Shown here: in pieces, positions 1 through 61,196 of the stretch
Layout: every line of letters starts with the position of its first letter
Position numbering within the stretch: position 1 is the first letter of the stretch
NCBI RefSeq assembly: GCF_022414575.1
Contig: NZ_JADWYQ010000038.1
Coordinates: 1 to 61,196 of the forward strand
DNA: 61,196 nucleotides
From: Streptomyces sp. MUM 178J
GTDB lineage: Bacteria; Actinomycetota; Actinomycetes; Streptomycetales; Streptomycetaceae
Direction of reading: 5' to 3'
Position numbers and translations under genes: made by a program
Notes under the pieces: model-generated
The model's input: the letters and a program-made list of their open reading frames with translations, nothing else
Database searches by the model: none
Told to the model about the DNA's origin: nothing

Positions 1-1
1 C

Positions 2-67
2 AACGGCTTCGGACCCGGCATCACCCCACCCTACAACCGCCAAAGAACTAACGACTCAGGACACTAG
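2..67 (+). other. possible 3' end of an interrupted gene
   Basis: A reading frame enters from the left edge and ends at a TAG overlapping the left end of the insertion sequence. It encodes about 21 residues (NGFGPGITPPYN...). It may be the tail of a gene lying outside the window or chance coding. No function can be assigned. Confidence 0.2.
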
Positions 68-88
68 GGCGTGTATCGAATGTGCTGG

Positions 89-622
89 TCACAGCCACTC
101 GTTGATGGCCGCCACGAGGACGGTCGCCTCGTAGCGGACCGCGAGCTTGTCGTATCTCGTGGCCACGGCTCTGTGGCGTTTGAGGCGATTGATGCTGCAC
201 TCGACCGCATGCCGAGCCTTGTAGTCCTTGGCGTCGAACTTCGGCGGTCGCCCGCCGCGCGAGCCGAGCTTCTTGCGGTTGCGGGCCTGGCCGACCTTGT
301 CCGGGATGGTGCAGCGGATGCCCCGTCGCCGCAGGTAGGCACGGTTCTTGCGAGAGGCGTACGCCTTGTCGGCACGGACCCGGTCGGGCCGGGTCCGTGG
401 TCGGCCGGCGCCCCGGCGGGCGACGCGGACTTTCTTCAGGACGGGCTCGAACTGCGGGGAGTCGCCGTGTTGCCCGGCGGTGATCACGATGGACATGGGC
501 TTCTGCCCCTGTTCAACGGCCAGGTGCAGCTTGGTGGTCAGGCCGCCGCGCGAGCGTCCGAGTCCGTGGTCGTCCGGTTCGGCGGTGACGCCGCCTGGCG
601 GCTCGACCTGCAGGTCCCCCTT
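89..622 (-). CDS. IS5-family transposase, orfB (C-terminal half, made by -1 frameshift)
   Basis: From the slippery A4G5 run the -1 frame reads [11 protein letters not shown] and then the DDE-superfamily core: [16 protein letters not shown], the second Asp in [12 protein letters not shown], and the final segment [17 protein letters not shown] with the catalytic Glu. It ends [10 protein letters not shown], a usual IS427-group C-terminus. There is no convincing independent start, so the product is probably only made as the orfA-orfB fusion of about 290 residues. The start given is the slip site, not an initiation codon. Confidence 0.85.
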
Positions 623-963
623 TTCCGCGCTCCGGCGGCGTGCTGGTGGGCCCGGCACACGGTCGAGTCGATGTTGAGGTCCCAGGTGATCAGCTCCATC
701 GCGTCGGCCTGGGCCTGCAGTTCGGCGAAGATCCGCTGCCAGGTGCCGTCCCGCTGCCAGCGGCGGAACAGATCGTACGACCGGGCCCAGGGACCGTACC
801 GCTCCGGGACGTCCCGCCACGGGACGCCGGTACGGGTGCGAAACCGTATGCCGTCGATCAGCTGCCGCCTGGTCCATATCGGCGGACGGCCCGGCTTCCT
901 GCCCCGGGGCAGCAGCGGCTCCAGGCGGGCCCACTGCGCATCCGTCAGATCTCCACGTGCCAC
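538..963 (-). CDS. IS5-family transposase, orfA (N-terminal half)
   Basis: This 141-residue frame starts [19 protein letters not shown], the typical opening of IS5/IS427 transposases (DUF4096-type helix-turn-helix). It continues with the [20 protein letters not shown] segment, which binds the element ends. It reaches the first catalytic Asp region ([14 protein letters not shown]) before leaving frame. An A4G5 run on the coding strand (616-624) lies just after the DST motif. A -1 slip there joins this frame to orfB and would give the full DDE transposase. It has no separate neighbour within the element. Confidence 0.85.
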
Positions 964-1048
964 GAAGCAAGATCATCTCACCTCAAGATCCACTTTTGAT
1001 ACACGCCCTAGCACCGCCTGAAACGAGCACCCTTGATCGCACATCCGT

Positions 1049-1789
1049 CTATGATGCAGGTGTCAGGGTTGGCTTGTCAGGAAGGCCCCCGTTCTCTTCG
1101 CACTTAAGCTCCTTGGCGACCTTGAGTGCAGCAGAGTGCAGGATCGCGAGATTGGCCTTTCGCACTGTCGAAGAGTCGGCTGGCACCTTTGGGGTGGAGT
1201 GCCGAAGAATGCTCAAGATGCGCGCGGGCCGCTCCTCAGACCCATTCAACTCAGGGCTCACGCACTCAAAATACACATACGCCTTCTTGGCACCTGTCCA
1301 CGCCTCGCGACCCATCACGTAAGGGTCCATGCCTGATATGCGGCCGCCATCCGGGAGAGTAAGATCTGACTTACGGTAGAGAGCCAGCTTAATGTCGGCA
1401 GTTCCAATCCGGCTGGCCCCCGCCGACTGAACGAAGCACAACCTCTTACTCCGGGACCACTCCAGCCCTTCGCCATAGTCTTGCCTCAGCCCGCCCAGAG
1501 CTTCCCCCCACAGACCCGCGCTGGGACGATTGAACTGAGTACTACCAGTAAGCGACTCGATCTCCTTGATCGCCTCAGGAAGAAAGGCACCATCGCACAA
1601 CTCTTCCGCAGAGACAATCTCACCTTGATCACTACCACTGCTACACCCGGCGAGACTCGCACACAAAGCCAGCACCAAAGCGAGGGACTTCGGACTTCGA
1701 GCCGTCGCCTGGAGTTCTGAACTCGCTTCGAACCTAGTCAGCCTCGGGAGAATTCCCCTGCTGGTCTTCCTTGAGATTGCCGTTCCCAT
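1049..1789 (-). CDS. putative lipoprotein, lower-GC, overlapping the large type VII-like protein gene
   Basis: A hydrophobic stretch ending in LAGCSSGS is a lipobox, so the mature protein should be lipid-anchored outside the membrane after Cys49. The rest (about 200 residues, Cys near YFECVSPEL and LKCEENG) matches no family I recognise. The only ATG overlaps the upstream gene by 56 bp and gives an unusually long 30-residue leader before the hydrophobic core. No better start or ribosome site is visible, so the start is uncertain. GC is clearly below that of the neighbouring genes, suggesting horizontal gain. Position directly behind a large secreted-type protein would also suit an immunity-type partner, but that is inference. 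Confidence 0.6.
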   Translation of the reverse strand: MGTAISRKTSRGILPRLTRFEASSELQATARSPKSLALVLALCASLAGCSSGSDQGEIVSAEELCDGAFLPEAIKEIESLTGSTQFNRPSAGLWGEALGGLRQDYGEGLEWSRSKRLCFVQSAGASRIGTADIKLALYRKSDLTLPDGGRISGMDPYVMGREAWTGAKKAYVYFECVSPELNGSEERPARILSILRHSTPKVPADSSTVRKANLAILHSAALKVAKELKCEENGGLPDKPTLTPAS

Positions 1790-4073
1790 AGCCGGTGATC
1801 ACCGCATCCCGAAGATCTTCCTCGAAGTCTGAATCGATTCTCGCCAAATGCTTATCGATGAACGCCTCGACGGGCGTCTGAGCGCTGTGCTCGCCAGCCC
1901 TGAAGTACTTCTTTCTGTCTTGATGGACGGCATCATCCGTGGCATCCTGGTGATCTTCTAGCTTCTGGTCTGACCATTCGCCGATCACCTGCCCGGCAAC
2001 TTGCTCCAAGGCACCGCTTCCCGTATCCACGGCAAGCGGCACGAGGACCGCCGCCGCGCCCGCCGCAGCAGCTGTTGCCGGAAGGAAGGCCACACCAGCG
2101 GCGACCCCAGCAGTCACCCCGAACTCAATCCACGCTGACCGATTTGCATGAGCCTTCTCGTACTCTTCGTGTCTATGTGCGCCGTCCGCCTCAATCTGGT
2201 CCGCTCGCGACTGGTCCAATATTCCCTGAACTTCCGCACCGAGGCGGGCAGCAGCTCTAGCCTTGCCCTGATCAATTTGACCGTCGGGGCTGACTTGAGC
2301 CTCGAGCGCGCTTGTGCTGTAGATCCGCTCAGCTGCTGAGACTGCTGCATATGCATCAGGGTGCTGCCCCAAGGTGCTCAAGAATCCACGCACATTGTCC
2401 TGACCGAATCTCGCATGTGCGGCCGGGTCTCCAACTGGGGCGAACACACTCCTGTCGCGATTCCGATCGCTCGCCCAGTTGACGTCGTCGATATAGCCAG
2501 CAGCCATATTGCCCAGGCTGTCCGCCATCGACGAGTGATGCTTCTTGAGCAGCTCAGCGCCTTCGGCGTACGTCTCTACAACTCTCTCCATGAGATCGAC
2601 AGAAGCCTGATCACGACGAAGCTCTGGACTCGGGTCGTCCCAGGCGTGACCCAGCGTCGCTGCTTCAAGTGCGTGTCCCAGCGCATCTGGCATGTAGGCA
2701 GCCGACTGCTCGGCGACATTAGGACCGAGCCTTCCAGTGTCCGGGAAGGAGTCGTACTCCTTGCTTGTAAAGAAGGTGAGGTAGTCACTGGCTCGATCCC
2801 CGTCGATCTTTCCGAGATCGGCTGCACCCTCCTTGACGGTGCCGTCTTCGTTGTAGGCAGTCGGCTCGGCTGAGAAGAACTGCTTTGCTGCCTCCGGGCT
2901 GTGGCCCAGCGCCTCCAGCATGCTGAGGACCGGGTCGTAGCCGGCTCCGTTGGTACCGGAAGGGTTGAAAACGTTTTTCTCCCAGCCGCCGATCGGCTTG
3001 TTTTCAGAGAACCTGTGGGGGTTCTCAGCGTGTAGCTGGACCACGTGTTCGGCGATGGGGTTAAGGAACTTGGGGTCGTAGTTCCCGTACCGCATGATGC
3101 CGCCGAGCAGCTGATAGCCGAACGGGCCGTTGTAGTCGTACTTCGTCAGCGGAAGGCGTTCGGTGCCGAGCTTGCGCATCTCGTCGGACCACTTCTGGGT
3201 CCATGCGTCGGTCGCACCGGCTGGGTTCGTGGCTGTGGCCAGGTTGAGGCCCAGGTTGCGCTGAAGTGCCTGGACGTCAGCGAGGCGCTGCTTGTCCAGC
3301 TCCGAGTAGTCGTAGGTGTCGGTCGAGAGCTTGCCGAAGAACTCAAGCGCGCCCCTGGGACCCAGGCCGTCGTAGAAGGCGCGCGCGAACTCGCGAGAAG
3401 AGTGGTTGTCCTTCAACAGCTCGTTGAGCTGTTGAAGCTCGGCGTGGGTCAGATCCCGGCCCTTCTTCGCCAGGCCAACCGCTCGCCCGGCCTCCGCTGC
3501 GTCCAGGCTCTTGTACTTCGGTGCGCTGAAGTTGTGTTTGTCTGCGGTGACGTTCGCCTTGAGCGCGCGCGACGTAGCCGCGTCCGCGTCGTCGCAGATC
3601 TCGACGATCACGTCGATCCGCTTCTGCAACGCCTCGATCTGCCCCTGCTGCTTATGCAGCGCTCGCGTGTAGTCCGGATCTCGCTGCGCAGTCCGATCGT
3701 GCGCCATCGAGTGGCGGGCCTCAACCTTGCCGCTCGAGCGGACGACGAGCCCTTGCGCCGGAGCGTCCGTGTCGACGATCTTCTTGAGTTCGTCCTGCGC
3801 CTTTTTGAAGGCCTTGTAGCCCTCTCGAAGGATCTGCCTGATCCCCTTGGCCGCCTTCGCCGCGTCGTCGAACTCCTTGGCCGTCTTGGCTACGAACGGC
3901 TTGGTGACCTCGGCGTTCACACCCCGCCAGTATTCGTCCTTGGCCTTCGCGGCCATGGTCGTACGGGCGTCTTCCGCGAGTCTCTCCAGCTTGGTCGTCA
4001 TCTCCGACCAGTCGTCTGCTGACTCTTTCAACTTGCCCAGAGGCGCGTGGTACACATCGTCGAAGCTCAGCAC
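1734..4073 (-). CDS. large type VII secretion-associated protein, unknown function (779 aa)
   Basis: The GTG at 4073 is chosen because GGGGG lies ahead of it and it follows the upstream stop by 14 bp. The first 130 residues are charged helices (LSFDDVYHAPLGKLKESADD...), like WXG100/LXG-type leaders. The middle (about 200-560) contains NHSSREFARAFYDGLGPRGA and resembles large actinobacterial hypothetical proteins found beside ESX genes (DUF6571-like; not verified). Near residues 640-690 is a hydrophobic Ala/Val-rich segment (AGVAAGVAFLPATAAAAG) that may enter a membrane. The last third (codons for 1734-2900) is visibly lower in GC than the N-terminal part. Predicted to be exported with its neighbours; activity unknown. 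Confidence 0.6.
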   Translation of the reverse strand: MLSFDDVYHAPLGKLKESADDWSEMTTKLERLAEDARTTMAAKAKDEYWRGVNAEVTKPFVAKTAKEFDDAAKAAKGIRQILREGYKAFKKAQDELKKIVDTDAPAQGLVVRSSGKVEARHSMAHDRTAQRDPDYTRALHKQQGQIEALQKRIDVIVEICDDADAATSRALKANVTADKHNFSAPKYKSLDAAEAGRAVGLAKKGRDLTHAELQQLNELLKDNHSSREFARAFYDGLGPRGALEFFGKLSTDTYDYSELDKQRLADVQALQRNLGLNLATATNPAGATDAWTQKWSDEMRKLGTERLPLTKYDYNGPFGYQLLGGIMRYGNYDPKFLNPIAEHVVQLHAENPHRFSENKPIGGWEKNVFNPSGTNGAGYDPVLSMLEALGHSPEAAKQFFSAEPTAYNEDGTVKEGAADLGKIDGDRASDYLTFFTSKEYDSFPDTGRLGPNVAEQSAAYMPDALGHALEAATLGHAWDDPSPELRRDQASVDLMERVVETYAEGAELLKKHHSSMADSLGNMAAGYIDDVNWASDRNRDRSVFAPVGDPAAHARFGQDNVRGFLSTLGQHPDAYAAVSAAERIYSTSALEAQVSPDGQIDQGKARAAARLGAEVQGILDQSRADQIEADGAHRHEEYEKAHANRSAWIEFGVTAGVAAGVAFLPATAAAAGAAAVLVPLAVDTGSGALEQVAGQVIGEWSDQKLEDHQDATDDAVHQDRKKYFRAGEHSAQTPVEAFIDKHLARIDSDFEEDLRDAVITGYGNGNLKEDQQGNSPEAD

Positions 4074-4087
4074 TGCGGCCCCCGTTG

Positions 4088-4501
4088 CTACTTCAGGTAT
4101 TTGTTCAGCTTGGAGACGGAGAACGACGCCTCGATATCCGCCTCCTCCTTCGCGTGCGAGGCGGCGCTGTAGTCCAGGTGGTTGGAAATCTGCGCGCAGG
4201 CTGCAAGGAGCGTCTTGTGCTGCGAGGCCCATGTCTCGCAGACCGTACGAAGTGCAGAACCTGTCTGGAACCCGTTGGCCGCCATCATGGTGGCCGCCTC
4301 TGAGCTGCTCGTACGGGCATGACTGCCATCGGTCTGCAGGCGGGAGTGAAGCTGATAGGCGGCGGAACCGATCTTCCCGAGCTTGTCCTGGCTCACGCTC
4401 AGGTCAGCGTCGGCCTGACCGGAGTCAGCACTGTTGAGGCGCGTTCCGCTGCTCGCCACGACCGCGGCGCGCGCCTCCGCCCATTCTTGGTCGAAGGACA
4501 T
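4088..4501 (-). CDS. small WXG100-like helical protein
   Basis: 137 residues starting MSFDQEWAEARAAV at an ATG preceded by AGGGGGAACG. It has no signal peptide and no membrane segment. The sequence is largely helical, with a central region LGKIGSAAYQLHSRLQTDG and a C-terminal half containing CETWASQHKTLLAAC. Size and position (14 bp before the 779-residue gene) suit an ESX-type chaperone or co-secreted partner. A strict W-x-G hairpin motif is not present, so the family call is by context. It lies 25 bp after the mycosin gene stop. Confidence 0.6.
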   Translation of the reverse strand: MSFDQEWAEARAAVVASSGTRLNSADSGQADADLSVSQDKLGKIGSAAYQLHSRLQTDGSHARTSSSEAATMMAANGFQTGSALRTVCETWASQHKTLLAACAQISNHLDYSAASHAKEEADIEASFSVSKLNKYLK

Positions 4502-4526
4502 CGTTCCCCCTGGTCTACTGACCCGA

Positions 4527-5819
4527 CTACTGGCCGTGCGTCGGGTACTGCTGGTACGGGTTGTGTGCCACAACCGGGACCGCCTGGGCCCGGCGACGGG
4601 AGCGGATGACGGGGAAGGCAACGGCAGCACCGATAAGGGCGGCCGCGCCAACGCCGAGTCCGATCCACAGTCCCGTGTTGGAGTCGTCACCCCCGTCAGC
4701 ACTCGGGGCTGCCGCCTCCGTCTCGCTGTCATCGGGCTGTGAGCCTGCCGCCGGCTTGGAGGCATCCGGAGCCGGCGACGGCGACTGAGCCGCAGCAAGG
4801 TCCGGCAGCGGATACTCATCGGCGGGCCCCGGGTCGCCAGGCTCCTGGAGCGCACGGAGGGGACGTACAGCCCCGTAGCCGATGTGATCGTTGCGCTCGC
4901 TGCCGCTGGTAGGCCCGCTCACGGTATTGAGGATCACCCGGAGGACCTGGTTGTTCGTCCACTCCGGGTGCTTGGACCAGATGAGCGCGGCGGTGGCGGA
5001 CGCGATGGCCGTGGCGTCACTGGTGCCACTCGACTTGCAGATGCCTGTCTTGCCGCCGCAAGCGTGGACCATGTCCCAGCCAGGGGCGGATATATCCACC
5101 TGGGGGCCGTACTGCGACTCCTCGGTCTTCTTAAGGTTCTGGTCGAGAGCCCCGACGCCGACGACACCAGGTGTAGCGGCCGGGTAGCCGAGGGCCGTGT
5201 TGCCGTCGTTGCCGACACCGGCGAAAACCAGAGACCCTTTGTCAATCGCATACTTGACAGCCTTGGTCAGCTCGGGGGACCCCTTCAGCACCTTCATCGA
5301 AATATTGATGACCTTGGCGCCCTCATCAGCTGCGAACCGAATGCCTTCAGGGACGACCTGATTGAATTCCCTGATCCGAGAATCCCGATTAGCGTCCCAA
5401 CCGGAGTCTGGAGTCCTGATGGGGAGAATCTTCGCATCTGGGGCTAGGCCATAAGCACCGTCCCCTCCTCCGCTTTCTCCTGTTCCGGCGATCAGCCCCG
5501 CCATGCCTGTGCCATGGCCGTCGTAGTCCGTGTGCTCGTCGCCATCTGACTTGGGAGCCAAGTCCAGCCCCTCAAGCACCTGGCCGCGCAGGTCCCCATT
5601 GGCGGCATCGACGCCGCTGTCGATAACGGCGACGGTCACGCCCTTGCCGGTGCTGATCTTCCAGATCTCCTCCGCCCCCATCGCATCCAAATGCCACTGC
5701 CGGGAACGGATCGACTCCGCGTGCGCAGGCGTGATCGCGACGCCTGCCAACACCAGCCCCAGGACTGCAGAAACCAAAGCCCGACCACGGGCCTGCTGAG
5801 TGCTGACAGGCATACGCAT
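4527..5819 (-). CDS. mycP: mycosin-type S8 serine protease of a type VII secretion system
   Basis: 430 residues with an N-terminal signal peptide (to about AHA34), a subtilisin domain, a Pro/Ser/Asp-rich linker and a C-terminal membrane anchor (about 388-410) followed by a short Arg-rich tail. The triad is visible as Asp67 (VIDSGVD), His102 (DGHGTGMAG) and Ser267 (SSGTSDATA), with oxyanion Asn204 (GVGNDGN). This is the standard mycosin architecture: the protease faces outward and processes type VII substrates or stabilises the complex. It lies between a PPE/WXG-like gene and the small helical gene. No EccB, EccC, EccD or EccE gene is in the window. A second ATG two codons in is an alternative start. 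Confidence 0.9.
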   Translation of the reverse strand: MRMPVSTQQARGRALVSAVLGLVLAGVAITPAHAESIRSRQWHLDAMGAEEIWKISTGKGVTVAVIDSGVDAANGDLRGQVLEGLDLAPKSDGDEHTDYDGHGTGMAGLIAGTGESGGGDGAYGLAPDAKILPIRTPDSGWDANRDSRIREFNQVVPEGIRFAADEGAKVINISMKVLKGSPELTKAVKYAIDKGSLVFAGVGNDGNTALGYPAATPGVVGVGALDQNLKKTEESQYGPQVDISAPGWDMVHACGGKTGICKSSGTSDATAIASATAALIWSKHPEWTNNQVLRVILNTVSGPTSGSERNDHIGYGAVRPLRALQEPGDPGPADEYPLPDLAAAQSPSPAPDASKPAAGSQPDDSETEAAAPSADGGDDSNTGLWIGLGVGAAALIGAAVAFPVIRSRRRAQAVPVVAHNPYQQYPTHGQ

Positions 5820-5845
5820 CCTCTTCGCTCGCGTCTCTTGGGGAC

Positions 5846-7402
5846 TCAGTCGATGACCGGAGGCGCGACCCGGCGCTGGTTCTGCTGCCAGGTCTCCTCA
5901 TCCTCAGTCAGATAGTCCGGCCGCTGCCGATCGGCATCATCACGCCGCGAACCAGCCCGCGAGGACGAAGCCGGAGGCATCATGCCACCACGCACTCCCG
6001 CCGACTGACCAGCCCCGCCACCCGACACACCACTAGCACCGCGGCCGCGCACCAGACCCGAACCACCAGGCGTGAACGGACGACCCGCCGCTACACCCGG
6101 CTGCGCCGGACGCCCGCCCACGATCCCGCCGGGCTCACCGGCAAGACGGCGACCGCCGACCACGCCACTCTGCCCCGCGCCCACACCGCCGCCAGTAGGG
6201 CCACCAGCGCCGTGCGCCATCGGAGGGCGGCCGTGCACACCCGACTCCGTACCGACCACCATCCCCCGCGGCAGCCCCGTCGCCGCACGACCGGACTGCG
6301 CAGGCGGCACCGGACGGCCACCCACCACACCCTCACGCGACACCCGACCAGCAGGACCAACCGGACCAGTGCCGCCCACCTGCTGACCGGTCACAGGCGC
6401 AACAGGGCCACGACCACCACCGATACCAGGACGCAGACCACCAGGCCCACCACCCTGCGACTTAACAGACCCACCACCCATAACCGGCGGCGCACCCGTC
6501 ACCGGCGGCAGCGCAGTCACATCAGACCGCCCCGAAGAGGGAGGAGTCGGCGACACAGTAGGAGCAGACGGAGCCGACTGCGCCGGCGCAGCCACACTGT
6601 CAATCCCCAATGACACCGGCGACGACGGCGCAACACTCGCCCCCTCAGGGCGCACATAGCCACCAGGAGGCACCACGTCACCACGCACGGCGGACGCCTG
6701 ATTGCTCGGCGCTCCGGAAGACGGCACCGGACTGCCGTAACTGGCCTCAGAACCACTGCCCCCCGCAGTGCTGCGGGCAACATCAGTACCCTGCGCACCA
6801 CCAATGCCGTCGTCCCTGGGCACGAACTGTTCCGGCGGTGGCTGGAACGTCGGCACCTCCTGCTTCGCCATCTGCGACGACGACTGCTGATACGACTGCG
6901 ACAACTTCCGCATCTCCGCAGCCGCCTCAAGACGCTGACTCTCCTGCGACGCCGCCAACGCCGCCTCAGCCTTCTCCTGCACCAACCTCGAATCAGGATC
7001 GTTCCGATACGCCTTCGCCGCATCAAGACTCTCCTGCGCCGACCCCTTCGACGTATACCGAGGAATCCCCGACTGCGCCGCCGCAATCGACGTCGCAGCC
7101 TCCTTCAACCACTTCGACGCCTCATCGCTGTAATCCGCCAGCCGATACGTCGCACCCGACAGACTCGCGCCCCACTCCACAAACGCCTCAAAGCCCTCGC
7201 CCTGCCACTCCACCCGCTCAGGACGAAACTTCAACTGCAACGCAATATTCCGGATCTCACCCGCAGCCCGAGCCAGCCGATCCCCCGCATCCCGCACATG
7301 AAAACTCGACGCCTGATCCAGCCACGCCAACATCTGCTCATGCGACATGCCCTCAAACGGCGTACCGCCGCCCCCACCGCCGCCGCCCGCTGCGTTAACC
7401 AT
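5846..7402 (-). CDS. PPE/WXG-like secreted protein with long Gly/Pro-rich tail
   Basis: 518 residues. After a polyglycine start the first 110 residues form a helical ESX-type domain with the turn WQGEGFEAF (W-x-G), preceded by TPFEGMSHEQMLAWLDQ. Residues 110-180 continue as a charged coiled-coil-like region (KAEAALAASQESQRLEAAAE). From about 190 to the end the protein is low-complexity Gly/Pro/Val/Arg (repeated VGGRP-type blocks), as in many type VII substrates of Streptomyces. The start has GGAGAC a few bases ahead. It is the first gene of the co-directional set ending at 1049. Likely a secreted or wall-associated substrate. Confidence 0.7.
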   Translation of the reverse strand: MVNAAGGGGGGGGTPFEGMSHEQMLAWLDQASSFHVRDAGDRLARAAGEIRNIALQLKFRPERVEWQGEGFEAFVEWGASLSGATYRLADYSDEASKWLKEAATSIAAAQSGIPRYTSKGSAQESLDAAKAYRNDPDSRLVQEKAEAALAASQESQRLEAAAEMRKLSQSYQQSSSQMAKQEVPTFQPPPEQFVPRDDGIGGAQGTDVARSTAGGSGSEASYGSPVPSSGAPSNQASAVRGDVVPPGGYVRPEGASVAPSSPVSLGIDSVAAPAQSAPSAPTVSPTPPSSGRSDVTALPPVTGAPPVMGGGSVKSQGGGPGGLRPGIGGGRGPVAPVTGQQVGGTGPVGPAGRVSREGVVGGRPVPPAQSGRAATGLPRGMVVGTESGVHGRPPMAHGAGGPTGGGVGAGQSGVVGGRRLAGEPGGIVGGRPAQPGVAAGRPFTPGGSGLVRGRGASGVSGGGAGQSAGVRGGMMPPASSSRAGSRRDDADRQRPDYLTEDEETWQQNQRRVAPPVID

Positions 7403-7512
7403 GATCCCGTCTCCCCGTGGTACAGCCCGACATCAAAGGCCACTCTAACGACTGGACCTGACGGGTGGTTCGACAGCAAGCCACTGCTACCAACTGGTAA
7501 CACCGGGGATGT

Positions 7513-8163
7513 TCAGCTTCGTCCGCCCGAAGGGAACGAGACCTCGACGCGACGGTTCTTCCTGCGGCCCTCCTCGGTCGAGTTGTCGGCGATCGGGTAG
7601 TCCTCGCCATAGCCGCGGATCTCGTAGGTGATGCCCTGGCCGCTCAGTTGCTGCGAGAGCACGCTGTGCACGGCGTCCGCGCGCTTCTTGGAGAGCTGGT
7701 CGCCGTGGTCCGCCGAGCCAAGGTCGTCGGTGAAGCCGAAGATGCGGACCCTGGTGGCGTTGTGCTTCTTGATCTCGGCGACGATGGTGGAGATTCGGGA
7801 GGTGGCCTCGGGCGAGAGCTTCGAGCTGTCCTTGCCGAACAGGACCTCCGACTGGAGGGCGAGTGTGATGTCCGCGTTGGTCTCCTCGCGGCGCTCCTCG
7901 CCGCCGAGGTCCTCTATGACCGACTTGATGTCGAGGACCTTGGGCGGGGCGAGGGTGGCTCCTTCGGGGAGCTTCAGGTCAGGGTCGGACGCGTTGACCT
8001 GGACCGGGGCCGATGCCGAGGGTGCGGGGTAGGGGTTCTCGTCCGCGCGGGCTTCCCCCGCCCTCCCGAGCCCCAGGGAGAGGGCCGCTCCGGCGAGCAC
8101 GGTCGCTGCTGTGCGGATGCCGATACGCGTGCCAGCGGCGTTCGCGGTGTTCGCGGCGTTCAT
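7513..8163 (-). CDS. OmpA-family peptidoglycan-binding protein, Tad-cluster associated
   Basis: 216 residues with a signal peptide (AALSLGLGRAGEARA) and a C-terminal OmpA-like domain from about residue 105. Visible landmarks are VLFGKDSSKLSPEA, the Asp-containing GFTDDLGSADHGDQLSKKRA (peptidoglycan diaminopimelate contact) and NRRVEVSF at the end. It should bind the cell wall outside the membrane. Its ATG overlaps the TGA of the upstream lipoprotein gene (ATGA), so the two are translationally coupled. As the last gene of the pilus cluster it may anchor the Tad apparatus to peptidoglycan, as OmpA-domain proteins do in other Tad loci. Confidence 0.88.
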   Translation of the reverse strand: MNAANTANAAGTRIGIRTAATVLAGAALSLGLGRAGEARADENPYPAPSASAPVQVNASDPDLKLPEGATLAPPKVLDIKSVIEDLGGEERREETNADITLALQSEVLFGKDSSKLSPEATSRISTIVAEIKKHNATRVRIFGFTDDLGSADHGDQLSKKRADAVHSVLSQQLSGQGITYEIRGYGEDYPIADNSTEEGRRKNRRVEVSFPSGGRS

Positions 8164-8783
8164 CAGGAGATCTCGATCGTCGTGCTGGGGAAGCCGGGGA
8201 ACTGGAGGTCGACCTTCGCCGTGGAGGGCGGCGGAGCCGGGAACTGAGCGAAGAAGGTCAGGGTCTTCCCCGGCTGGATGTAGCCGTTGTAGCCGTACGT
8301 GGTCAGTGGGCGGTTCTCAGTGTCGCGCAGGACGTAGTAGCGCTTCTTGCCCTTGGAGTCCACCAGGGTCATGCCGGCGAAGGACTGCCCCGTCGCGGCG
8401 ACCGCCTGCTCCAGGCCGTTCCAGCTGACGGGCACCGAAAACCCCTCTGACCCGGTGTTCTTGAACTGGCCGTCCACCGTGAGGAAGCCGCCGTCGTCCC
8501 GCTTGGCCGAGTGGATGAGCAGTTCGAGGCCGCCGTCGCCCTTGATGTTGGCGATGGGGTCTCCGCTCGTGGGGGAAGTGGCCTCGGCCCCCGCTCCCAC
8601 CCCCTTCGGGGCGCCTTCGCCGCCACCCTGCGCGGGGGAGGCGGCGACCGGCTGCTTGCCTTCGTCCTTGCCGCCGTCACCTTCCCCATCGCCGCCGCAG
8701 GCTGTCAGGGTCAGGGCCAGGGCAGCCGACAGCGCCGTCACCGCCCCTGCCCGGCGCATGGTCCTCATGTGCCGCTTGCTCAT
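8163..8783 (-). CDS. secreted lipoprotein of the Tad cluster
   Basis: 206 residues. The leader MSKRHMRTMRRAGAVTAL... ends in a lipobox LTACGGDGEGD, so the protein is predicted to be lipid-anchored. After an acidic/Gly linker the domain from about 75 on (LELLIHSAKRDDGGFLTVDG, VPVSWNGLEQ, LTFFAQFPAPP) is beta-rich, like DUF4352-type or DUF11-type extracellular domains. It is coupled by ATGA overlap to the OmpA-like gene. I do not recognise a specific family; the conserved location suggests a wall- or envelope-side pilus accessory. Confidence 0.75.
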   Translation of the reverse strand: MSKRHMRTMRRAGAVTALSAALALTLTACGGDGEGDGGKDEGKQPVAASPAQGGGEGAPKGVGAGAEATSPTSGDPIANIKGDGGLELLIHSAKRDDGGFLTVDGQFKNTGSEGFSVPVSWNGLEQAVAATGQSFAGMTLVDSKGKKRYYVLRDTENRPLTTYGYNGYIQPGKTLTFFAQFPAPPPSTAKVDLQFPGFPSTTIEIS

Positions 8784-8812
8784 CGGTCCCGTTCCTTTGC
8801 GCTCAATGGAGT

Positions 8813-9424
8813 TCAGTCCTCGGCCAGCCGTACGGTGAAGAGGTCTGCCATGTCGGGCAGCAGGTCTAGATGTTGAGGATCGACAATCCAGTCCTCGCCG
8901 TCACAGGCGAGCGTGCCTGGAGACGGCTGCTCCTCGGCCTCGGCCCCATCGTCTGTCTGGCCGTCGTCTTCGCCTTCGGGTGAATCCTGCGCATCCTCCG
9001 GGGGTGCCTCCCGCTCCGCAGGTGTGAACGTGCAACCGGGTTCGACGATCGCGGTGGCAGTCGCCTTGGCATGTTCACCCGCCGTGCCGCTGACGATGTT
9101 GTCGCCCATCGGTTCACGGGATGTGGCGGTGACGGTGAATCCCCAGCGGCCGTCCGTCAGTCGGGCGCAGGAGGCCGTGGCGTCGTTTCTGGCCGCGAAG
9201 CGCGCCGCCTCGGCGCAGCCGTCGGCGGTTCCGCTCAGCTCTCCGTCGAAGAGGTCTTCCAGGTCGTCGAGGAAGTCGGCGAGGTCCAGCTCGTCCCTGG
9301 ACTCCTGGGCCGCCGCCAGGGCGGCGGCGTCGGCTGCGGTCTGCGTGCCGCTGCGTTTGGTGTCCGCCTGGCCCAGGGCGAGATAGACGAGCGCAACGAA
9401 GAGCAGGCCGACGACCGCTGCCAT
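8813..9424 (-). CDS. TadG-like pseudopilin/pilus assembly protein
   Basis: The product carries one N-terminal membrane helix (MAAVVGLLFVALVYLALGQ) followed by TQTAADAAALAAAQES, the signature after the helix in TadG/TadE-like actinobacterial proteins. The frame continues upstream through RDRGQATPLY, the class III leader-like site, but no ATG, GTG or TTG lies between the flp stop (9481) and the ATG at 9424. The annotated start is therefore a minimum; a CTG near 9490 may be the real one. Position 5 after the RG/Q site is Leu rather than Glu. The C-terminal part is acidic. Likely a minor component assembled with Flp. Confidence 0.65.
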   Translation of the reverse strand: MAAVVGLLFVALVYLALGQADTKRSGTQTAADAAALAAAQESRDELDLADFLDDLEDLFDGELSGTADGCAEAARFAARNDATASCARLTDGRWGFTVTATSREPMGDNIVSGTAGEHAKATATAIVEPGCTFTPAEREAPPEDAQDSPEGEDDGQTDDGAEAEEQPSPGTLACDGEDWIVDPQHLDLLPDMADLFTVRLAED

Positions 9425-9480
9425 GTACAGCGGTGTGGCCTGCCCTCTGTCCCGGTATGTGCCGTAAGGCCGCCGTCGGC

Positions 9481-9741
9481 TCAGCCGCCTCCGCCGCCGC
9501 TGTTCAGGACGGAACGGATCTTCGCCGTGAAGGTGTTGGCGATCTCGGAGCCGATGTTGGTGTTGAGCAACAGGATCACGATCGCCACCACCAGGATGGT
9601 GATCCCCACATACTCGATCGCCCCCTGCCCCGCCTCCCGGCGTCGGCCGACGCCCTCCAGGACCGCGTCCCGCCAGTGCGACAAGTGGACCTTGGCGGCG
9701 GTCACGGCCCTCAGTCCGGTGTCCGTACCGGTGTCCGTCAT
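9481..9741 (-). CDS. flp: Flp-type major pilin
   Basis: 86 residues from an ATG preceded by AAGGGGAAGG. A 38-residue basic leader ends in REAG, followed by QGAIEYVGITILVVAIVILLL. With cleavage after that Gly, residues 5 and 6 of the mature pilin are Glu-Tyr, the hallmark of Flp prepilins. The mature peptide is about 46 residues and ends in a polyglycine tail. The precursor would be cut by a TadV-type peptidase, which is not in the window. The two-component system lies directly upstream and is a plausible regulator of this abundantly needed subunit. Confidence 0.9.
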   Translation of the reverse strand: MTDTGTDTGLRAVTAAKVHLSHWRDAVLEGVGRRREAGQGAIEYVGITILVVAIVILLLNTNIGSEIANTFTAKIRSVLNSGGGGG

Positions 9742-9875
9742 GGCCTTCCCCTTCGACCCCTGTGGCTTCGACACGGGCAAAGTACGCCGTCGCCGTCGTC
9801 CTCGACATGGGTCTGTGGGCCCAACTCCGCGAGAGCACCCCTGCATGGCACCGGAGTCGGCCGAATTTACGTCGG

Positions 9876-10760
9876 TCAGCCATGCTGCGCGGGGCCCCCT
9901 CTCCCTGCGTCGCCGTGCCAGATCGCGATCGCCTCGCCGCGGCTGCCTGCGCCGAGCTTGGCGAAAATACGGTTGATGTGGTTCTTCACGGTCTTCTGGC
10001 TGATGAAGCAGGAGGCGGCGATCTGCTGGTTGGTCATGCCCGCTGCGATCAGTTCCATGACCTCCACCTCCCGGCGGCTCAGCGCGGTGTTCTCAGCACG
10101 CGGTCTCCCGACCGCGCCGGACCCCTGTGAAGAATGTGCCACATTCGCTTGAGCAAGCGAAGCCGGTTGCACGGATTGGCCGCGTCGAATTGCAGAGTGA
10201 ACCTCCGGAGCCGCCTTGCCCGTTGGGGTGACGGGCAGATCATGCCCATGCGACGGCTGTATGAAATTCGCTCCGTATGCGGTCGCAGATGTTCTGTTTC
10301 CAGTCGTGCAGGGGATGGAGGGGGCTGAAGAGGTTGACGGCCGTCCTCCGGGCAGCAGGGCTTCGGCTGCGGAGGGGGTGAAGCGGGGGCGGCCCGCGCT
10401 GATGTCCCGTACCGCCGAGATGAGGTCGTCCGCGGTGAACTCGCCGTAGACGAGATAGCCGCTCGCCCCGCGGCGCATGGCCTCCTGGACGGCCTTCTGC
10501 TCCCTGCTGTACGTGAGCATCAGCACCGGCGCCAGTCGGGCCAGGTATGGCAGGGCCGCCATGCCGTCGACGCCCGGCATGCGGACGTCCAGCAGGATGG
10601 CGTCCGGGCGCAGCCGGAGCGCGGCGGCGTGGGCCTGGCGGCCGTCCGCTGTCTCGGCGACGACACGGAGGCCGTCGCGCTCGTGGAGCAGTGCCGTGAG
10701 TCCGGCCCGTACGACCGGGTTGTCGTCGGCGACCACGATGCGCAGCTTCCCGTCCGGCAT
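9876..10760 (-). CDS. NarL/LuxR-family response regulator
   Basis: 294 residues, starting at an ATG after AAGGAGGCAGCACCC. The receiver domain (1-120) has the acidic pair ADDN, phospho-acceptor Asp58 (ILLDVRMPG), a Thr in LMLTYSRE and a Lys in the expected position. The GerE-type HTH lies at about 228-285 (LSRREVEVMELIAAGMTNQQ). The linker between them is about 90 residues, far longer than usual and low in complexity. Its partner kinase is just upstream. It is followed by flp, so it probably controls pilus expression. Confidence 0.9.
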   Translation of the reverse strand: MPDGKLRIVVADDNPVVRAGLTALLHERDGLRVVAETADGRQAHAAALRLRPDAILLDVRMPGVDGMAALPYLARLAPVLMLTYSREQKAVQEAMRRGASGYLVYGEFTADDLISAVRDISAGRPRFTPSAAEALLPGGRPSTSSAPSIPCTTGNRTSATAYGANFIQPSHGHDLPVTPTGKAAPEVHSAIRRGQSVQPASLAQANVAHSSQGSGAVGRPRAENTALSRREVEVMELIAAGMTNQQIAASCFISQKTVKNHINRIFAKLGAGSRGEAIAIWHGDAGRGGPAQHG

Positions 10761-10789
10761 GGGTGCTGCCTCCTTGCAGTGGGAGTGGA

Positions 10790-10884
10790 GGGGGAGGAGG
10801 TGAGGAAGAGGGGATGAGGGGGTGAGAAGGAGGGGGTGAGGAAGAGGCGGTGAGGGGGTGAGGGGGTGGGAGCGGAGGAGGTTG
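10790..10884 (-). repeat. purine/pyrimidine-asymmetric repeat between kinase and regulator genes
   Basis: The 124-bp gap between kinase stop and regulator start is filled with irregular copies of GAGGGGGTGAG-like units on the plus strand, so the transcribed strand is C/T-rich (CCCCCTCA). It may form an unusual structure or simply be slippage-prone sequence. No promoter could be made out in it. Confidence 0.5.
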
Positions 10885-12213
10885 TCAGAGAGCGGTCGGG
10901 ACCGCCCGGGCTCTCAGCGAGGTCGACCCCGCCGGTACACGTGTCAAGGACGCCGGCAACGGCAGTTCCAGCCGCACCTCCGTGCCCCGTTGCGCCCGGC
11001 CCCTGCCGATGCGGATACGCGCGCCGATGGACGCCGCCCGCTCCACCATTCCCAGCATGCCGAAGTGGCCGTTCCGCCGAAGGGTTTCCAGGCAGGTGCC
11101 GGGCGGCAGGCCGGGGCCGTCGTCGTAGACGCTGATCCGCAGGACGTCCCCGTCGGCGCCGACCGTCAGCTCCACTGCCGTGGGGCCGGCGTGCCGGCAG
11201 GCGTTCTCCAGCGCCTCCTCGACGATGGCGAGCGCCTGCCGGGACACCGCGGGCGGGATCCGTGCGGCGGCGTCCGCATCCGGACCGGGCGGCCCGTGGA
11301 AGGTCGTGCGCACGCCGTGGACCCGTTCGCAGCGCTCCGCCCTGGCGGCGAGTTCGGTGAACAGGTCGCCTGCCGCGGCCGGGGCGCGCAGGTCCGTCAG
11401 CAGGCTCCGGGACTCCGCCGCCGCCCGGCGGGCCGCGAGCCCCACCGCCTCGGCCCGTCGTCTGACAGCGGCCGGGTCCAGCCGGTCGGCGCTGCGCGCC
11501 AGGCCCTCCGCGGCGAGGGAGAGCCCGTACAGGGTCTTGGCCACGGAGTCGTGCATCTCGCGGGCGAGCCGGGCCCGTTCCTCCTCCACCGCGTCCCGCA
11601 CGGCGAGGCGTGCTCGCGCCTCGGTGAGCGCCTGCGACGCCGCGCCGAAGCGCAGCAGCAGGCCGCGCAGGGAGCTGCCGGCCGCGCCGGCGAGCACGCA
11701 CAGCCCCGCCATGAGCAGGGCGGACGCGTCCGCCTCTGCGTCCGGGTCGACCGCGTAGGCGGCGGTGAGCAGCAGGGCCTGCAGCGGGGCGAAGATCGTC
11801 GCGCCGCGCCAGCCGTAGACGAGGCCGGCCAGCAGCGGGGTGCACAGGGTGACGTAGGTGAGCGTCGAGCCTGGCGAGGCGGAGAAGAGCAGCAGTGCGC
11901 CGAACAGCATGTCGACGGCGAGCAGCGAGGGGTGGCGCAGTAGTATCGGGCCAAAGCGCTCCCAGTCGCGCAGCAGGACGTATGAGCCCATGACCGTGAC
12001 CAGCGCCGCCGAGCCGACCAGCCAGGCTCCCAGGCCGAGACCCACGCCCGACAGCGCGAATGGGGCGGCGAGCGCGGTCATGGCGAGGCGGAAGCCGAAG
12101 AGCTGGCGGCACATGGCCTGGAGCGCGTTGATCTGGATGGGGACGGGGGGCGGGGGTTCGGGCGGAGCCTGCGCGTCCTCGGGCGCCGGGGCGGTCTCCG
12201 GAGACACCGTCAC
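10885..12213 (-). CDS. membrane histidine kinase (HisKA_3 type)
   Basis: 442 residues with GTG start one base after the tadC stop. The N-terminal part (about 38-185) has five to six membrane helices and little extracellular sequence, so the signal is probably membrane or envelope state. The HisKA_3 dimer helix carries His221 (LAREMHDSVAKTLYG). The ATPase domain shows the N box EEALENACRHA, G1 box VYDDGPGLP and GHFGMLGMVERA. It should phosphorylate the adjacent NarL-type regulator. Embedding between tadC and flp is unusual and argues for control of the pilus itself. Confidence 0.92.
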   Translation of the reverse strand: MTVSPETAPAPEDAQAPPEPPPPVPIQINALQAMCRQLFGFRLAMTALAAPFALSGVGLGLGAWLVGSAALVTVMGSYVLLRDWERFGPILLRHPSLLAVDMLFGALLLFSASPGSTLTYVTLCTPLLAGLVYGWRGATIFAPLQALLLTAAYAVDPDAEADASALLMAGLCVLAGAAGSSLRGLLLRFGAASQALTEARARLAVRDAVEEERARLAREMHDSVAKTLYGLSLAAEGLARSADRLDPAAVRRRAEAVGLAARRAAAESRSLLTDLRAPAAAGDLFTELAARAERCERVHGVRTTFHGPPGPDADAAARIPPAVSRQALAIVEEALENACRHAGPTAVELTVGADGDVLRISVYDDGPGLPPGTCLETLRRNGHFGMLGMVERAASIGARIRIGRGRAQRGTEVRLELPLPASLTRVPAGSTSLRARAVPTAL

Positions 12214-12214
12214 A

Positions 12215-13102
12215 TCAGCCTCCGAAGATGTCGCTGAGGTCGACCTGCGACGCGTAGTAGAAGCCCGCCACGATGAGGATCATCGTCCCCGGGAGCATGA
12301 ACCCGGTGACGATGAGCGTCGCCTTGGGCACCGCCTTGGCGGCCTTGCGGCGGGCGTTCTGGGCGTCTGTCCTGCGCATGTCGTTGGCGATCTGGATCAG
12401 CGTGTCGACGATCGGCGCGCCCAGCTCCTCTCCCTGCTGCAGCGCGGAGACGAACATCGACACCTGGTCGGACTCATTGCGTTTGCGCAGCTGCTCGAAG
12501 GCTTCGCGGCGTCCCACGCCCATGTCCATCTGGCGCAGGGTGATGCTCAGTTCGTCGGCCCAGGGGCCCTCGTACTTCTCCGCGACCCGTTCCAGGGCCT
12601 GGCGGAAGCCGAGTCCTGCGGAGACGACCACCGCGAGGACGTCGAGGAAGTCGGGGAGGGTGCGTTCGATGTCGTCCTTGCGGCGGCTGATGGCGGCGCG
12701 GAGGAGGACGTCGGTCCAGAACAGGCCGTAGAGGAGGAAGAAGACCGAGAAGAACAGATGCCCGTTGAGCAGCATGCCGACGGAGACCAGTCCGCCGAGG
12801 CCGCCGTAGACGGCGCGGCGGGCGGCGTAGCGGTCGACGGTGAGGCCGCCCGGGTTGCCCGCCATGTCCAGTTTCCGACGTAGGGCCTCTACGCGCTTGG
12901 GGCCCATGAGGCGCAGTACCTGCGGGGCGTGGCGCATGCCGAGGCGGTCGATGGCGGAGGAGGTGGCGGTGGTGCGGGTGGCGCCGACTTCCAGGGCGAC
13001 GGCGAGGTCGCCGGGGAGGCGGGCCTCCGCGCGGTACATGCGGATGCCGTGGAACATGCCGTAGACGGCGAGTCCCATGACGGCCGCGAGAATCAGGGCC
13101 AT
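12215..13102 (-). CDS. tadC: TadC inner-membrane platform protein
   Basis: 295 residues with an N-terminal helix, a helix pair around 95-135 and a C-terminal helix (LPGTMILIVAGFYYAS). The T2SS-F (GspF) domain at about 145-275 contains LPDFLDVLAVVVSAGLGFRQ and the SMFVSALQQGEELG motif typical of TadC. It should form the inner-membrane platform with TadB for Flp assembly. tadB lies upstream in the same direction, separated by about 170 bp of short repeats. The kinase gene follows after a single base. Confidence 0.9.
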   Translation of the reverse strand: MALILAAVMGLAVYGMFHGIRMYRAEARLPGDLAVALEVGATRTTATSSAIDRLGMRHAPQVLRLMGPKRVEALRRKLDMAGNPGGLTVDRYAARRAVYGGLGGLVSVGMLLNGHLFFSVFFLLYGLFWTDVLLRAAISRRKDDIERTLPDFLDVLAVVVSAGLGFRQALERVAEKYEGPWADELSITLRQMDMGVGRREAFEQLRKRNESDQVSMFVSALQQGEELGAPIVDTLIQIANDMRRTDAQNARRKAAKAVPKATLIVTGFMLPGTMILIVAGFYYASQVDLSDIFGG

Positions 13103-13126
13103 CGGGCTGCCTCCCTTCGGGGCGGT

Positions 13127-13180
13127 GGTCGAGAAGGTCGAGAAGGTCGAGGTGGTCGAGAAGGTCGAAGTGGTCCGCGT
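13127..13180 (-). repeat. degenerate 9-bp tandem repeat in the tadB-tadC gap
   Basis: About five irregular copies of GGTCGAGAA and related 9-mers lie between the tadC start and the tadB stop. The phase is kept but the copies vary. No function seen. Confidence 0.5.
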
Positions 13181-13272
13181 GGTCGGGGGTGGTGGTCGGC
13201 GGCGGTGGCGGGTGGCCCCGTTGGAGGGGGCAGGCCGTGGGCGGAGGTGGGACGGGGCCCGGCGGCGACGGG

Positions 13273-14214
13273 TCAGATCCGGACGCGTGTGAGACGGTTG
13301 ATCAGGACGAATCCGGCAGCGTAGAGCCCGGCGGCGGCCAGCACCGCCAGCCTGCCGCCGACCGAGCCGGTCATATCGTCCAGGGCGCCGTCCCGCATGC
13401 TGTTGATCATCAGCAGGAAGCCGAGGCCCAGGACGGGTACGGCCACGGCGGTCACCTTGACCTGGGAGAGCAGGGTGGCGACCTCACGCCGGGTCTCCTT
13501 GCGCTCTTCCAACGTCTCGGTGAGGTTGCGCAGCGAGGTGACGATGGCGCCGCCGGCCCGGTTGGACAGGATGAGCGTCGAGACGAGCACGTTGAGTTCG
13601 CGTGACGGGAGCCGTTCGACGAGGTCGCCCAGCGCGTCGTCGAGCGAGCGGCCGAGGGCGAGCTGGTCGGCGACGCGGCGCAGTTCCTCACGCGCCGGGT
13701 CGTCCAGTTCCTCCACGGCCAGGCCGATCGCCGTGCGCAGTGCGAGTCCGGCCTGAGTGGCGTTGGCCAGTACGCGGGTGAGCTCGGGGAGTTGGTTGAT
13801 GAACGCCTCCGTGCGTTTGAGGCGCTGCCAGTTGAGGAAGCCGTGCGCTCCCCACAGGCCGATGACGGCGGCGAGCAGGCCGAAGAAGGGCGCGAAGACG
13901 GTGGCGACGAGCAGGTAGAGCGCGAGCAGGGCGCCTGCGGCGTACGCGGTGTACTCGCCGGGGGTGAGGTCGAGGCCGGTCGCCGAGAGCCGCTGTTCGA
14001 TGCGTTTGCCGAGCCTGGTCCGGCGCAGCCGGCGGTCGAGGCCGCTGAAGCGGCGGCGACGCCCGCTCTCGATCGCGAGGGGTCCCGTCTGTGCCATCCG
14101 CTCCATCAGGTCCTGCTTCTGGGCGTGGCCCTTGGCGTAGAGCTGCACGCCGGCGATGGCGAGCGCGCCGGAGAGCAGAGTGACGCCGGTGGTCAGCAGG
14201 GGGAGGCTGGTCAT
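13273..14214 (-). CDS. tadB: TadB inner-membrane platform protein
   Basis: 313 residues from the ATG MTSLPLLTTGVTL. A membrane helix at the start, a helix pair around 95-130 and C-terminal helices frame a T2SS-F domain (about 150-275). This includes INQLPELTRVLANATQAGLA and LSNRAGGAIVTSLRNLTETL, the usual TadB motifs. With TadC it forms the membrane platform that TadA drives. A longer in-frame extension upstream is Pro-rich, overlaps tandem repeats and lacks a good ribosome site, so the internal ATG is preferred. Confidence 0.9.
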   Translation of the reverse strand: MTSLPLLTTGVTLLSGALAIAGVQLYAKGHAQKQDLMERMAQTGPLAIESGRRRRFSGLDRRLRRTRLGKRIEQRLSATGLDLTPGEYTAYAAGALLALYLLVATVFAPFFGLLAAVIGLWGAHGFLNWQRLKRTEAFINQLPELTRVLANATQAGLALRTAIGLAVEELDDPAREELRRVADQLALGRSLDDALGDLVERLPSRELNVLVSTLILSNRAGGAIVTSLRNLTETLEERKETRREVATLLSQVKVTAVAVPVLGLGFLLMINSMRDGALDDMTGSVGGRLAVLAAAGLYAAGFVLINRLTRVRI

Positions 14215-14236
14215 GGCGGGCGGTTCTCCCAGGTGG

Positions 14237-14348
14237 TCGGGGGGCTGGTGTCGGGGGGCTGGTGTCGGGGGGCTGGTGTCGGGGGGCTGGTCGGGGTCGG
14301 GTATCAGGGGGCGGGTACCGGGGTCGGGTATCAGGGGGCGGGTACCGG
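14237..14348. repeat. two adjacent tandem repeats in the tadA-tadB gap
   Basis: Positions 14237-14290 hold almost four copies of the 14-mer TCGGGGGGCTGGTG. Positions 14292-14348 hold two copies of a 27-bp unit containing GTATCAGGGGGCGGGTACC. They fill the 184-bp gap between the tadA stop and the tadB start. Copy number is likely to vary between strains. Confidence 0.85.
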
Positions 14349-14398
14349 ATGGCAGGGGCAGGGCGGGGCGTACGGCGGGCGCGTCGTCGAGCGAGGCG

Positions 14399-15739
14399 TC
14401 ACGCGGTCGTCGTGCGTATCGCGAGCTGCTCCTCCGTGTGGGCCACGCCGAACGCCGGCGGGAGTGCCTCACCCGCCATGTACAGGCGCTGGGCGAGCCG
14501 CCGGGGCAGCGGGAAGTACGCGAACCGTCCGCGTACGACCCCGTCGCCGGTCAGCGGCTCGGCCTCGAAGCGGCAGACGGTGACGATGCGGTAGTCCTGG
14601 CGTCCGTACGAGTCGACGATGGCGATCTCGGTGATCCTGCGGCTGCCGTCGACATGTCGGGAGAGCTGCACGATGATGTCGACGGCGCTGTTGATCTGGT
14701 CGTGGATCGCGGCGAACGGTATCTCCACCTCGGACATCGAGCTGAGGGTCTGCAGTCGCATCAGCGCGTCCTCGGCGCTGTTGGCGTGGACGGTGGCCAG
14801 CGAGCCGTCGTGGCCGGTGGACATCGCCTGGAGCATGTCGAGCGTCTCCCCGCCTCGCACCTCGCCGACGATGATGCGGTCGGGGCGCATGCGCAGGGAG
14901 TTGCGTACCAGGTCGCGGATGGTGATCCGGCCCTTGCCCTCGACGTTGGCGGGCCGGCTCTCCAGGGTGATGACGTGGGACTGCTGGAGCTGGAGCTCCG
15001 CCGAGTCCTCGATGGTGACGATGCGTTCATGACCCGGGATGAGACCGGAGAGGGCGTTGAGGAGAGTGGTCTTGCCGGTGCCGGTGGCACCGGAGACGAT
15101 CACGTTGAAGCGGGCGCGGACCAGTCCGGCCAGCAGCATCAGGATGTGTTCGTCGAGGGAGCCGAGGCCGATCATCTCCTGGAGGGTGAAGGCGCGAGGG
15201 AAGCGGCGGATGGTGAGGATGGGGCCGGAGAGGGAAAGCGGCGGGATGATGACGTTGACGCGCTCACCGCTGGGGAGGCGGGCGTCGACCATCGGATTGG
15301 CCTCGTCCACCCGGCGGTTGACGGTGGAGACGATCCGCTCGATGGTCTGCATCAGCTGTTCGGCGGAGGAGAAGCGCATCGGCAGCAGCTCCAGGCGTCC
15401 GCCGCGCTCGACGAAGACCTGCTCGGGTCCGTTCACCATGATCTCGCTGATGGAGGCGTCTTCGAGGAGCGGCTCCAGGATGCCGAGGCCGAGCGCCTCG
15501 TCGACGACCCTGCGGATGAGCTGCGAACGCTCCACGGTGGAAAGAACGGGGCCTTCGCGGCTGATGATGTGTCCGAGGACCCGCTCCAGCCGGACGCGCC
15601 GCTCGGCGGCGGCAAGGGCCGACATCTCGGCGAGGTCGATCTCCTCCAGCAGCTTGGCCCGGTAGACCCCGACAAGCCGGCTCTCCTCGCTGAGGCCCTT
15701 CACCGGCTCGGGGTTGTTGATGCGCGCCCGCAGGCTCAA
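14399..15739 (-). CDS. tadA: TadA/CpaF secretion ATPase
   Basis: 446 residues, the normal length for CpaF/TadA. The GspE-type domain shows Walker A GATGTGKTT (217-225), Asp box IEDSAEL (about 243), Walker B RIIVGEVRGGE (288-298) and His box STGHDGSLATVHAN (307-320). The N-terminal helical domain (20-115) is the usual CpaF one. It powers assembly of the Flp pilus on the cytoplasmic face, working with TadB and TadC encoded next. It starts at an ATG about 40 bp after the TadE-like gene. Confidence 0.95.
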   Translation of the reverse strand: MSLRARINNPEPVKGLSEESRLVGVYRAKLLEEIDLAEMSALAAAERRVRLERVLGHIISREGPVLSTVERSQLIRRVVDEALGLGILEPLLEDASISEIMVNGPEQVFVERGGRLELLPMRFSSAEQLMQTIERIVSTVNRRVDEANPMVDARLPSGERVNVIIPPLSLSGPILTIRRFPRAFTLQEMIGLGSLDEHILMLLAGLVRARFNVIVSGATGTGKTTLLNALSGLIPGHERIVTIEDSAELQLQQSHVITLESRPANVEGKGRITIRDLVRNSLRMRPDRIIVGEVRGGETLDMLQAMSTGHDGSLATVHANSAEDALMRLQTLSSMSEVEIPFAAIHDQINSAVDIIVQLSRHVDGSRRITEIAIVDSYGRQDYRIVTVCRFEAEPLTGDGVVRGRFAYFPLPRRLAQRLYMAGEALPPAFGVAHTEEQLAIRTTTA

Positions 15740-15778
15740 GGTCCGACTCCCCTCCTTCGCTTCGGTACCCGCGCGGCC

Positions 15779-16390
15779 TCAGTCGCGCGGCATGGTGGCG
15801 CTCTTGCTCGTCCGGAGGCTGAAGAGGCCGGGTACGACGGAGGGCACGGTGACGGTCGCCCGGACGGTCACCTCGTCGGCGCCGCCGGACAGCGCGAACC
15901 CGGCGTCCAGCCAGGAACTCATGGCCGCACGGCCCGCCGTCTCGTAGCCGGTGTCCGCCTCGTTCTGGGAGGCGACGCGGGCGGCGGCGCGGGCCGCGGT
16001 GCCCGCCTGCTGAGCCGCGTACACGGCGAGGCCGACCTGGACGGCGGCCATGGCGACGAACAGCAGGAGCACCAGCCAGCCGCCGTACTCGATGACGGCC
16101 TGGCCGCGGTCGCCGCCGTCCGGGCGGTGGGCCCGGCGCGGCTGCGGGTCGCGGCCGGGGGCCCGGCCGCAGTTCCGGCTCCGGTCCCGGCTCCGGTCCC
16201 GGCTCCGGCGGCGCACGGGTCCGGGCTCCGGTCGGGAGTAGTCCGCCCCGGGTGCGCATGCGCAGGCGGGTGCGGCTCCCGCGCCGGGCACGGCAGCGGG
16301 CGGGGTACCCGGGCGGACTGCCGAGCGGACTGCCGGACGGACTCCCGGGCGGACTGCCGAGCCGTGCGCGGGTCCGGATGCAGGTATCAC
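15779..16390 (-). CDS. tadE: TadE-like minor pilin (second copy) with long repetitive leader
   Basis: The GTG at 16390 overlaps the upstream stop as GTGA and is preceded by GGAGGGACC, so it is the preferred start (203 residues). A 96-residue leader is rich in Arg/Pro repeats (RPGVRPAVRSAVRPG, RSRDRSRDRSR). It ends DGGDRG, followed by QAVIEYGGWLVLLLF, giving Glu at position 5 of the mature form. After the helix comes QQAGTAARAAARVASQ, typical of TadE. The leader is far longer than normal; a start closer to the helix is possible but none with a ribosome site is obvious. Confidence 0.82.
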   Translation of the reverse strand: MIPASGPAHGSAVRPGVRPAVRSAVRPGTPPAAVPGAGAAPACACAPGADYSRPEPGPVRRRSRDRSRDRSRNCGRAPGRDPQPRRAHRPDGGDRGQAVIEYGGWLVLLLFVAMAAVQVGLAVYAAQQAGTAARAAARVASQNEADTGYETAGRAAMSSWLDAGFALSGGADEVTVRATVTVPSVVPGLFSLRTSKSATMPRD

Positions 16391-16887
16391 GGCTGGTCCC
16401 TCCTCTCCGTCGCGGCGGCCGCCCTCCCCGGGACGGTGACCGGAAGGTTGAACGCCCCGGGGAACAGCAGCGGGACGCGCAGGTCGGCGCGGGCGGTGAA
16501 GACGTCTCCCTGCCGTCCGCAGTCGATGTCGTACGACCACGCCCCCGGGATGTGCTCCCCGCCGGCCCGCTCACAGGCGGCATGCGCGCCGCCCTCGGCG
16601 ACGGTGCCGGCCCTGACGGCCTGGTCCGCGGCGTTCCCGGCGAGGACGAGCGTGTAGCCGACGAGCGCCGACTGCCAGAGCACGGCGAGCGTGACCAGGA
16701 TGATCGGGACCATGCCCGTGAACTCGATGACCGACTGGCCCCGGTCGTCCCGCGCAAGCCCCGCCGTCACGACCCCCGCGGTCAGGGGGTCGGTCGCCAC
16801 ATGCCCAGCCGTCACGACCCCCGCCGTCACCGACTCGGTCGCCACATGCCCCGCCGTCACGACCCCCTCCGTCACCGACTCGGCCAT
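16387..16887 (-). CDS. tadE: TadE-like minor pilin (first copy) with three 15-residue leader repeats
   Basis: 166 residues from an ATG that overlaps the TGA of the CpaE-like gene. Before the class III cleavage site (RDDRG/QSVIEFTG, Gly50) the leader is three copies of a 15-residue unit like ESVTAGVVTAGHVAT, matching a 45-bp DNA repeat at 16763-16887. The helix MVPIILVTLAVLWQSAL is followed by AGNAADQAVRAGTV, as in TadE proteins. The C-terminal part has three Cys and should lie outside. Function is inferred as a minor pilin or assembly factor. Confidence 0.85.
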   Translation of the reverse strand: MAESVTEGVVTAGHVATESVTAGVVTAGHVATDPLTAGVVTAGLARDDRGQSVIEFTGMVPIILVTLAVLWQSALVGYTLVLAGNAADQAVRAGTVAEGGAHAACERAGGEHIPGAWSYDIDCGRQGDVFTARADLRVPLLFPGAFNLPVTVPGRAAAATERRDQP

Positions 16888-18167
16888 CACCGGTCCCTCC
16901 CCGGGCGCAGACCGATCATGCCGATGCCGAACGACCCCCGGTCCTGCCGGAACCGGCTGTGCCTGCCCTCGGCCCTGTGCGCCCCTCCCGTCGCCGCGTC
17001 CTTCACCAGCCCCAGCTCGCCCGCCAGCCCCCACAGCGCCTGCTTCACCGCCGACCTGGCCTCCAGGTCGTGCATCCGGCCCGCGTCGACGACCGGCTGA
17101 AGCTCCTTGAAGTTGGCGGGCACCGACACCTTGGCCATCCGCGTAGCCGTTATCTTCTCGATCAGCGAGGGCTGGATCTCCGTACTGCGCGTATGGCGGT
17201 TGACGACGGTCACCGTCTCCTCCGCCTTGCGGATCTGGAGCCGATCCCAGAGCCTGACCATCCGCTTCGCCGCCCGCACCGTCACCACGTCGGGGGTGGT
17301 CACCAGCAGTGTGCTGTCCGCCGTCTCGATGGCGGCGGCGTTGGCCGTGGTCATCTGGGTGCCGCAGTCGACGACGACGATCTCGTACCGCTGGCGCAGC
17401 GCGCTGACGACCATGCGCACCACCCGGTCGTCGACGTCCTCGCCGCGCTCTCCTTCGGCGGGTGCGAGCAGCAGCGCCAGCCCCGACTCATGGCTGAACA
17501 GGGCGTCCTGGAGGATGCGGGGCGTGATGTCCCGGATGGCGGCGAGGTCGACGATCGAGCGGCGGAACTGCACATCCAGATAGGAGGCGATGTCTCCGCT
17601 CTGCAGGTCGAGGTCGACGAGGGCCGTGCGGTGGCCGGAGGCGACGGCGGCGAGCGCGAGTTGCACGGCCGTGACGGTGGCGCCGACGCCGCCCTTGGCG
17701 CCGGTGACGGTGACGACGGTGCCGCCCGGCCCGGTCAGCGTGTCGGGGCCGTGGCCGAGGTGGCGGCGTACGCCGGCCGACCAGCCGGCCGCGGCCTGGA
17801 CGCGCTGGGCGAGTACCTCGTACGACAGCGGCAGCCCGACCAGTCCGCGGGCGCCGGAGTCCATGGCGGCGGAGTACAGCCCGGGGCTGGCGTCGGAGGT
17901 GACCAGCACGACGCCGACGGCCGGGAAGCGCAGTGCCACCTCGCGGATGAGTTCCAGCGCGGGGACGGGCCCGATCCGCTCGTGGACGAGCACCACTTCG
18001 GGCAGTTCGTCGAGGGACTCCCCGGCGAGCCGGGACAACAGGTCGAGCAGCGAGGTCGAGTCGCCGACGGCGGTGGCCGGCTCGGCGTCCGGGAGCTGGC
18101 CGAGCAGGCCGGCGATGGAGCGGGCGGCGTCGGGGTCGCCGACGGCCGGGAGGATGCGAGTGGTCAT
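16887..18167 (-). CDS. cpaE: CpaE/TadZ-family pilus localisation ATPase
   Basis: 426 residues. The N-terminal half (1-140) is a receiver-like pseudo-domain (VVLVHERIGPVPALELIREV) lacking a clear phospho-acceptor. The ParA/MinD-type ATPase starts with the deviant Walker A GAKGGVGAT (about 156), then ALVDLDLQSGDIASYLD and IVVVDCGTQMT. This is the usual CpaE/TadZ layout, which positions the pilus machine. The C-terminal 40 residues are extra and basic. It follows cpaB by 7 bp and overlaps the first tadE, so it is in one operon. Confidence 0.92.
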   Translation of the reverse strand: MTTRILPAVGDPDAARSIAGLLGQLPDAEPATAVGDSTSLLDLLSRLAGESLDELPEVVLVHERIGPVPALELIREVALRFPAVGVVLVTSDASPGLYSAAMDSGARGLVGLPLSYEVLAQRVQAAAGWSAGVRRHLGHGPDTLTGPGGTVVTVTGAKGGVGATVTAVQLALAAVASGHRTALVDLDLQSGDIASYLDVQFRRSIVDLAAIRDITPRILQDALFSHESGLALLLAPAEGERGEDVDDRVVRMVVSALRQRYEIVVVDCGTQMTTANAAAIETADSTLLVTTPDVVTVRAAKRMVRLWDRLQIRKAEETVTVVNRHTRSTEIQPSLIEKITATRMAKVSVPANFKELQPVVDAGRMHDLEARSAVKQALWGLAGELGLVKDAATGGAHRAEGRHSRFRQDRGSFGIGMIGLRPGRDR

Positions 18168-18174
18168 CCGGCCC

Positions 18175-18888
18175 TCACCTGTTCTTGTCTTCTGACAGGT
18201 CGTAACGGCCCTCTCCGGGCCGGACGGCCGCGGGCCCGTCGCCAGGGAGGAGGGCGAGCCGTACGTGTTCGGCGAAGGACTCGGCGTAGGCCACGCGCTG
18301 GGCGTCCTGCGTGGTCAGGGCGAAGGTGATGGGCACCGCCTCGGTCAGGCCGCTGGAGCGGTCGCCCTTCCCGGGCTCGAGGGCGGTGAGCTCGCCGACG
18401 TCGATGACCCTGGCGTTCGGCACGATGAGCCGGGACTGGTCGACCTCGTCGTCGTTCTGGGCGGCGAAGGTGGCGAAGATGTTGACGAGATTGCCCGGGC
18501 GGATCTTGCCGGCCACGCCGGTCGATGCGTCGATCATGATGGCGATCTCCTGCTCTCCTTCCTCCAGCCGGGGCCGTGCGACCACCATGTCGGTCTGGAG
18601 GAGCGATCCCTTGCGGAGCGTGGTGACGGCGATCTTGCCGTCGACGGCGTCCAGGTCGGTGACGGCACTGGGCGACAGCCAGCGCTCAGGCATCGTGATC
18701 TTCTCGAACTGGGCGGCTCTCAGCGGCGTGTACGGGGCGATGTCCGCCTTGACGCGATAGGCGACGGTCTCCGGGCCGACCTTGGAATTCACATCGCTGA
18801 TCACTGAGATCACGCCGGCGAACGCGCCGAGGGCGCACAGGCCCGAGAGGAGCAGAAGGACGATGCCGCGGCGCTGCCGTGAATTCAT
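18175..18888 (-). CDS. cpaB: CpaB/RcpC-family pilus assembly protein
   Basis: 237 residues with one N-terminal membrane helix (RRGIVLLLLSGLCALGAFAG). An SAF domain follows (about 40-110: VKADIAPYTPLRAAQFEKIT, LRKGSLLQTDMV), then the RcpC-type domain (IAIMIDASTGVAGKIRPGNLVNIF). This matches Flp pilus assembly protein CpaB. It sits outside the membrane and is thought to act in the pilus channel. First strong pilus gene of the run; cpaE follows after 7 bp. Confidence 0.92.
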   Translation of the reverse strand: MNSRQRRGIVLLLLSGLCALGAFAGVISVISDVNSKVGPETVAYRVKADIAPYTPLRAAQFEKITMPERWLSPSAVTDLDAVDGKIAVTTLRKGSLLQTDMVVARPRLEEGEQEIAIMIDASTGVAGKIRPGNLVNIFATFAAQNDDEVDQSRLIVPNARVIDVGELTALEPGKGDRSSGLTEAVPITFALTTQDAQRVAYAESFAEHVRLALLPGDGPAAVRPGEGRYDLSEDKNR

Positions 18889-18929
18889 GGACGGGACGAC
18901 CTCGTTCGGGGGCGGGGTGCGGACGGTGC

Positions 18930-19012
18930 GAGCACGGACACGGGCACGGACCTAGACACGGACCCAGACACGGACACGGATAGGGATACGGATAGGGATA
19001 CGGGTACAGGTA
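18930..19012. repeat. hexanucleotide repeat tract before cpaB
   Basis: About a dozen degenerate copies of ACACGG/ATACGG/ATAGGG run through the 200-bp gap between the zinc-ribbon gene and cpaB. The phase is mostly six. It looks like slippage-derived sequence; any promoter for cpaB would have to lie within or beside it. Confidence 0.75.
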
Positions 19013-19089
19013 CGGACACGAGGACGCGTACCCGGAGCGGGCGCGCACACCGCCGGGTGCACGGCCGCAGGCGCGGTTCGAGGGCGGGC

Positions 19090-19962
19090 TCATGTGCCGT
19101 GCGGGCCCGCGGGCAGGGCGGCGGCGGGCTCCCGGACGGCGTGCCTGGCGAGCGTCGCCGAGCAGAAGCCGCAGCGGTCACCGATCAGTTGGATGCCGCA
19201 CCAGGTGCACACCTCTCGCCGTACGGACGCGACCAGCTGGTAGAGGACGGAGACGTCCGGGAGGAAGGCCGCGAACTCGATCAGCTTGGGGGTGCCCCAC
19301 CAGCCGGGTGAGTCCGCGGGCAGCAGGGTCTCCTGCACACCGCGCACCTGCCACTGGTGGGCCAGCGTGCCGGTCACCCACTCCGAGTGGAGCTGCCCGT
19401 TGGCCACGGCGAGCTGGGTGACGAAATCCGGGCCCTGGATGCGTCCGTCGCCGGTGCCGATCCGCAGCAGCTGGGGCCGCGGGTTGGCCAGTACGGCGAA
19501 CTGGGCGCCGGGCAGCCAGGACTTGGCGTGGGATTTCAGGCTCACGGGCACCCGGTCCAGCCGGGCCACGGTGCCGAGCAGGGCGCCCGCGTACACATAG
19601 TGGGCCAGCAGCCGGGCCGCGGAGGCGATCACACCCGCGCCGAAGTCGCAGATCGACAGCTGCCTCAGCTGGCGGACGAGGACCGCCAGGCCGAGCGGCG
19701 GCAGGTCCGTTCCGAGCAGCGCGATGCGATTGCTCTCCAGGACGGCCCGGATCGTATGCAGCCGCATCCGGTGGGCCGCCGGCAGCGAGGAGGGGCAGAG
19801 CACGACCACATGGCCGTGCTGCTCCAGCAGGACGGTCGTCTCCGCGAGGGCGTCGTCCAGGGACTGGTCGTCAGGGGCCCGCAGCAGCGCAGCGGGGGGC
19901 GTCTGGCGGTCGTTCGGCGGCAGCACCAGATCGGCGCTGGTGACGGCTATCGCGGTCGGCAC
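19090..19962 (-). CDS. conserved Tad-cluster protein with C-terminal zinc ribbon
   Basis: 290 residues, no signal peptide. The main part (about 35-245) is a mixed alpha/beta region (ETTVLLEQHGHVVVLCPSSL; LLAHYVYAGALLG) of a family I cannot name. The C-terminus carries CTWCGIQLIGDRCGFC, a Cys4 zinc ribbon. It is co-directional with the pilus genes and about 200 bp upstream of cpaB, so it may head the cluster or be a cytoplasmic regulator of it. Upstream is the divergent chitinase. Confidence 0.6.
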   Translation of the reverse strand: MPTAIAVTSADLVLPPNDRQTPPAALLRAPDDQSLDDALAETTVLLEQHGHVVVLCPSSLPAAHRMRLHTIRAVLESNRIALLGTDLPPLGLAVLVRQLRQLSICDFGAGVIASAARLLAHYVYAGALLGTVARLDRVPVSLKSHAKSWLPGAQFAVLANPRPQLLRIGTGDGRIQGPDFVTQLAVANGQLHSEWVTGTLAHQWQVRGVQETLLPADSPGWWGTPKLIEFAAFLPDVSVLYQLVASVRREVCTWCGIQLIGDRCGFCSATLARHAVREPAAALPAGPHGT

Positions 19963-20220
19963 GCTGGTTCCCCGTTCGCTACGGCCGCCGGAGATCCGGC
20001 GTCCCCGTGCTCCTGCACGAGCACTTTATCCACGAGGCGGAGGCCAGAGAACAGCTTTCAGAACCGAGAGCGCCAATCCGCGCACGCTGCGCATCTCCGA
20101 AATCCGGCTGAACCCGTCAGGAGTTAACTCCTGTTTCAGTGTGGTGAACAGACTCCCACGACGGCCGTCGCCGAACAGGCGCCTGGGCCGGCGGCTGTAT
20201 GCGAATCGACGCCAGAGGTC

Positions 20221-20247
20221 TTGACAACACTATTGGTCTGGACCAGC
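20221..20247 (+). promoter_or_regulatory. -35-like hexamer and DasR-type dre box before the chitinase
   Basis: TTGACA at 20221-20226 is followed by ATTGGTCTGGACCAGC at 20232-20247. The latter matches the dre operator of the GlcNAc repressor DasR (about ACTGGTCTAGACCACT), with the perfect half-sites TGGTC and GACCA. It lies about 70 bp before the chitinase GTG, overlapping where a promoter should be. No good -10 hexamer is obvious. The rest of 19963-20316 holds the divergent start regions and nothing else I can name. Confidence 0.75.
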
Positions 20248-20316
20248 TTGGACGGCCAGCGGTGGCCACCGTTCCGCACCACCTCCACCCCCCAACTCCC
20301 CCACTGGAGGCAGCAA

Positions 20317-22029
20317 GTGGACCGCACGACACACTCGCGGAGCGCCGCACGGAGATGGCTCGGCCTCTCCGTCGCGCTCGCGCTGGGAGCCGGAGCCGGC
20401 CTCATGGGTACGGCGGGGACCGCGCAGGCCGCCGATGTGAACAACGTCAGGAACGCGGGCTTCGAGAACGGACTGGCCGACTGGAGCTGCTCCGCCGGCA
20501 GCGGCGCGGCCGTCTCATCCCCGGTGCACGCGGGCGCGGGCGCGCTCAGGGCGACGCCCTCCGGGCAGGACAACGCCAAGTGCACCCAGACCGTGGCGGT
20601 CAAGCCCGGCTCGACGTACACCCTCAGCGCCTGGGTGCAGGGCGGCTACACCTATCTCGGGGTGAGCGGCACCGGCACGACGGACGTCTCCACCTGGACG
20701 CCCGACAGCGGCAGCTGGAAGCAGCTGTCCACCGTCTTCACCACCGGCGCGAACACCACTCAGGTCACCGTCTACACCCACGGCTGGTACGGGCAGGCCC
20801 CCTACCTCGTCGACGACGTGTCCGCGTTTGGGCCGGACGGAGGCGGCGGCGGAGACCCGGAGCCGGAGGTCCCGGCGACGCCCGCGGGTCTCGCCGTCTC
20901 CTCGACGACCTCCTCGTCGGTGTCGCTGAGCTGGAACGCCGTCTCCGGCGCCACCGGCTATCACGTCTACCGCGACGGGACCGAGGTCCAGTCGGTCACA
21001 GGGACCTCGGCTACCGTGACCGGGCTGGCCGCGAACACCTCGTACTCCTTCCAGGTCAGCGCGGCCAACTCGGCGGGCGAATCGGCCAGGTCCGCCGCCG
21101 TCACCGGCACCACCGCCGGGGGCGGGGACCCCGGACCCGGCCCGTCCGTGCCCCGCCACGCGGTGACCGGCTACTGGCAGAACTTCGACAACGGCGCCGC
21201 CGTGCAGAAGATCCGGGACGTCTCGGCGCAGTACGACATCATCGCCGTGTCGTTCGCCGACTCGACCGCCACGCCCGGCCAGATCACCTTCAATCTCGAC
21301 GCGGCGGTCGGCTACGGGTCGACGGCGGAGTTCAAGCAGGACATCGCCGCCAAGCAGGCCGACGGCAAGAACGTGATCCTCTCGGTGGGCGGCGAGAAGG
21401 GCAATGTCACGATCAACAGCGACGCCTCCGCGACCGCCTTCGCCGACAGCGCCTATGCGCTGATGCGGGAGTACGGCTTCAACGGCGTCGACATCGACCT
21501 CGAACACGGCATCAACTCGACCTATCTCACCAAGGCGCTGCGCCGGCTGTCGCAGCAGGCCGGCTCCTCGCTGGTGCTGACGATGGCCCCGCAGACCATC
21601 GACATGCAGAACACCGGCACCGAGTACTTCAAGACGGCGCTCGCGGTGAAGGACATCCTCACCGTCGTCAATATGCAGTACTACAACAGCGGTTCGATGC
21701 TCGGCTGCGACGGCAAGGTCTACTCACAGGGCTCGGTGGACTTCCTCACCGCGCTCGCCTGCATCCAGTTGGAGAACGGCCTCGACCCGTCGCAGGTCGG
21801 CCTGGGCGTGCCCGCCTCGCCGCGCGGCGCGGGCAGCGGCTATGTCGACCCGTCCGTCGTGAAGAACGCGCTGGACTGTCTGACCCGCGGCGTCAACTGC
21901 GGTTCGTTCAAGCCGTCCAGGACCTATCCCTCGCTGCGCGGCGCGATGACCTGGTCGACGAACTGGGACGCGACGGCCGGGCGCGCCTGGTCCAGCGCGG
22001 TCGGACCCCATGTGCACAACCTTCCGTAG
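20317..22029 (+). CDS. secreted family 18 chitinase with carbohydrate-binding and FnIII domains
   Basis: 570 residues from a GTG preceded by GGAGGCAGCAA. Signal peptide ends near AGTAQAA. A CBM-like beta domain (VNNVRNAGFENGLADWSC, to about 180) is followed by a fibronectin III domain (VPATPAGLAVSSTTSSSVSL, about 190-275). The GH18 catalytic domain starts at VPRHAVTGYWQNFDNGA and has D392-I-D394-L-E396 with Glu396 as the acid. The arrangement matches ChiC/D-type Streptomyces chitinases that cut chitin endolytically outside the cell. A dre-like box in front predicts control by DasR and N-acetylglucosamine. Followed by a strong hairpin. Confidence 0.95.
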   Translation: MDRTTHSRSAARRWLGLSVALALGAGAGLMGTAGTAQAADVNNVRNAGFENGLADWSCSAGSGAAVSSPVHAGAGALRATPSGQDNAKCTQTVAVKPGSTYTLSAWVQGGYTYLGVSGTGTTDVSTWTPDSGSWKQLSTVFTTGANTTQVTVYTHGWYGQAPYLVDDVSAFGPDGGGGGDPEPEVPATPAGLAVSSTTSSSVSLSWNAVSGATGYHVYRDGTEVQSVTGTSATVTGLAANTSYSFQVSAANSAGESARSAAVTGTTAGGGDPGPGPSVPRHAVTGYWQNFDNGAAVQKIRDVSAQYDIIAVSFADSTATPGQITFNLDAAVGYGSTAEFKQDIAAKQADGKNVILSVGGEKGNVTINSDASATAFADSAYALMREYGFNGVDIDLEHGINSTYLTKALRRLSQQAGSSLVLTMAPQTIDMQNTGTEYFKTALAVKDILTVVNMQYYNSGSMLGCDGKVYSQGSVDFLTALACIQLENGLDPSQVGLGVPASPRGAGSGYVDPSVVKNALDCLTRGVNCGSFKPSRTYPSLRGAMTWSTNWDATAGRAWSSAVGPHVHNLP

Positions 22030-22054
22030 GCCCGCCGCCCCCGGCCGCTGAGCC

Positions 22055-22095
22055 CGGCAGCGCCGCCGCCCTCCCCTCCTGCGGCGGCGCTGCCG
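22055..22095. terminator. hairpin terminator between chitinase and transporter
   Basis: Perfect 15-bp arms CGGCAGCGCCGCCGC and GCGGCGGCGCTGCCG with an 11-nt loop, followed by TTT. It lies between convergent genes and can serve both. Confidence 0.85.
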
Positions 22096-22116
22096 TTTCC
22101 CGTGGGGGGGCCTTCG

Positions 22117-23397
22117 TCACCAGGGCAGTTGGCGCACCTGCTGCACGCACAGCACCACGAACAGCAGCCCGGCCGCCGACAGCATCACATTGCTGAGGAT
22201 GCCGTTGCGCCACTCGGCGGGCGTGCGGGAGGTGTTGAGCAGCCAGATCAGGGTGAGCGCCAGGAAGGGCATAAAGGCCGCGCCCAGCACCCCGTACGCC
22301 ACGACCAGGCCGAACGGCTTGTCCAGGAAGAGCAGCGCGATCGGCGGGAAGGTCAGCCACAGCAGATACGCGCGGAAGGGCAGCGAGCGTTCCGCGCCGA
22401 CGGCCGCCGCACCGCCCTCGCCGCCGCCGCGCAGCCGCCGCACGAAGTCGGCGAACAGCAGGCTCACCCCGTGCCAGACGCCGATCAGCGAGGAGAACGA
22501 CGCGGCGAAGAACCCGATCAGGAAGAGTTTCGCCGTCGCCGCGCCGAACCGGTCCTCCAGCACCGCGCCGAGGTCGATCAGCCCCCGGTCGCCCTTGGTG
22601 AGGGCGATCTGCGAGGAGTGCAGCAGCTCGGCGCCGACGACCAGCATGGCGACGACGAAGATGCCGGTGGTGAGATAGGCGACGCGGTTGTCGAGCCGCA
22701 TCGCCTTCATCCATCCGGCGTCATGCCAGCCCTTGGCGTTCACCCAGTAGCCGTACGCGGCCATGGTGATGGTGCCGCCGACGCCGCCGATCAGCCCGAG
22801 CGTGTAGAGCAGGGAGCCGTCCGGGAGCACGGGCACCAGTCCGGCCAGCGTCGCCCCGAGGTCCGGCGAGACACGGATCGCGAGATACACGACGATCAGG
22901 AACATCACGCCGACGAGTACGGTCATGACCTTCTCGAAGACTGCGTAGCGGTTGAACCAGACGAAGACCAGCCCGGTCAGACCGGTGATGACCGCCCAGG
23001 TCTTGAGGCCGGGACCGTCCGGGAAGAGCGCCACGATCGGCAGGGCGCTGGAGGACATGGCGGTCGCGCCGTAGACGAAGCCCCACACGACGACGTAGAC
23101 GGCGAAGTAGACCGTGGTCCAGCGGCCAAGGGTGCGCCAGCCTTCGAACAGGGTGCGGCCGGTGGCCAGATGCCAGCGGCCCGCCGCCTCCGCTAGGGAG
23201 ATCTTGACGAGGCATCCGATGACCGCGGCCCACAGCAGGGTGTAGCCGAAGCGGCTGCCCGCGATGAGAGTGGCGACGAGATCGCCCGCGCCGACGCCGG
23301 TCGCGGCGACGACGATGCCCGGTCCGATGTACTTCCAGCTCGCCTTCCGCGGCCGGCCGGTGGACTCGTCCGCCGCGTCCCGTGTCGTCTCTGCCAT
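22117..23397 (-). CDS. Nramp-family-like metal ion transporter with atypical motifs
   Basis: 426 residues with about 11 membrane helices (hydrophobic segments from about residue 25 to the end), starting MAETTRDAADESTG. The fold-level landmarks of the Nramp superfamily are present: WKYIGPGIVVAATGVGAGDL at helix 1 and GLIGGVGGTITMAAYGYW at helix 6. Canonical Nramp proteins have DPGN in helix 1 and MPH in helix 6 as metal ligands. Here helix 1 reads GVGAGD and helix 6 lacks MPH, so Mn/Fe transport is doubtful. It may belong to one of the Nramp-related groups with other substrates. Stands alone, convergent with the chitinase. Confidence 0.8.
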   Translation of the reverse strand: MAETTRDAADESTGRPRKASWKYIGPGIVVAATGVGAGDLVATLIAGSRFGYTLLWAAVIGCLVKISLAEAAGRWHLATGRTLFEGWRTLGRWTTVYFAVYVVVWGFVYGATAMSSSALPIVALFPDGPGLKTWAVITGLTGLVFVWFNRYAVFEKVMTVLVGVMFLIVVYLAIRVSPDLGATLAGLVPVLPDGSLLYTLGLIGGVGGTITMAAYGYWVNAKGWHDAGWMKAMRLDNRVAYLTTGIFVVAMLVVGAELLHSSQIALTKGDRGLIDLGAVLEDRFGAATAKLFLIGFFAASFSSLIGVWHGVSLLFADFVRRLRGGGEGGAAAVGAERSLPFRAYLLWLTFPPIALLFLDKPFGLVVAYGVLGAAFMPFLALTLIWLLNTSRTPAEWRNGILSNVMLSAAGLLFVVLCVQQVRQLPW

Positions 23398-23548
23398 GGT
23401 CTGCCGCCGCCTTCCCCGTATGCGCCTTGTCTGCGCCTCGCCCCCTGGGCAACTGCAGTCAAGTAATCGGCAGGCGGAGCCGCGCGCAAGAGGGCCTGAG
23501 TGACTGAAGATTGTATTGACCGGGTCATGTCATGGACGCGACGATAAT

Positions 23549-23574
23549 GCGACCGATATGCGCGACCGATATGC
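23549..23574. repeat. perfect 13-bp tandem repeat upstream of the carboxypeptidase
   Basis: GCGACCGATATGC occurs twice in direct succession, ending 48 bp before the carboxypeptidase ATG. A GATAAT hexamer at 23543-23548 lies just before it and could be a -10; the TTGACC at 23516 is 21 bp further, longer than ideal. The repeat may be an operator. Confidence 0.55.
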
Positions 23575-23622
23575 GAACCTCGACGCCACGCGTCGCACCA
23601 CCCCCCACACCCAGGAGACACC

Positions 23623-24999
23623 ATGCGACTTCGCATTCGCGGCAGGGACCCCCGCCGCAGCGGCACTCGCGGCGGCGGACCCAGAGCCGCGGCCCTCGCC
23701 GCGCTGCTGGCCCTCGCCCTGGCCGCACCTCTCACCGCCAGCGCGTCCCCTTCCGCGGACGCCCCCGAACCCCGCCCACGGCCGGAGCTGCAGGAGGAGA
23801 TCACGCAGTACGAGATCCACGGCCCGGCCACACCCGCCGCTCGGGCCGCCGTCGCCGCCGTCGGCGTGTCGATCGACGAGGCCGACGACCACTCCGTCGT
23901 CGTCAGCGCGAACGCCGCCCAGGCGGCACGGCTGCGCGCACTCGGCCACCGCCTTCAGCCGCTGCCCGCACCCCCGGACAGGTCGGGCGGCCGCGCGGCC
24001 GAGCCGCTCGACTTCCCGCCCGCCGACTCCCGCTACCACAACTACGCGGAGATGAGCGCCGAGATCGACCAGCGGATCGCCCAGTACCCGTCCATCATGA
24101 GCAAGCGGGTCATCGGCCGGAGCCACCAGGGCCGGGAGATCGTCGCCATCAAGATCAGCGACAATGTGGCGGCGGACGAGGACGAGCCCGAGGTCCTCTT
24201 CACCCATCACCAGCACGCACGCGAGCATCTGACGGTCGAGATGGCCCTGTATCTGCTGCGGGAGTTCGGCGAGGACTACGGCAGCGACCCCCGGATCACC
24301 GACGCCGTGAACGGCCGCGAGATCTGGATCATCCCCGACCTCAACCCCGACGGCGGCGAGTACGACATCGCCACCGGCCGGTACCGCAGCTGGCGCAAGA
24401 ACCGCCAGCCCAACCCCGGCTCCTCGTACGTAGGCACCGACCTCAACCGCAACTGGGACTACAAGTGGGGCTGCTGCGGCGGCTCCTCCGGCTCGTACGG
24501 CTCCGCCACCTACCGGGGCTCCTCCCCCGAGTCCGCACCCGAGGCGAAGGTCGTCGCCGACTTCGTCCGCGGCCGGATCGTCGGCGGCGAGCAGCAGATC
24601 ACCACGGCGATCGACTTCCACACCTACAGCGAGCTGGTGCTGTGGCCCTTCGGCTACACCTACTCCGACACGGCGCCGGGCATGACCCAGGACGACCGGG
24701 ACGCCTTCGCCGCGGTGGGCCGGAAGATGGCGGCGAGCAACGGCTACACGCCCGAGCAGTCGAGCGACCTCTACATCACCGACGGCTCGATCGACGACTG
24801 GCTCTGGGGCGACCAGCGGATCTTTGGCTACACCTTCGAGATGTATCCGCGGTCGGCCTGGAGCGGCGGCTTCTACCCGCCGGACGAGGTGATCGAGCGG
24901 GAGACCAGCCGCAACCGCGACGCGGTGCTGCAGTTGCTGGAGAACTCCGACTGCATGTACCGGTCGATCGGCAAGGAGCAGCAGTACTGCGCGGACTAG
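23623..24999 (+). CDS. secreted M14-family zinc carboxypeptidase
   Basis: 458 residues; a basic leader and hydrophobic core ([20 protein letters not shown]) form a signal peptide. A propeptide-like region runs to about 130. In the M14 domain the zinc ligands are His198 and Glu201 (HHQHARE) and His333 (DFHTYSE); the catalytic Glu is Glu406 (FGYTFEMYP). The substrate-carboxylate Arg/Asn pair is seen in LNRNWDY. It should trim C-terminal residues from extracellular peptides, like the Streptomyces carboxypeptidase T/SG group. The stop codon is already inside a large hairpin. Confidence 0.93.
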
Positions 25000-25092
25000 T
25001 GCCGCGACCGGCGGTGTCCGCCCCTCCTCAGGGAGCGTCGTCCGGCGCCGGACGACGCTCCCCGACCGGCAAACACCGCCGGTCGCGACACT
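24998..25092. terminator. nested double palindrome after the carboxypeptidase
   Basis: Outer arms at 24998-25017 and 25073-25092 are complementary over 20 bp with one mismatch. Between them GGGAGCGTCGTCCGGC and its exact complement (25031-25062) form a 32-bp palindrome with no loop. There is no T tract. It probably ends transcription or forms a cruciform. Confidence 0.8.
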
Positions 25093-25104
25093 GGCCGGCG
25101 TAGA

Positions 25105-25136
25105 GCGCCATACGCAATGACTGTTGCGTATGGCGC
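25105..25136. promoter_or_regulatory. perfect palindromic operator before the D-amino-acid genes
   Basis: GCGCCATACGCAA and TTGCGTATGGCGC are perfect 13-bp arms around TGACTG. The site is centred about 70 bp before the ATG at 25190. Form and place fit an operator of a dimeric regulator (IclR or GntR class); no such regulator gene lies next to it. The extra GCAA after the right arm extends the similarity. Confidence 0.75.
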
Positions 25137-25189
25137 AACGGGCAGAATGTGCGGTACGCACGTCCTCAGGCGACCGAAGAGGAGGCCCC

Positions 25190-26515
25190 ATGGCCGCCGC
25201 AACCCCGAACCGCCCACTGCCCGGCGATGCGCTCGCCGCACTCGCCGCACTCGCCGACGAGCCCGCCGACAGTCGCTTCAAGTCACTTCCGCCGGACGCC
25301 GAAGCCGCGGGCCTCACCGTCGGGCAGCTCGCCGCCGAGCGGCGCTCCCTCTTCACCGGCGGCTTCACCACCCCCGTCCTGGCGCTCTCCGCCGAGTCGG
25401 TCGAGCACAACCTCGCCCTGCTGGAGAGCTACTCCGAGCGCCATGGCCTGGCCTTCGCCCCGCACGGCAAGACGTCGATGGCCCCGCAGCTCTTCGCACG
25501 CCAGCTGCAGTACGGGGCGTGGGGCATCACCGCCGCCGTCCCACACCAGGTCCGCGTCTACCGGGCCTACGGCGTGCAGCGCATCTTCCTGGCCAACGAG
25601 GTCGTCGACCCGGTCGCGCTGCGCTGGATCGCCCGGGAGCTGGACGCCGACCCGGACTTCCGCCTGATCTGCTACGTCGACTCGGTCCGCGGCGTCGAGC
25701 TGATGGACGAGGCCCTGCGCGGCCGGGCCGGCGGCCGGGCGCTGGACGTCGTCGTCGAGCTGGGCGCGGGCGACGGGGCACGCACCGGGGCCCGTACGGA
25801 GGCCGACTGCGCCGCGGTCGCCGACGCCGTCGCCCGCACCGCGACGCTGCGCCTCGTCGGCGTCGCCGGATACGAGGGCGAGGTCCCCCGGGCGGACCCC
25901 GAGCGGGTGCGCGCCTGGCTGGAGCGGCTTGCCGCACTCGCCGCCGACTTCGACAAGACGGGCCGGTTCTCCGGGACCGGGCTGGACGAGATCGTGGTCA
26001 GCGCGGGCGGCAGCGCCTGGTTCGACACGGTGGCGGACGTCTTCGCCCAGTTGCCGCCGCTCTCCCTCCCAGTCCTGAAACTGCTGCGCTCCGGCGCGTA
26101 CGTCTCACACGACGACGGCCACTACAGCCGGCTGACGCCGTTCAACCGCATCGCCCAGGAGGGCGCGCTCCAGCCCGCCTTCCGGCTTTGGGCCCAGGTC
26201 GTCTCCCGCCCCTCCTCCGAGCAGGCCTTCCTCAACGCGGGCAAGCGGGACGCGGCGTACGACCTCGATCTGCCGCAGGCCCAGGTCGTACGCGACGCCC
26301 GCACCGGCGGGATCCGCCCCGCCGACGCCGTCGAGGTCACCAAGCTGTCCGACCAGCATGCCTGGCTGCACACCGGCCCGGAGGCCGATCTGGAGGTCGG
26401 CGACTGGGTGGGCCTCGGGCTGTCCCACCCCTGCACCAGCTTCGACAAGTGGCAGCTCATCCCGCTGGTGGAGGCGGACGGCACGGTCGTCGACTTCGTC
26501 CGCACCTTCTTCTGA
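25190..26515 (+). CDS. PLP-dependent D-amino-acid deaminase/alanine racemase-fold protein
   Basis: 441 residues from an ATG with AGAGGAGGCCCC before it. Near the N-terminus FAPHGKTSM carries the PLP lysine (Lys94) at the start of an alanine-racemase TIM barrel. The C-terminal domain has LSHPCTSFDKWQ, the His/Cys metal-binding motif of D-serine dehydratase and D-threonine aldolase-like enzymes. In Streptomyces such proteins are annotated as amino acid deaminases. It is the first gene behind the palindromic operator, and the D-aminoacylase gene follows after 133 bp. Together they suggest use of D-amino acids released from N-acyl forms. Exact reaction is not certain. Confidence 0.82.
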   Translation: MAAATPNRPLPGDALAALAALADEPADSRFKSLPPDAEAAGLTVGQLAAERRSLFTGGFTTPVLALSAESVEHNLALLESYSERHGLAFAPHGKTSMAPQLFARQLQYGAWGITAAVPHQVRVYRAYGVQRIFLANEVVDPVALRWIARELDADPDFRLICYVDSVRGVELMDEALRGRAGGRALDVVVELGAGDGARTGARTEADCAAVADAVARTATLRLVGVAGYEGEVPRADPERVRAWLERLAALAADFDKTGRFSGTGLDEIVVSAGGSAWFDTVADVFAQLPPLSLPVLKLLRSGAYVSHDDGHYSRLTPFNRIAQEGALQPAFRLWAQVVSRPSSEQAFLNAGKRDAAYDLDLPQAQVVRDARTGGIRPADAVEVTKLSDQHAWLHTGPEADLEVGDWVGLGLSHPCTSFDKWQLIPLVEADGTVVDFVRTFF

Positions 26516-26542
26516 AGACGCTCGCCTTTCGAAGACACTCGC

Positions 26543-26614
26543 CCTTCCGCACGCACCCGACCTTCCGCACGCATCCGCCCTTCCGCACGCACCCGACCTT
26601 CCGCACGCACCCGC
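26543..26614 (+). repeat. 18-bp tandem repeat between the two D-amino-acid genes
   Basis: Four near-identical copies of CCTTCCGCACGCACCCGA fill most of the 133-bp gap. They stay open in the frame leading into the deacylase gene but lie before its ribosome site. Copy number is likely variable; they may affect read-through or message stability. Confidence 0.8.
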
Positions 26615-26648
26615 CCCGAACGCTCGAGAAATGCCGAGAGGTCAGGCC

Positions 26649-28268
26649 ATGGATCTCGTCATCCGCGACGCAAGGGTCATCGACGGCACGGGAGGGCCCT
26701 CCTACCGGGCCGACGTCGCCCTCGACGGCGGACGCATCGCCGCGATACACCCCGAGACTGCATCCGGCCCCCGCCCGTCGGCCGCCCGTGCCCTTCAGGC
26801 CCACGGACTGGCCCTCTCCCCCGGTTTCATCGACATGCACGCGCACAGCGACCTCGCGCTGCTGCGCGACCCCGACCACTCGGCCAAGGCCGCCCAGGGC
26901 GTCACCCTGGAAGTCCTCGGCCAGGACGGCCTGTCGTACGCTCCGGTCGACGACCGCACCCTCGCCGAGGTCCGCTCCGCCATCGCCGGCTGGAACGGCG
27001 GCGCGCCCGGCGGCGCCCGCCGCGACGACGGCGTCGGCTTCGACTGGCGCACGGTCGGCGAGTACCTGGACCGCCTCGACCGCGGCATCGCCGTCAACGC
27101 GGCGTATCTCGTCCCCCAGGGCAGCGTCCGCATGCTCGCCGTCGGCTGGGACGACCGCCCCGCGACCGAGGCCGAGCTGACCCGTATGCGGCAGCTCGTC
27201 GCCGAGGGGCTTCAGCAGGGCGCGGTCGGCATGTCGTCCGGCCTGACCTACCCGCCGGGCATGTACGCGGACCTCGCGGAACTCGCCGCGCTGTGCCGGG
27301 TCGTGGCCCGCCACGGCGGCTACTACTGCCCCCACCACCGCTCCTACGGAGCGGGCGCGCTCCAGGCGTACCAGGAGATGATCAACCTCGCCCGGGACAC
27401 GGGCTGCGCCCTCCACCTGGCCCACGCCGTCATGAACTTCGGTGTGAACGAGGGCCGTGCGCCCGAGCTGCTGGCCCTGCTCGACGACGCCCTGGCAACG
27501 GGCGCGGACATCACCCTCGACACCTATCCGTACACCCCCGGGTGCACCACACTGGTCGCCCTGCTGCCCGGCTGGGCGCACGAGGGAGGCCCCGAGGCCG
27601 TCCTCGCCCGCCTCAAGGACGAGACGACGGCCGCACGCATCGGCCACTGCCTCCGGGAACCGGGTTCCGACGGCTGCCACGGCGTGCCCGTGGAGTGGGA
27701 CACCGTCGAGATCTCCGGCGTCGGCGATCCGGCGCTCTCCTCCTGGGTGGGCCGCACCGTCGCCGACACGGCGGGGCGGCGCGGCGAGGACCCCTGGGAG
27801 GCGGCCCGCGGACTGCTGATCGAGGACCGGCTCGGCTCCACGATCCTCCAGCACGTCGGGCACGAGGAGAACGTCAGGGCGATCATGCGTCACCGCGTCC
27901 ACACCGGCGGCAGCGACGGCATCCTCCAGGGCGACAAGCCGCACCCGCGGGCGTACGGCACCTTCCCCCGCTATCTCGGCCGGTACGTGCGGGAGCTGGG
28001 CATCCTGTCCCTGGAGGAGGCGGTCGCCCATCTCACCTCCCGCCCCGCGGCCCGGCTGCGGCTGCCCGACCGGGGGCTGGTCCGCGAGGGTTGCCGCGCC
28101 GATCTGGTGCTGTTCGACCCGGACACGGTGGCGGACGGGGCCCGCTTCGACGAGCCTCGCGTGCTGCCCTCAGGCATTCCCCATGTGCTGATCGACGGCC
28201 GGTTCGTGATCCGGGACGGCCGACGCACTCACGTGCTCGCGGGCCGCTCGGTACGGCGCACCCGCTGA
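26649..28268 (+). CDS. N-acyl-D-amino-acid deacylase (D-aminoacylase)
   Basis: 539 residues, the normal length for the family. Amidohydrolase-superfamily landmarks are DMHAHSD (His64, His66), EVLGQDGLSYAP, CPHHRSYG, LAHAVMNFG and the metal-binding Asp in HTGGSDGI. It hydrolyses N-acyl-D-amino acids to the free D-amino acid, which the upstream PLP enzyme could then process. The ATG follows GAGAGGTCAGGCC. It lacks a signal peptide, so it acts in the cytoplasm. Transcribed with the upstream gene, probably from the promoter near 25105-25136. Confidence 0.92.
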   Translation: MDLVIRDARVIDGTGGPSYRADVALDGGRIAAIHPETASGPRPSAARALQAHGLALSPGFIDMHAHSDLALLRDPDHSAKAAQGVTLEVLGQDGLSYAPVDDRTLAEVRSAIAGWNGGAPGGARRDDGVGFDWRTVGEYLDRLDRGIAVNAAYLVPQGSVRMLAVGWDDRPATEAELTRMRQLVAEGLQQGAVGMSSGLTYPPGMYADLAELAALCRVVARHGGYYCPHHRSYGAGALQAYQEMINLARDTGCALHLAHAVMNFGVNEGRAPELLALLDDALATGADITLDTYPYTPGCTTLVALLPGWAHEGGPEAVLARLKDETTAARIGHCLREPGSDGCHGVPVEWDTVEISGVGDPALSSWVGRTVADTAGRRGEDPWEAARGLLIEDRLGSTILQHVGHEENVRAIMRHRVHTGGSDGILQGDKPHPRAYGTFPRYLGRYVRELGILSLEEAVAHLTSRPAARLRLPDRGLVREGCRADLVLFDPDTVADGARFDEPRVLPSGIPHVLIDGRFVIRDGRRTHVLAGRSVRRTR

Positions 28269-28428
28269 CGTCCCACCGGCCCCGGCGGAAGTACGGATTC
28301 CCGTCTGTCACACAAATGGCGATGTTTTTGTCGTTGCTCCGTTACCGGCCCCAGGGCTCGGGCGTTGAAGGAGCGTGAGGCCGCAGGCTCTGCGGCCGCC
28401 TCTCATCTGCAATCTGCAAGGAGAACTG

Positions 28429-28695
28429 ATGTCGCGTATCGCGAAGGCCGCCGCCGTCATCGCCGGCACGGGCGCCATCCTCGCCGGTGGCGCGGGCATG
28501 GCCGCCGCCGACGCCGGGGCCACCGGCGCCGCCAGCCACTCCCCGGGCGTTCTCTCGGGCAACGCCGTCCAGCTGCCGGTGAACGTCCCGGTCAACGTCT
28601 GCGGCAACACGGCCAACGTCATCGCGCTGCTCAACCCGGCCTTCGGCAACAGCTGCGTGAACAACGGCGGGGACGCCGGCGCGTACGGCCACTGA
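28429..28695 (+). CDS. short chaplin (hydrophobic aerial-hypha surface protein)
   Basis: 88 residues from an ATG after AAGGAGAACTG. A signal peptide (to about GMAAA) precedes one chaplin domain: SPGVLSGNAVQLPVNVPVN, CGNTANVIALLNPAFGNSC, with the two conserved Cys. Short chaplins assemble as amyloid-like fibres that lower surface tension and coat aerial hyphae. A short tail NNGGDAGAYGH follows. It stands alone between the deacylase and the tyrosinase operon and is followed by a terminator. Expected to be switched on during aerial growth. Confidence 0.93.
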   Translation: MSRIAKAAAVIAGTGAILAGGAGMAAADAGATGAASHSPGVLSGNAVQLPVNVPVNVCGNTANVIALLNPAFGNSCVNNGGDAGAYGH

Positions 28696-28740
28696 GCCTG
28701 ACGCACCCACCGCGGTCGCACCGCCCGCGGTCGCACTGCT

Positions 28741-28781
28741 CGGCCCTTCCCCGCGCTGTCCGGCGATGCGGGGAAGGGCCG
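28741..28781. terminator. hairpin terminator after the chaplin gene
   Basis: Perfect 14-bp arms CGGCCCTTCCCCGC and GCGGGGAAGGGCCG, 13-nt loop. Lies between convergent chaplin and melC2 and can serve both. Confidence 0.85.
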
Positions 28782-28834
28782 AAGTGTTGTGTGGGACGGA
28801 CTGTTTCCGCCGGGCCTGTTTCCGCCGGGCACGC

Positions 28835-29692
28835 CTACGCGTAGCGGTACCAGCGCCGGTGGTCCAGCAGCTCCGAGGGCCGCACGTCCCACGGCGGCAT
28901 CGGCTCGTCCAAGCTGAACACCCGGCCGTGCTGCGGGTCGGACGCGGGCAGCGGCTCCACCGGAAGGTAACCGGAGCCGCGGTGGGCGCGCTGCCAGCGG
29001 TCCCACAGCAGATCGCAGTACGCGTGGTGCAGCCAGAACACGGGATCGTTGGGCGAGGCCGCGCGCAGCATCAGCCCGCCCACCCAGCGGTGCACCCGGT
29101 TGTGGTTGCGCCAGCGCTCCCCGCCGACGCTCCAGCCCTCGAGGGTGTTGCGGAAGCCGGTGGCCACGGTGGAGTCCCAGGGCGCGGCGTCATAGACCGG
29201 ATCGCCCAGCGCCGCGTCGACGTCCGCCCTCGTCGGCAGTTCCAGCGGGTTGCTGCGGCGGCCGAGGTCGCGGGTGAGGTAGACGCCCTCGGTTATGTCG
29301 ACCCGGATGGGCCAGTTGCCGTTCGAGTGGGCGAACGGCCCGGTCATGACCTGGTCGTCGCCGAACCTGCCGTTGCCGCCCAGGAGGTCGTCCGCCCACA
29401 GCGAGGACTTCGTCGAACGGTCCCGCGTCCAGTCCCAGTAAGGGATCGACACACCGGAGTCGACCTGCTGCAGGGCCTTCTCGAAGTCCAGCAGAAAGCG
29501 GCGGTGCCAGGGGAAGAACGACGGCGTCATATGGGCCGCCCGCACCTCGTCCTCGGCGTCGGAGACCACATACTCGCCGTGCATCCTGACGAACGCGTCG
29601 TACCGGCCTGAGCGCTTGAGCTCCAGCAGCGCGTTGACCAGTCGCCGCTTCTCAGACGCCGTCAGATCGCGCTGGTTCTTGCGGGTGTACAT
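28835..29692 (-). CDS. melC2: tyrosinase MelC2
   Basis: 285 residues starting MYTRKNQRDLTASEKRRLVN, as in Streptomyces tyrosinases. The CuA site is His38 (RMHGEY), His54 (AAHMTPS) and His63 (PWHRRFL); CuB is His197 and His201 (NHNRVHRW) plus the HH pair near 222-223 (FWLHHAYCDLLW). It oxidises tyrosine/DOPA to quinones for melanin. It has no signal peptide; it is exported together with the copper chaperone MelC1, encoded 24 bp upstream. A GGGAGGGACGGC site precedes the ATG. Confidence 0.96.
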   Translation of the reverse strand: MYTRKNQRDLTASEKRRLVNALLELKRSGRYDAFVRMHGEYVVSDAEDEVRAAHMTPSFFPWHRRFLLDFEKALQQVDSGVSIPYWDWTRDRSTKSSLWADDLLGGNGRFGDDQVMTGPFAHSNGNWPIRVDITEGVYLTRDLGRRSNPLELPTRADVDAALGDPVYDAAPWDSTVATGFRNTLEGWSVGGERWRNHNRVHRWVGGLMLRAASPNDPVFWLHHAYCDLLWDRWQRAHRGSGYLPVEPLPASDPQHGRVFSLDEPMPPWDVRPSELLDHRRWYRYA

Positions 29693-29716
29693 GCCGTCCC
29701 TCCCGGTCCCGGTCCG

Positions 29717-30223
29717 TCAGTGGCTGTGCGCGATGTCCGGGGCGAGCCGTGCGCCGCCCAACGCGTCGACTGCGGCACGGGCCAGCGCGAGCAGCGTGGG
29801 GAAGGACTCGTAGTGGTTGACCGCGCTCAGATAGCTGCCGTCGGCGCGCCTCATGACGGGCAGCGGCCGGCCGTCTATGCGGACTTCGACGGTGCGGACT
29901 TCGACGGTGGCGGCGGGCCTCCGCGCGGCCGACTGCCGCACCGGGGCCGCTCCGGCCGCCGGAGCCAGCAGCGTCGCGCTGCCCTGGATGCGGCGGCCCC
30001 GGTAGGTCTGAGCGAACTCCTCGATCGCCCCCTCCGCCGGCTCGGCCCCCTCCGCCGGCTCGGCCGACCGCCGGACGTGCTGCTCCCGGCGGCCCCACCG
30101 GTCCTGGCGGTGCTGCCGCAGGAGCACCGGGGCCAACGCGCCCGCGGTGCCCGCGAGCACACCGGCTGTGAAGGCCGCGCGCAACAGCGTGCGGCGCGTG
30201 GCCGTTCCGGATATACAGCGCAT
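29717..30223 (-). CDS. melC1: tyrosinase copper chaperone MelC1
   Basis: 168 residues. The start chosen gives a Tat-like signal (TRRTLLRAAFTAGVLAGTAG), expected because MelC1 carries folded MelC2 out through the Tat system. The core domain has the family features EEFAQTYRGRRIQG, VEVRIDGRPLPVMRRADGSYLSAVNHYESF and a C-terminal His-rich DIAHSH that handles copper. A Glu/Pro repeat (EPAEGAEPAEGA) lengthens the linker compared with most MelC1. First gene of the melC operon. Confidence 0.93.
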   Translation of the reverse strand: MRCISGTATRRTLLRAAFTAGVLAGTAGALAPVLLRQHRQDRWGRREQHVRRSAEPAEGAEPAEGAIEEFAQTYRGRRIQGSATLLAPAAGAAPVRQSAARRPAATVEVRTVEVRIDGRPLPVMRRADGSYLSAVNHYESFPTLLALARAAVDALGGARLAPDIAHSH

Positions 30224-30592
30224 GCCGACCGCCTCCGTCTCGTGATCTGCTCGTCGTGTGATCAACCGGCACCCGGCGTGCAATTCCGCCGTGTGTTTCG
30301 GAGTTGACAATGAGGACAACGAGACGGTGGCCAAAGAGTTCTCTGATTAGCCCTTTATGCGAGGGCGGGTTAGCGCACCAGCAGGTTCGCAACCGGGGTG
30401 CTGCGCAGTGCAGGCGCGACGAGGCCCGCGTCCGGCAGCTTGACGGCGGTCAGGCCGAGCATGTCGGGTCAGGGCGAGGACGGCGGCGCGCCCAGAGCCG
30501 CGCCCGGCAGGTCGGCAGCGTCACGGCCCTGCCGGGTGTCGAACCGAGCCGCGCGGCCTGCCGGGCGCCGTGCCGCGTGCCGGGGGCCGGGG
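30224..30592. other. intergenic region upstream of melC1
   Basis: 369 bp between melC1 and the end of the next minus-strand gene. The melC promoter must lie here. I could not place a convincing -35/-10 pair on the minus strand. GC-rich direct repeats of GCCGGGC type occur near 30535-30590. Nothing else recognised. Confidence 0.4.
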
Positions 30593-31105
30593 TCAGCCGC
30601 GCAGCCTGCTGACGGGGAGCAGCGCATGCGCGGCGGTGGTCAGGGTGGACTCGTCGCCGAGGTAGCTCTGCAGCATCTCCTCGGTGACGGGCTCGCCGGG
30701 CACGGCCTCGGGCCAGGGGCGCGTCGCGAACAGGAAGTGGGCGTGGCCGCGCTGCTCGACCGCGGTCAGCCACTCCGGCGGCGCCGGGCACTGGGCGTTC
30801 AGATGCGGCATGCTCAGGACGGCCTGGCCCGCTTCGACGAGCAGTTTGACGGGCGAGCCGGTGCTGCGGGTGACGTCGGCGAGCTGTCCGTCCACCGCGA
30901 GTCCCGCGTCTGCGATCACCGCCAGCAGTGCCTGGTGCGTCGCTTCGGGGCCTTCGGGGCCGTCGCCGAGGGAGTAGACGATCAGATAGGGCATGTCGTG
31001 GCCCTGCTCCGGGTCGCCGGTCCAGGCCAGCAGGGACATGGTGCCCAAGTGGCCGCGCTGGAAGGTGCTGTTGCCGGTCTGCATGCCGGACTGAGCTGTG
31101 GTCAT
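30593..31105 (-). CDS. DUF5949-like conserved Streptomyces protein
   Basis: 170 residues starting MTTAQSGMQTGNSTFQ. The body (LGTMSLLAWTGDPEQGHDMP, LIVYSLGDGPEGPEATHQA, LNAQCPAPPEWLTAVEQRGH) matches my recollection of Streptomyces DUF5949 proteins; the family number is from memory. No signal peptide or membrane helix. Function unknown. It sits alone between melC and small developmental genes. Confidence 0.7.
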   Translation of the reverse strand: MTTAQSGMQTGNSTFQRGHLGTMSLLAWTGDPEQGHDMPYLIVYSLGDGPEGPEATHQALLAVIADAGLAVDGQLADVTRSTGSPVKLLVEAGQAVLSMPHLNAQCPAPPEWLTAVEQRGHAHFLFATRPWPEAVPGEPVTEEMLQSYLGDESTLTTAAHALLPVSRLRG

Positions 31106-31349
31106 GGGTCGGCACCCTAGGTGCTGACACCCGGCGTGCAGATCGCTGTTCACCTGTACGGACGAACAGGACCGGCAAAGTCCCGCCGGGCGTGCGAGAG
31201 CCATGCGCCTGGAGTTGCCGGCTACGGGTGTGGCCGCCGACGGTGCGGTGGAACGGGTGGTCAGCCCGCCCGTGGTGACGGCGGGGCCTTCCGTGCGGGC
31301 ATGCGAGGGGAGGCGTGACTTCCCCCCGCACGCGTGCGTTGGCCGTCTT

Positions 31350-31634
31350 ATGGGAAGCAGTTCCGCGCAAACCCGGTGGCAGCGTGTTCACACGGTGCCG
31401 CCCCCGAGCAAGCCGCCGTCCGCCGAGCCTGCGGGGGACGGCAAGCCCAGCCCTATCTACGAGCAGCTCGCCCGGGAGTGGGCGGCCGCGGGCCGCACGC
31501 TGCCGGGGCGGCCGGACACGGAGTGGACACGCCTGTCGCGCTATCCGTTCACGCACGCGTCCGCCGGCTCCGGTGGGCACGCGGGCCCCCCGTCTCCCCG
31601 CAAGGGCTGGCTGGTGGAGCCGCACCCCACTTGA
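31350..31634 (+). CDS. small hypothetical protein
   Basis: 94 residues. The middle reads PSPIYEQLAREWAAAGRTLP then DTEWTRLSRYP, which looks like a genuine small cytoplasmic Streptomyces protein rather than chance coding. No domain recognised. The start is an ATG without an obvious strong ribosome site; the frame is open further upstream. Neighbours are unrelated in orientation. Confidence 0.5.
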   Translation: MGSSSAQTRWQRVHTVPPPSKPPSAEPAGDGKPSPIYEQLAREWAAAGRTLPGRPDTEWTRLSRYPFTHASAGSGGHAGPPSPRKGWLVEPHPT

Positions 31635-31963
31635 GGGGCCTAACGATCGCGGACGGCCTGCGTCACCCCTTTGCGGAATCAGCTCTGTGTGACGCGGGCG
31701 GGCGTGGCAGGCGGAGGGGGAGCGTCCGGCTGCGCAGCCGTTCCCTGAGGCCCGTGGTCAGCCTGCGCGCCGTGAAGGCTGTGAGACGACAGAAGCCAAG
31801 GCGTCGGACGGTCACCTGAGCGGCCCGGCACCGGCGATTTCAGGGGTTCACTGCACTCGCTGTGACATACAGAAAAGCTTGTGACGAGGGGTTTCCCGCG
31901 CGGCGCGGTCTCGTTACCCATGACGACGGCGGCAAACGTCGCCGGAGGAAGGGGTTGGAAAAG

Positions 31964-32269
31964 ATGAAGTACACGAGGGTTGCCGCGATCGTTGCAGGCT
32001 CCGTCGCGGCGCTGGGCGCCGCTTCTCCCGCCGTGGCCGCGGAGTCGGCTCCGATGCCCCCGATGAGCCTCAACGGCGGCGCGGCCCAGGCCGCGGGGGC
32101 CCTCAACTCGCTGCCCTCGCTGGATCTGACGCAGGATGGCCCGCCGGTCAAGCAGGTCGTCGACACCGCCTCCGATCTGAACAACGTGAAGGGCGACGTC
32201 CCCGGCAAGGTCCTGCCAACCACCGGCCAGCTTCCCCCGCTGCTGGGCGGCGTCGGGCTGGGCGGCTGA
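31964..32269 (+). CDS. small secreted protein in the chaplin/rodlin region
   Basis: 101 residues from the ATG after GGAGGAAGGGGTTGGAAAAG. The signal peptide VAAIVAGSVAALGAASPAVAA is clear. The mature part is short, Ala/Leu/Gly/Pro-rich (LNGGAAQAAGALNSLPSLDL) and ends PPLLGGVGLGG; no Cys. I do not recognise a named family, but similar small secreted proteins lie near chaplins in Streptomyces. Followed by a strong hairpin. The 329 bp before it (31635-31963) show no other gene. Confidence 0.7.
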   Translation: MKYTRVAAIVAGSVAALGAASPAVAAESAPMPPMSLNGGAAQAAGALNSLPSLDLTQDGPPVKQVVDTASDLNNVKGDVPGKVLPTTGQLPPLLGGVGLGG

Positions 32270-32288
32270 ACCCGCCCGCTCCCCCGCC

Positions 32289-32337
32289 ACAACGAGGGAG
32301 GGTGCGGCCGGCTGCCGGCCGCACCCTCCCTCGTTGT
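32289..32337. terminator. strong hairpin terminator
   Basis: ACAACGAGGGAGGGTGCGGC pairs with its complement ending CTCCCTCGTTGT around a short GC loop, almost perfect over more than 20 bp. Placed after the small secreted protein gene. Confidence 0.9.
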
Positions 32338-32387
32338 GTTCCGGGTCCGCGGGAAGAGCCGCGGGAACCGTAGGCGGAGAGAAGACG

Positions 32388-32425
32388 GCAGCAGGGTGGC
32401 GCCCCGTGGGGCGCCACCCTGCTGC
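32388..32425. terminator. second hairpin, facing the chaplin gene
   Basis: Perfect 16-bp arms GCAGCAGGGTGGCGCC and GGCGCCACCCTGCTGC with a 6-nt loop, 38 bp downstream of the minus-strand chaplin stop. Likely its terminator. Confidence 0.85.
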
Positions 32426-32463
32426 GTCATGGCGAACGGCCTGCCTCGAACCGGCCCGTCAGG

Positions 32464-32703
32464 TCATTCGTTGACGCAGATGTTGCCGAAGGTCGGGTTC
32501 AGCGCACCGATCAGCTGGGCGGTGTCGCCGCAGACGATGGTCGGCACATGCACGGGCATCTGGCCCACGTTGCCGGAGCCGACGCCCGGCGAGTCGGCGG
32601 CGGAACCCAGGGCGCCCGAGTCGGCGAACGCATTGCCGGCGGCAGCGCCGGCGGCGATGCCGGCGGCAGCCAGCACCACTGCGGCCTTCTTGGCAGTCTT
32701 CAT
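32464..32703 (-). CDS. short chaplin
   Basis: 79 residues with signal peptide (AAVVLAAAGIAAGAAAGNAFA) and one chaplin domain SPGVGSGNVGQMPVHVPTIV then CGDTAQLIGALNPTFGNIC. Both Cys are present. The motif GDTAQ differs from the common GNT/GNS form. It is divergent from the first rodlin gene with 260 bp between them, so the two may share a developmental promoter region (32704-32963, nothing else recognised there). Confidence 0.93.
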   Translation of the reverse strand: MKTAKKAAVVLAAAGIAAGAAAGNAFADSGALGSAADSPGVGSGNVGQMPVHVPTIVCGDTAQLIGALNPTFGNICVNE

Positions 32704-32963
32704 GGAAATAGCACCTTCTGCTCGATGTTCTGCCCAACAACGGGACTCACACCGAGAGAAACGCATTCCCGCGCGTCATGACACGGCCGCCAGTGACGCT
32801 TCCCCCTGTTCAGCTCCTTTTCCCTATCAAGCAGGTGTCTGCTGAGCAGATTTGCGCTCTTTTCAGCAGCGGCCGATTGAGTGAACTGACGCAACCAATC
32901 CCACTACTTCCAGTTGACCAGGGAGCTCCATCAGCGGGCATCCACGCGACAGAAGGACGGAAC

Positions 32964-33374
32964 ATGCTCAAGAAGGTTATGGCGACTGCGGCGGTCACGG
33001 CCTCCGTGGCGGCCGCGGGCGCGACCATGGCACCGCAGGCCATGGCCGTCGGCAACGACACCGGCACGACCTCGTTCAGCGGCAACAGCGCGTCGCAGCA
33101 CTACGGCAACTCGACGACCGCAGGCGACATGAGCCCGCAGCTCGGCCTCGTCCAGGGCTCGCTCAACAAGCCCTGCGTCGGCCTCCCGGCGAAGCTCAAC
33201 GCGGGCTCGGTCGTCGGCGCCATCCCCGTCGCCGTCCAGGACGTCAACGTCCTTTCCACGCCGCAGAACCAGCAGTGCTCCGAGAACTCGACCCAGGCCA
33301 AGGGCGACGAGCCGCTCTCGCACATCCTCAGCAACATCCCGGTGCTCTCGGGCAACGGCGTCGGCAACGGCTGA
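32964..33374 (+). CDS. rodlin protein (first copy)
   Basis: 136 residues from an ATG after AAGGACGGAAC. The start MLKKVMATAAVTASVAAAGA is a signal peptide ending near QAMA. The mature part has the rodlin features GNDTGTTSFSGN, MSPQLGLVQGSLNKPCVGLP, VAVQDVNVL and QQCSENSTQAKGDEPLSH, with two Cys. Rodlins organise chaplin fibres into paired rodlets on aerial hyphae and spores. About 70% like the second copy at 34567 by eye. Rodlin and chaplin genes flank it, as in other streptomycetes. Confidence 0.95.
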   Translation: MLKKVMATAAVTASVAAAGATMAPQAMAVGNDTGTTSFSGNSASQHYGNSTTAGDMSPQLGLVQGSLNKPCVGLPAKLNAGSVVGAIPVAVQDVNVLSTPQNQQCSENSTQAKGDEPLSHILSNIPVLSGNGVGNG

Positions 33375-33430
33375 GGTCCGCCGCCGTCTGCCCGTTCAGC
33401 CCGGCCCCGGCCTCCCGCAGGCGGCACTGC

Positions 33431-33463
33431 GAAGCCCCCGGCGCAGCCAGCGCCGGGGGCTTC
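33431..33463. terminator. hairpin terminator after the first rodlin
   Basis: GAAGCCCCCGGCGC and GCGCCGGGGGCTTC, perfect 14-bp arms with a 5-nt loop. Between convergent rodlin and VKOR genes. Confidence 0.88.
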
Positions 33464-33487
33464 GGCATGCCGTGCGCCGCCCGCGGT

Positions 33488-34135
33488 TCAGCTGGTCCAG
33501 AAGTCCCACCAGCGGGTCAGGATCAGCATCCCGATGATCCCGATCCACAGCACCGGCGGCACCCAGTGGAACTCCAGCAGCCCCCGCCGCAACCCCTCAG
33601 GCGCCTTCACAACCCGGCGCCGGACGTTGTGCACCGTCACGTAGCAGAACATCACGATCGTCGCGACCCACGCCAGACAGCACCACAGACACAGCGAACC
33701 GATCACATACAGCGACTGGTACTGCAGCCATGTGCAGAACCCCACCCCGAACAGCGTCCCCGCGTTCAGCCCCAGCCAGAACCAGCGCCGGTACCGCGCC
33801 CCCGCCAGCAGCCCCACGCCGATCGCGACTGCCACCGCGTACGCGGCCAGCCCCAGCATCGGATTGGGGAACCCGAACGCCGACGCCTGCTCGCTCTCCA
33901 TGATGTTCCCGCAGGACACAATCGGATTCAGACTGCACCCCGGCGTGAAATCCGGATCCTCCAGCAGCTTGAACTTGTCGATCGTGATCACCCAGGCGGC
34001 CAGCAGACCCGCCGCACCCGTGACGATCAACATCCACGCGAACGCCCGACCGCCGCCGGCAGCCGTGTCCTCAGAGTGCGGCCGGGGCTGTGTCCGAGGT
34101 GGTGCGCCTCGCCCGGTCACCGCCGTCGTCGTCAT
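33488..34135 (-). CDS. vitamin K epoxide reductase (VKOR) family disulfide-forming membrane protein
   Basis: 215 residues with four to five membrane helices. The VKOR Cys pairs are visible: loop Cys67 and Cys75 (CSLNPIVSC) and the quinone-side CLWC at 149-152. Bacterial VKORs re-oxidise a thioredoxin-like partner to form disulfides in exported proteins. No such partner domain is fused here. It is placed between two rodlin genes and near chaplins, all of which carry Cys pairs, so a role in their oxidation is attractive but inferred. Confidence 0.93.
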   Translation of the reverse strand: MTTTAVTGRGAPPRTQPRPHSEDTAAGGGRAFAWMLIVTGAAGLLAAWVITIDKFKLLEDPDFTPGCSLNPIVSCGNIMESEQASAFGFPNPMLGLAAYAVAVAIGVGLLAGARYRRWFWLGLNAGTLFGVGFCTWLQYQSLYVIGSLCLWCCLAWVATIVMFCYVTVHNVRRRVVKAPEGLRRGLLEFHWVPPVLWIGIIGMLILTRWWDFWTS

Positions 34136-34566
34136 ATCGTCTCACCGTTCCGGTCGATTTCAGGGGCGCTTATTGTGCCGCAATCCAATGCGCCGAATAC
34201 CACACGGAGTTCATTCGGCAGACGGGTGAAAAACTCCGGGGCGGAGCGTGGGAGCGTGGTGGAATGGCCACGCAGACCGCGCATGGGATCCGTTTCGGGC
34301 GCGGGCCTCCAGCCGGCGGTGCGCAGCACCGCGGGGCAGCCGTGCCGCTGTCTCGGCATGGCGCATCCGGCGCGGCCATCTGCGCATCGGCGGAGGGCGT
34401 GACAGCTCTCCGCCGATGACCATTCAAGCCGTCGATATTCCCGCTGTGGCATTCGAGTGAAGGTACGGAACCAAACCTGGCGAGGGCAGTTGATCAGTCC
34501 GCGTTCCACGGTCGTCTCCACGGTCGTTCGTTCACACCAGACGTTCACAGCAAGTTGGGACAAAAA
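34136..34566. other. intergenic region between VKOR and second rodlin
   Basis: 431 bp with divergent start regions at both ends. GC is lower near 34440-34560, where the rodlin promoter must lie. A short GGTCGTCTCCACGGTCGTTC direct repeat of CACGGTCGT occurs at about 34505-34530. No gene seen. Confidence 0.4.
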
Positions 34567-34977
34567 GTGATCAAGAAGATTCTGGCCACCGCGGCCGTCA
34601 CCGCTTCCGTGGTGGGCACCGGGGCCACGATGGCTCCGCAGGCCATGGCCGTCGGAAACGACGGCGGGACCATGTCGCTCAGCGGCAACGACGCCCATCA
34701 GAACTACGGCAACTCCTCCACGTACGGCAACATGAGCCCGCAGATCGGGCTGATCCAGGGCTCGCTCAACAAGCCGTGCGTCGGTCTGCCGCTCAAGGGC
34801 AACGTCGGTTCGGTCGCCGGTCTCGTCCCGGTCGCGGTCCAGGACATCAATGTCCTGGCCTCCCCGCAGCAGCAGCAGTGCACCGAGAACTCGACCCAGG
34901 CCAAGGGCGACGAGCCGCTCTCGCACGTCCTCAGCAACATCCCGATCCTCTCGGGCAACGGCACGGACAACGCCTAG
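34567..34977 (+). CDS. rodlin protein (second copy)
   Basis: 136 residues if started at the GTG at 34567, which gives IKKILATAAVTASVVGTGA aligned exactly with the first rodlin; a TTG 12 bp upstream is the alternative. Same landmarks: GNDGGTMSLSGN, MSPQIGLIQGSLNKPCVGLP, VAVQDINVL and QQCTENSTQAKGDEPLSH. Two Cys are conserved. Same length as the first copy, pointing to duplication. It lies 233 bp before another chaplin gene. Confidence 0.95.
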   Translation: MIKKILATAAVTASVVGTGATMAPQAMAVGNDGGTMSLSGNDAHQNYGNSSTYGNMSPQIGLIQGSLNKPCVGLPLKGNVGSVAGLVPVAVQDINVLASPQQQQCTENSTQAKGDEPLSHVLSNIPILSGNGTDNA

Positions 34978-35210
34978 TCCGCATAGTCCTCAGCACTGCG
35001 TGAGTGCGTCCGAAGTTCATAGAGCTGTCTGCCTGGAGACGCACTCATATGACAGGGCAAAAGAGTGACTTGTCGAACTGGCTGTCACTTACGGGTTCCC
35101 TTTAGGGAATTCAATCGTTACGGATACCGCAGCGGTGTGCACGACCAGGAAACTGGCTGCGCGGCGCGAAGGTCGCGTCGGCGCATGACACCGATGCTGA
35201 AAGGATCGAA

Positions 35211-35444
35211 ATGAAGCACAAGAAGGTTGCAGCCGTCGCCGCGGGCGTCATCATGGCCCTGGGCACCGCCGCCCCCGCCATGGCCGACGCGGGCACCACG
35301 GGCGCCGCTGTGGGCTCCCCGGGTGTGCTGTCGGGCAATCTGGTCCAGGTTCCCGTGCACGTTCCCCTGGGCGTCTGCGGCAACTCCGTGAACGTCATCG
35401 GGCTGCTGAACCCGGCCTTCGGCAGCGCCTGCGTCAACGGCTGA
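35211..35444 (+). CDS. short chaplin
   Basis: 77 residues from ATG AAGCACAAG preceded by AAAGGATCGAA. Signal peptide VAAVAAGVIMALGTAAPAMA; mature chaplin domain GSPGVLSGNLVQVPVHVP then CGNSVNVIGLLNPAFGSAC with both Cys. It is the closest in length and sequence to ChpE/ChpH-type short chaplins found beside rodlins. Terminator follows. The region 34978-35210 upstream shows no gene. Confidence 0.94.
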   Translation: MKHKKVAAVAAGVIMALGTAAPAMADAGTTGAAVGSPGVLSGNLVQVPVHVPLGVCGNSVNVIGLLNPAFGSACVNG

Positions 35445-35496
35445 CGCACCGGCGTCCGACGCCGGCACGGCATCCGGGCGCGGCAACCGCGCCCCG

Positions 35497-35530
35497 CGGC
35501 CCCGGAGAGCGATCCCGCTCTCCGGGGCCG
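35497..35530. terminator. hairpin terminator after the chaplin gene
   Basis: CGGCCCCGGAGAGC and GCTCTCCGGGGCCG, perfect 14-bp arms, 6-nt loop. The rest of 35445-35820 holds CCGTCTGCCGCC short repeats (about 35545-35575) and the start region of the next gene, nothing else. Confidence 0.88.
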
Positions 35531-35820
35531 CCCCTGTTTGCACCCCCGTCTGCCGCCCCCGTCTGCCGCCCTCTTCCGCCGACCCCGTCAGCCCCTCGCC
35601 GGCTTCTTCTCGGCCGCGAGTAGGCCGAGAACACCCCTTGGCAGCCACTGCCCCCGCACTACGATGCCAAGCGCCATCCGACCTTCATGACCACCCGGGA
35701 GTTCATTGAAGCGTTGACAGGTGCACGACGAAACAATATCCAGCGCCGCGACCGGCAGTGTTTGCCGGGAGGGGCACTCATTCCCGGGAACCCCTCACAT
35801 CCCTCCGACGGGAGAAACCC

Positions 35821-36477
35821 ATGACCCGCGCACTGTTAGCAGGCGGCGCGACGGCGGTCTTCCTCGCCTCGCTCCTCGGCGCCCAGCCGGCCTCCGCGGC
35901 GGCCGGCGGCCCTCCGGCCGACCCGGACAAGATGACGATCGAGATCGCGACGGTGAACGGCTCGGGCTGTCGCCAGGGCACCGCGGCGGTGGCCGTGTCC
36001 GAGGACAACACCGCCTTCACCGTCACCTACAGTGACTACCTCGCCATGGTGGGCCTCGGCTCAAGCCCCACCGATTTCCGCAAGAACTGCCAGCTCAGCC
36101 TGGTCGTACATGTACCGCAGGGCTTCACCTACGCGATCGCCAGCGCCGACTACCGCGGCTACGCCAGCCTGGAGGACGGGGCGTACGCCACCCAGAAGGC
36201 CTCGTACTACTTCCAGGGCTCGCCCGACACCGCCGCCCGGAACCACGTGTTCTACGGCCCGCACGACAACAACTGGCAGGCGACCGACGAGACGGACTGG
36301 GCGCAGCTCGTCTGGGCGCCCTGCGGGGTCCAGCGCAACTTCAACATCAACACCGAGCTGCGGGTGTACGCGGGGAGCTCCGACCCCGCGACGACCACCA
36401 GCTTTATGACGATGGACTCGACCGACGGCGAGCTCAACACGGTCTACCACCTCGCCTGGAAGGAGTGCCCCGCCTGA
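35821..36477 (+). CDS. secreted DUF4360-like protein with a TTA codon
   Basis: 218 residues; signal peptide MTRALLAGGATAVFLASLLG...ASA. The mature part has the DUF4360 pattern: NGSGCRQGTAAVAVSEDNTA, KNCQLSLVVHVPQGFTYAI and a late Cys pair (WAPCGVQ, WKECPA), four Cys in all. Function unknown; an extracellular all-beta protein is likely. Codon 6 (35836-35838) is TTA, which in Streptomyces needs the bldA tRNA, so production should be tied to development. It lies just after the chaplin/rodlin group and before a strong hairpin. Confidence 0.85.
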   Translation: MTRALLAGGATAVFLASLLGAQPASAAAGGPPADPDKMTIEIATVNGSGCRQGTAAVAVSEDNTAFTVTYSDYLAMVGLGSSPTDFRKNCQLSLVVHVPQGFTYAIASADYRGYASLEDGAYATQKASYYFQGSPDTAARNHVFYGPHDNNWQATDETDWAQLVWAPCGVQRNFNINTELRVYAGSSDPATTTSFMTMDSTDGELNTVYHLAWKECPA

Positions 36478-36556
36478 GCCGCTCTCGCTGCGGCCCGGCC
36501 CTCCCGAGGAGTGGTCGGTTCACTCGCCCATGAGGCGAGGACCCGCAGGTGACCCC

Positions 36557-36591
36557 GGCTCTCGGGGCGGGCCCGACTCGCCCCGAGAGCC
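36557..36591. terminator. hairpin terminator after the DUF4360 gene
   Basis: GGCTCTCGGGGCG and CGCCCCGAGAGCC, perfect 13-bp arms with a 9-nt loop, about 80 bp after the stop. Confidence 0.85.
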
Positions 36592-36659
36592 CCCGGGGAC
36601 TCCCCCACGTGTCCGAAAACACGGAGCGCTCTGCGTCACGCCGCCGTAAGCTCGCGGAC

Positions 36660-37871
36660 ATGCAGGTGATCCAGTCGACGAAGCTCGCCAACGTCTGTTA
36701 CGAGATCCGGGGGCCGGTCCTCGAGGAGGCGATGCGGCTTGAGGCTGCCGGTCATCGCATCCTCAAGCTCAACACCGGCAACCCCGCCGCCTTCGGTTTC
36801 GAGTGCCCGCCGGCGATCCTCGAAGACGTGCTGCGCAACCTCGGGGACGCACATGGGTACGGGGATGCGAAGGGCCTGCTCAGCGCGCGCCGCGCGGTGA
36901 TGAGCCACTACGAGACCAAGGGCATCCCGCTCTCCGTCGAGGACATCTACCTCGGCAACGGCGTCTCCGAGCTGATCCAGATGTCCATGCAGGCGCTGCT
37001 GGACGACGGCGACGAGGTGCTGGTCCCGGCGCCGGACTATCCGCTGTGGACCGCCGCCGTGTCGCTGGCCGGCGGGACCGCCGTGCACTACCGCTGTGAC
37101 GAGCAGGCCGACTGGACGCCCGACCTCGTCGACATCGAGCGCAAGATCACCGACCGCACCAAGGCGCTGGTGATCATCAATCCGAACAACCCGACCGGCG
37201 CGGTGTACGACGACGAGACGCTGCGGGGGCTGACCGAGATCGCCCGCCGGCACAATCTGACCGTCTGCTCCGACGAGATCTACGACAAGATCCTCTATGA
37301 CGGCGTCACCCATACGCCGACCGCCGCGATCGCCCCCGACCTGCTGGTCCTCACCTTCAACGGGATGAGCAAGAACTACCGCGTCGCCGGCTTCCGCAGC
37401 GGCTGGCTGGCCGTGTGCGGGCCCAAGGGGCACGCCTCCTCGTATATCGAGGGGCTCACGATTCTGGCCAATATGCGGCTGTGCGCGAACATGCCGGCGC
37501 AGCACGCGGTCGCCGCTGCGCTGCAGGGCAGGCAGTCGATCGAGGATCTGGTGCTGCCGGGCGGGCGGCTGCTGGAGCAGCGGGACACGGCATATGAGCT
37601 GCTGACCCAGATCCCGGGTGTGTCCTGCGTGAAGCCCAAGGGGGCGCTGTATCTCTTCCCCCGGCTGGATCCTGCCGTCTACAAGATCAAGGACGATCGG
37701 CAGATGGTTCTCGACCTGCTGCGCTCCGAGAAGATCATGGTCGTGCACGGCACCGGGTTCAACTGGCACGAACCCGATCACTTCCGGATCGTGACCCTCC
37801 CCAACGCCAAGGACCTGGCCGACGCGGTGACCCGGATCGGGAACTTCCTGGACGGGTACGGCCAGCACTGA
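36660..37871 (+). CDS. alaA: alanine-type PLP aminotransferase (AlaA-like)
   Basis: 403 residues starting MQVIQSTKLANVCYEIRGPV, as in actinobacterial AlaA-like class I/II aminotransferases. Visible are LNTGNPAAFGFECP (substrate loop), INPNNPTGAVYD, SDEIYDKILYDG (PLP Asp/Tyr), the PLP lysine in TFNGMSKNYR and the Arg of HFRIVTLP that binds the substrate carboxylate. It probably makes alanine from pyruvate with glutamate. A longer frame to 36549 lacks the family start. A hairpin follows the stop. Confidence 0.9.
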   Translation: MQVIQSTKLANVCYEIRGPVLEEAMRLEAAGHRILKLNTGNPAAFGFECPPAILEDVLRNLGDAHGYGDAKGLLSARRAVMSHYETKGIPLSVEDIYLGNGVSELIQMSMQALLDDGDEVLVPAPDYPLWTAAVSLAGGTAVHYRCDEQADWTPDLVDIERKITDRTKALVIINPNNPTGAVYDDETLRGLTEIARRHNLTVCSDEIYDKILYDGVTHTPTAAIAPDLLVLTFNGMSKNYRVAGFRSGWLAVCGPKGHASSYIEGLTILANMRLCANMPAQHAVAAALQGRQSIEDLVLPGGRLLEQRDTAYELLTQIPGVSCVKPKGALYLFPRLDPAVYKIKDDRQMVLDLLRSEKIMVVHGTGFNWHEPDHFRIVTLPNAKDLADAVTRIGNFLDGYGQH

Positions 37872-37879
37872 AGCGCCTC

Positions 37880-37900
37880 CCTGATCGCCTGGCGATCAGG
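37880..37900. terminator. short hairpin after the aminotransferase
   Basis: CCTGATCGCC and GGCGATCAGG, perfect 10-bp arms around one base. Followed by an A/T-rich stretch (37903-37928) that probably holds the promoter of the next gene. Confidence 0.7.
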
Positions 37901-37960
37901 GTCAACTTTAGACTGAATCCAATGTAGGATGGTCTCTGTCAGAGGGCAGGAGGCCATCTC

Positions 37961-38347
37961 ATGTACGAGCCGATCCGCACCAAGTCCGTCCACGCGATGG
38001 CCGACGACGCAGACTTCCCGCATCGCAGCCGCGAGGAGGAGCTGGACATCCAGCTCGCCGGCCATCTGGCCGCGCTCCTCGCCGTCACCGACGAGCTGGG
38101 GCTCCCGGAGGCCGGCGACCGCGTCGCGGCCCAGGTGGCCCGGCTGCGCGGCGCACCGCCCGCCCGCCATGCCGCCCTGTCCGGCGCCGACCACGCCGCC
38201 CTGCACCGGCGCGCCCACACGCTGGCGAGTCGTGCCCTGGTGGTCGCCGCCTCCCGCGCCGACACCGCCGCCGCGATCCTCACCGCCGAGCGGATGGACG
38301 CGCACACCGCCGCGCTGGACGAGCTCCGGCTGATCGGCGCCCGCTGA
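37961..38347 (+). CDS. conserved small cytoplasmic protein, unknown function
   Basis: 128 residues starting MYEPIRTKSVHAMADDADFP. It is helical and Ala-rich (EEELDIQLAGHLAALLAVTD; HRRAHTLASRALVVAASRA), with no signal or membrane segment. I recognise it as a conserved Streptomyces protein but not its function. The A/T-rich upstream segment contains TTTAGACTGAATCCAA, an imperfect dyad that could be an operator. It has its own terminator-separated unit. Confidence 0.65.
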   Translation: MYEPIRTKSVHAMADDADFPHRSREEELDIQLAGHLAALLAVTDELGLPEAGDRVAAQVARLRGAPPARHAALSGADHAALHRRAHTLASRALVVAASRADTAAAILTAERMDAHTAALDELRLIGAR

Positions 38348-38493
38348 CCACCCGGTCCACGAGCCGCGAAGGCCCGTGGACCGGGTGCCATCCGCGTAAC
38401 CGCCCCGGCGCCGCGGACGGGAGCGGCACTCCGTGGACCGCGGTGAGGCGGACGCTCAGTCCCTCGCCCCGTCGAGACCCTCGGCGCGCACGC

Positions 38494-39951
38494 TCAGTCC
38501 CTCGCCCCGTCGAGACCCTCGGCGAGCACGAGCTGGGTGACCGTATGGCCGTCGAGGGTACGGACGGCGACCCGGTAGAGACCGGGAGCGGGCAGGGTGG
38601 CGGTGGCGCGCACCCGGCCGTCACCCCAGCCCAGTCTGAGCTGCTGGGCGCCCCCGCCGGCGGTGTCCGGGGCGTTTGCGGGGGCGACGGTGCAGCGGAC
38701 TCCGGACAGCGAGTCGACCCCGCTGAGCACGACGGGCCAGGGGGCCCGCGCCTCGACGAGGTCCGGGACCTCCAGGCCGCACCCCGGCGCGCCCTGCGGA
38801 GGACCGAGGTGCTGGTCGTCGCGCAGCATCTCCGCGACGGCCTTGAGCGCGACCCGGTCCGAGGCGACGGCCCCGTGCTGGAGAGGCAGCGGGGTGACGG
38901 CGGGTCCGACGGCCGCAGACTCCTTGTAGACCGTTCCGTCGCCCTTCACGTCGAAGAACCTCAGCCGGCCGCGCGCGTCCCGAATGAAGTCGCCGCTGCT
39001 GTGCTGGCGTACGCCGTGGCAGTGCAGTTCGGCGACGCCGTCGCGGAGGGCGAGGCTCTGCAGGGTCGTCTGCTGGGTGCCGGCCACCGCGCGGTGGCCG
39101 GGCAGGGCGACCCCTGTGAGCCTGCGGTGGGACTCGGCGGCGGCGCGGGCGAGTTCGGCGTCGCCTCCCAGGGCGGCGACGTCCTCTGGTGCGAGCGTGC
39201 GGACGGTGTCGCCGTCGATCAGGCACGCGTAGTGCGGCAGCAGATCGTGCAGTCCCGGCATGCCCGCGGCGACCGACTGCAACTGCCGGTGCGGCAGGGG
39301 TACGGGGGCGCCGCGCCCGGTGTTGAGGATCGCCGTCGCCTTCACGGCGCCGTGGAACGGCGTGCCGAGGGTGAGGACGGCGCGGGTGTCGGCGGCCAGC
39401 TCCCCGTCGTGGCCGGGGTCGAGCGCCGCGCGAGTGACCAGCCCGCCCATGGAGTGGGCGACGAAGACCAGCCGCGCCGGGCGTTCGTCGACGCGGTTGC
39501 GGCGGGCTTCGTCATGCGCGGGGTGCGCCCGCCATGCGCTGAGGTGGCTGCGCGCGGCCTCCGCGAGGAGCTTGCCGTTGAAGGCTGCCGGCAGTCGCCA
39601 GTCATAAGGGAACTCCAGTACGGCCGCGGGGTGCGCGACACACTGACGGACCGTCTCGGCCAGTTCGGTGTAGGGCTCCAGCCCCTGCAGATACGGTGTC
39701 CAGGACGAGTGCCGCATCAGCCGGACGGCCTTGATCCGGCCGACTTCGCCGGACCGTTCCCCCGGGGTCAGCCGGAGCGGTTCGAGCCCCTGGGGCCGGG
39801 TCCACGCCCGGATCAGCCAGCTCACACCGGATAAGCCCCACACGGTCCGCTGTGTGACCGTGTCGTACAGCTCGCTGCCCATGATGCCGGGCACGATGAC
39901 GACGGCGTCCTGGGTGCGGTCTTCGGTCAGAACCGGCCTGTGCTCATTCAT
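38494..39951 (-). CDS. cytoplasmic LCAT-like alpha/beta-hydrolase (lipase/acyltransferase) with a TTA codon
   Basis: 485 residues from ATG MNEHRPVLTEDR. The lecithin:cholesterol acyltransferase pattern is clear: oxyanion motif VPGIMGSEL (19-28), FPYDWRLP, nucleophile Ser167 in VAHSMGGLV, GTPFHGA, then GDGTVYKES (Asp) and PLQHGAV (His). There is no signal peptide, so it acts inside the cell, perhaps on membrane lipids. The last 90 residues form a beta-rich extra domain. Codon 40 (39834-39832) is TTA. Its start is only 20 bp from the divergent caspase-STAND gene, which suggests one functional unit. A role as membrane-damaging effector is inference. Confidence 0.85.
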   Translation of the reverse strand: MNEHRPVLTEDRTQDAVVIVPGIMGSELYDTVTQRTVWGLSGVSWLIRAWTRPQGLEPLRLTPGERSGEVGRIKAVRLMRHSSWTPYLQGLEPYTELAETVRQCVAHPAAVLEFPYDWRLPAAFNGKLLAEAARSHLSAWRAHPAHDEARRNRVDERPARLVFVAHSMGGLVTRAALDPGHDGELAADTRAVLTLGTPFHGAVKATAILNTGRGAPVPLPHRQLQSVAAGMPGLHDLLPHYACLIDGDTVRTLAPEDVAALGGDAELARAAAESHRRLTGVALPGHRAVAGTQQTTLQSLALRDGVAELHCHGVRQHSSGDFIRDARGRLRFFDVKGDGTVYKESAAVGPAVTPLPLQHGAVASDRVALKAVAEMLRDDQHLGPPQGAPGCGLEVPDLVEARAPWPVVLSGVDSLSGVRCTVAPANAPDTAGGGAQQLRLGWGDGRVRATATLPAPGLYRVAVRTLDGHTVTQLVLAEGLDGARD

Positions 39952-39971
39952 GGCTGTGAACAATAGGGAAC

Positions 39972-42494
39972 ATGTACGGGGAATGCGGGGGATACGGAGA
40001 GAGTGGGCAGAACGGGGCCCGTGGAGAGACTGCGTTAGCCGGGAGACCGGAGCCGGCAGTCGGCCGGCCGGCCGGGTCGACGGGCGGCACCGCGACCGGC
40101 AGACCGGCGCAGGGGCCGCCCGGCGCGGCGGGGTCGCCCGGGACGGCGGGGCTGCCCGGGACGGCGGGGCTGCAGGAGGCCACGGGGCTGCCCGCTGCGG
40201 CGGGGCCGCCCAGGACAACCTGGCCGCACAAGGCAGCCGGGTTGCATGACGCGGCGGAATCGCCCGGGACGGCGGGGCCATACGAGGCGACAGGGTCGCC
40301 CGGGACGGCGGGGCCGCCCAGGACAACCGGGCCGGATGAGACTGCGGGGTCGGGTGCCGGCGGCTCCGCAGGGCGCGGCTCGCTGGTCATCGTCGCGGTG
40401 GACGACGACGGCGAGCCGGAGTTCGCCAAGGCCGTCGACGAGCAGCTCGCGATCGTCACCGAGTGGTGGACAACGGGCGCGACGCCGGCAGAGGGATTCG
40501 TGCAGACGCTGCTCAGGTCTCCCGAGGAGCGCCACGACGTGGAGCGGTTTCTGCACACGTCGGGCATCCGGGAGACCGCGGAGGACGAGGCGCTCGTCGT
40601 CTACGTCACCTCCCATGGCGCGATCGGCGCGTCCAACAGGCACTTCCTGCTGCTGCCCGGCACCGACCCGGACCGGTTGCTGGCCACCGGCATGCCGACG
40701 AACGAGGTCGTCATCGCCGCGCTCGACTCACCGGCCCGCCATGTGCTGGTGATCGTGAACGCCTGTGAGGCGGGAGGCATCGGCGCCGAACTGGCCGCGC
40801 TGGTGGCGGATCTCGCCCGGGAGCGGACAGCCGGGGGCACCCTGAACGTGCTGGCGACGACGGCCGCGCGCACCCCGGTGATGGGCCGGGAGTTCGCACT
40901 GATCCTGCGGACCGCCCACGACTGGCTGAAGGACGCTGCGGGCATCACCCGTCCCCATCTGTCGCTGTCCGAGTTCCTCCAGGCCCTGGAGCGGGCCACG
41001 GACCGGCTCAACGAGGAGCGGGCGCTGTCGCTGCCGGGCCCCCGCCCGGTGCTCCCGTCCAGGCTGGGTGTGCGCACGCCCACGCTGCCCAACCCCGGAT
41101 ACCGGCCGCGACGCGCCGCCGTCCCGCCCGAGCGCGCGGAAGTCGCGGCGACGCACGACGAACTGGAGTACTGGCTGGACCGGGCCAGCGGCCGTGCGGA
41201 CGCCGACGACCCCGGCTGGTACTTCTCCGGCCGCCGGGAGCTCAACCGGCGGCTGACGCGCTTCGTCGGGGGCCCGGCAGGCGTGCTCATCGTCACGGGC
41301 GCGGCCGCCAGCGGGAAGTCCGCGGTGCTGGCCCGCGCCGTGACGCTCAGCGATCCGGCGTTCCGGGCGTCGCCGCGGTACGCGGACGCAGTGCGCAGGG
41401 CGCCCGTGGACGGCGTGCCCCCCGAGGGCTCCGTGCAGGTCGCCGTGTCGGCCCGCAACCGGGGGCCGCTGAGCCTGATAGAGGCCATCGGGGTGCGGCT
41501 CGGCTGTGAGCCGGACCCGTCCCGCCCCGCGGCGGACGCGCTGCGGCAGTGGCAGCAGCGGCTGCGTGATGTGTTCACCAAGAGCCGTACGGCGGACGAC
41601 GCGGTGACCGTCGTGGTCGACGGCCTCGACGAGTCACCCGCGCCCCTCGCCTGCGTACGCGATGTGCTGGCCCCCCTCGCCGCCTACGCCGGCGGGCCGT
41701 GCGGCACGGGCGCGGCCCCGGTTCCGGCGCAGGCGCCGGGCCAGGCGGACGGGCCCGCTCCGCTGCCGCCGCCGCTTCCGGCACGGCGGGGGCTGCGGCT
41801 GCTGCTGGGGGTGCGCAGCAGCGTCCCCGGCGCTCCGGACGCGGCCGCCGCGAGCCCCGGAGGTCTGCTCGGGGAACTGCTGGCCGCCTTCCCGGCCGCC
41901 CAGGTCGTGCGCACGGACGGCGACGGCGTGCGGGACGACGTCGCCGCATATGTGACCGCCCTGCTGTGCGGTGAGCCGTGGAGCGCCGATTGGGCACTGG
42001 CCGAGCGGGCCGCGCGGATGGTCGCAGCCCGCGTGGGCCGGTCGTTCCTCGACGCCAGGCTGGCCGCCGAACAGCTCCGCCGCGGCGACGCGTCCGCGCT
42101 GCTCGGCGACGTGCGGTGGCTCGACCGGCTCGACCGGGGCACGGCGGGCCTGTTCGAGGAAGACCTCCGCAGGGTCGCGGACGAGGGCCTGAACGCCGTC
42201 GAGGCGACGGCGCTGCTGCGGGCCACGGCTTTCGGACTCGGCCGGGGCATCCCCTGGGCGCAGGTGTGGCCCGCGGCGGCCGAGGCCCTGCTGGGGGCGC
42301 CCATCGAGCACGCGGACGAAAAGATCCGCCGACTGCTGGAAGGCCGGCTGGCCGGGTATCTCACGCATGACAGCGAGGACGACCGCGTGGTGTACCGCCC
42401 GGCGCACGAACGACTGGCGGCGATGCTGCGCCGCTGGCCGCGGTACGGGTTGGGGCACGAGGCGCGGCACAAGGCGGGGGGAACGGACATATGA
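39972..42494 (+). CDS. caspase-like protease fused to a STAND NTPase
   Basis: 840 residues from the only in-frame ATG. Residues 49-126 are 13 hexapeptide repeats (SPGTAG type). A caspase-like domain (about 135-330) shows the dyad His215 (YVTSHGAIG) and Cys265 (VNACEAGGIG). A P-loop NTPase follows with Walker A GAAASGKS (443-450) and Walker B VVVDGLDES (Asp550), then a helical STAND-type region to the end. Sensor repeats are not in this protein but in the next gene, coupled by ATGA. Codon 22 (40035-40037) is TTA. By family analogy, the NTPase would oligomerise on a signal and activate the protease. The start is uncertain because it leaves 20 bp to the divergent lipase. Confidence 0.85.
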   Translation: MYGECGGYGESGQNGARGETALAGRPEPAVGRPAGSTGGTATGRPAQGPPGAAGSPGTAGLPGTAGLQEATGLPAAAGPPRTTWPHKAAGLHDAAESPGTAGPYEATGSPGTAGPPRTTGPDETAGSGAGGSAGRGSLVIVAVDDDGEPEFAKAVDEQLAIVTEWWTTGATPAEGFVQTLLRSPEERHDVERFLHTSGIRETAEDEALVVYVTSHGAIGASNRHFLLLPGTDPDRLLATGMPTNEVVIAALDSPARHVLVIVNACEAGGIGAELAALVADLARERTAGGTLNVLATTAARTPVMGREFALILRTAHDWLKDAAGITRPHLSLSEFLQALERATDRLNEERALSLPGPRPVLPSRLGVRTPTLPNPGYRPRRAAVPPERAEVAATHDELEYWLDRASGRADADDPGWYFSGRRELNRRLTRFVGGPAGVLIVTGAAASGKSAVLARAVTLSDPAFRASPRYADAVRRAPVDGVPPEGSVQVAVSARNRGPLSLIEAIGVRLGCEPDPSRPAADALRQWQQRLRDVFTKSRTADDAVTVVVDGLDESPAPLACVRDVLAPLAAYAGGPCGTGAAPVPAQAPGQADGPAPLPPPLPARRGLRLLLGVRSSVPGAPDAAAASPGGLLGELLAAFPAAQVVRTDGDGVRDDVAAYVTALLCGEPWSADWALAERAARMVAARVGRSFLDARLAAEQLRRGDASALLGDVRWLDRLDRGTAGLFEEDLRRVADEGLNAVEATALLRATAFGLGRGIPWAQVWPAAAEALLGAPIEHADEKIRRLLEGRLAGYLTHDSEDDRVVYRPAHERLAAMLRRWPRYGLGHEARHKAGGTDI
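40116..40349 (+). repeat. 13-copy 18-bp repeat encoding hexapeptides
   Basis: Thirteen consecutive 18-bp units of the type TCGCCCGGGACGGCGGGG lie in frame in the caspase-STAND gene. Some copies are exact (SPGTAG occurs three times) and others diverged (LQEATG, PHKAAG, PYEATG). The length is a multiple of three, so copy changes keep the frame. Confidence 0.9.
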
Positions 42495-45295
42495 CGCAGG
42501 ACGCACCGGAACCGAACAAGGAGGCCGCGCCGCCGTCGCGCGTCTCACCGGCTGCGGGCGCGACCGGGGGGCCCGCGCCAGGCGACGCCGAACCGGCGGC
42601 GCTCACGGGGCTGCCGGACGACGGCGACGGCGACGGCGAAACCGGCGCCTCCGCACCCGGCGGCAGCTCGACGGCCACCGAACCACCCGGTGACGCCCCA
42701 CACGCGGCGTACGCACCCCTCACTGCCGCGCCGGCCGGGGGCAACGGCGCCCGGACCGGGGGGTCCATCCCACCCGGCCACGCCGAACACACAGCCCACA
42801 CGCCGAACCCGGCCGCACTCCCACAGTTGGCGAAGGCAGGCGACGCAGGCTACGACGACGACCCGGCGGACCCCGACCCGCCCGGCCACGCCGAACGCAC
42901 GGCCCACGCGCGGATCGCCGCCGCGCTCGCGGAGTTGGCGGGAGGCGGCGGGGCCGGGGCGCCGCATCCGTATCTGCGGCGGCATCTGGCGGGGCACGCC
43001 GCGCTCGGCGGGGTGCTCGACGACACACACGTTCCTCCGGCGCTGCTGCCGTGGCTGTCCGGCGACGGCGTACGAGGGCTCCTCGGTCTGCCCCGCGCCG
43101 GCCGCGCGCAGCAGTCGTGGCTCGCCGCGTGGGCGGCGATCGAGCCGTATCTGCGCGACGCCGACGTCGCGTCACGCCGCTCCAGCCTCCATCTCGCGCA
43201 TACCGCGCTGCGACACCCCGGCGTCCCGTACGCGCGGCTGCCGCAGGACGTCGCGGACTTTGACGGCTCACGGCTGCGGGTGCTGTGGTCGCGCTGGGCG
43301 CCGCCGGCCAACGTCCTGACGACGCTGGGCCGACGCGGCCTGTCCCTCTCGGCGGCGGCCGGCCCCGGCGGGACGCCCCTGCTCGCCGTCGGCAACGAGG
43401 CGGGCGGCATCGAACTCGTCGACGCGACGACGGGCACGGGCGTCGGAGACCGGATTCCGGCCCACGACGGGGCCGTGCGGTGCCTGGACTTCGTGCCCCG
43501 CGCCACGGGCGCGGGCGACCTCGTGTCGGGCAGCGCGGACGGCGTCGTACGCGTCTGGGACACCGGCCGGGGCACGCTGGTGCACCATATGGCGCTCCGC
43601 CGCTCGGCGTGGATCGCGGCGGTCGCGGGCTACCGCGACGCCGACGGCCGGCTGCATGTGGCGGCGGCCGGCGGGGACGGCTCGGTCACGCTCTGGCGGG
43701 AGGGCTCGGGCGAGCGCCGGCTCCCGGACCTGGCGGCCCACCCGCTGGACCGGGCTGCCTTCGCGCTCTCGCTCGCCACCGGGGCCGACGGCCGGCGCCT
43801 GCTGGTGGGGGCGGGGCGCTCCCTGCGCGTGTGGGACGTGTCGGACGCCGGGGACGCCGCCCCGCGCCTGATGTACCAGCACCCGGTCGACGTTCCGGTG
43901 CGGTCCTGTGCCGGTACGGGCGTCCCCGGCGGGGTGGCCACCGGGCACGCGGACGGCTCCCTCACGCTGTGGGACCTCGCCGGCGGTGCGCAGGCGGCGC
44001 TGCCCGGCGAGGGGGAGCCCGTCACCGCCCTGACGGCCCTCCGGACCGGGGACGGAAGGGATCTGCTCGCCGCGGCCGGCCCGGGAACCGCCGTCGACCT
44101 GTGGGACGTCGGCTCCCGCCAGTGGACGGGACGGCTCACCGGGCACGGCGACGCCGTGACCGCGCTGTGCGCTCTCCCGGCGGACGGGCCCGCCCGGCTT
44201 GCCTCGGTGGCGCGGGACAACACGGTGCGGCTGTGGGACGGTCAGGACCTGCGCCGTGCCGTGGACGGCGTCGACCCGGCCCCTTCGGCCGTCACGGCGA
44301 CGCTCGCCGGACGCCTCGGCTCGGCGCCGCGGCTGGCGGTCGGCTACGCCTCGGCGCGGGTGCAGCTGTGGGACGCGGGCACCGGGGAGCCCGACGCCGG
44401 TTTCGGCACGGCCCCGCGGCACCCGGTCTCCGCTCTGGCCTGGACGCCCGCAACTCCCCACGGCCCCGGTCGGCTGCTGTGGGCGGCGGCCGACTGCACC
44501 GTACGCGCCTGGGATCCCGCACCCCAGGACCCCGGCCGCGCCGCCGTGCCGTTCCCTCCGCTCAGGGGGCACTCGCTGCCGGTGCGGTCCCTCGCGTCGG
44601 CCGTGCTCTTTGACGGGCGGCCCGTCGCCGTCAGCGGCGGTGACGACTGCACCGTACGGCTGTGGGATCTGACGACCGGGCAGCCGCTGCTGCACTGGCG
44701 GCACGCCTTCCGGGTGCGCGCCGTGGCGGCGGCGTCCGACGGGCACGGCCGGGACTGGGTCGCCTCCGGCAGCACGGACGGGACGGTGCACGTGGTGGAG
44801 CCGGCGGCCGGCGGCCCGGGCCGGGTGCTCACCTGCCGTCAGGGTTTCGTCAACGCGGTCGCCTTCGGGGCCGATCCGGGCGGCCCGCTGCCGCCGTTCC
44901 TCGTGAGCGGCGGCGACGACGGCACCGTACGGCTGTGGGACCTCACCGCGTACGCGCCGCTGGGCGCGGTGCTGCGCGGGCACACCGAGGCCGTGGAGGC
45001 CGTCGCCGCCTGGACGGCGGTCACATCGTCGGGCGCATGTCGCGCGTTCGTGGCGAGCGCCGCCCGGGACGGCACGATCCGCTTCTGGGACGCGGCGACG
45101 TCGCGCTGCGTCCTGCTGCTGGCCGCGGGCAGCCGGGTCCGTGCGCTCTCGGCGCAGGGCCCGGCCCTGGCGATCGCGGGCGACGCCGGCGTCGCTCTCC
45201 TGGAGCTGGACGGGGACCTCGACGGTGACTTGGCCCTGCCCGCGCCCGACTGCCTAGGCCTGCCCGCGCTCGACCGTCTGGACCTGCCCGGCTAG
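42491..45295 (+). CDS. WD40-repeat protein coupled to the caspase-STAND protein
   Basis: 934 residues. Its ATG overlaps the upstream TGA (ATGA). The first 130 residues are Pro/Gly/Ala-rich and disordered, then a helical segment (about 135-270: HPYLRRHLAGHAALGGVLDD, AWAAIEPYLRDADVASRR) of the kind placed between NTPase and repeats in single-chain homologues. From about 290 to 920 there are some 13-14 WD40 blades (SGSADGVVRVWDTGR, SGGDDCTVRLWDLTTG, SGGDDGTVRLWDLTAY), enough for two propellers. It is likely the sensor half of a split STAND receptor. No TTA codon was seen in it. Confidence 0.9.
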   Translation: MTQDAPEPNKEAAPPSRVSPAAGATGGPAPGDAEPAALTGLPDDGDGDGETGASAPGGSSTATEPPGDAPHAAYAPLTAAPAGGNGARTGGSIPPGHAEHTAHTPNPAALPQLAKAGDAGYDDDPADPDPPGHAERTAHARIAAALAELAGGGGAGAPHPYLRRHLAGHAALGGVLDDTHVPPALLPWLSGDGVRGLLGLPRAGRAQQSWLAAWAAIEPYLRDADVASRRSSLHLAHTALRHPGVPYARLPQDVADFDGSRLRVLWSRWAPPANVLTTLGRRGLSLSAAAGPGGTPLLAVGNEAGGIELVDATTGTGVGDRIPAHDGAVRCLDFVPRATGAGDLVSGSADGVVRVWDTGRGTLVHHMALRRSAWIAAVAGYRDADGRLHVAAAGGDGSVTLWREGSGERRLPDLAAHPLDRAAFALSLATGADGRRLLVGAGRSLRVWDVSDAGDAAPRLMYQHPVDVPVRSCAGTGVPGGVATGHADGSLTLWDLAGGAQAALPGEGEPVTALTALRTGDGRDLLAAAGPGTAVDLWDVGSRQWTGRLTGHGDAVTALCALPADGPARLASVARDNTVRLWDGQDLRRAVDGVDPAPSAVTATLAGRLGSAPRLAVGYASARVQLWDAGTGEPDAGFGTAPRHPVSALAWTPATPHGPGRLLWAAADCTVRAWDPAPQDPGRAAVPFPPLRGHSLPVRSLASAVLFDGRPVAVSGGDDCTVRLWDLTTGQPLLHWRHAFRVRAVAAASDGHGRDWVASGSTDGTVHVVEPAAGGPGRVLTCRQGFVNAVAFGADPGGPLPPFLVSGGDDGTVRLWDLTAYAPLGAVLRGHTEAVEAVAAWTAVTSSGACRAFVASAARDGTIRFWDAATSRCVLLLAAGSRVRALSAQGPALAIAGDAGVALLELDGDLDGDLALPAPDCLGLPALDRLDLPG

Positions 45296-45526
45296 CGCCC
45301 CACTCGGCGGGCTCTGCCCTGTCGCGGCACCGGGCCGGGGGGAGCGCCTCCTCCCGGCCGACCGGTCTGCGCCCCCCGGAGTTCGGGCCATGCGCCCCCT
45401 GAAGTCCTTTGTGCGCCCCTGCTGGAATCGCCAAGTCCACACCTCGGGCGTGTCCGGCGTCGGAAGATGATCGTTCAGGAACAGGCAGGTGACGAACAGG
45501 ACCGATCACCGGGTGAGGAGCGGTGC

Positions 45527-46213
45527 ATGAGCGAGGGGACAGTGTTAGGAGCGAGCCTCATCCGGGCGCCGGAGCGCGGGGTGTGGCGGCTGGGGAAGGC
45601 GAAGGACCCCTGCAAGTACACCTACATCAGCCCGGAGGACGACAGCCGTTCGGGTGGCAGCCGCTGGAGCCTGGTCAGCTACGGCACGCTGTACTGCGCC
45701 TCCGAGCTGGACGGCTGCTTCGCCGAGGCGCTGGCCCCCTTCCGGGTCGCTCCCGAACTGCGCGCGGTCATCGGCGACGACTGGCAGCAGCAGGCCTATA
45801 TGCCGCCGGGCCATCTGCCGCGGGACTGGCGCACCCGGCACACGCTGGTACGGCTGCGGCCGGACGAGGAGGCGCGGTTCCTGGACGTCGACGACGAGCA
45901 GACGCTGCTCACGCTCTCCGCGGAGCTCAAGGAGCAGTTGGAACGGCTGGGCGTCGACTCCCTGACGCAGGAGTGCACCCAGGGCCCCGACCGCAGGGTG
46001 ACCCGGCTGATCTCCGCCTGGGCGATAGCGCAGCGCACCCAGCAGCAGGGCCGGCTGATCCACGGGATCGCCTACCGCTCCCGCTTCGGACTGCGGCAGT
46101 GCTGGGCGGTCTTCAGCGATGTGGAGCTCGAAGAGATCGAGTCCCAGCCCATCTGGCCGGAGACGGAAGGGCTGCGCACGGTGGCCGAGGAGTACGGGCT
46201 CACCATCCGCTGA
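45527..46213 (+). CDS. RES-domain toxin (NAD-degrading type) with a TTA codon
   Basis: 228 residues from an ATG after GTGAGGAGCGGTGC. RES features: an N-terminal Arg (GVWRLGKAKDP), GGSRWSLVSYGTLYCASELD and the Glu of FAEALAPFRV, then a late Ser/Arg region (AYRSRFGLRQCWAVF). RES toxins of type II modules degrade NAD+. The usual antitoxin, an Xre/MbcA protein, is encoded downstream here rather than upstream. Codon 7 (45545-45547) is TTA. It lies 231 bp after the WD40 gene on the same strand. The longer insert after residue 100 is unusual. Confidence 0.85.
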   Translation: MSEGTVLGASLIRAPERGVWRLGKAKDPCKYTYISPEDDSRSGGSRWSLVSYGTLYCASELDGCFAEALAPFRVAPELRAVIGDDWQQQAYMPPGHLPRDWRTRHTLVRLRPDEEARFLDVDDEQTLLTLSAELKEQLERLGVDSLTQECTQGPDRRVTRLISAWAIAQRTQQQGRLIHGIAYRSRFGLRQCWAVFSDVELEEIESQPIWPETEGLRTVAEEYGLTIR

Positions 46214-46532
46214 CCCACCGGAAGACCACCGCGTACCCCACTCGCCCACACGGCTGAAATCCGCCATGTCCGCCGCCCCGCCCCGACCTCGGAACAGCCG
46301 GTAAGTCCGCAGCTCAGACGGTAATGCCGGGCGCCGGTAAACCACTTGACGCTGGCTCAGGAACGGTGAACTCTATGCATAGGTGGTGGAGTTGGACGTG
46401 GTTTACGGGTAGCTTTATTGGACCGGCCGGCTTCGCAGGACCTACAACCAAGACGATCAACTGCTCCCGCAGACCGAGAGAACCAGCACGGCGCGCATCC
46501 GACGCGCAAGGGGGAGCAGGGGGGAGCTGTTC
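46214..46532. promoter_or_regulatory. region between toxin and antitoxin genes, probable antitoxin promoter
   Basis: 319 bp without a gene. TTGACG at 46346-46351 could be a -35. The 10-bp palindrome CTATGCATAG at 46373-46382 lies where an operator would be; the spacing to a -10 is not ideal. The gap means the antitoxin gene probably has its own promoter. Confidence 0.4.
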
Positions 46533-46949
46533 ATGCCCACCACCGCCCCGAGCCCCACCGTCGGCGTCAAAGCCTTACCCAAGAGTGTGGCCAGCGCCGA
46601 ACGCGCCCATGTCGCGACCGTCCGCATGTCCGTCGCGGACATCGCGCGCTTCCTTCAGGACAATCTCGGCCAACGGCTGACTGCGCGGATCACCAACATC
46701 AGCGATCCGCGCCAGGTCGGCAAGTGGGCGTCGGGCGAGTCCGCCCCCCGCCAGGACGCGGAGGAGCGGCTGCGCGCCGCCCTGCAGGTCTTCCAGCTGA
46801 TCCAGGACGCGGAGAGTCTCTACACCGCACGGGCCTGGCTGATCGGGATGAATCCGCAGCTGGAGGACGAAGCCCCGCTGACGGTCATCTCCGACGGCCG
46901 CTTCAGAGATGTGATGGTCGCGGCCCGCGCCTATGTGGACGGCGGCTGA
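46533..46949 (+). CDS. Xre/MbcA/ParS-type antitoxin with a TTA codon
   Basis: 138 residues from an ATG after GGGGGGAGCTGTTC. The N-terminal half is a degenerate Xre-type HTH (MSVADIARFLQDNLGQRLTA; QVGKWASGESAPRQDAEERL). The C-terminal half AWLIGMNPQLEDEAPLTVIS then DGRFRDVMVAARAYVDGG is the DUF2384 toxin-binding domain of RES antitoxins. It should neutralise the RES protein and repress the module. Codon 15 (46575-46577) is TTA. Order is toxin first, antitoxin second, with a 319-bp gap, the reverse of most RES-Xre modules. Confidence 0.85.
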   Translation: MPTTAPSPTVGVKALPKSVASAERAHVATVRMSVADIARFLQDNLGQRLTARITNISDPRQVGKWASGESAPRQDAEERLRAALQVFQLIQDAESLYTARAWLIGMNPQLEDEAPLTVISDGRFRDVMVAARAYVDGG

Positions 46950-46970
46950 CGAGCGCTCGCAGACACCCGG

Positions 46971-47007
46971 ACGGCCCCCGAAGCCCTGAGGGAGCTTCGG
47001 GGGCCGT
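46971..47007. terminator. hairpin terminator between antitoxin and PEP carboxykinase
   Basis: ACGGCCCCCGAAGC and GCTTCGGGGGCCGT, perfect 14-bp arms, 9-nt loop. Serves both convergent genes. Confidence 0.88.
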
Positions 47008-47092
47008 GGTGTGCGGCGGGCCGGGACGACCCACAGGTCAGGGCGGATGCCGGGAGCCCGCCGCGGCATTCGGGGCGGTCGGCCCGGAGGGG

Positions 47093-48931
47093 TCAGCCCA
47101 GGCGGGCCACCAGCGCGCGGTACTCGTCCCACAGCTCCTTCGGAGTGTGGTCGCCGAAGGTGTTGAGGTGCTCGGGGACCAGCGCCGCCTCCTCGCGCCA
47201 GACTTCCGTGTCGACCTTGAGCAGGAAGTCGAGGTCCTCCTCGGCCAGCTCCAGGCCCTCGGTGTCCAGGGACTCCCTGGTCGGCAGAATGCCGATGGGG
47301 GTCTCGACGCCCTCGGCGACACCCTCCAGACGCCCGACGATCCACTTCAGAACGCGGCTGTTCTCGCCGAACCCGGGCCAGACGAACTTGCCGGCGTCGT
47401 TCTTGCGGAACCAGTTCACGTAGTAGATCTTGGGCAGCTTGGACTGGTCCGCGGAGGCGCCGACCTTGATCCAGTGGGCCATGTAGTCGCCCATGTTGTA
47501 GCCGCAGAACGGCAGCATGGCGAACGGGTCGCGGCGCAGCTCACCGACCTTGCCCTCGGCGGCGGCGGTCTTCTCGGAGGCGACGTTCGCGCCGAGGAAG
47601 ACGCCGTGGTTCCAGTCGAAGGACTCGGTCACCAGCGGGACCGCCGAGGCGCGACGCCCGCCGAACAGGATCGCGGAGATCGGCACGCCCTTGGGGTCCT
47701 CCCACTCGGGCGCGATGATCGGGCACTGCGAGGCGGGGACGGTGAACCGGGCGTTCGGGTGCGCGGCGGGCTCGTCGGAGTCCGGCGTCCAGTCACGGCC
47801 CTTCCAGTCCGTCAGGTGCGCGGGCGCGTCCTCGGTCATGCCCTCCCACCACACGTCGCCGTCGTCGGTGAGGGCGACATTGGTGAAGACCGCGTTGCCC
47901 CACAGGGTCTTCATGGCGTTGGCGTTGGTGTGCTCGCCAGTGCCGGGCGCGACGCCGAAGAAACCCGCCTCCGGGTTGATCGCGTGCAGCCGGCCGTCCT
48001 CGCCGAAACGCATCCAGGCGATGTCGTCGCCGATGGTCTCCACCGTCCAGCCGGAGATCGTGGGCTCCAGCATGGCGAGGTTGGTCTTGCCGCAGGCGGA
48101 GGGGAAGGCCGCGGCGACATAGCGGGGCTCGACCGGGCCGGAGGCAGAGGACGGAGGGGTGAGTTTGAGGATCAGCATGTGCTCGGCGAGCCAGCCCTCG
48201 TCACGCGCCATGACGGAGGCGATGCGCAGCGCGTAGCACTTCTTGCCGAGGAGCGCGTTGCCGCCGTAGCCGGAGCCGTACGACCAGATCTCACGCGTCT
48301 CGGGGAAGTGCGAGATGTACTTGGTGGAGTTGCACGGCCACGGAACGTCGGCCTGCCCGGGCTCCAGCGGGGCGCCCAGTGTGTGGACGGCCTTGACGAA
48401 GAAGCCGTCGGAGCCCAGTTCGTCGAGGACGGGGCGGCCCATCCGGGTCATGGTGCGCATGGAGACCGCGACATAGGCGGAGTCGGTGATCTCGACGCCG
48501 ATGGCGGAGAGCGGCGAGCCGAGCGGGCCCATGCAGAACGGCACCACGTACATCGTGCGGCCGCGCATCGAGCCCCGGAAGACGCCTTTCTCGCCGGTGA
48601 AGATCTCCTTCATCTCGGCGGGGGACTTCCAGTGGTTGGTGGGGCCCGCGTCCTCCTCCTTCTCGGAGCAGATGAAGGTGCGGTCCTCGACCCGGGCGAC
48701 GTCGGTCGGGTCGGACGCCGCGTAGTAGGAGTTGGGGCGCTTGATCGGATCGAGCTTCCGGAAGGTGCCCTTGGCGACGAGCTCCTCGCACAGGCGCTCG
48801 TACTCAGCCTCGGAACCGTCACACCAGACGACGCTGTCCGGCTGCGTGATTGCTGCGATCTCGTCTACCCAGGCGATGAGCTCCTGGTGGGTGGTGGGGA
48901 CGGTGTCGGGAGCCGCGATGTCGCGCGCCAC
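47093..48931 (-). CDS. pckG: GTP-dependent phosphoenolpyruvate carboxykinase
   Basis: 612 residues from the GTG at 48931, which follows TTAGGAGCAATC and gives the family start MARDIAAP. An upstream in-frame ATG (49021) adds 30 unrelated residues. The P-loop with active-site Cys is [15 protein letters not shown] (Cys280). Substrate residues lie in [17 protein letters not shown] and [19 protein letters not shown], and the guanine-site region in [13 protein letters not shown] and [11 protein letters not shown]. It converts oxaloacetate plus GTP to PEP and CO2 for gluconeogenesis. Monocistronic, with a T-rich leader just ahead of the ribosome site. Confidence 0.97.
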
Positions 48932-49213
48932 GATTGCTCCTAAATGAGGGGTTTTGTTGTTTTTTGCCCCTTGGGGGCCGCGACCCGGATGCTTCACGGT
49001 AAAGATCTCCTTGGCGCTCATCCGGTGCCGACCGCACTCATCTGATCATCGATGCCAGCTGCCCATATGTCCAGAGGGCCTCTCACGTGAGCATGGCCAC
49101 TCATGCGTCACTCCTGATTCGCCGGAGTGCGGCGCGCGCTTCTCCTGGAGGAGACGGCACGGTGTGACGAAGACGGACTCCTGCGCCTACGGCTCCGTAG
49201 GTACCATCCCGTC

Positions 49214-49930
49214 ATGACTGCCGCCGCCGCGCCCGAAGCGACCGAGACAGCAACGACGACAGCCGAGAACGAGATATCCGCGGACCGGCACCACCTGCTG
49301 AAGCCACGACTGCGCGGCTGGCTGCACGCCGGGATGTTCCCTGCCGTCGTGGTCGCCGGGCTGGTGCTCACGGCACTCGCGGACACCACCCGCGCCCGGA
49401 TCGCCTGTGCGATCTATGTGCTCACCGCCTGCCTGCTGTTCGGGGTGAGCGCGCTCTACCACCGGGGAAACTGGGGACCGCGTGCCGAGGCCGTGCTCCG
49501 CCGCCTGGACCACGCCAATATCTTTCTGATCATCGCGGGCACATATACCCCGCTGACGGTGCTGCTCCTCCCCGATTCCACCGGCCGGACGCTGCTGTGG
49601 GCGGTATGGGTGGCCGCGGTGGCGGGCATCGCCTTCCGCGTCTTCTGGGTGGGCGCGCCGCGCTGGCTGTACACACCCTGCTACATCGCGATGGGCTGGG
49701 CGGCCGTCTTCTTTCTTCCCGAATTCATGCGCGCCGGCGGGATCGCGGTGCTGGTGCTCGTCATCGTCGGCGGCGTGCTCTACAGCGCCGGCGGAGTGAT
49801 CTACGGGATCAAGCGCCCGAACCCCTCACCTCGGTGGTTCGGCTTCCACGAGGTCTTCCACTCCTTCACGCTCGCGGCGTTCGTCGTGCACTACGTGGGC
49901 ATCTCGCTGGTCGCCTACCAGGTGCCCTGA
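49214..49930 (+). CDS. haemolysin III / PAQR-family membrane protein
   Basis: 238 residues with seven membrane helices. Family motifs: VSALYHRGNW, DHANIFLIIAGTYTPL and the C-terminal HEVFHSFTLAAF, which supply the putative metal-binding His/Asp set. The first 30 residues are an Ala/Thr/Glu-rich cytosolic tail. Bacterial TrhA/YqfA-type members affect membrane energetics; haemolysis is not implied. Divergent from pckG across 282 bp. Confidence 0.92.
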   Translation: MTAAAAPEATETATTTAENEISADRHHLLKPRLRGWLHAGMFPAVVVAGLVLTALADTTRARIACAIYVLTACLLFGVSALYHRGNWGPRAEAVLRRLDHANIFLIIAGTYTPLTVLLLPDSTGRTLLWAVWVAAVAGIAFRVFWVGAPRWLYTPCYIAMGWAAVFFLPEFMRAGGIAVLVLVIVGGVLYSAGGVIYGIKRPNPSPRWFGFHEVFHSFTLAAFVVHYVGISLVAYQVP

Positions 49931-50428
49931 CCGACCCCACGCCACGCCCGGCGGCCAGGGCAGACCGCCGGGCGTGTACGACCTGATGCTCGCCGTGGGC
50001 ATCCCCGGTGAGGATCTGGGCGACGTCGCCGACGCGGGTGCGGTCCAGACGTTCTCCGTCGTCGGCGAGCCAGGACGCGCCCGGCGCTCCGGCCCGCCCG
50101 GCCCCCGACGGCGACCCGCTGGATCGAGCCGGGCAACGCCCCCGGTCTTCCCAGCAAGCCGGGCAGGCCCCAGCGCGTCGGCTCAGCGCCCAACGGGACC
50201 GCTGCCCATCTTCACGCCGCGCCCCGTTCGGCCCGCGGGCGGACGGTGCGATGCACGCGCTGCCCCGGTCGAATGCGACCGGCGGCAAGCGGCAGCCGGC
50301 GGCCACGTACGTCCCGGCCGGCGGTACGCCCAAGGCGCTCGGCTCCGCCATGAAGCAGCCGCCTGAGCGGTTCGACCCCCGCACCCACCCATATGCGTGA
50401 TCTGCGCGACCGGGCGCCGGGCCCGGGG
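49931..50428. other. intergenic region, possibly decayed coding sequence
   Basis: About 500 bp between the PAQR gene and the TetR operator. A plus-strand frame beginning near 49974 (MYDLMLAVGIPGEDLGDVAD) reads like protein for about 25 codons, then becomes low-complexity. It may be a gene remnant. Nothing firm. Confidence 0.3.
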
Positions 50429-50475
50429 CCACCCGTATACGGCGATCGGCGCGGGACCACCCGTATACGGCGATC
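50429..50475. promoter_or_regulatory. twin palindromic operators before the TetR gene
   Basis: CCACCCGTATACGGCGATC occurs twice, at 50429-50447 and 50457-50475, 28 bp apart. Each copy contains the palindrome CCGTATACGG. They end 18 bp before the first ATG, so autoregulation by the TetR protein is likely. Confidence 0.75.
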
Positions 50476-50493
50476 TGCACAACCCGGCCCGGG

Positions 50494-51144
50494 ATGCCGG
50501 GGCCATGCATGACAATGACGTCCATGGCCGCCACCGCGCATCCCCACTCCGCCGCCCGCGCCGCCCCCGGCCTGCGGGAACGCAAGAAGATCAAGACGCG
50601 GCTGGCGATCCGGCGGGCCACCTACCGACTGATCGCAGAGCGGGGCTACGAGGCGACGACCATCGAGCAGATCGCACAGGCGGCCGAGGTCTCGCCCTCC
50701 ACGGTCTTCCGCTACTTCCCCAGCAAGGAGGACATCGTCCTGACGGACGAGGCCGACCCGCTGCCGGAGGCGGCGCTGCGCGCCCGGCCCGCGGACGAGC
50801 CGCCCATCGAGTCCCTGCGGGCCCTGCTGCACCAGGCGCTGAGCGCGATGTCCGCCGAGGCCCCAGAGGAGATGGCGCAGCGATCACGGCTGCTGGCCGA
50901 AGTCCCCGCGGTACGGGCCCGGATGACGGAGTCGGCGTCCCAGGCGGCCCGGCGGCTCGCCATGGTGATCGCGGAGCGCACCGGGCGCGACCCGGAAGAC
51001 CTTCGGGTACGGGTCTTCACCTCGGCGGTGCTGTCGGCGCTCCAGGAGACCGCCGTCTACTGGGCGGAGCGCGGCTGCCGCGACGATCCGGCCGCTCTGC
51101 TCGACCAGACGCTGGACACACTGGAGCAGGGCCTGACGCCCTGA
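50494..51144 (+). CDS. TetR-family transcriptional regulator
   Basis: 216 residues with the first ATG; ATGs at 50509, 50515 and 50524 are equally possible. The HTH is at about 30-75: RLAIRRATYRLIAERGYEAT then TIEQIAQAAEVSPSTVFRYF and PSKEDIV, a textbook TetR N-terminus. The C-terminal half (about 80-210) is the helical ligand/dimer domain. Twin palindromes directly upstream are the probable operators. The following gene is a VOC protein; no transporter is adjacent, so the regulon is unknown. Confidence 0.92.
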   Translation: MPGPCMTMTSMAATAHPHSAARAAPGLRERKKIKTRLAIRRATYRLIAERGYEATTIEQIAQAAEVSPSTVFRYFPSKEDIVLTDEADPLPEAALRARPADEPPIESLRALLHQALSAMSAEAPEEMAQRSRLLAEVPAVRARMTESASQAARRLAMVIAERTGRDPEDLRVRVFTSAVLSALQETAVYWAERGCRDDPAALLDQTLDTLEQGLTP

Positions 51145-51223
51145 TCCGGGAATCCGTTCGACAACACCCGTCGCGTCGGCGATCCTGCGGAGCGACCATG
51201 AACGGAGCCCAGGGAGAAGGCCG

Positions 51224-51580
51224 TTGAACCCCACCATCCGGCACATCACTTTCGACTGCACCGACGACCCGTACGAACTCGCCAGCTTCTGGAGCGCGTT
51301 GCTCGACCGCCCGATGTCCGACGAGGACGCGCCGGGTGATCCGGAGGCGCTGGTCGAGGACCCGTCCGGTGGCCCCGGACTGCTGTTCGTGAAGGTGGAG
51401 GAGGGCAAGGCGGCAAAGAACCGTCTCCACTTCGACCTGCAGCCGACCGGCCGCACCCGGGCCGAGGAGGTCGAGCGTGCCCTGAAACTGGGCGCCCGGC
51501 AGCTCGCGGACCGCACCCTGCCGGACGGCAGGGGCTGGATCGTGATGGCCGACCCCAACACGTCTGACTACCAGTTCTGA
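51224..51580 (+). CDS. VOC/glyoxalase-like protein with altered C-terminus
   Basis: 118 residues from a TTG after AGGGAGAAGG. The vicinal-oxygen-chelate fold is seen in IRHITFDCTDDPYELASFWS, VEDPSGGPGLLFVKVEEGKA and RLHFDLQPTGRT, ending GWIVMADPNTSDYQF. Related Streptomyces proteins continue after MADP with EGNEFCV, so the last strand seems to be replaced from codon 112 on. This is just where a foreign-looking segment begins, so insertion into the gene's 3' end is plausible. Metal-binding ability may be lost. Confidence 0.8.
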   Translation: MNPTIRHITFDCTDDPYELASFWSALLDRPMSDEDAPGDPEALVEDPSGGPGLLFVKVEEGKAAKNRLHFDLQPTGRTRAEEVERALKLGARQLADRTLPDGRGWIVMADPNTSDYQF

Positions 51581-51611
51581 GCATACGCGCACGTCACCCC
51601 CCAACGACCGA

Positions 51612-51645
51612 GCCCCGCCCGGCACTTGGCCGAACGGGGCGTTTT
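51612..51645. terminator. hairpin terminator with T run
   Basis: GCCCCG...CCGGC pairs with GCCG..CGGGGC, an interrupted stem followed by GTTTTG. It ends the VOC unit on the plus strand and the small-gene operon on the minus strand. Confidence 0.7.
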
Positions 51646-51660
51646 GCTGTCTGCGAGGGG

Positions 51661-51864
51661 CTACATGCCCCGCTCCAGCTCTCCGGGGAGGGGACCGGGG
51701 GCAAGTTCCGCGGCGTGGTCCGGGCACGCGTAGAGGGTTGTTCCGGGGCCGCTGTTGCTTTGAATCCAGCGGATCGCCACGGGGGCGTTCGTGAGGGTGT
51801 GGCACTTGATACACAGCGCCACGTGTCCGGCGAGGACGGTCGGGAACAGTTCCTCGGCGGTCAT
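51661..51864 (-). CDS. small element-encoded protein with Cys motif
   Basis: 67 residues, MTAEELFPTVLAGHVAL then CIKCHTLTNAPVAIRW and YACPDHAAELAPG. The CxxC and later CPxH could bind zinc. Such small proteins are common in Streptomyces integrative elements. The ATG overlaps the upstream TGA by 4 bp. Last gene of a three-gene coupled operon. No function known. Confidence 0.65.
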   Translation of the reverse strand: MTAEELFPTVLAGHVALCIKCHTLTNAPVAIRWIQSNSGPGTTLYACPDHAAELAPGPLPGELERGM

Positions 51865-52046
51865 GCCGTCACCCCCGTTGCGGTGCGCAGTTCGCGGTTG
51901 GGCCAACGCTGCATCCATGCGTTCCAGTGGTCTCCGTCGTGCTCGGTTTCGCGGACGCACGGGATGCGGTTGATACCGACCGGGGGGCCGCTCTCCCATC
52001 CGGGGCGGCGGGCTCCGCACCGCTCGTTGGTCGGAACGGCGGTCAC
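51861..52046 (-). CDS. small element-encoded protein
   Basis: 61 residues from a GTG overlapping the upstream stop (GTGA). It reads VPTNERCGARRPGWESGPPV, then CVRETEHDGDHWNAWMQRWP: two Cys and a His-rich HDGDHW, possibly metal-binding. Coupled at both ends. Function unknown. Confidence 0.65.
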   Translation of the reverse strand: MTAVPTNERCGARRPGWESGPPVGINRIPCVRETEHDGDHWNAWMQRWPNRELRTATGVTA

Positions 52047-52357
52047 GCTGCCACCCGCTCTCGCGTCACGAGACTGCCGAGCGGCAACGTCGGATAGTCG
52101 TAGTCCACGCCGAGCGCGGCAAACTCGGCAGCCCACACCCGTTCGCGCTGTAGGTCGGGCAGCTCTCGTGTGTGTTCATTGCGGAAGATGGCTCGCACTT
52201 CCCGCGCACTTGGGGCGGTCCACGGCCGGGACCAGGGCGACACGGGGGCGGGTTCGGGGGTCTGTGCGGCGAGGAATGCCGCGCTGTGGCGTCCGGGTCG
52301 GCGAGGGGCGAGGACGGAGAGCACCCAGCAAAGGGCGCGGGCGATAACATCGCGCAT
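52043..52357 (-). CDS. small element-encoded protein
   Basis: 104 residues, first gene of the three-gene operon. An N-terminal amphipathic stretch (VIARALCWVLSVLAPRRPGR) is followed by a Pro-rich part and a charged C-terminus VRAIFRNEHTRELPDLQRER. No family recognised. Divergent from the GntR gene, so its promoter shares the iteron region. Confidence 0.6.
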   Translation of the reverse strand: MRDVIARALCWVLSVLAPRRPGRHSAAFLAAQTPEPAPVSPWSRPWTAPSAREVRAIFRNEHTRELPDLQRERVWAAEFAALGVDYDYPTLPLGSLVTRERVAA

Positions 52358-52390
52358 GGTCGTTCCAGCTCCTACTAGCTGAGTCGGCTA

Positions 52391-52426
52391 GCCCCGATGG
52401 ACCGGGCCTAATCGGTCTGTCGGGGC
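52391..52426. promoter_or_regulatory. stem-loop between divergent small-gene operon and GntR gene
   Basis: GCCCCGATGGACCG and CGGTCTGTCGGGGC pair over 13 of 14 bases around 8 nt. It lies upstream of both genes, so it is not an ordinary terminator; it could be a leader structure or an operator of the minus-strand operon. Confidence 0.55.
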
Positions 52427-52463
52427 GTTCTGTTGTGTTCGGTGAATCACGCTAAGCCAACAC

Positions 52464-52530
52464 GTCTAACTCGTCCACCTGTCTAACTGAACTGCCTGTC
52501 TAAGTCGCCCAAGGTTGGCCGTTTGTCTAC
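52464..52530. promoter_or_regulatory. iterated GTCTAA sites before the GntR gene
   Basis: GTCTAAC (52464), GTCTAAC (52481) and GTCTAAG (52498) are spaced exactly 17 bp, and a partial GTCTAC lies at 52525. The last ends 10 bp before the GntR ATG. Likely repressor sites for the GntR protein, as in the KorSA-type control of Streptomyces elements. Confidence 0.65.
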
Positions 52531-52539
52531 GCTCTCCCC

Positions 52540-52815
52540 ATGCCTGAGCGCTCCCCGGACCCGCACACTCCCCGAGCCCCGTATATGCGGGTGCTGGACG
52601 CGTTGACCGCGGATATTCGGGCGGGCAAGTTCGCTCCGGGTGAGCGCATCCCGTCCGAAGCCGAGCTATGCGAGCGGCACAAGGTTGCCCGCGAGACAGC
52701 CCGCCGAGCGGTTCGTGTGCTCCGGGAACGCGGGCTCGTCGTCACCGAGTGGGGCAAGGGGACGTTCGTTGCCGGTCCCGCCGAGCGGGGCGAGGACGAG
52801 CACCAGGACGAGTAA
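52540..52815 (+). CDS. minimal GntR-family regulator (KorSA-like)
   Basis: 91 residues consisting almost only of the GntR winged helix: PYMRVLDALTADIRAGKFAP, GERIPSEAELCERHKVARET, RRAVRVLRERGLVVTEWGKG. There is no effector domain. Such short GntR proteins control transfer or maintenance genes on Streptomyces integrative elements and plasmids. Iterated sites directly in front suggest autoregulation and control of the divergent small-gene operon. Confidence 0.88.
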   Translation: MPERSPDPHTPRAPYMRVLDALTADIRAGKFAPGERIPSEAELCERHKVARETARRAVRVLRERGLVVTEWGKGTFVAGPAERGEDEHQDE

Positions 52816-52962
52816 GAGGCAGGGAAGCCCCGCCCATGCGGCACGGGGGCAGCACACGGACGGGGCCGGGGTGGCACCCTCACCGCTTCGGGGGTAGCGG
52901 TGTCGGATCGGGTGCCAGGGACCGGCACGCGGACTGTCAGGGAGGGTCCGCGGTACCGGGGG

Positions 52963-54108
52963 CTATTGCGCTCCCATGGATGCGCGCCACCGGCCACGGG
53001 ACAGGTGGCACACCCCATCGGGCGTGATGCGGACGCGCGCACCGAGTAGCGGTAGTGCCCCCTCGGTGTTGAGTCGGTTCCGGATGCGCTCCAAGGCAGT
53101 CCACAGACGTTGCGGGCCACCCTGGTGCACGTTGGGCGCGTCGGTCCACTCGGCGGATGCACGCGCCCATGACCCGTCGGGGTGCACCAGGTAGGCGGTT
53201 CGCGTCCGCCCGCTGGTCTCATATCCGAGTTCTACGCCCGGTGTGGCGACTTCCAGCATGGACCGGAGTTCCCACGCGTTCGCCACGTCCACCACGGGAT
53301 AACGGCCCGTGCTGGTCTCGTCCCCGCCTGCCTCGCGAGCGAGGGTGAACAGCTCGGCGAGAGCGGGCGGGTAGTCGTCGCCGGACCGGGTGAGCATGAA
53401 ACCCGCCATGTCCCGTTCCACCTGCCCCACCACGTCCCCGTTCCGGTGCTTCCACCCGGTGATGATCAGGGACGTGCGCGCGAGCGTCGTTGCGATGCGT
53501 CCGCCGGGTTCCAGTGCGGAGAGCACCGCGCGGAGTCCCGGACCGGGGGCGAGGGCGACCGTGCACACGATGCGGTCATACGAGCCCGGCACGGTCTCGG
53601 TGGCGTCCGCCGTGATCATCTTCGGGCGGTACCCCATGTCTGCGAGCCGGTCCCGTGCTGCACTGACTAGGTACGGGTCCACGTCCAGACTGGTCACGTG
53701 CTCGTCCCCGAGCCGGTAACAGGCGTACGCATTGAGCCCGCCGGCTCCGGTCCCCAAGTCCAGTAGGGACAGCCCGTCCCCGAGTCGCCCGTGTCGCAGC
53801 ATCCGCACCACCAGACTCGGCATGGTCGCGGATGACGTGGGCAGTCCCTCGGGCTGGTCTCCGGGTTCGGCGTGGTCGGCGTGCAGCGCGCCAACCCTGG
53901 TGATCAGCGACCGGTCCGCGTACGCGGCTTCCGCCCACGCTTCCGGGTCGCTCAGTCCATCGTGCAGCACCCATCGGCCCGAGTCGTCCACGTCCCACCA
54001 GCGGGGCACCAGCTCGTGACGGGCGACGCGCGCCACAGGGGCGAGCCACCGTGAATCCGGGTCGGTCACCTGGTCCGCGAGGGTGCTTGCCTTGCTCTCC
54101 CAATCCAT
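52963..54108 (-). CDS. PIMT-like class I methyltransferase
   Basis: 381 residues. The motif LPTSSATMPSLVVRML (about 89-104) followed by the SAM motif LLDLGTGAG (115-123), SLDVDPYLVSAARDRL and YDRIVCTVAL is that of protein-isoaspartate methyltransferase-like enzymes. The C-terminal 170 residues form an extra domain. In actinobacteria, PIMT-like proteins of this type often modify ribosomal peptides. It follows the radical SAM gene by 18 bp in one operon, supporting joint action on one substrate. Substrate unknown. Confidence 0.85.
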   Translation of the reverse strand: MDWESKASTLADQVTDPDSRWLAPVARVARHELVPRWWDVDDSGRWVLHDGLSDPEAWAEAAYADRSLITRVGALHADHAEPGDQPEGLPTSSATMPSLVVRMLRHGRLGDGLSLLDLGTGAGGLNAYACYRLGDEHVTSLDVDPYLVSAARDRLADMGYRPKMITADATETVPGSYDRIVCTVALAPGPGLRAVLSALEPGGRIATTLARTSLIITGWKHRNGDVVGQVERDMAGFMLTRSGDDYPPALAELFTLAREAGGDETSTGRYPVVDVANAWELRSMLEVATPGVELGYETSGRTRTAYLVHPDGSWARASAEWTDAPNVHQGGPQRLWTALERIRNRLNTEGALPLLGARVRITPDGVCHLSRGRWRASMGAQ

Positions 54109-54126
54109 GATGGCGAGCCTTTCAGG

Positions 54127-54990
54127 TCAGTACGCGGGGTCACAGGCTTCCGTGTTCGCGGGGTCGCAGTCGCCCGAGTCGTTCGGGGTGCACGCGGCGC
54201 GCGGAGCGGGAACGCTCGCCGAGAGTTCCGCCCATGCCTTCCCGCCGAACAGCTCGGCGAGTGAGGTTTCCCGGACGTTGCCCGCCGGGAAGTTGCGCGA
54301 GAGCACGCAGCCGGCGAGGTCTCCGTTCGGGAGGATGGCAGCGCGTCCGCGGGTGCACCGCCCGCACATCTCGTCCAGCGTCGGTGACTGCCCCGGCAGA
54401 GCGGCACGCCCGACCGCACGCACCCGGTCCGTGTTGATGTGCTTCACACCCATGGATTCCAGCTCGGCGCGCGCTCCGGCAACGCGCTGCCCCGGCAGGA
54501 TGTCCACGATTCCAGCCCGGACCGTGACCCCGCGGTTGACTGCCTCGCGGATGTGGCACCGAGTGCGGACGTAGCTGCCCTTCCGCCGGGTGATCTTGTC
54601 GTGTTCGGCGGGGTCGTCGCTGTAGTAGCTCGTCCCGAGGGTCACGCCCTCGCGGGTGAACACGTCCCACCAGTCGGGGGCGACGTGAAACAGGTTGCTG
54701 TAGATCTCGATGTGCAGCCCGAGGGAGAGCCCCAGTTCCGTGAACTCACGCCAGTACGGGTGAACGGTCGGCTCACCCCCGATGAGCTGAACGGTGCGGA
54801 TGCCGAGCGCGGCAGCGTCCGTGATGACCGCGCGCCAGTCCGCGGGCGTCATCGTGCCGTGGCTCGCTTGCGGGCTGGACTCAGACAGACAGTGCGTGCA
54901 CGTGAGCTGACACTTACCGGTGATCTCCAGCTCAAGAGAGCGGATACCGGCGAGCGGGGATGCGGCGGGCGGTTCAAGGACGGTGGTCAC
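54127..54990 (-). CDS. radical SAM protein with Cys-rich auxiliary region
   Basis: 287 residues from a GTG after GGAGGGAAGTTGCACC. The cluster motif is Cys27, Cys31, Cys34 (CQLTCTHC), followed by QLIGGEPTVHPYW. The C-terminal region has CGRCTRGRAAILPNGDLAGC and a further Cys-rich end (ACTPNDSGDCDPANTEACDP), like an SPASM/Twitch site for extra iron-sulfur clusters. Such enzymes modify peptides or small metabolites. The ATG-less start overlaps a 40-codon frame as GTGA. With the methyltransferase it looks like a peptide-maturation cassette on a mobile element. Confidence 0.9.
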   Translation of the reverse strand: MTTVLEPPAASPLAGIRSLELEITGKCQLTCTHCLSESSPQASHGTMTPADWRAVITDAAALGIRTVQLIGGEPTVHPYWREFTELGLSLGLHIEIYSNLFHVAPDWWDVFTREGVTLGTSYYSDDPAEHDKITRRKGSYVRTRCHIREAVNRGVTVRAGIVDILPGQRVAGARAELESMGVKHINTDRVRAVGRAALPGQSPTLDEMCGRCTRGRAAILPNGDLAGCVLSRNFPAGNVRETSLAELFGGKAWAELSASVPAPRAACTPNDSGDCDPANTEACDPAY

Positions 54991-55109
54991 GGTGCAACTT
55001 CCCTCCGTTTGACGGGTGTTCGGAACTTGCCGGGCCGGTCGGCGGCCAGACCGTCACGCACGACAGCCGACCGGGGTTGAGCCCCGCCCCCTGCCACAGA
55101 GCGAGTCAC
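54987..55109 (-). CDS. 40-codon reading frame coupled to the radical SAM gene
   Basis: GTG at 55109, stop overlapping the radical SAM start as GTGA. It encodes 40 residues: MTRSVAGGGAQPRSAVVRDG followed by a basic end GKFRTPVKRREVAP. Exact 4-bp coupling and position directly before the modifying enzymes make it a candidate precursor peptide or leader. Against it: no good ribosome site and no known core motif. Confidence 0.3.
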   Translation of the reverse strand: MTRSVAGGGAQPRSAVVRDGLAADRPGKFRTPVKRREVAP

Positions 55110-55165
55110 GGACCCGTGCTGCCCTGGTCCGGGTCCTATGTGGCGAGGGCGGGAGTATCAGCGCG

Positions 55166-55651
55166 CTACGTCCACGGGTCCGCAGCGAGGACGTACAGAG
55201 GGTGTGACAGTCCGCCGATGCGGTGAGCTATCAGCTCGGGCGACGACGGGTCGGGCTCATCGGAGGGGAGCCGGACCGGCCAGACGGACAGGGTGTACGT
55301 GCAGTCCGCATCCGGGACCGTGATGAACAGCGGGTGCCCGCCCTTAATGCGCTCACGTGCCTCGCGTTGCTCGTCCGGGTCCGTAGCCCACACACGGAGT
55401 TCGGCGGGGCAGTCCCGTACAGGCACGGTTGCCGCACGCATGGTCGGCTGTACCCATGCCGAACCTTGCGGGTCGGGGTCGAGTCGGTCCGCGATACGCA
55501 GTGCCTCGCCGCGGAGCCATCGGAGCACCAACGCGGAGGAAATGCTCGCTGTTGTGCTCAAGACATACGGCACGATCTCGCCCGTGCCGTACACCGGTCC
55601 TTCCGCGCGCACCTCTGCCCAGTAGCCCGCTGGCTCCGGTCCGCCGTTCAT
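55166..55651 (-). CDS. element-encoded hypothetical protein
   Basis: 161 residues, starting MNGGPEPAGYWAEVRAEGPV after GGGGGTGCCC. The middle has VLSTTASISSALVLRWLRGE and the C-terminus FITVPDADCTYTLSVWPVRL then AHRIGGLSHPLYVLA. No signal peptide. No family recognised. It is coupled to the upstream gene by ATGA, and the radical SAM cassette follows 57 bp later. Confidence 0.65.
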   Translation of the reverse strand: MNGGPEPAGYWAEVRAEGPVYGTGEIVPYVLSTTASISSALVLRWLRGEALRIADRLDPDPQGSAWVQPTMRAATVPVRDCPAELRVWATDPDEQREARERIKGGHPLFITVPDADCTYTLSVWPVRLPSDEPDPSSPELIAHRIGGLSHPLYVLAADPWT

Positions 55652-55917
55652 GATGGGCACCCCCGCCACATGACCCACGGGCGTTCGATCACTTCGGCAT
55701 AGCTGGTGTGCTCGGGGTGCTCGCGCATGTGGTCGAACGCCCATGTCTGCGGCTCGGTCGGGTCCTCGCTCATGGGTGATTTCGCGGCACACTCGGTGTC
55801 GTCCTCGGTGAGCGTGAGGCACCGGAACGCGTACGTCAGAGGCGGTGCGTCGTCGTCCTGATCGGGACGTAACGTCCAGTCGACAAACCGGAACGTGCGG
55901 CGGGTCGAGGTGGTCAC
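55648..55917 (-). CDS. DUF7848-like small protein
   Basis: 89 residues: MTTSTRRTFRFVDWTLRPDQ, then Cys at YAFRCLTL and DDTECAAK, and the C-terminus TWAFDHMREHPEHTSYAEVI followed by ERPWVMWRGC. The AFDHMREHPEHTSY segment is a pattern I know from small actinobacterial proteins (DUF7848, from memory) found near XRE/DUF397 genes. Coupled at both ends by 4-bp overlaps. Confidence 0.7.
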   Translation of the reverse strand: MTTSTRRTFRFVDWTLRPDQDDDAPPLTYAFRCLTLTEDDTECAAKSPMSEDPTEPQTWAFDHMREHPEHTSYAEVIERPWVMWRGCPS

Positions 55918-56168
55918 AGCCGCTCACCGCGGCTACGTGCGTTCGCGCGGGCGGTCTCGGCGTGCAAACGCTGTTCGAGGCTCGCCGGCTGTACGTCCTC
56001 CGGGGCGACGGTCCATGGGGTCCCGCCAGTGACGGGGCGGAGGGACCAAAGCCCGCACGACTCGCCTCGGAACTCTCCGACCCGATCCTGTGCATCCACC
56101 ATCAGCGTGCCGGGGGCCGGGACGTGTGGGGGTTCCTGCCGCTCCGTGGGAACGTTCTTGCCGGACAC
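55914..56168 (-). CDS. element-encoded hypothetical protein, first of a coupled operon
   Basis: 84 residues from the GTG at 56168, chosen because GGAGAGGAG lies five bases ahead. The sequence SGKNVPTERQEPPHVPAPGT then GEFRGESCGLWSLRPVTGGT suggests a small beta protein; the end is a charged helix. Function unknown. Divergent from the XRE gene 106 bp away. Confidence 0.65.
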   Translation of the reverse strand: MSGKNVPTERQEPPHVPAPGTLMVDAQDRVGEFRGESCGLWSLRPVTGGTPWTVAPEDVQPASLEQRLHAETARANARSRGERL

Positions 56169-56274
56169 GACCACTCCTCTCCGTAGTGCTTCCACTACCA
56201 AGGCGATTCAGCGTGACCTAGAGTCGGAGTGTCTTCAACTTACGGAAGTTGCTTGTTGAGTTGGGCGGTGACCG

Positions 56275-57102
56275 TTGAACCGGAAAGAGCTAGATCCCGA
56301 AGCATCACCGAGCGCGAAGTTTGGGCAGCTACTACGCACGTTGCGGGATGAACGGGGGTGGACACAGGATGAGCTAGCTTCGCGTGTCGGGTGCTCCGGC
56401 GCGCACGTTTCCGCCGTAGAAACTGGTCGCCGCCCTCCAACTCAGCGATTTGCGGCAAGTCTTGACAGAGCGTTTGGCACCGGAGACATGTTCGAACGTC
56501 AGAGCCGGGCCGCCCGTCACACTGCGCTCATCGAAGGGTTCCCGGAGTACGTTGCACTTGAGGAACGGGCAGCAGAGATCCGGCTGTATGAAGTGGGCGT
56601 CATCCCCGGTCTTTTACAGACGCCCGAGTACGCAGCGACGTTGGAAGCGGACGCGGTACGGCGGGAAGCGATCACCTCTGAGCAGGCGGACGAACGGGTT
56701 GAACTCCTGGTGAAGCGGCAAAAAAGTCTTGTGCGGTCGCCGTCCCCCCTGATCACCGCTGTACTCGATGAAGGGTGTATCCGTCGTCCGATGGGAGCCC
56801 CCTCGGCCATGGACGCTCAGCTTGCACGCTTACTTGAGTTCGCCGAGCAGCCAAACACCGTGTTGCAGGTTGCACCGTTCTCTATGGGAGCACGCAGACC
56901 GTTCAGCCTGCCCGTTACCGTGCTCACGATGCCGGACCGCTCGTTGGTGTCCTACGCCGAGTCCGCCCATCGGGGCCACCTCGAACGGGAAAGCACGTTC
57001 GTACTTCCGATGGTGGCGGCCTACCATCAACTACAGGCCGAAGCGCTGTCGCAAGCGGCGTCCGTGGCCATGATCGAACAGCTTCGAAAGGGCACCCCGT
57101 GA
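56275..57102 (+). CDS. XRE-family regulator with DUF5753 domain
   Basis: 275 residues, TTG start with GGGCGGTGACCG ahead. HTH at about 15-65 (FGQLLRTLRDERGWTQDELA, GCSGAHVSAVETGRR). The DUF5753 domain follows (ALIEGFPEYVALEERAAEIR, YEVGVIPGLLQTPEYA, VLDEGCIRRPMG). Codons 114 and 186 (56614-56616 and 56830-56832) are TTA, so full-length product may need bldA. It is coupled by GTGA overlap to a DUF397 gene, the standard WhiJ/BldB-like pair that acts on development or on the host element. Confidence 0.93.
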   Translation: MNRKELDPEASPSAKFGQLLRTLRDERGWTQDELASRVGCSGAHVSAVETGRRPPTQRFAASLDRAFGTGDMFERQSRAARHTALIEGFPEYVALEERAAEIRLYEVGVIPGLLQTPEYAATLEADAVRREAITSEQADERVELLVKRQKSLVRSPSPLITAVLDEGCIRRPMGAPSAMDAQLARLLEFAEQPNTVLQVAPFSMGARRPFSLPVTVLTMPDRSLVSYAESAHRGHLERESTFVLPMVAAYHQLQAEALSQAASVAMIEQLRKGTP

Positions 57103-57308
57103 CGACCGAATCCCCCCGTTGGGTCACGTCCTCCTACAGCGGCAACGGCGGCCAGTGCATCCAGGTCGCCACGAACCTTGCCGCCTCCTGCGGCGTGGTC
57201 CCCGTCCGTGACTCCAAGAACCCGGCTGGTCCCGTGCTGGACTTCCCTGCCGACTCGTTCGCTTCCTTCGTGGCGAGCGTCAAGGGCGGAGAGTTCGACA
57301 ACGCCTGA
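57099..57308 (+). CDS. DUF397 partner protein
   Basis: 69 residues from a GTG overlapping the upstream stop. The DUF397 signature is complete: WVTSSYSGNGGQCIQVA, VPVRDSKNPAGPVLDF and FASFVASVKGGEF. DUF397 proteins antagonise the neighbouring XRE-DUF5753 regulator, much like antitoxins. Followed by a clear terminator. Confidence 0.93.
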   Translation: MTTESPRWVTSSYSGNGGQCIQVATNLAASCGVVPVRDSKNPAGPVLDFPADSFASFVASVKGGEFDNA

Positions 57309-57385
57309 CGATTCGAGCCGCACACGTTCACGTCAGCCCCATCGTTCCTGGCATGGTGGGGCTTGGCGGTGCACGCCAAACGACG

Positions 57386-57430
57386 AAAGCCCCGCCACAC
57401 CCCCCGAGTTGGCAGGCATGGCGGGGCTTT
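57386..57430. terminator. terminator after the XRE-DUF397 pair
   Basis: AAAGCCCCGCCA and TGGCGGGGCTTT, perfect 12-bp arms, 21-nt loop. The remainder of 57309-57679 has no reading frame I would support on either strand. Confidence 0.85.
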
Positions 57431-57679
57431 GGTCACGCTGCCCGGAGTCGGGGCGCGCGACGTACAGGGGGCACGAATCACAGACCCTCGGGGCGGGCCC
57501 TGGTCAGGCATGCGGTTGGCAAGGTAGACACCCCGTGCCTGATCACCGTGGCGGACCCGCATGGACTCAGCACTCACGCCATACCGGTCCATGGGCTTGG
57601 CCCGGAGTGCACCGTCTCGCCCCTGCACTCCGGTCCGTTGCTTGGCTTCCGCCCACGGGCCCGTGCGTGACCACCTGAG

Positions 57680-58291
57680 TCATGCCGCTGCCGCGCTCTT
57701 GATCTTCGCAATTACCTGCCGGTTGGCGTAGAGAGCGCCGTTGGTGCTGTTCAGGCCCGGTACGGAGCCAACGAGACCGTCCAGCAGATCAAAGAACGCG
57801 TGCGCCTCCGCGTTGCCGTCCCCGACGATCGGGGCACCGTTGGCACCCGCCGAAATGACCTGCGCGCCCGTCAGTCGCTTACGCAGACCGTCAAAGGACT
57901 TGGCGTCCGTGGAAACGTCGCCGTTGAAAAACGTGTCCTGAAACTTGTACGCAGCGGCCTTGACCTTCATGCGGGTCTGAATGGCTCGCTGATCGTTGAT
58001 GTTGCCGCGGGTCTGAACAATGAAACGGTCCACGTCCGCGTCACCGCCGAGAATCACCAGAGATTCCGACTTCTGGTTTACGGCGCCCGTGCTCTCGGTG
58101 TATCCCTCGTTCACGCCACGGAAAGCGACACCGGGCAGGGTGGCTTCCTCGTTGTAGGCGTACGCGTTGCCCTCGATGGGCAGCAGCGGAATACGGTCCA
58201 GAATGGACGACTCCTGAACGAAAGTCTCAATGACTCCGCGCTGAAGATTGGTCGTGCTGAGATTCGCGGACTCTGCCAGCGAAAGCGCCAT
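57680..58291 (-). CDS. phage major capsid protein, truncated
   Basis: 203 residues, MALSLAESANLSTTNLQRGV onwards, with the HK97-type N-arm/E-loop region (YAYNEEATLPGVAFRGVNEG, YTESTGAVNQKSESLVILGG) and P-domain start. It stops at KIKSAAAA, roughly two thirds of the normal length, just where homologues enter the last A-domain strands. No continuing frame is found on the other side of the stop. A full capsid cannot be built, so this is a decayed or re-purposed gene. The ATG follows GTAGGGGGTAAC. Confidence 0.85.
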   Translation of the reverse strand: MALSLAESANLSTTNLQRGVIETFVQESSILDRIPLLPIEGNAYAYNEEATLPGVAFRGVNEGYTESTGAVNQKSESLVILGGDADVDRFIVQTRGNINDQRAIQTRMKVKAAAYKFQDTFFNGDVSTDAKSFDGLRKRLTGAQVISAGANGAPIVGDGNAEAHAFFDLLDGLVGSVPGLNSTNGALYANRQVIAKIKSAAAA

Positions 58292-58321
58292 GTGTTACCC
58301 CCTACATTTGGGCATGAAAAA

Positions 58322-58346
58322 AGGGGCACACGGTTTGTGTGTCCCT
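58322..58346. promoter_or_regulatory. stem-loop upstream of the capsid gene
   Basis: AGGGGCACAC and GTGTGTCCCT pair with one mismatch around GGTTT, 30 bp before the capsid ATG and 220 bp after the lectin gene. May be a processing site or internal terminator. The remaining 58347-58566 shows no supported gene. Confidence 0.5.
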
Positions 58347-58566
58347 CGGGTTCGGCGTGGTGGGCGGTTACAGGAATTAATTAGGTGACGTCGACGCCGC
58401 TCATCCGGCGGCGTTTTGAGCGATGCTGCAAAGGCCGTACGCGAGCGAAAGCGGGGCTAATAGCACACCCCTCAAACCTCCGCTTGGCGCGGACTGCATT
58501 CCAGCGCCTCCGGGGTAGCGGAACAAGAACTGCCACGAGTCGGCAGAGGAAATTCCGCAGGCTAAA

Positions 58567-59031
58567 TCAGTCCACCGAACTGAGGCGCCAATACTGATTC
58601 GGCTGCCCATTCGGTTGAAATTGAATCAAGCGAGTCCCGCGACCAGCTCCTTCGAACGCGTCTAGGAATTTACCGCTGTGCACGACCCTGAGGGAGAAAT
58701 GCTCTCCGATATTGTCCCAGTACAAGTCCCACTTCTGATTGGGGCCTCCACGAAACTCAAATTGGATCACCTGGGCTCCGTTTTCCGCCTTGCCTTCAAA
58801 GACGTCCAGGCTTTTCCCAGAGTGGCGCGCGGTAATCTTGTAGCGTCGTTGGGCTCCGGCTCCACCAACTTCCTCGAAACGCCACTGCTGGTTGAACGTA
58901 GAGTGCCGAGGCCAAAGAATAACTTGGGCGCCATCACTCTGCGACGCTTCCTTGACATCCCATACGAGATTCGGATCGCTTTTGCTGGAGATTTCGTAGA
59001 ACTTTCCGGGGTCCGGCAGCGCATATGACAT
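58567..59031 (-). CDS. ricin B-type lectin-domain protein inserted in the head operon
   Basis: 154 residues, a single beta-trefoil with three repeats marked by QQWRF, QKWDL and QYWRL, the QxW signature. Other landmarks are YKITARHSGKSLDVFEG and LRVVHSGKFLDAFEG. No signal peptide. GC is well below the flanking phage genes, so it arrived separately (a moron). It lies between scaffold and capsid genes, where head-decoration genes often sit. Carbohydrate binding is expected from the fold. Confidence 0.9.
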   Translation of the reverse strand: MSYALPDPGKFYEISSKSDPNLVWDVKEASQSDGAQVILWPRHSTFNQQWRFEEVGGAGAQRRYKITARHSGKSLDVFEGKAENGAQVIQFEFRGGPNQKWDLYWDNIGEHFSLRVVHSGKFLDAFEGAGRGTRLIQFQPNGQPNQYWRLSSVD

Positions 59032-59143
59032 GTCTGTCTCCTTTGACTGCTACCTCATTAGATGTTACGACGCCCTCATGTGAATCGCGACTGGAGGAGA
59101 GAGGCAAGACATCGGCCCCTACGACACCACGATTTCGACATCG

Positions 59144-59755
59144 TTAGCCGGCCGTGCCGTACGCGTCCCGAAGCCGGTCAAACGGCGTGCTCGGCTCGTC
59201 CTTGGGGTCCGTGCTGCCGCGCTGCCCCGAACCCACGTCACCCCACGGGGCCGGGCTCGCCGCGGAGTCCGCGGCAAGATACGGCTTGTCCTTGATGAGC
59301 TGGTCCACGGCTGCCGTGATTGCTGCCATGTCCACGTCTCCGCCCTCGCCGACCAGTTCGGCAACGTCCACCAGGGCGAGCGCGTCCGCAGGGTCACGGA
59401 GCCGACCAGCGGCAGCCGCTCGAATCTCCGCTCGGACGAGCTGCCCCGTGAACTCCTGCCGGATCTCCCCGCGGAGCGCGTCAAGGTCGCCCGGCTTCTG
59501 TGCGGCGTTCGACCGGCGGAGCCTCGCGGCTTCGGCTTCGGCGTCGGTGGCGCGCTTCTCTGCGGCAGCTCGGGCGGTGCGCTCGGCGGACAGCTCGGCG
59601 GACGGATCGTTGCCGCCCTCGCCCGGCTTGCTGCCCTGGTCTCCCTGCGGCCCGTTGCCGCCCGGCTTCGCGCCCTGGTCGCCCTGGTCGCCACCCTCGC
59701 CCGGCTTCGGCTCCGGGCCGTTCGGGTTGGGGTTCGGGTTCGGATCGTTGGGCAT
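59144..59755 (-). CDS. phage capsid scaffolding protein
   Basis: 203 residues. The first 60 are Asn/Pro then Gly/Asp/Gln-rich (DQGDQGAKPGGNGPQGDQG). A coiled coil (AELSAERTARAAAEKRATDA) follows, then a helical end (RGEIRQEFTGQLVRAEIRAA). This is the usual layout of scaffold proteins of siphophages, encoded between MuF-like and capsid genes. It should guide capsid assembly inside the procapsid. Confidence 0.82.
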   Translation of the reverse strand: MPNDPNPNPNPNGPEPKPGEGGDQGDQGAKPGGNGPQGDQGSKPGEGGNDPSAELSAERTARAAAEKRATDAEAEAARLRRSNAAQKPGDLDALRGEIRQEFTGQLVRAEIRAAAAGRLRDPADALALVDVAELVGEGGDVDMAAITAAVDQLIKDKPYLAADSAASPAPWGDVGSGQRGSTDPKDEPSTPFDRLRDAYGTAG

Positions 59756-59799
59756 GTGGTCCCCCTCTTACGTGATGTATCCGTGTTTCCGGAGCATCG

Positions 59800-60747
59800 C
59801 TATTTGGTGCTCGCGGTCGTTCCCGGAAAGTTTGAAAATGGTTCCGGCATAAGCCGTGCCTCTTTGGCGCGCTCGTAGCGCTTACCGGGGCGCTTCTCGA
59901 AACCGGACCGGAGCGCAGTGCCACCGATTCCGCGTTTCGTCGTTCCCTCGGTCGTGACCTTGAGCGGCCCCCGACCGGTTACAGCCGTGGCCATTCCGCG
60001 GCGGGCGTTGGCCACCTGCCCCAAGTCGGCCCCGGCTTCCAGGGCTTTGACCCCCGCGGGACCGAGCCGCTTCCGCCGTTCCTCCGGGCTCATCCGGCGG
60101 AACAGATCCTCGGGACTGTCGGATGCACGCCACTCGGCATCCGTCATGGGCTGCATCCCGCAATCGCACCGAGGGTGCCGCTTGAAGCCCGTGGAATAGC
60201 TGTACTGGCGACCGGCGAGGATGATGCACCGGGCGCACGCGAGAAGCCGCACCACGCGCACATACAAGATACAGCGCGGCTCGGCAGCCATGGCAACGGA
60301 CGTTGCCGCCCTCGCGGTGTCGGCAAGCGTGGTGGACACCAGCGTTGCCATTTGGTTCAGCCCGGCAAGGGATGCCGCTTCCGCGGACTGCCCCACCGCG
60401 AGGGCTTGCGCCGTACGGATCGCCGGAAGGTACAGCAGCGTTGCGAGCGGACGGGCATCCGCAGCAACCCCCACCAGCGCGCCGGGATTCAGCATGGCGA
60501 CCGGGCCGGCTGCCGCACCCTGCGCGAGCATGGATGCTGTGACGAAAGCCTGTGCCCCCTGTACGGCCGTGAGCTGTCCGGTGGTCACCGCGGCGAGGAT
60601 TTGCCGCCCGGTCTCGCCGGACATGGCCGACAGAATCCGGTCCGGAGTCACGTCCCGCCACAGCGCTTGCACGGCTTCCACCACGCCCCGCGTGATGCTC
60701 TGTACCTCCGCGTACCGGGCTTGCGCCAGCGCGCCCACGTCCGCCAT
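59800..60747 (-). CDS. MuF/VG15-like minor head protein
   Basis: 315 residues. The N-terminal 180 are helical and Ala-rich (DVGALAQARYAEVQSITRGV). At about 185-215 CARCIILAGRQYSYSTGFKR then HPRCDCGMQP gives a Cys/His set as in MuF-like/VG15 head proteins. The C-terminal part is basic. The ATG overlaps the portal stop (TAATG). It sits between portal and scaffold, as in many actinophages. Confidence 0.82.
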   Translation of the reverse strand: MADVGALAQARYAEVQSITRGVVEAVQALWRDVTPDRILSAMSGETGRQILAAVTTGQLTAVQGAQAFVTASMLAQGAAAGPVAMLNPGALVGVAADARPLATLLYLPAIRTAQALAVGQSAEAASLAGLNQMATLVSTTLADTARAATSVAMAAEPRCILYVRVVRLLACARCIILAGRQYSYSTGFKRHPRCDCGMQPMTDAEWRASDSPEDLFRRMSPEERRKRLGPAGVKALEAGADLGQVANARRGMATAVTGRGPLKVTTEGTTKRGIGGTALRSGFEKRPGKRYERAKEARLMPEPFSNFPGTTASTK

Positions 60748-61196
60748 TACGCGGCGTCCGGCAGCTCGTTAGCGGGCTCGTCCTCGCCCTGGTCGCCCTC
60801 GTGTGGCTTCGTCCCGTACAGCGCGGCAACGTTCCCGCCGAGAACCGCGCTTGCCTGGTCGTCGCGCATGGACTTCCACCGGGCGATTTCGTCCGGGGTG
60901 ACACCCGGAATCCGCTCCCACAATGCTTCGTCGGGAACCCCAATGGCCTTGAGCTTGACCAGGGCATCCGAGTATTGCGAGTCACTGCGGAACTGCGGGT
61001 CACGCCACACCACGGTGCCGAGTGCGAGCGATTCAGCCCGCCCGGTCTCTCCTGCAGCGACGGCTTCCAGCCGCATCACTTCCCGCAGTGCTGCGCCGAA
61101 CTGACGTTGCCGCTCGGTCACCTTGGCCACTAGCCTCGCGCTTTCATGAAGCAGGCTGTCCGACAGGCGGTCAGGTAAGCGAAAAGTGCCTCTGAC
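60747..61196 (-). CDS. phage portal protein, C-terminal part (runs off the window)
   Basis: About 149 codons, open to the right edge. The frame includes FRLPDRLSDSLLHESARL, VVWRDPQFRSDSQYSDALVK and ALWERIPGVTPDEIARWKSM, typical of the end of SPP1-type portal proteins of actinophages. It ends in an acidic tail (DQGEDEPANELPDAA). The portal forms the DNA entry ring of the head. First visible gene of the head operon; terminase should lie further right. Confidence 0.85.
   Translation of the reverse strand, partial: VRGTFRLPDRLSDSLLHESARLVAKVTERQRQFGAALREVMRLEAVAAGETGRAESLALGTVVWRDPQFRSDSQYSDALVKLKAIGVPDEALWERIPGVTPDEIARWKSMRDDQASAVLGGNVAALYGTKPHEGDQGEDEPANELPDAA

Follow-up and report, generated by a model that had tools for sequence, protein, structure and literature searches.

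The predicted lipase, caspase-STAND NTPase, WD40, RES and Xre genes of Streptomyces sp. MUM 178J are one five-gene unit, which reaches position 46949 of the window (i.e., the whole 61,196-nt stretch of DNA analysed here, from contig NZ_JADWYQ010000038.1). We somewhat favor the reading that this unit is a mobile cell-death or conflict module built like an apoptosome, in which the caspase would activate the hydrolase, the RES protein would serve as a toxin arm, and the cell would die. The original prediction had recognized three of the genes at 38494..45295. Their coordinates, strands and frames are correct, the genes are real and their catalytic residues are intact, but this extent stops early, as the RES and Xre genes belong to the unit too (Table 1).

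Table 1 Features of the five-gene unit and their positions in the window.
Feature	Position	Strand	Remarks
LCAT / lysosomal phospholipase A2-like hydrolase (lipase)	38494..39951	-	485 aa; catalytic Ser167, Asp338, His359
Ig/filamin-like beta-sandwich, C-terminal part of lipase	~residues 392-478		
Gap between divergent start codons	39952..39971	.	20 bp; probably shared control region
Caspase (MALT1-like) fused to STAND/AP-ATPase-type NTPase	39972..42494	+	840 aa; His215/Cys265
Walker A GAAASGKS, Walker B VVVDGLDE	within caspase-STAND protein		
18/54-bp tandem repeat	40112..40352	+	codes Gly/Pro/Ala-rich linker ahead of caspase domain
WD40 beta-propeller protein	42491..45295	+	934 aa, 13-14 blades, ATGA-coupled; presumed sensor
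RES-domain toxin, NAD+-consuming by family	45467..46213	+	PF08808 43.2 bits, cut-off 23.2
GTT-N13-GGGTA element	46391..46411	+	upstream of Xre-like gene; one of two such window matches
Xre/MbcA-like putative antitoxin	46533..46949	+	138 aa

The first gene had been described as encoding a cytoplasmic LCAT-type hydrolase with Ser167, GDGTV and QHG, a description that held. The protein matches PF02450 (LCAT) in a Pfam scan (30.1 bits against a cut-off of 21), and its triad is kept in the aligned sequences (Ser167, 121/121; Asp338 of GDGTV, 121/121; His359 of QHG, 120/121). Hydropathy, used here in place of a signal-peptide program, revealed no hydrophobic stretch at the N-terminus of the window protein or of its 120 relatives from the database; the lipase is therefore probably cytoplasmic, and the secreted or lysosomal location of LCAT-type enzymes was rejected on the same grounds. 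Fold searches, in which the absence of a family from the listed structure matches does not exclude it, matched the lipase model to phospholipase A2/LCAT, with ~21% identity to lysosomal PLA2. Together, the triad and this fold point to a putative lipid-acting enzyme. A search of the lipase for pro-enzyme features such as a gating loop or a conserved cleavage site yielded nothing convincing; its linker at ~381-390 has low model confidence, and no conserved caspase cut site was recognized there by eye. A 38-bp repeat in two copies (95% matches, 38448-38530) straddles the 3' end of the gene.

The fusion of a caspase-like protease to a P-loop STAND NTPase was likewise borne out; caspase His215 and Cys265, the GKS of Walker A and the D..DE of Walker B are invariant in all 121 aligned sequences. 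In the fold search, the caspase model matches MALT1 and the NTPase is nearest to NB-ARC/Apaf-1; the best Pfam match of the NTPase, by which a placing in the NACHT clade was tested, is AAA_16 at 23.6 bits, below the cut-off of 32.6. The caspase-STAND protein shares an M-x-G-E/Q start with 5 of the 17 relatives compared, whose N-termini, including the Gly/Pro/Ala-rich linker, are shorter. Its nearest named relative is from Streptomyces sp. PR69 (93% identity). In 20 NTPase N-termini (19 loci), including divergent ones that the first profile missed, inspection by eye shows a caspase-like His...Cys region. One genome carries a caspase-NTPase gene twice, in equal copies close to the two ends of a contig (G091:C1:73434-75447 and 10191204-10193217, one copy being L181), placed as if in terminal inverted repeats.

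As predicted, the caspase gene overlaps the WD40 gene by ATGA. The WD40 protein scores 145.7 bits with Pfam WD40, and its WD motifs follow in steps of ~45 residues; 13 of the 14 regex matches are in phase, which is consistent with 13-14 blades. The proposal that sensor, switch and protease are split over two proteins holds in the window, but not as a defining feature, because many relatives carry caspase, NTPase and WD40 as a single chain of ~1450 aa; the two-gene receptor is one of two states. Among 18 of the 19 distinct loci described below, the WD40 propeller diverges most (mean pairwise identity 0.36 vs. 0.44-0.62 for the others, with 0.55 for the lipase, 0.55 for RES and 0.62 for Xre), as would be expected of a sensor under pressure.

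In a profile scan of genus loci and named genomes, lipase, NTPase, RES and Xre came up together at 20 loci (19 distinct, counting the window), and the lipase lies on the opposite strand in all 20. The five-gene order is common to the window and 18 other distinct loci; at one of them (L093), WD40 has no profile match, and a long open frame with WD-like motifs occupies its place. All six profiles match in the window, as they do for 13 of the 15 next-best lipase regions (L032-L046). One of the two exceptions (L038) stops at a contig end. In the other (L044), the lipase is 53% identical to that of the window, and lipase, NTPase and WD40 are rearranged without RES or Xre, indicating that not every close lipase comes with the RES/Xre pair. 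The divergences of lipase, caspase, NTPase, RES and Xre correlate with one another (Spearman 0.71-0.90; Mantel 0/500 for each pair).

The RES protein has a plasmid relative annotated as 'RES family NAD+ phosphorylase'. When the 392 genus genomes were searched for this RES subfamily, 17 gave matches, strong in 16 and weak in the remaining one (G315). Every strong match (16/16) lies inside the module, 14 in regions that were read and two on contigs ending within the module. A profile of the Xre-like protein built from 14 relatives matches MbcA (6fkg_C) with a modest score (E 2.4e-4), and the protein reaches 13.1 bits with the curated RES/Xre antitoxin model NF049845 (cut-off 90). The position of the Xre-like gene is constant in the 19 distinct loci, with the aligned parts of RES and Xre 323-753 bp apart. 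The short ORFs between them differ among 15 loci, and none makes a convincing extra conserved gene. Possibly, though this seems somewhat unlikely to us, the pair is a mere plasmid-type addiction module stuck beside the receptor: the unit is carried by plasmids (see below), and RES/Xre pairs also exist as toxin-antitoxin systems of their own. The confinement of the RES subfamily to the module, its constant place and the co-varying divergence argue instead for a fixed member of the unit.

The 20 bp that had been noted between the lipase and caspase-STAND genes were recovered as such between the two start codons, and every one of the 20 loci (19 distinct) that combine lipase, NTPase, RES and Xre has a gap of 18-20 bp. 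Given this constancy, both starts have probably been assigned correctly. On the lipase strand, a TANNNT hexamer ends 8 nt before the lipase ATG of the window, and it stands 7-8 nt from the ATG in 20/20 loci. A consensus scan of 38300-47200, including the gap, found no sigma-70 consensus promoter; the single terminator found in the same interval is not above chance, and no Rfam family reached its gathering score in 36000-49500. Ahead of the Xre-like gene, the GTT-N13-GGGTA element resembles a SigB-type stress promoter. Its spacing is kept in L032-L035 (alignment, by eye), and it is degenerate in L092.

Whether lipase and caspase belong together was surveyed from both sides. On the lipase side, the 60 regions read are the better-scoring part of the genus lipase matches; with the window included and L068 dropped as too short, they comprise 60 lipase matches of at least 100 bits and at least 700 bp, and excluding the eight within 3.5 kb of a DNA end left 52 to be counted. 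A STAND NTPase lies within 5 kb of 47 of these 52. The other five are L062, L079, L064, L065 and L067, the last three of which lie in open frames of more than 1000 codons. Pfam scans of L064 and L067 placed an AAA_16-type NTPase domain in the lipase chain and found no caspase there. In these two polypeptides (L064:6206-10699 and L067:7111-11391), the NTPase is joined to LCAT/PGAP1-like domains, for which the LCAT model is below and PGAP1 above the cut-off, and TPR is weakly supported in L067. The gene preceding the fusion falls in the same cluster as the EAD1 carrier of L061, where the neighbor of the lipase-bearing gene encodes EAD1 and the next gene along a trypsin domain (sub-threshold EAD1 match).

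The named genomes contributed 80 loci among the matches listed, three of which (L094, L115 and L118) share DNA with genus loci. Away from DNA ends, an NTPase accompanies 20 of the 23 lipases of at least 400 bits and 1 of the 32 below 400 bits, again among the matches listed. The exceptions at or above 400 bits are L116, L119 and L120. Distant lipases adjoin CHAT-domain (caspase-like) genes in L117, L119 and L120, and in L132 a distant lipase relative lies beside a VMAP-C gene and a MoxR-like gene. In a sister group (e.g., L047), a helicase with a kinase-like region comes after the lipase and caspase-NTPase genes, and then another gene (L047:1803-5501, a kinase-like/SF1-helicase protein matching the PLuB and MAD6 models below cut-off; L047:4-1806, of unknown family). 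Distant lipase-caspase-NTPase pairs in L069-L089 occupy two chromosomal places, by gene clusters f9/f10/f11 and f6/f8/f13, which, from a look at the sequence, we presume to be the nadA, sucB and glnE regions.

On the caspase side, 150 genomes were searched, 52 of which gave matches, and 40 further regions, covering part of these matches, were read. Since these regions were mostly picked where no LCAT lipase had been seen adjacent, the share of LCAT lipases in this set is meaningless. L198 and L212-L216, with no NTPase match of 60 bits, were left uncounted. An alpha/beta-hydrolase is adjacent in 26 of the 30 caspase-STAND loci; one is LCAT-type (L192, its caspase called by eye with no profile match), and 25 belong to a second family, marked by a VHGI-like strand and an AHSLGS-like nucleophile elbow and at most distantly similar to the LCAT-type lipase. 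In L177, L178, L180 and L181, the second-family hydrolase is again divergent from the caspase gene. The four of the 30 loci without a hydrolase are L197, L206, L209 and L211 (L206 and L211 near a contig end). The adjacency anticipated by the original prediction is thus common in both directions (47/52 forward, 26/30 reverse), with homologues mostly together rather than apart and a lipase that does not look secreted. In four loci, judged by eye, a trypsin-like domain replaces the caspase on a related NTPase-WD40 chain, and two profiles found a hydrolase near none of them. The comparison of 26/30 caspase with 0/4 trypsin loci gives a Fisher p of 0.0015, which overstates independence because the four trypsin loci look mutually related. 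The profile of the second family was derived from loci within this set that a motif search had turned up beforehand, and the tallies in general are not fully independent because the earliest loci to be found supplied part of the input for the profiles. Overall, the hydrolase seems to follow the caspase or protease rather than the WD40 sensor. A chance neighborhood of the genes was rejected considering the shared order, the co-varying divergence, the NTPase and hydrolase adjacency counts and the RES confinement.

Lipase and caspase could also be independent effectors, both triggered by STAND assembly, with the caspase not acting on the lipase. We consider this unlikely, even if the sharing of one chain by lipase and STAND-type NTPase with no caspase by Pfam (L064 and L067) and the lack of a recognizable cleavage site in the lipase would suit it, because the hydrolase goes with the caspase, and none turned up next to the chassis in its trypsin-bearing form. 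Moreover, the trypsin-domain gene near the lipase gene of L061 puts a protease within reach there too.

The distribution of the unit bears on its likely role. A lipase match occurs in 70 of the 392 genus genomes, a patchy presence, and flanking genes differ among most loci. All six plasmid regions read, chosen from 29 plasmid records with a lipase match, carry the five genes; on three plasmids (L218-L220), the unit is near DNA primase/polymerase genes. No lipase match was found among 50,697 phage records. In the window, the unit sits between an aminotransferase gene and a PEPCK gene (36660-49021), which are 9.2 kb apart. The same two genes are neighbors in 17 of 18 same-genus relatives, with gaps of 0.73 to 14.1 kb, and lie on two contigs in the 18th; judging from these gaps, the interval is a variable cargo site. 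Lipase and NTPase occur together in at least 27 of the 80 named loci, all actinobacterial by record title and mostly from mycelial genera among the matches listed. This restriction and the stress-promoter-like element ahead of the Xre gene could hint at developmental programmed death of the Streptomyces mycelium rather than phage defence. Such a role is improbable, however, as patchiness, plasmids, a variable chromosomal site and a divergent sensor are traits of conflict systems and not of core development, and the caspase-NTPase relatives listed include one from a Comamonadaceae metagenome bin.

According to the module reading that we favor, the WD40 propeller would bind a triggering product, probably of a phage or another invader, and nucleotide-driven STAND assembly would bring the caspase domains together. 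The active caspase would then proteolytically switch on its dedicated hydrolase, which would break down phospholipids or membrane lipid of its own cell. In the five-gene subtype, the caspase or the crisis itself may also remove the Xre antitoxin, and the freed RES toxin would perhaps drain NAD+, such that the cell would die before the invader spreads. Within this scheme, the best-supported step is that the hydrolase is the caspase's own partner, because loci with the caspase mostly have a hydrolase and the loci with a trypsin-like domain in its stead showed none. The precedent of canu counts in favor of the scheme; against it count the lack of a PADLOC system, the phage records without a lipase match, the four caspase-STAND loci without a hydrolase and the failure to recognize a cut site in the lipase. 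An anti-phage action of the system, with the lipase as effector, is inferred. That the hydrolase is no effector and instead restrains the caspase-STAND protein, as an inhibitor or by removing an anchoring acyl group, is very improbable: the close pairing and the 18-20 bp divergent region would also suit a regulator, but the full triad, the phospholipase A2/LCAT fold and the resemblance to lysosomal PLA2 speak for a lipid enzyme, and a second hydrolase family in the same place better fits an exchangeable enzymatic effector.

A bolder version of the module reading, which we hold to be rather doubtful, is an apoptosome with two executioners. Here, the caspase would cut a pro-phospholipase and also destroy Xre, freeing the NAD+-destroying RES, while protease and substrate-effector would form interchangeable cassettes on a STAND chassis. 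Were this true, the toxin-antitoxin pair would be a hard-wired arm of the caspase pathway, and the cassettes would be caspase with hydrolase and trypsin with something else. Beyond this version, the module reading would turn a published remark on one class of conflict systems into a broader, testable rule, namely that a hydrolase of either of two families follows the caspase on STAND receptors, with none found at the loci where a trypsin-like domain stands in for it. The compact five-gene unit with its 18-20 bp divergent region also presents a candidate caspase-activated phospholipase and a candidate caspase-controlled toxin-antitoxin pair, testable in Streptomyces. Should this be right, the pathways of caspase-activated nucleases and gasdermins would have a bacterial counterpart that cuts lipids.

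Among known systems, the Apaf-1/CED-4 apoptosome of animals shares with the window an NB-ARC-type NTPase, WD40 and caspase activity, and Apaf-1 and CED-4 are among the best fold matches; the window differs in being prokaryotic, with the caspase in cis and with lipase and RES partners. RES/Xre type II toxin-antitoxin systems (MbcT/MbcA) have in common with the window a RES toxin domain and a partner aligning with MbcA. In the usual pair, the antitoxin gene comes first and the toxin gene second, whereas in the window the toxin gene comes first, its aligned part is separated from that of Xre as given above, and a caspase module is firmly linked to the pair.

Metacaspase-NACHT-WD40 proteins are described as widely distributed in the accessible part of Asplund-Samuelsson et al. 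2012 (PMC3501461), and their order of caspase (His/Cys dyad), P-loop NTPase and WD40 matches that of the window. The window, in contrast, is split in two genes, its NTPase is nearest to NB-ARC/Apaf-1, and hydrolase and RES/Xre are attached. In the EACC1 two-gene system, as the accessible text of Kaur et al. 2020 (PMC7159879) has it, some members carry a caspase with C-terminal STAND domains like that of the window. NF047832 (EACC1 family) is the sole NCBIfam match of the window's caspase domain, but EACC1 membership was rejected, as the match reaches 48.3 bits against a cut-off of 140 and there is no membrane-spanning EACC1 partner among the five proteins, none of which has a 19-residue stretch above 1.53 (Kyte-Doolittle). 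The canu and trypsin-nuclease pairs resemble the window in pairing a protease with a separate enzyme gene; as far as the accessible part of PMC12799240 goes, the proteases of these pairs, including a caspase, activate pro-nucleases in phage defence, with activation of a pro-effector in canu, and it is suggested that other enzyme classes may be activated likewise. The canu partner is an MBL-fold nuclease, whereas that of the window is a lipid-hydrolase-like enzyme, putatively activated by the caspase, and canu membership was rejected in view of the lack of an MBL-fold nuclease domain among the five proteins.

The closest precedent for the hydrolase comes from the VMAP (MoxR-vWA ternary) systems, for which the accessible text of Kaur et al. 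2020 (PMC7159879) already reports the pairing of a caspase with an alpha/beta-hydrolase gene, as in the window. Membership in a VMAP ternary system was rejected, with no VMAP-C, MoxR or vWA in the five proteins (for WD40, among the best 25 of 27 families); unlike those systems, the window has a core of STAND NTPase and WD40, plus RES/Xre. In the accessible part of PMC8195603, alpha/beta-hydrolases are mentioned as enzymes acting on membrane lipid in such systems. The original prediction had regarded the lipase partnership as non-standard. PADLOC names no system, giving one match only, of the WD40 protein to part of HEAT-ARM_XIII. The partnership is less novel than was held, given the precedent of Kaur et al. 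2020. The lipase/caspase-STAND-WD40/RES/Xre unit is undescribed in the titles and abstract openings of the literature searched, a body from which subscription papers and preprints were largely beyond reach. As far as this literature shows, what appears new relative to the known systems is the pairing of two hydrolase families with the caspase of STAND-WD40 receptors, the contrast with the trypsin-bearing loci, and the RES/Xre partner with the 18-20 bp region.
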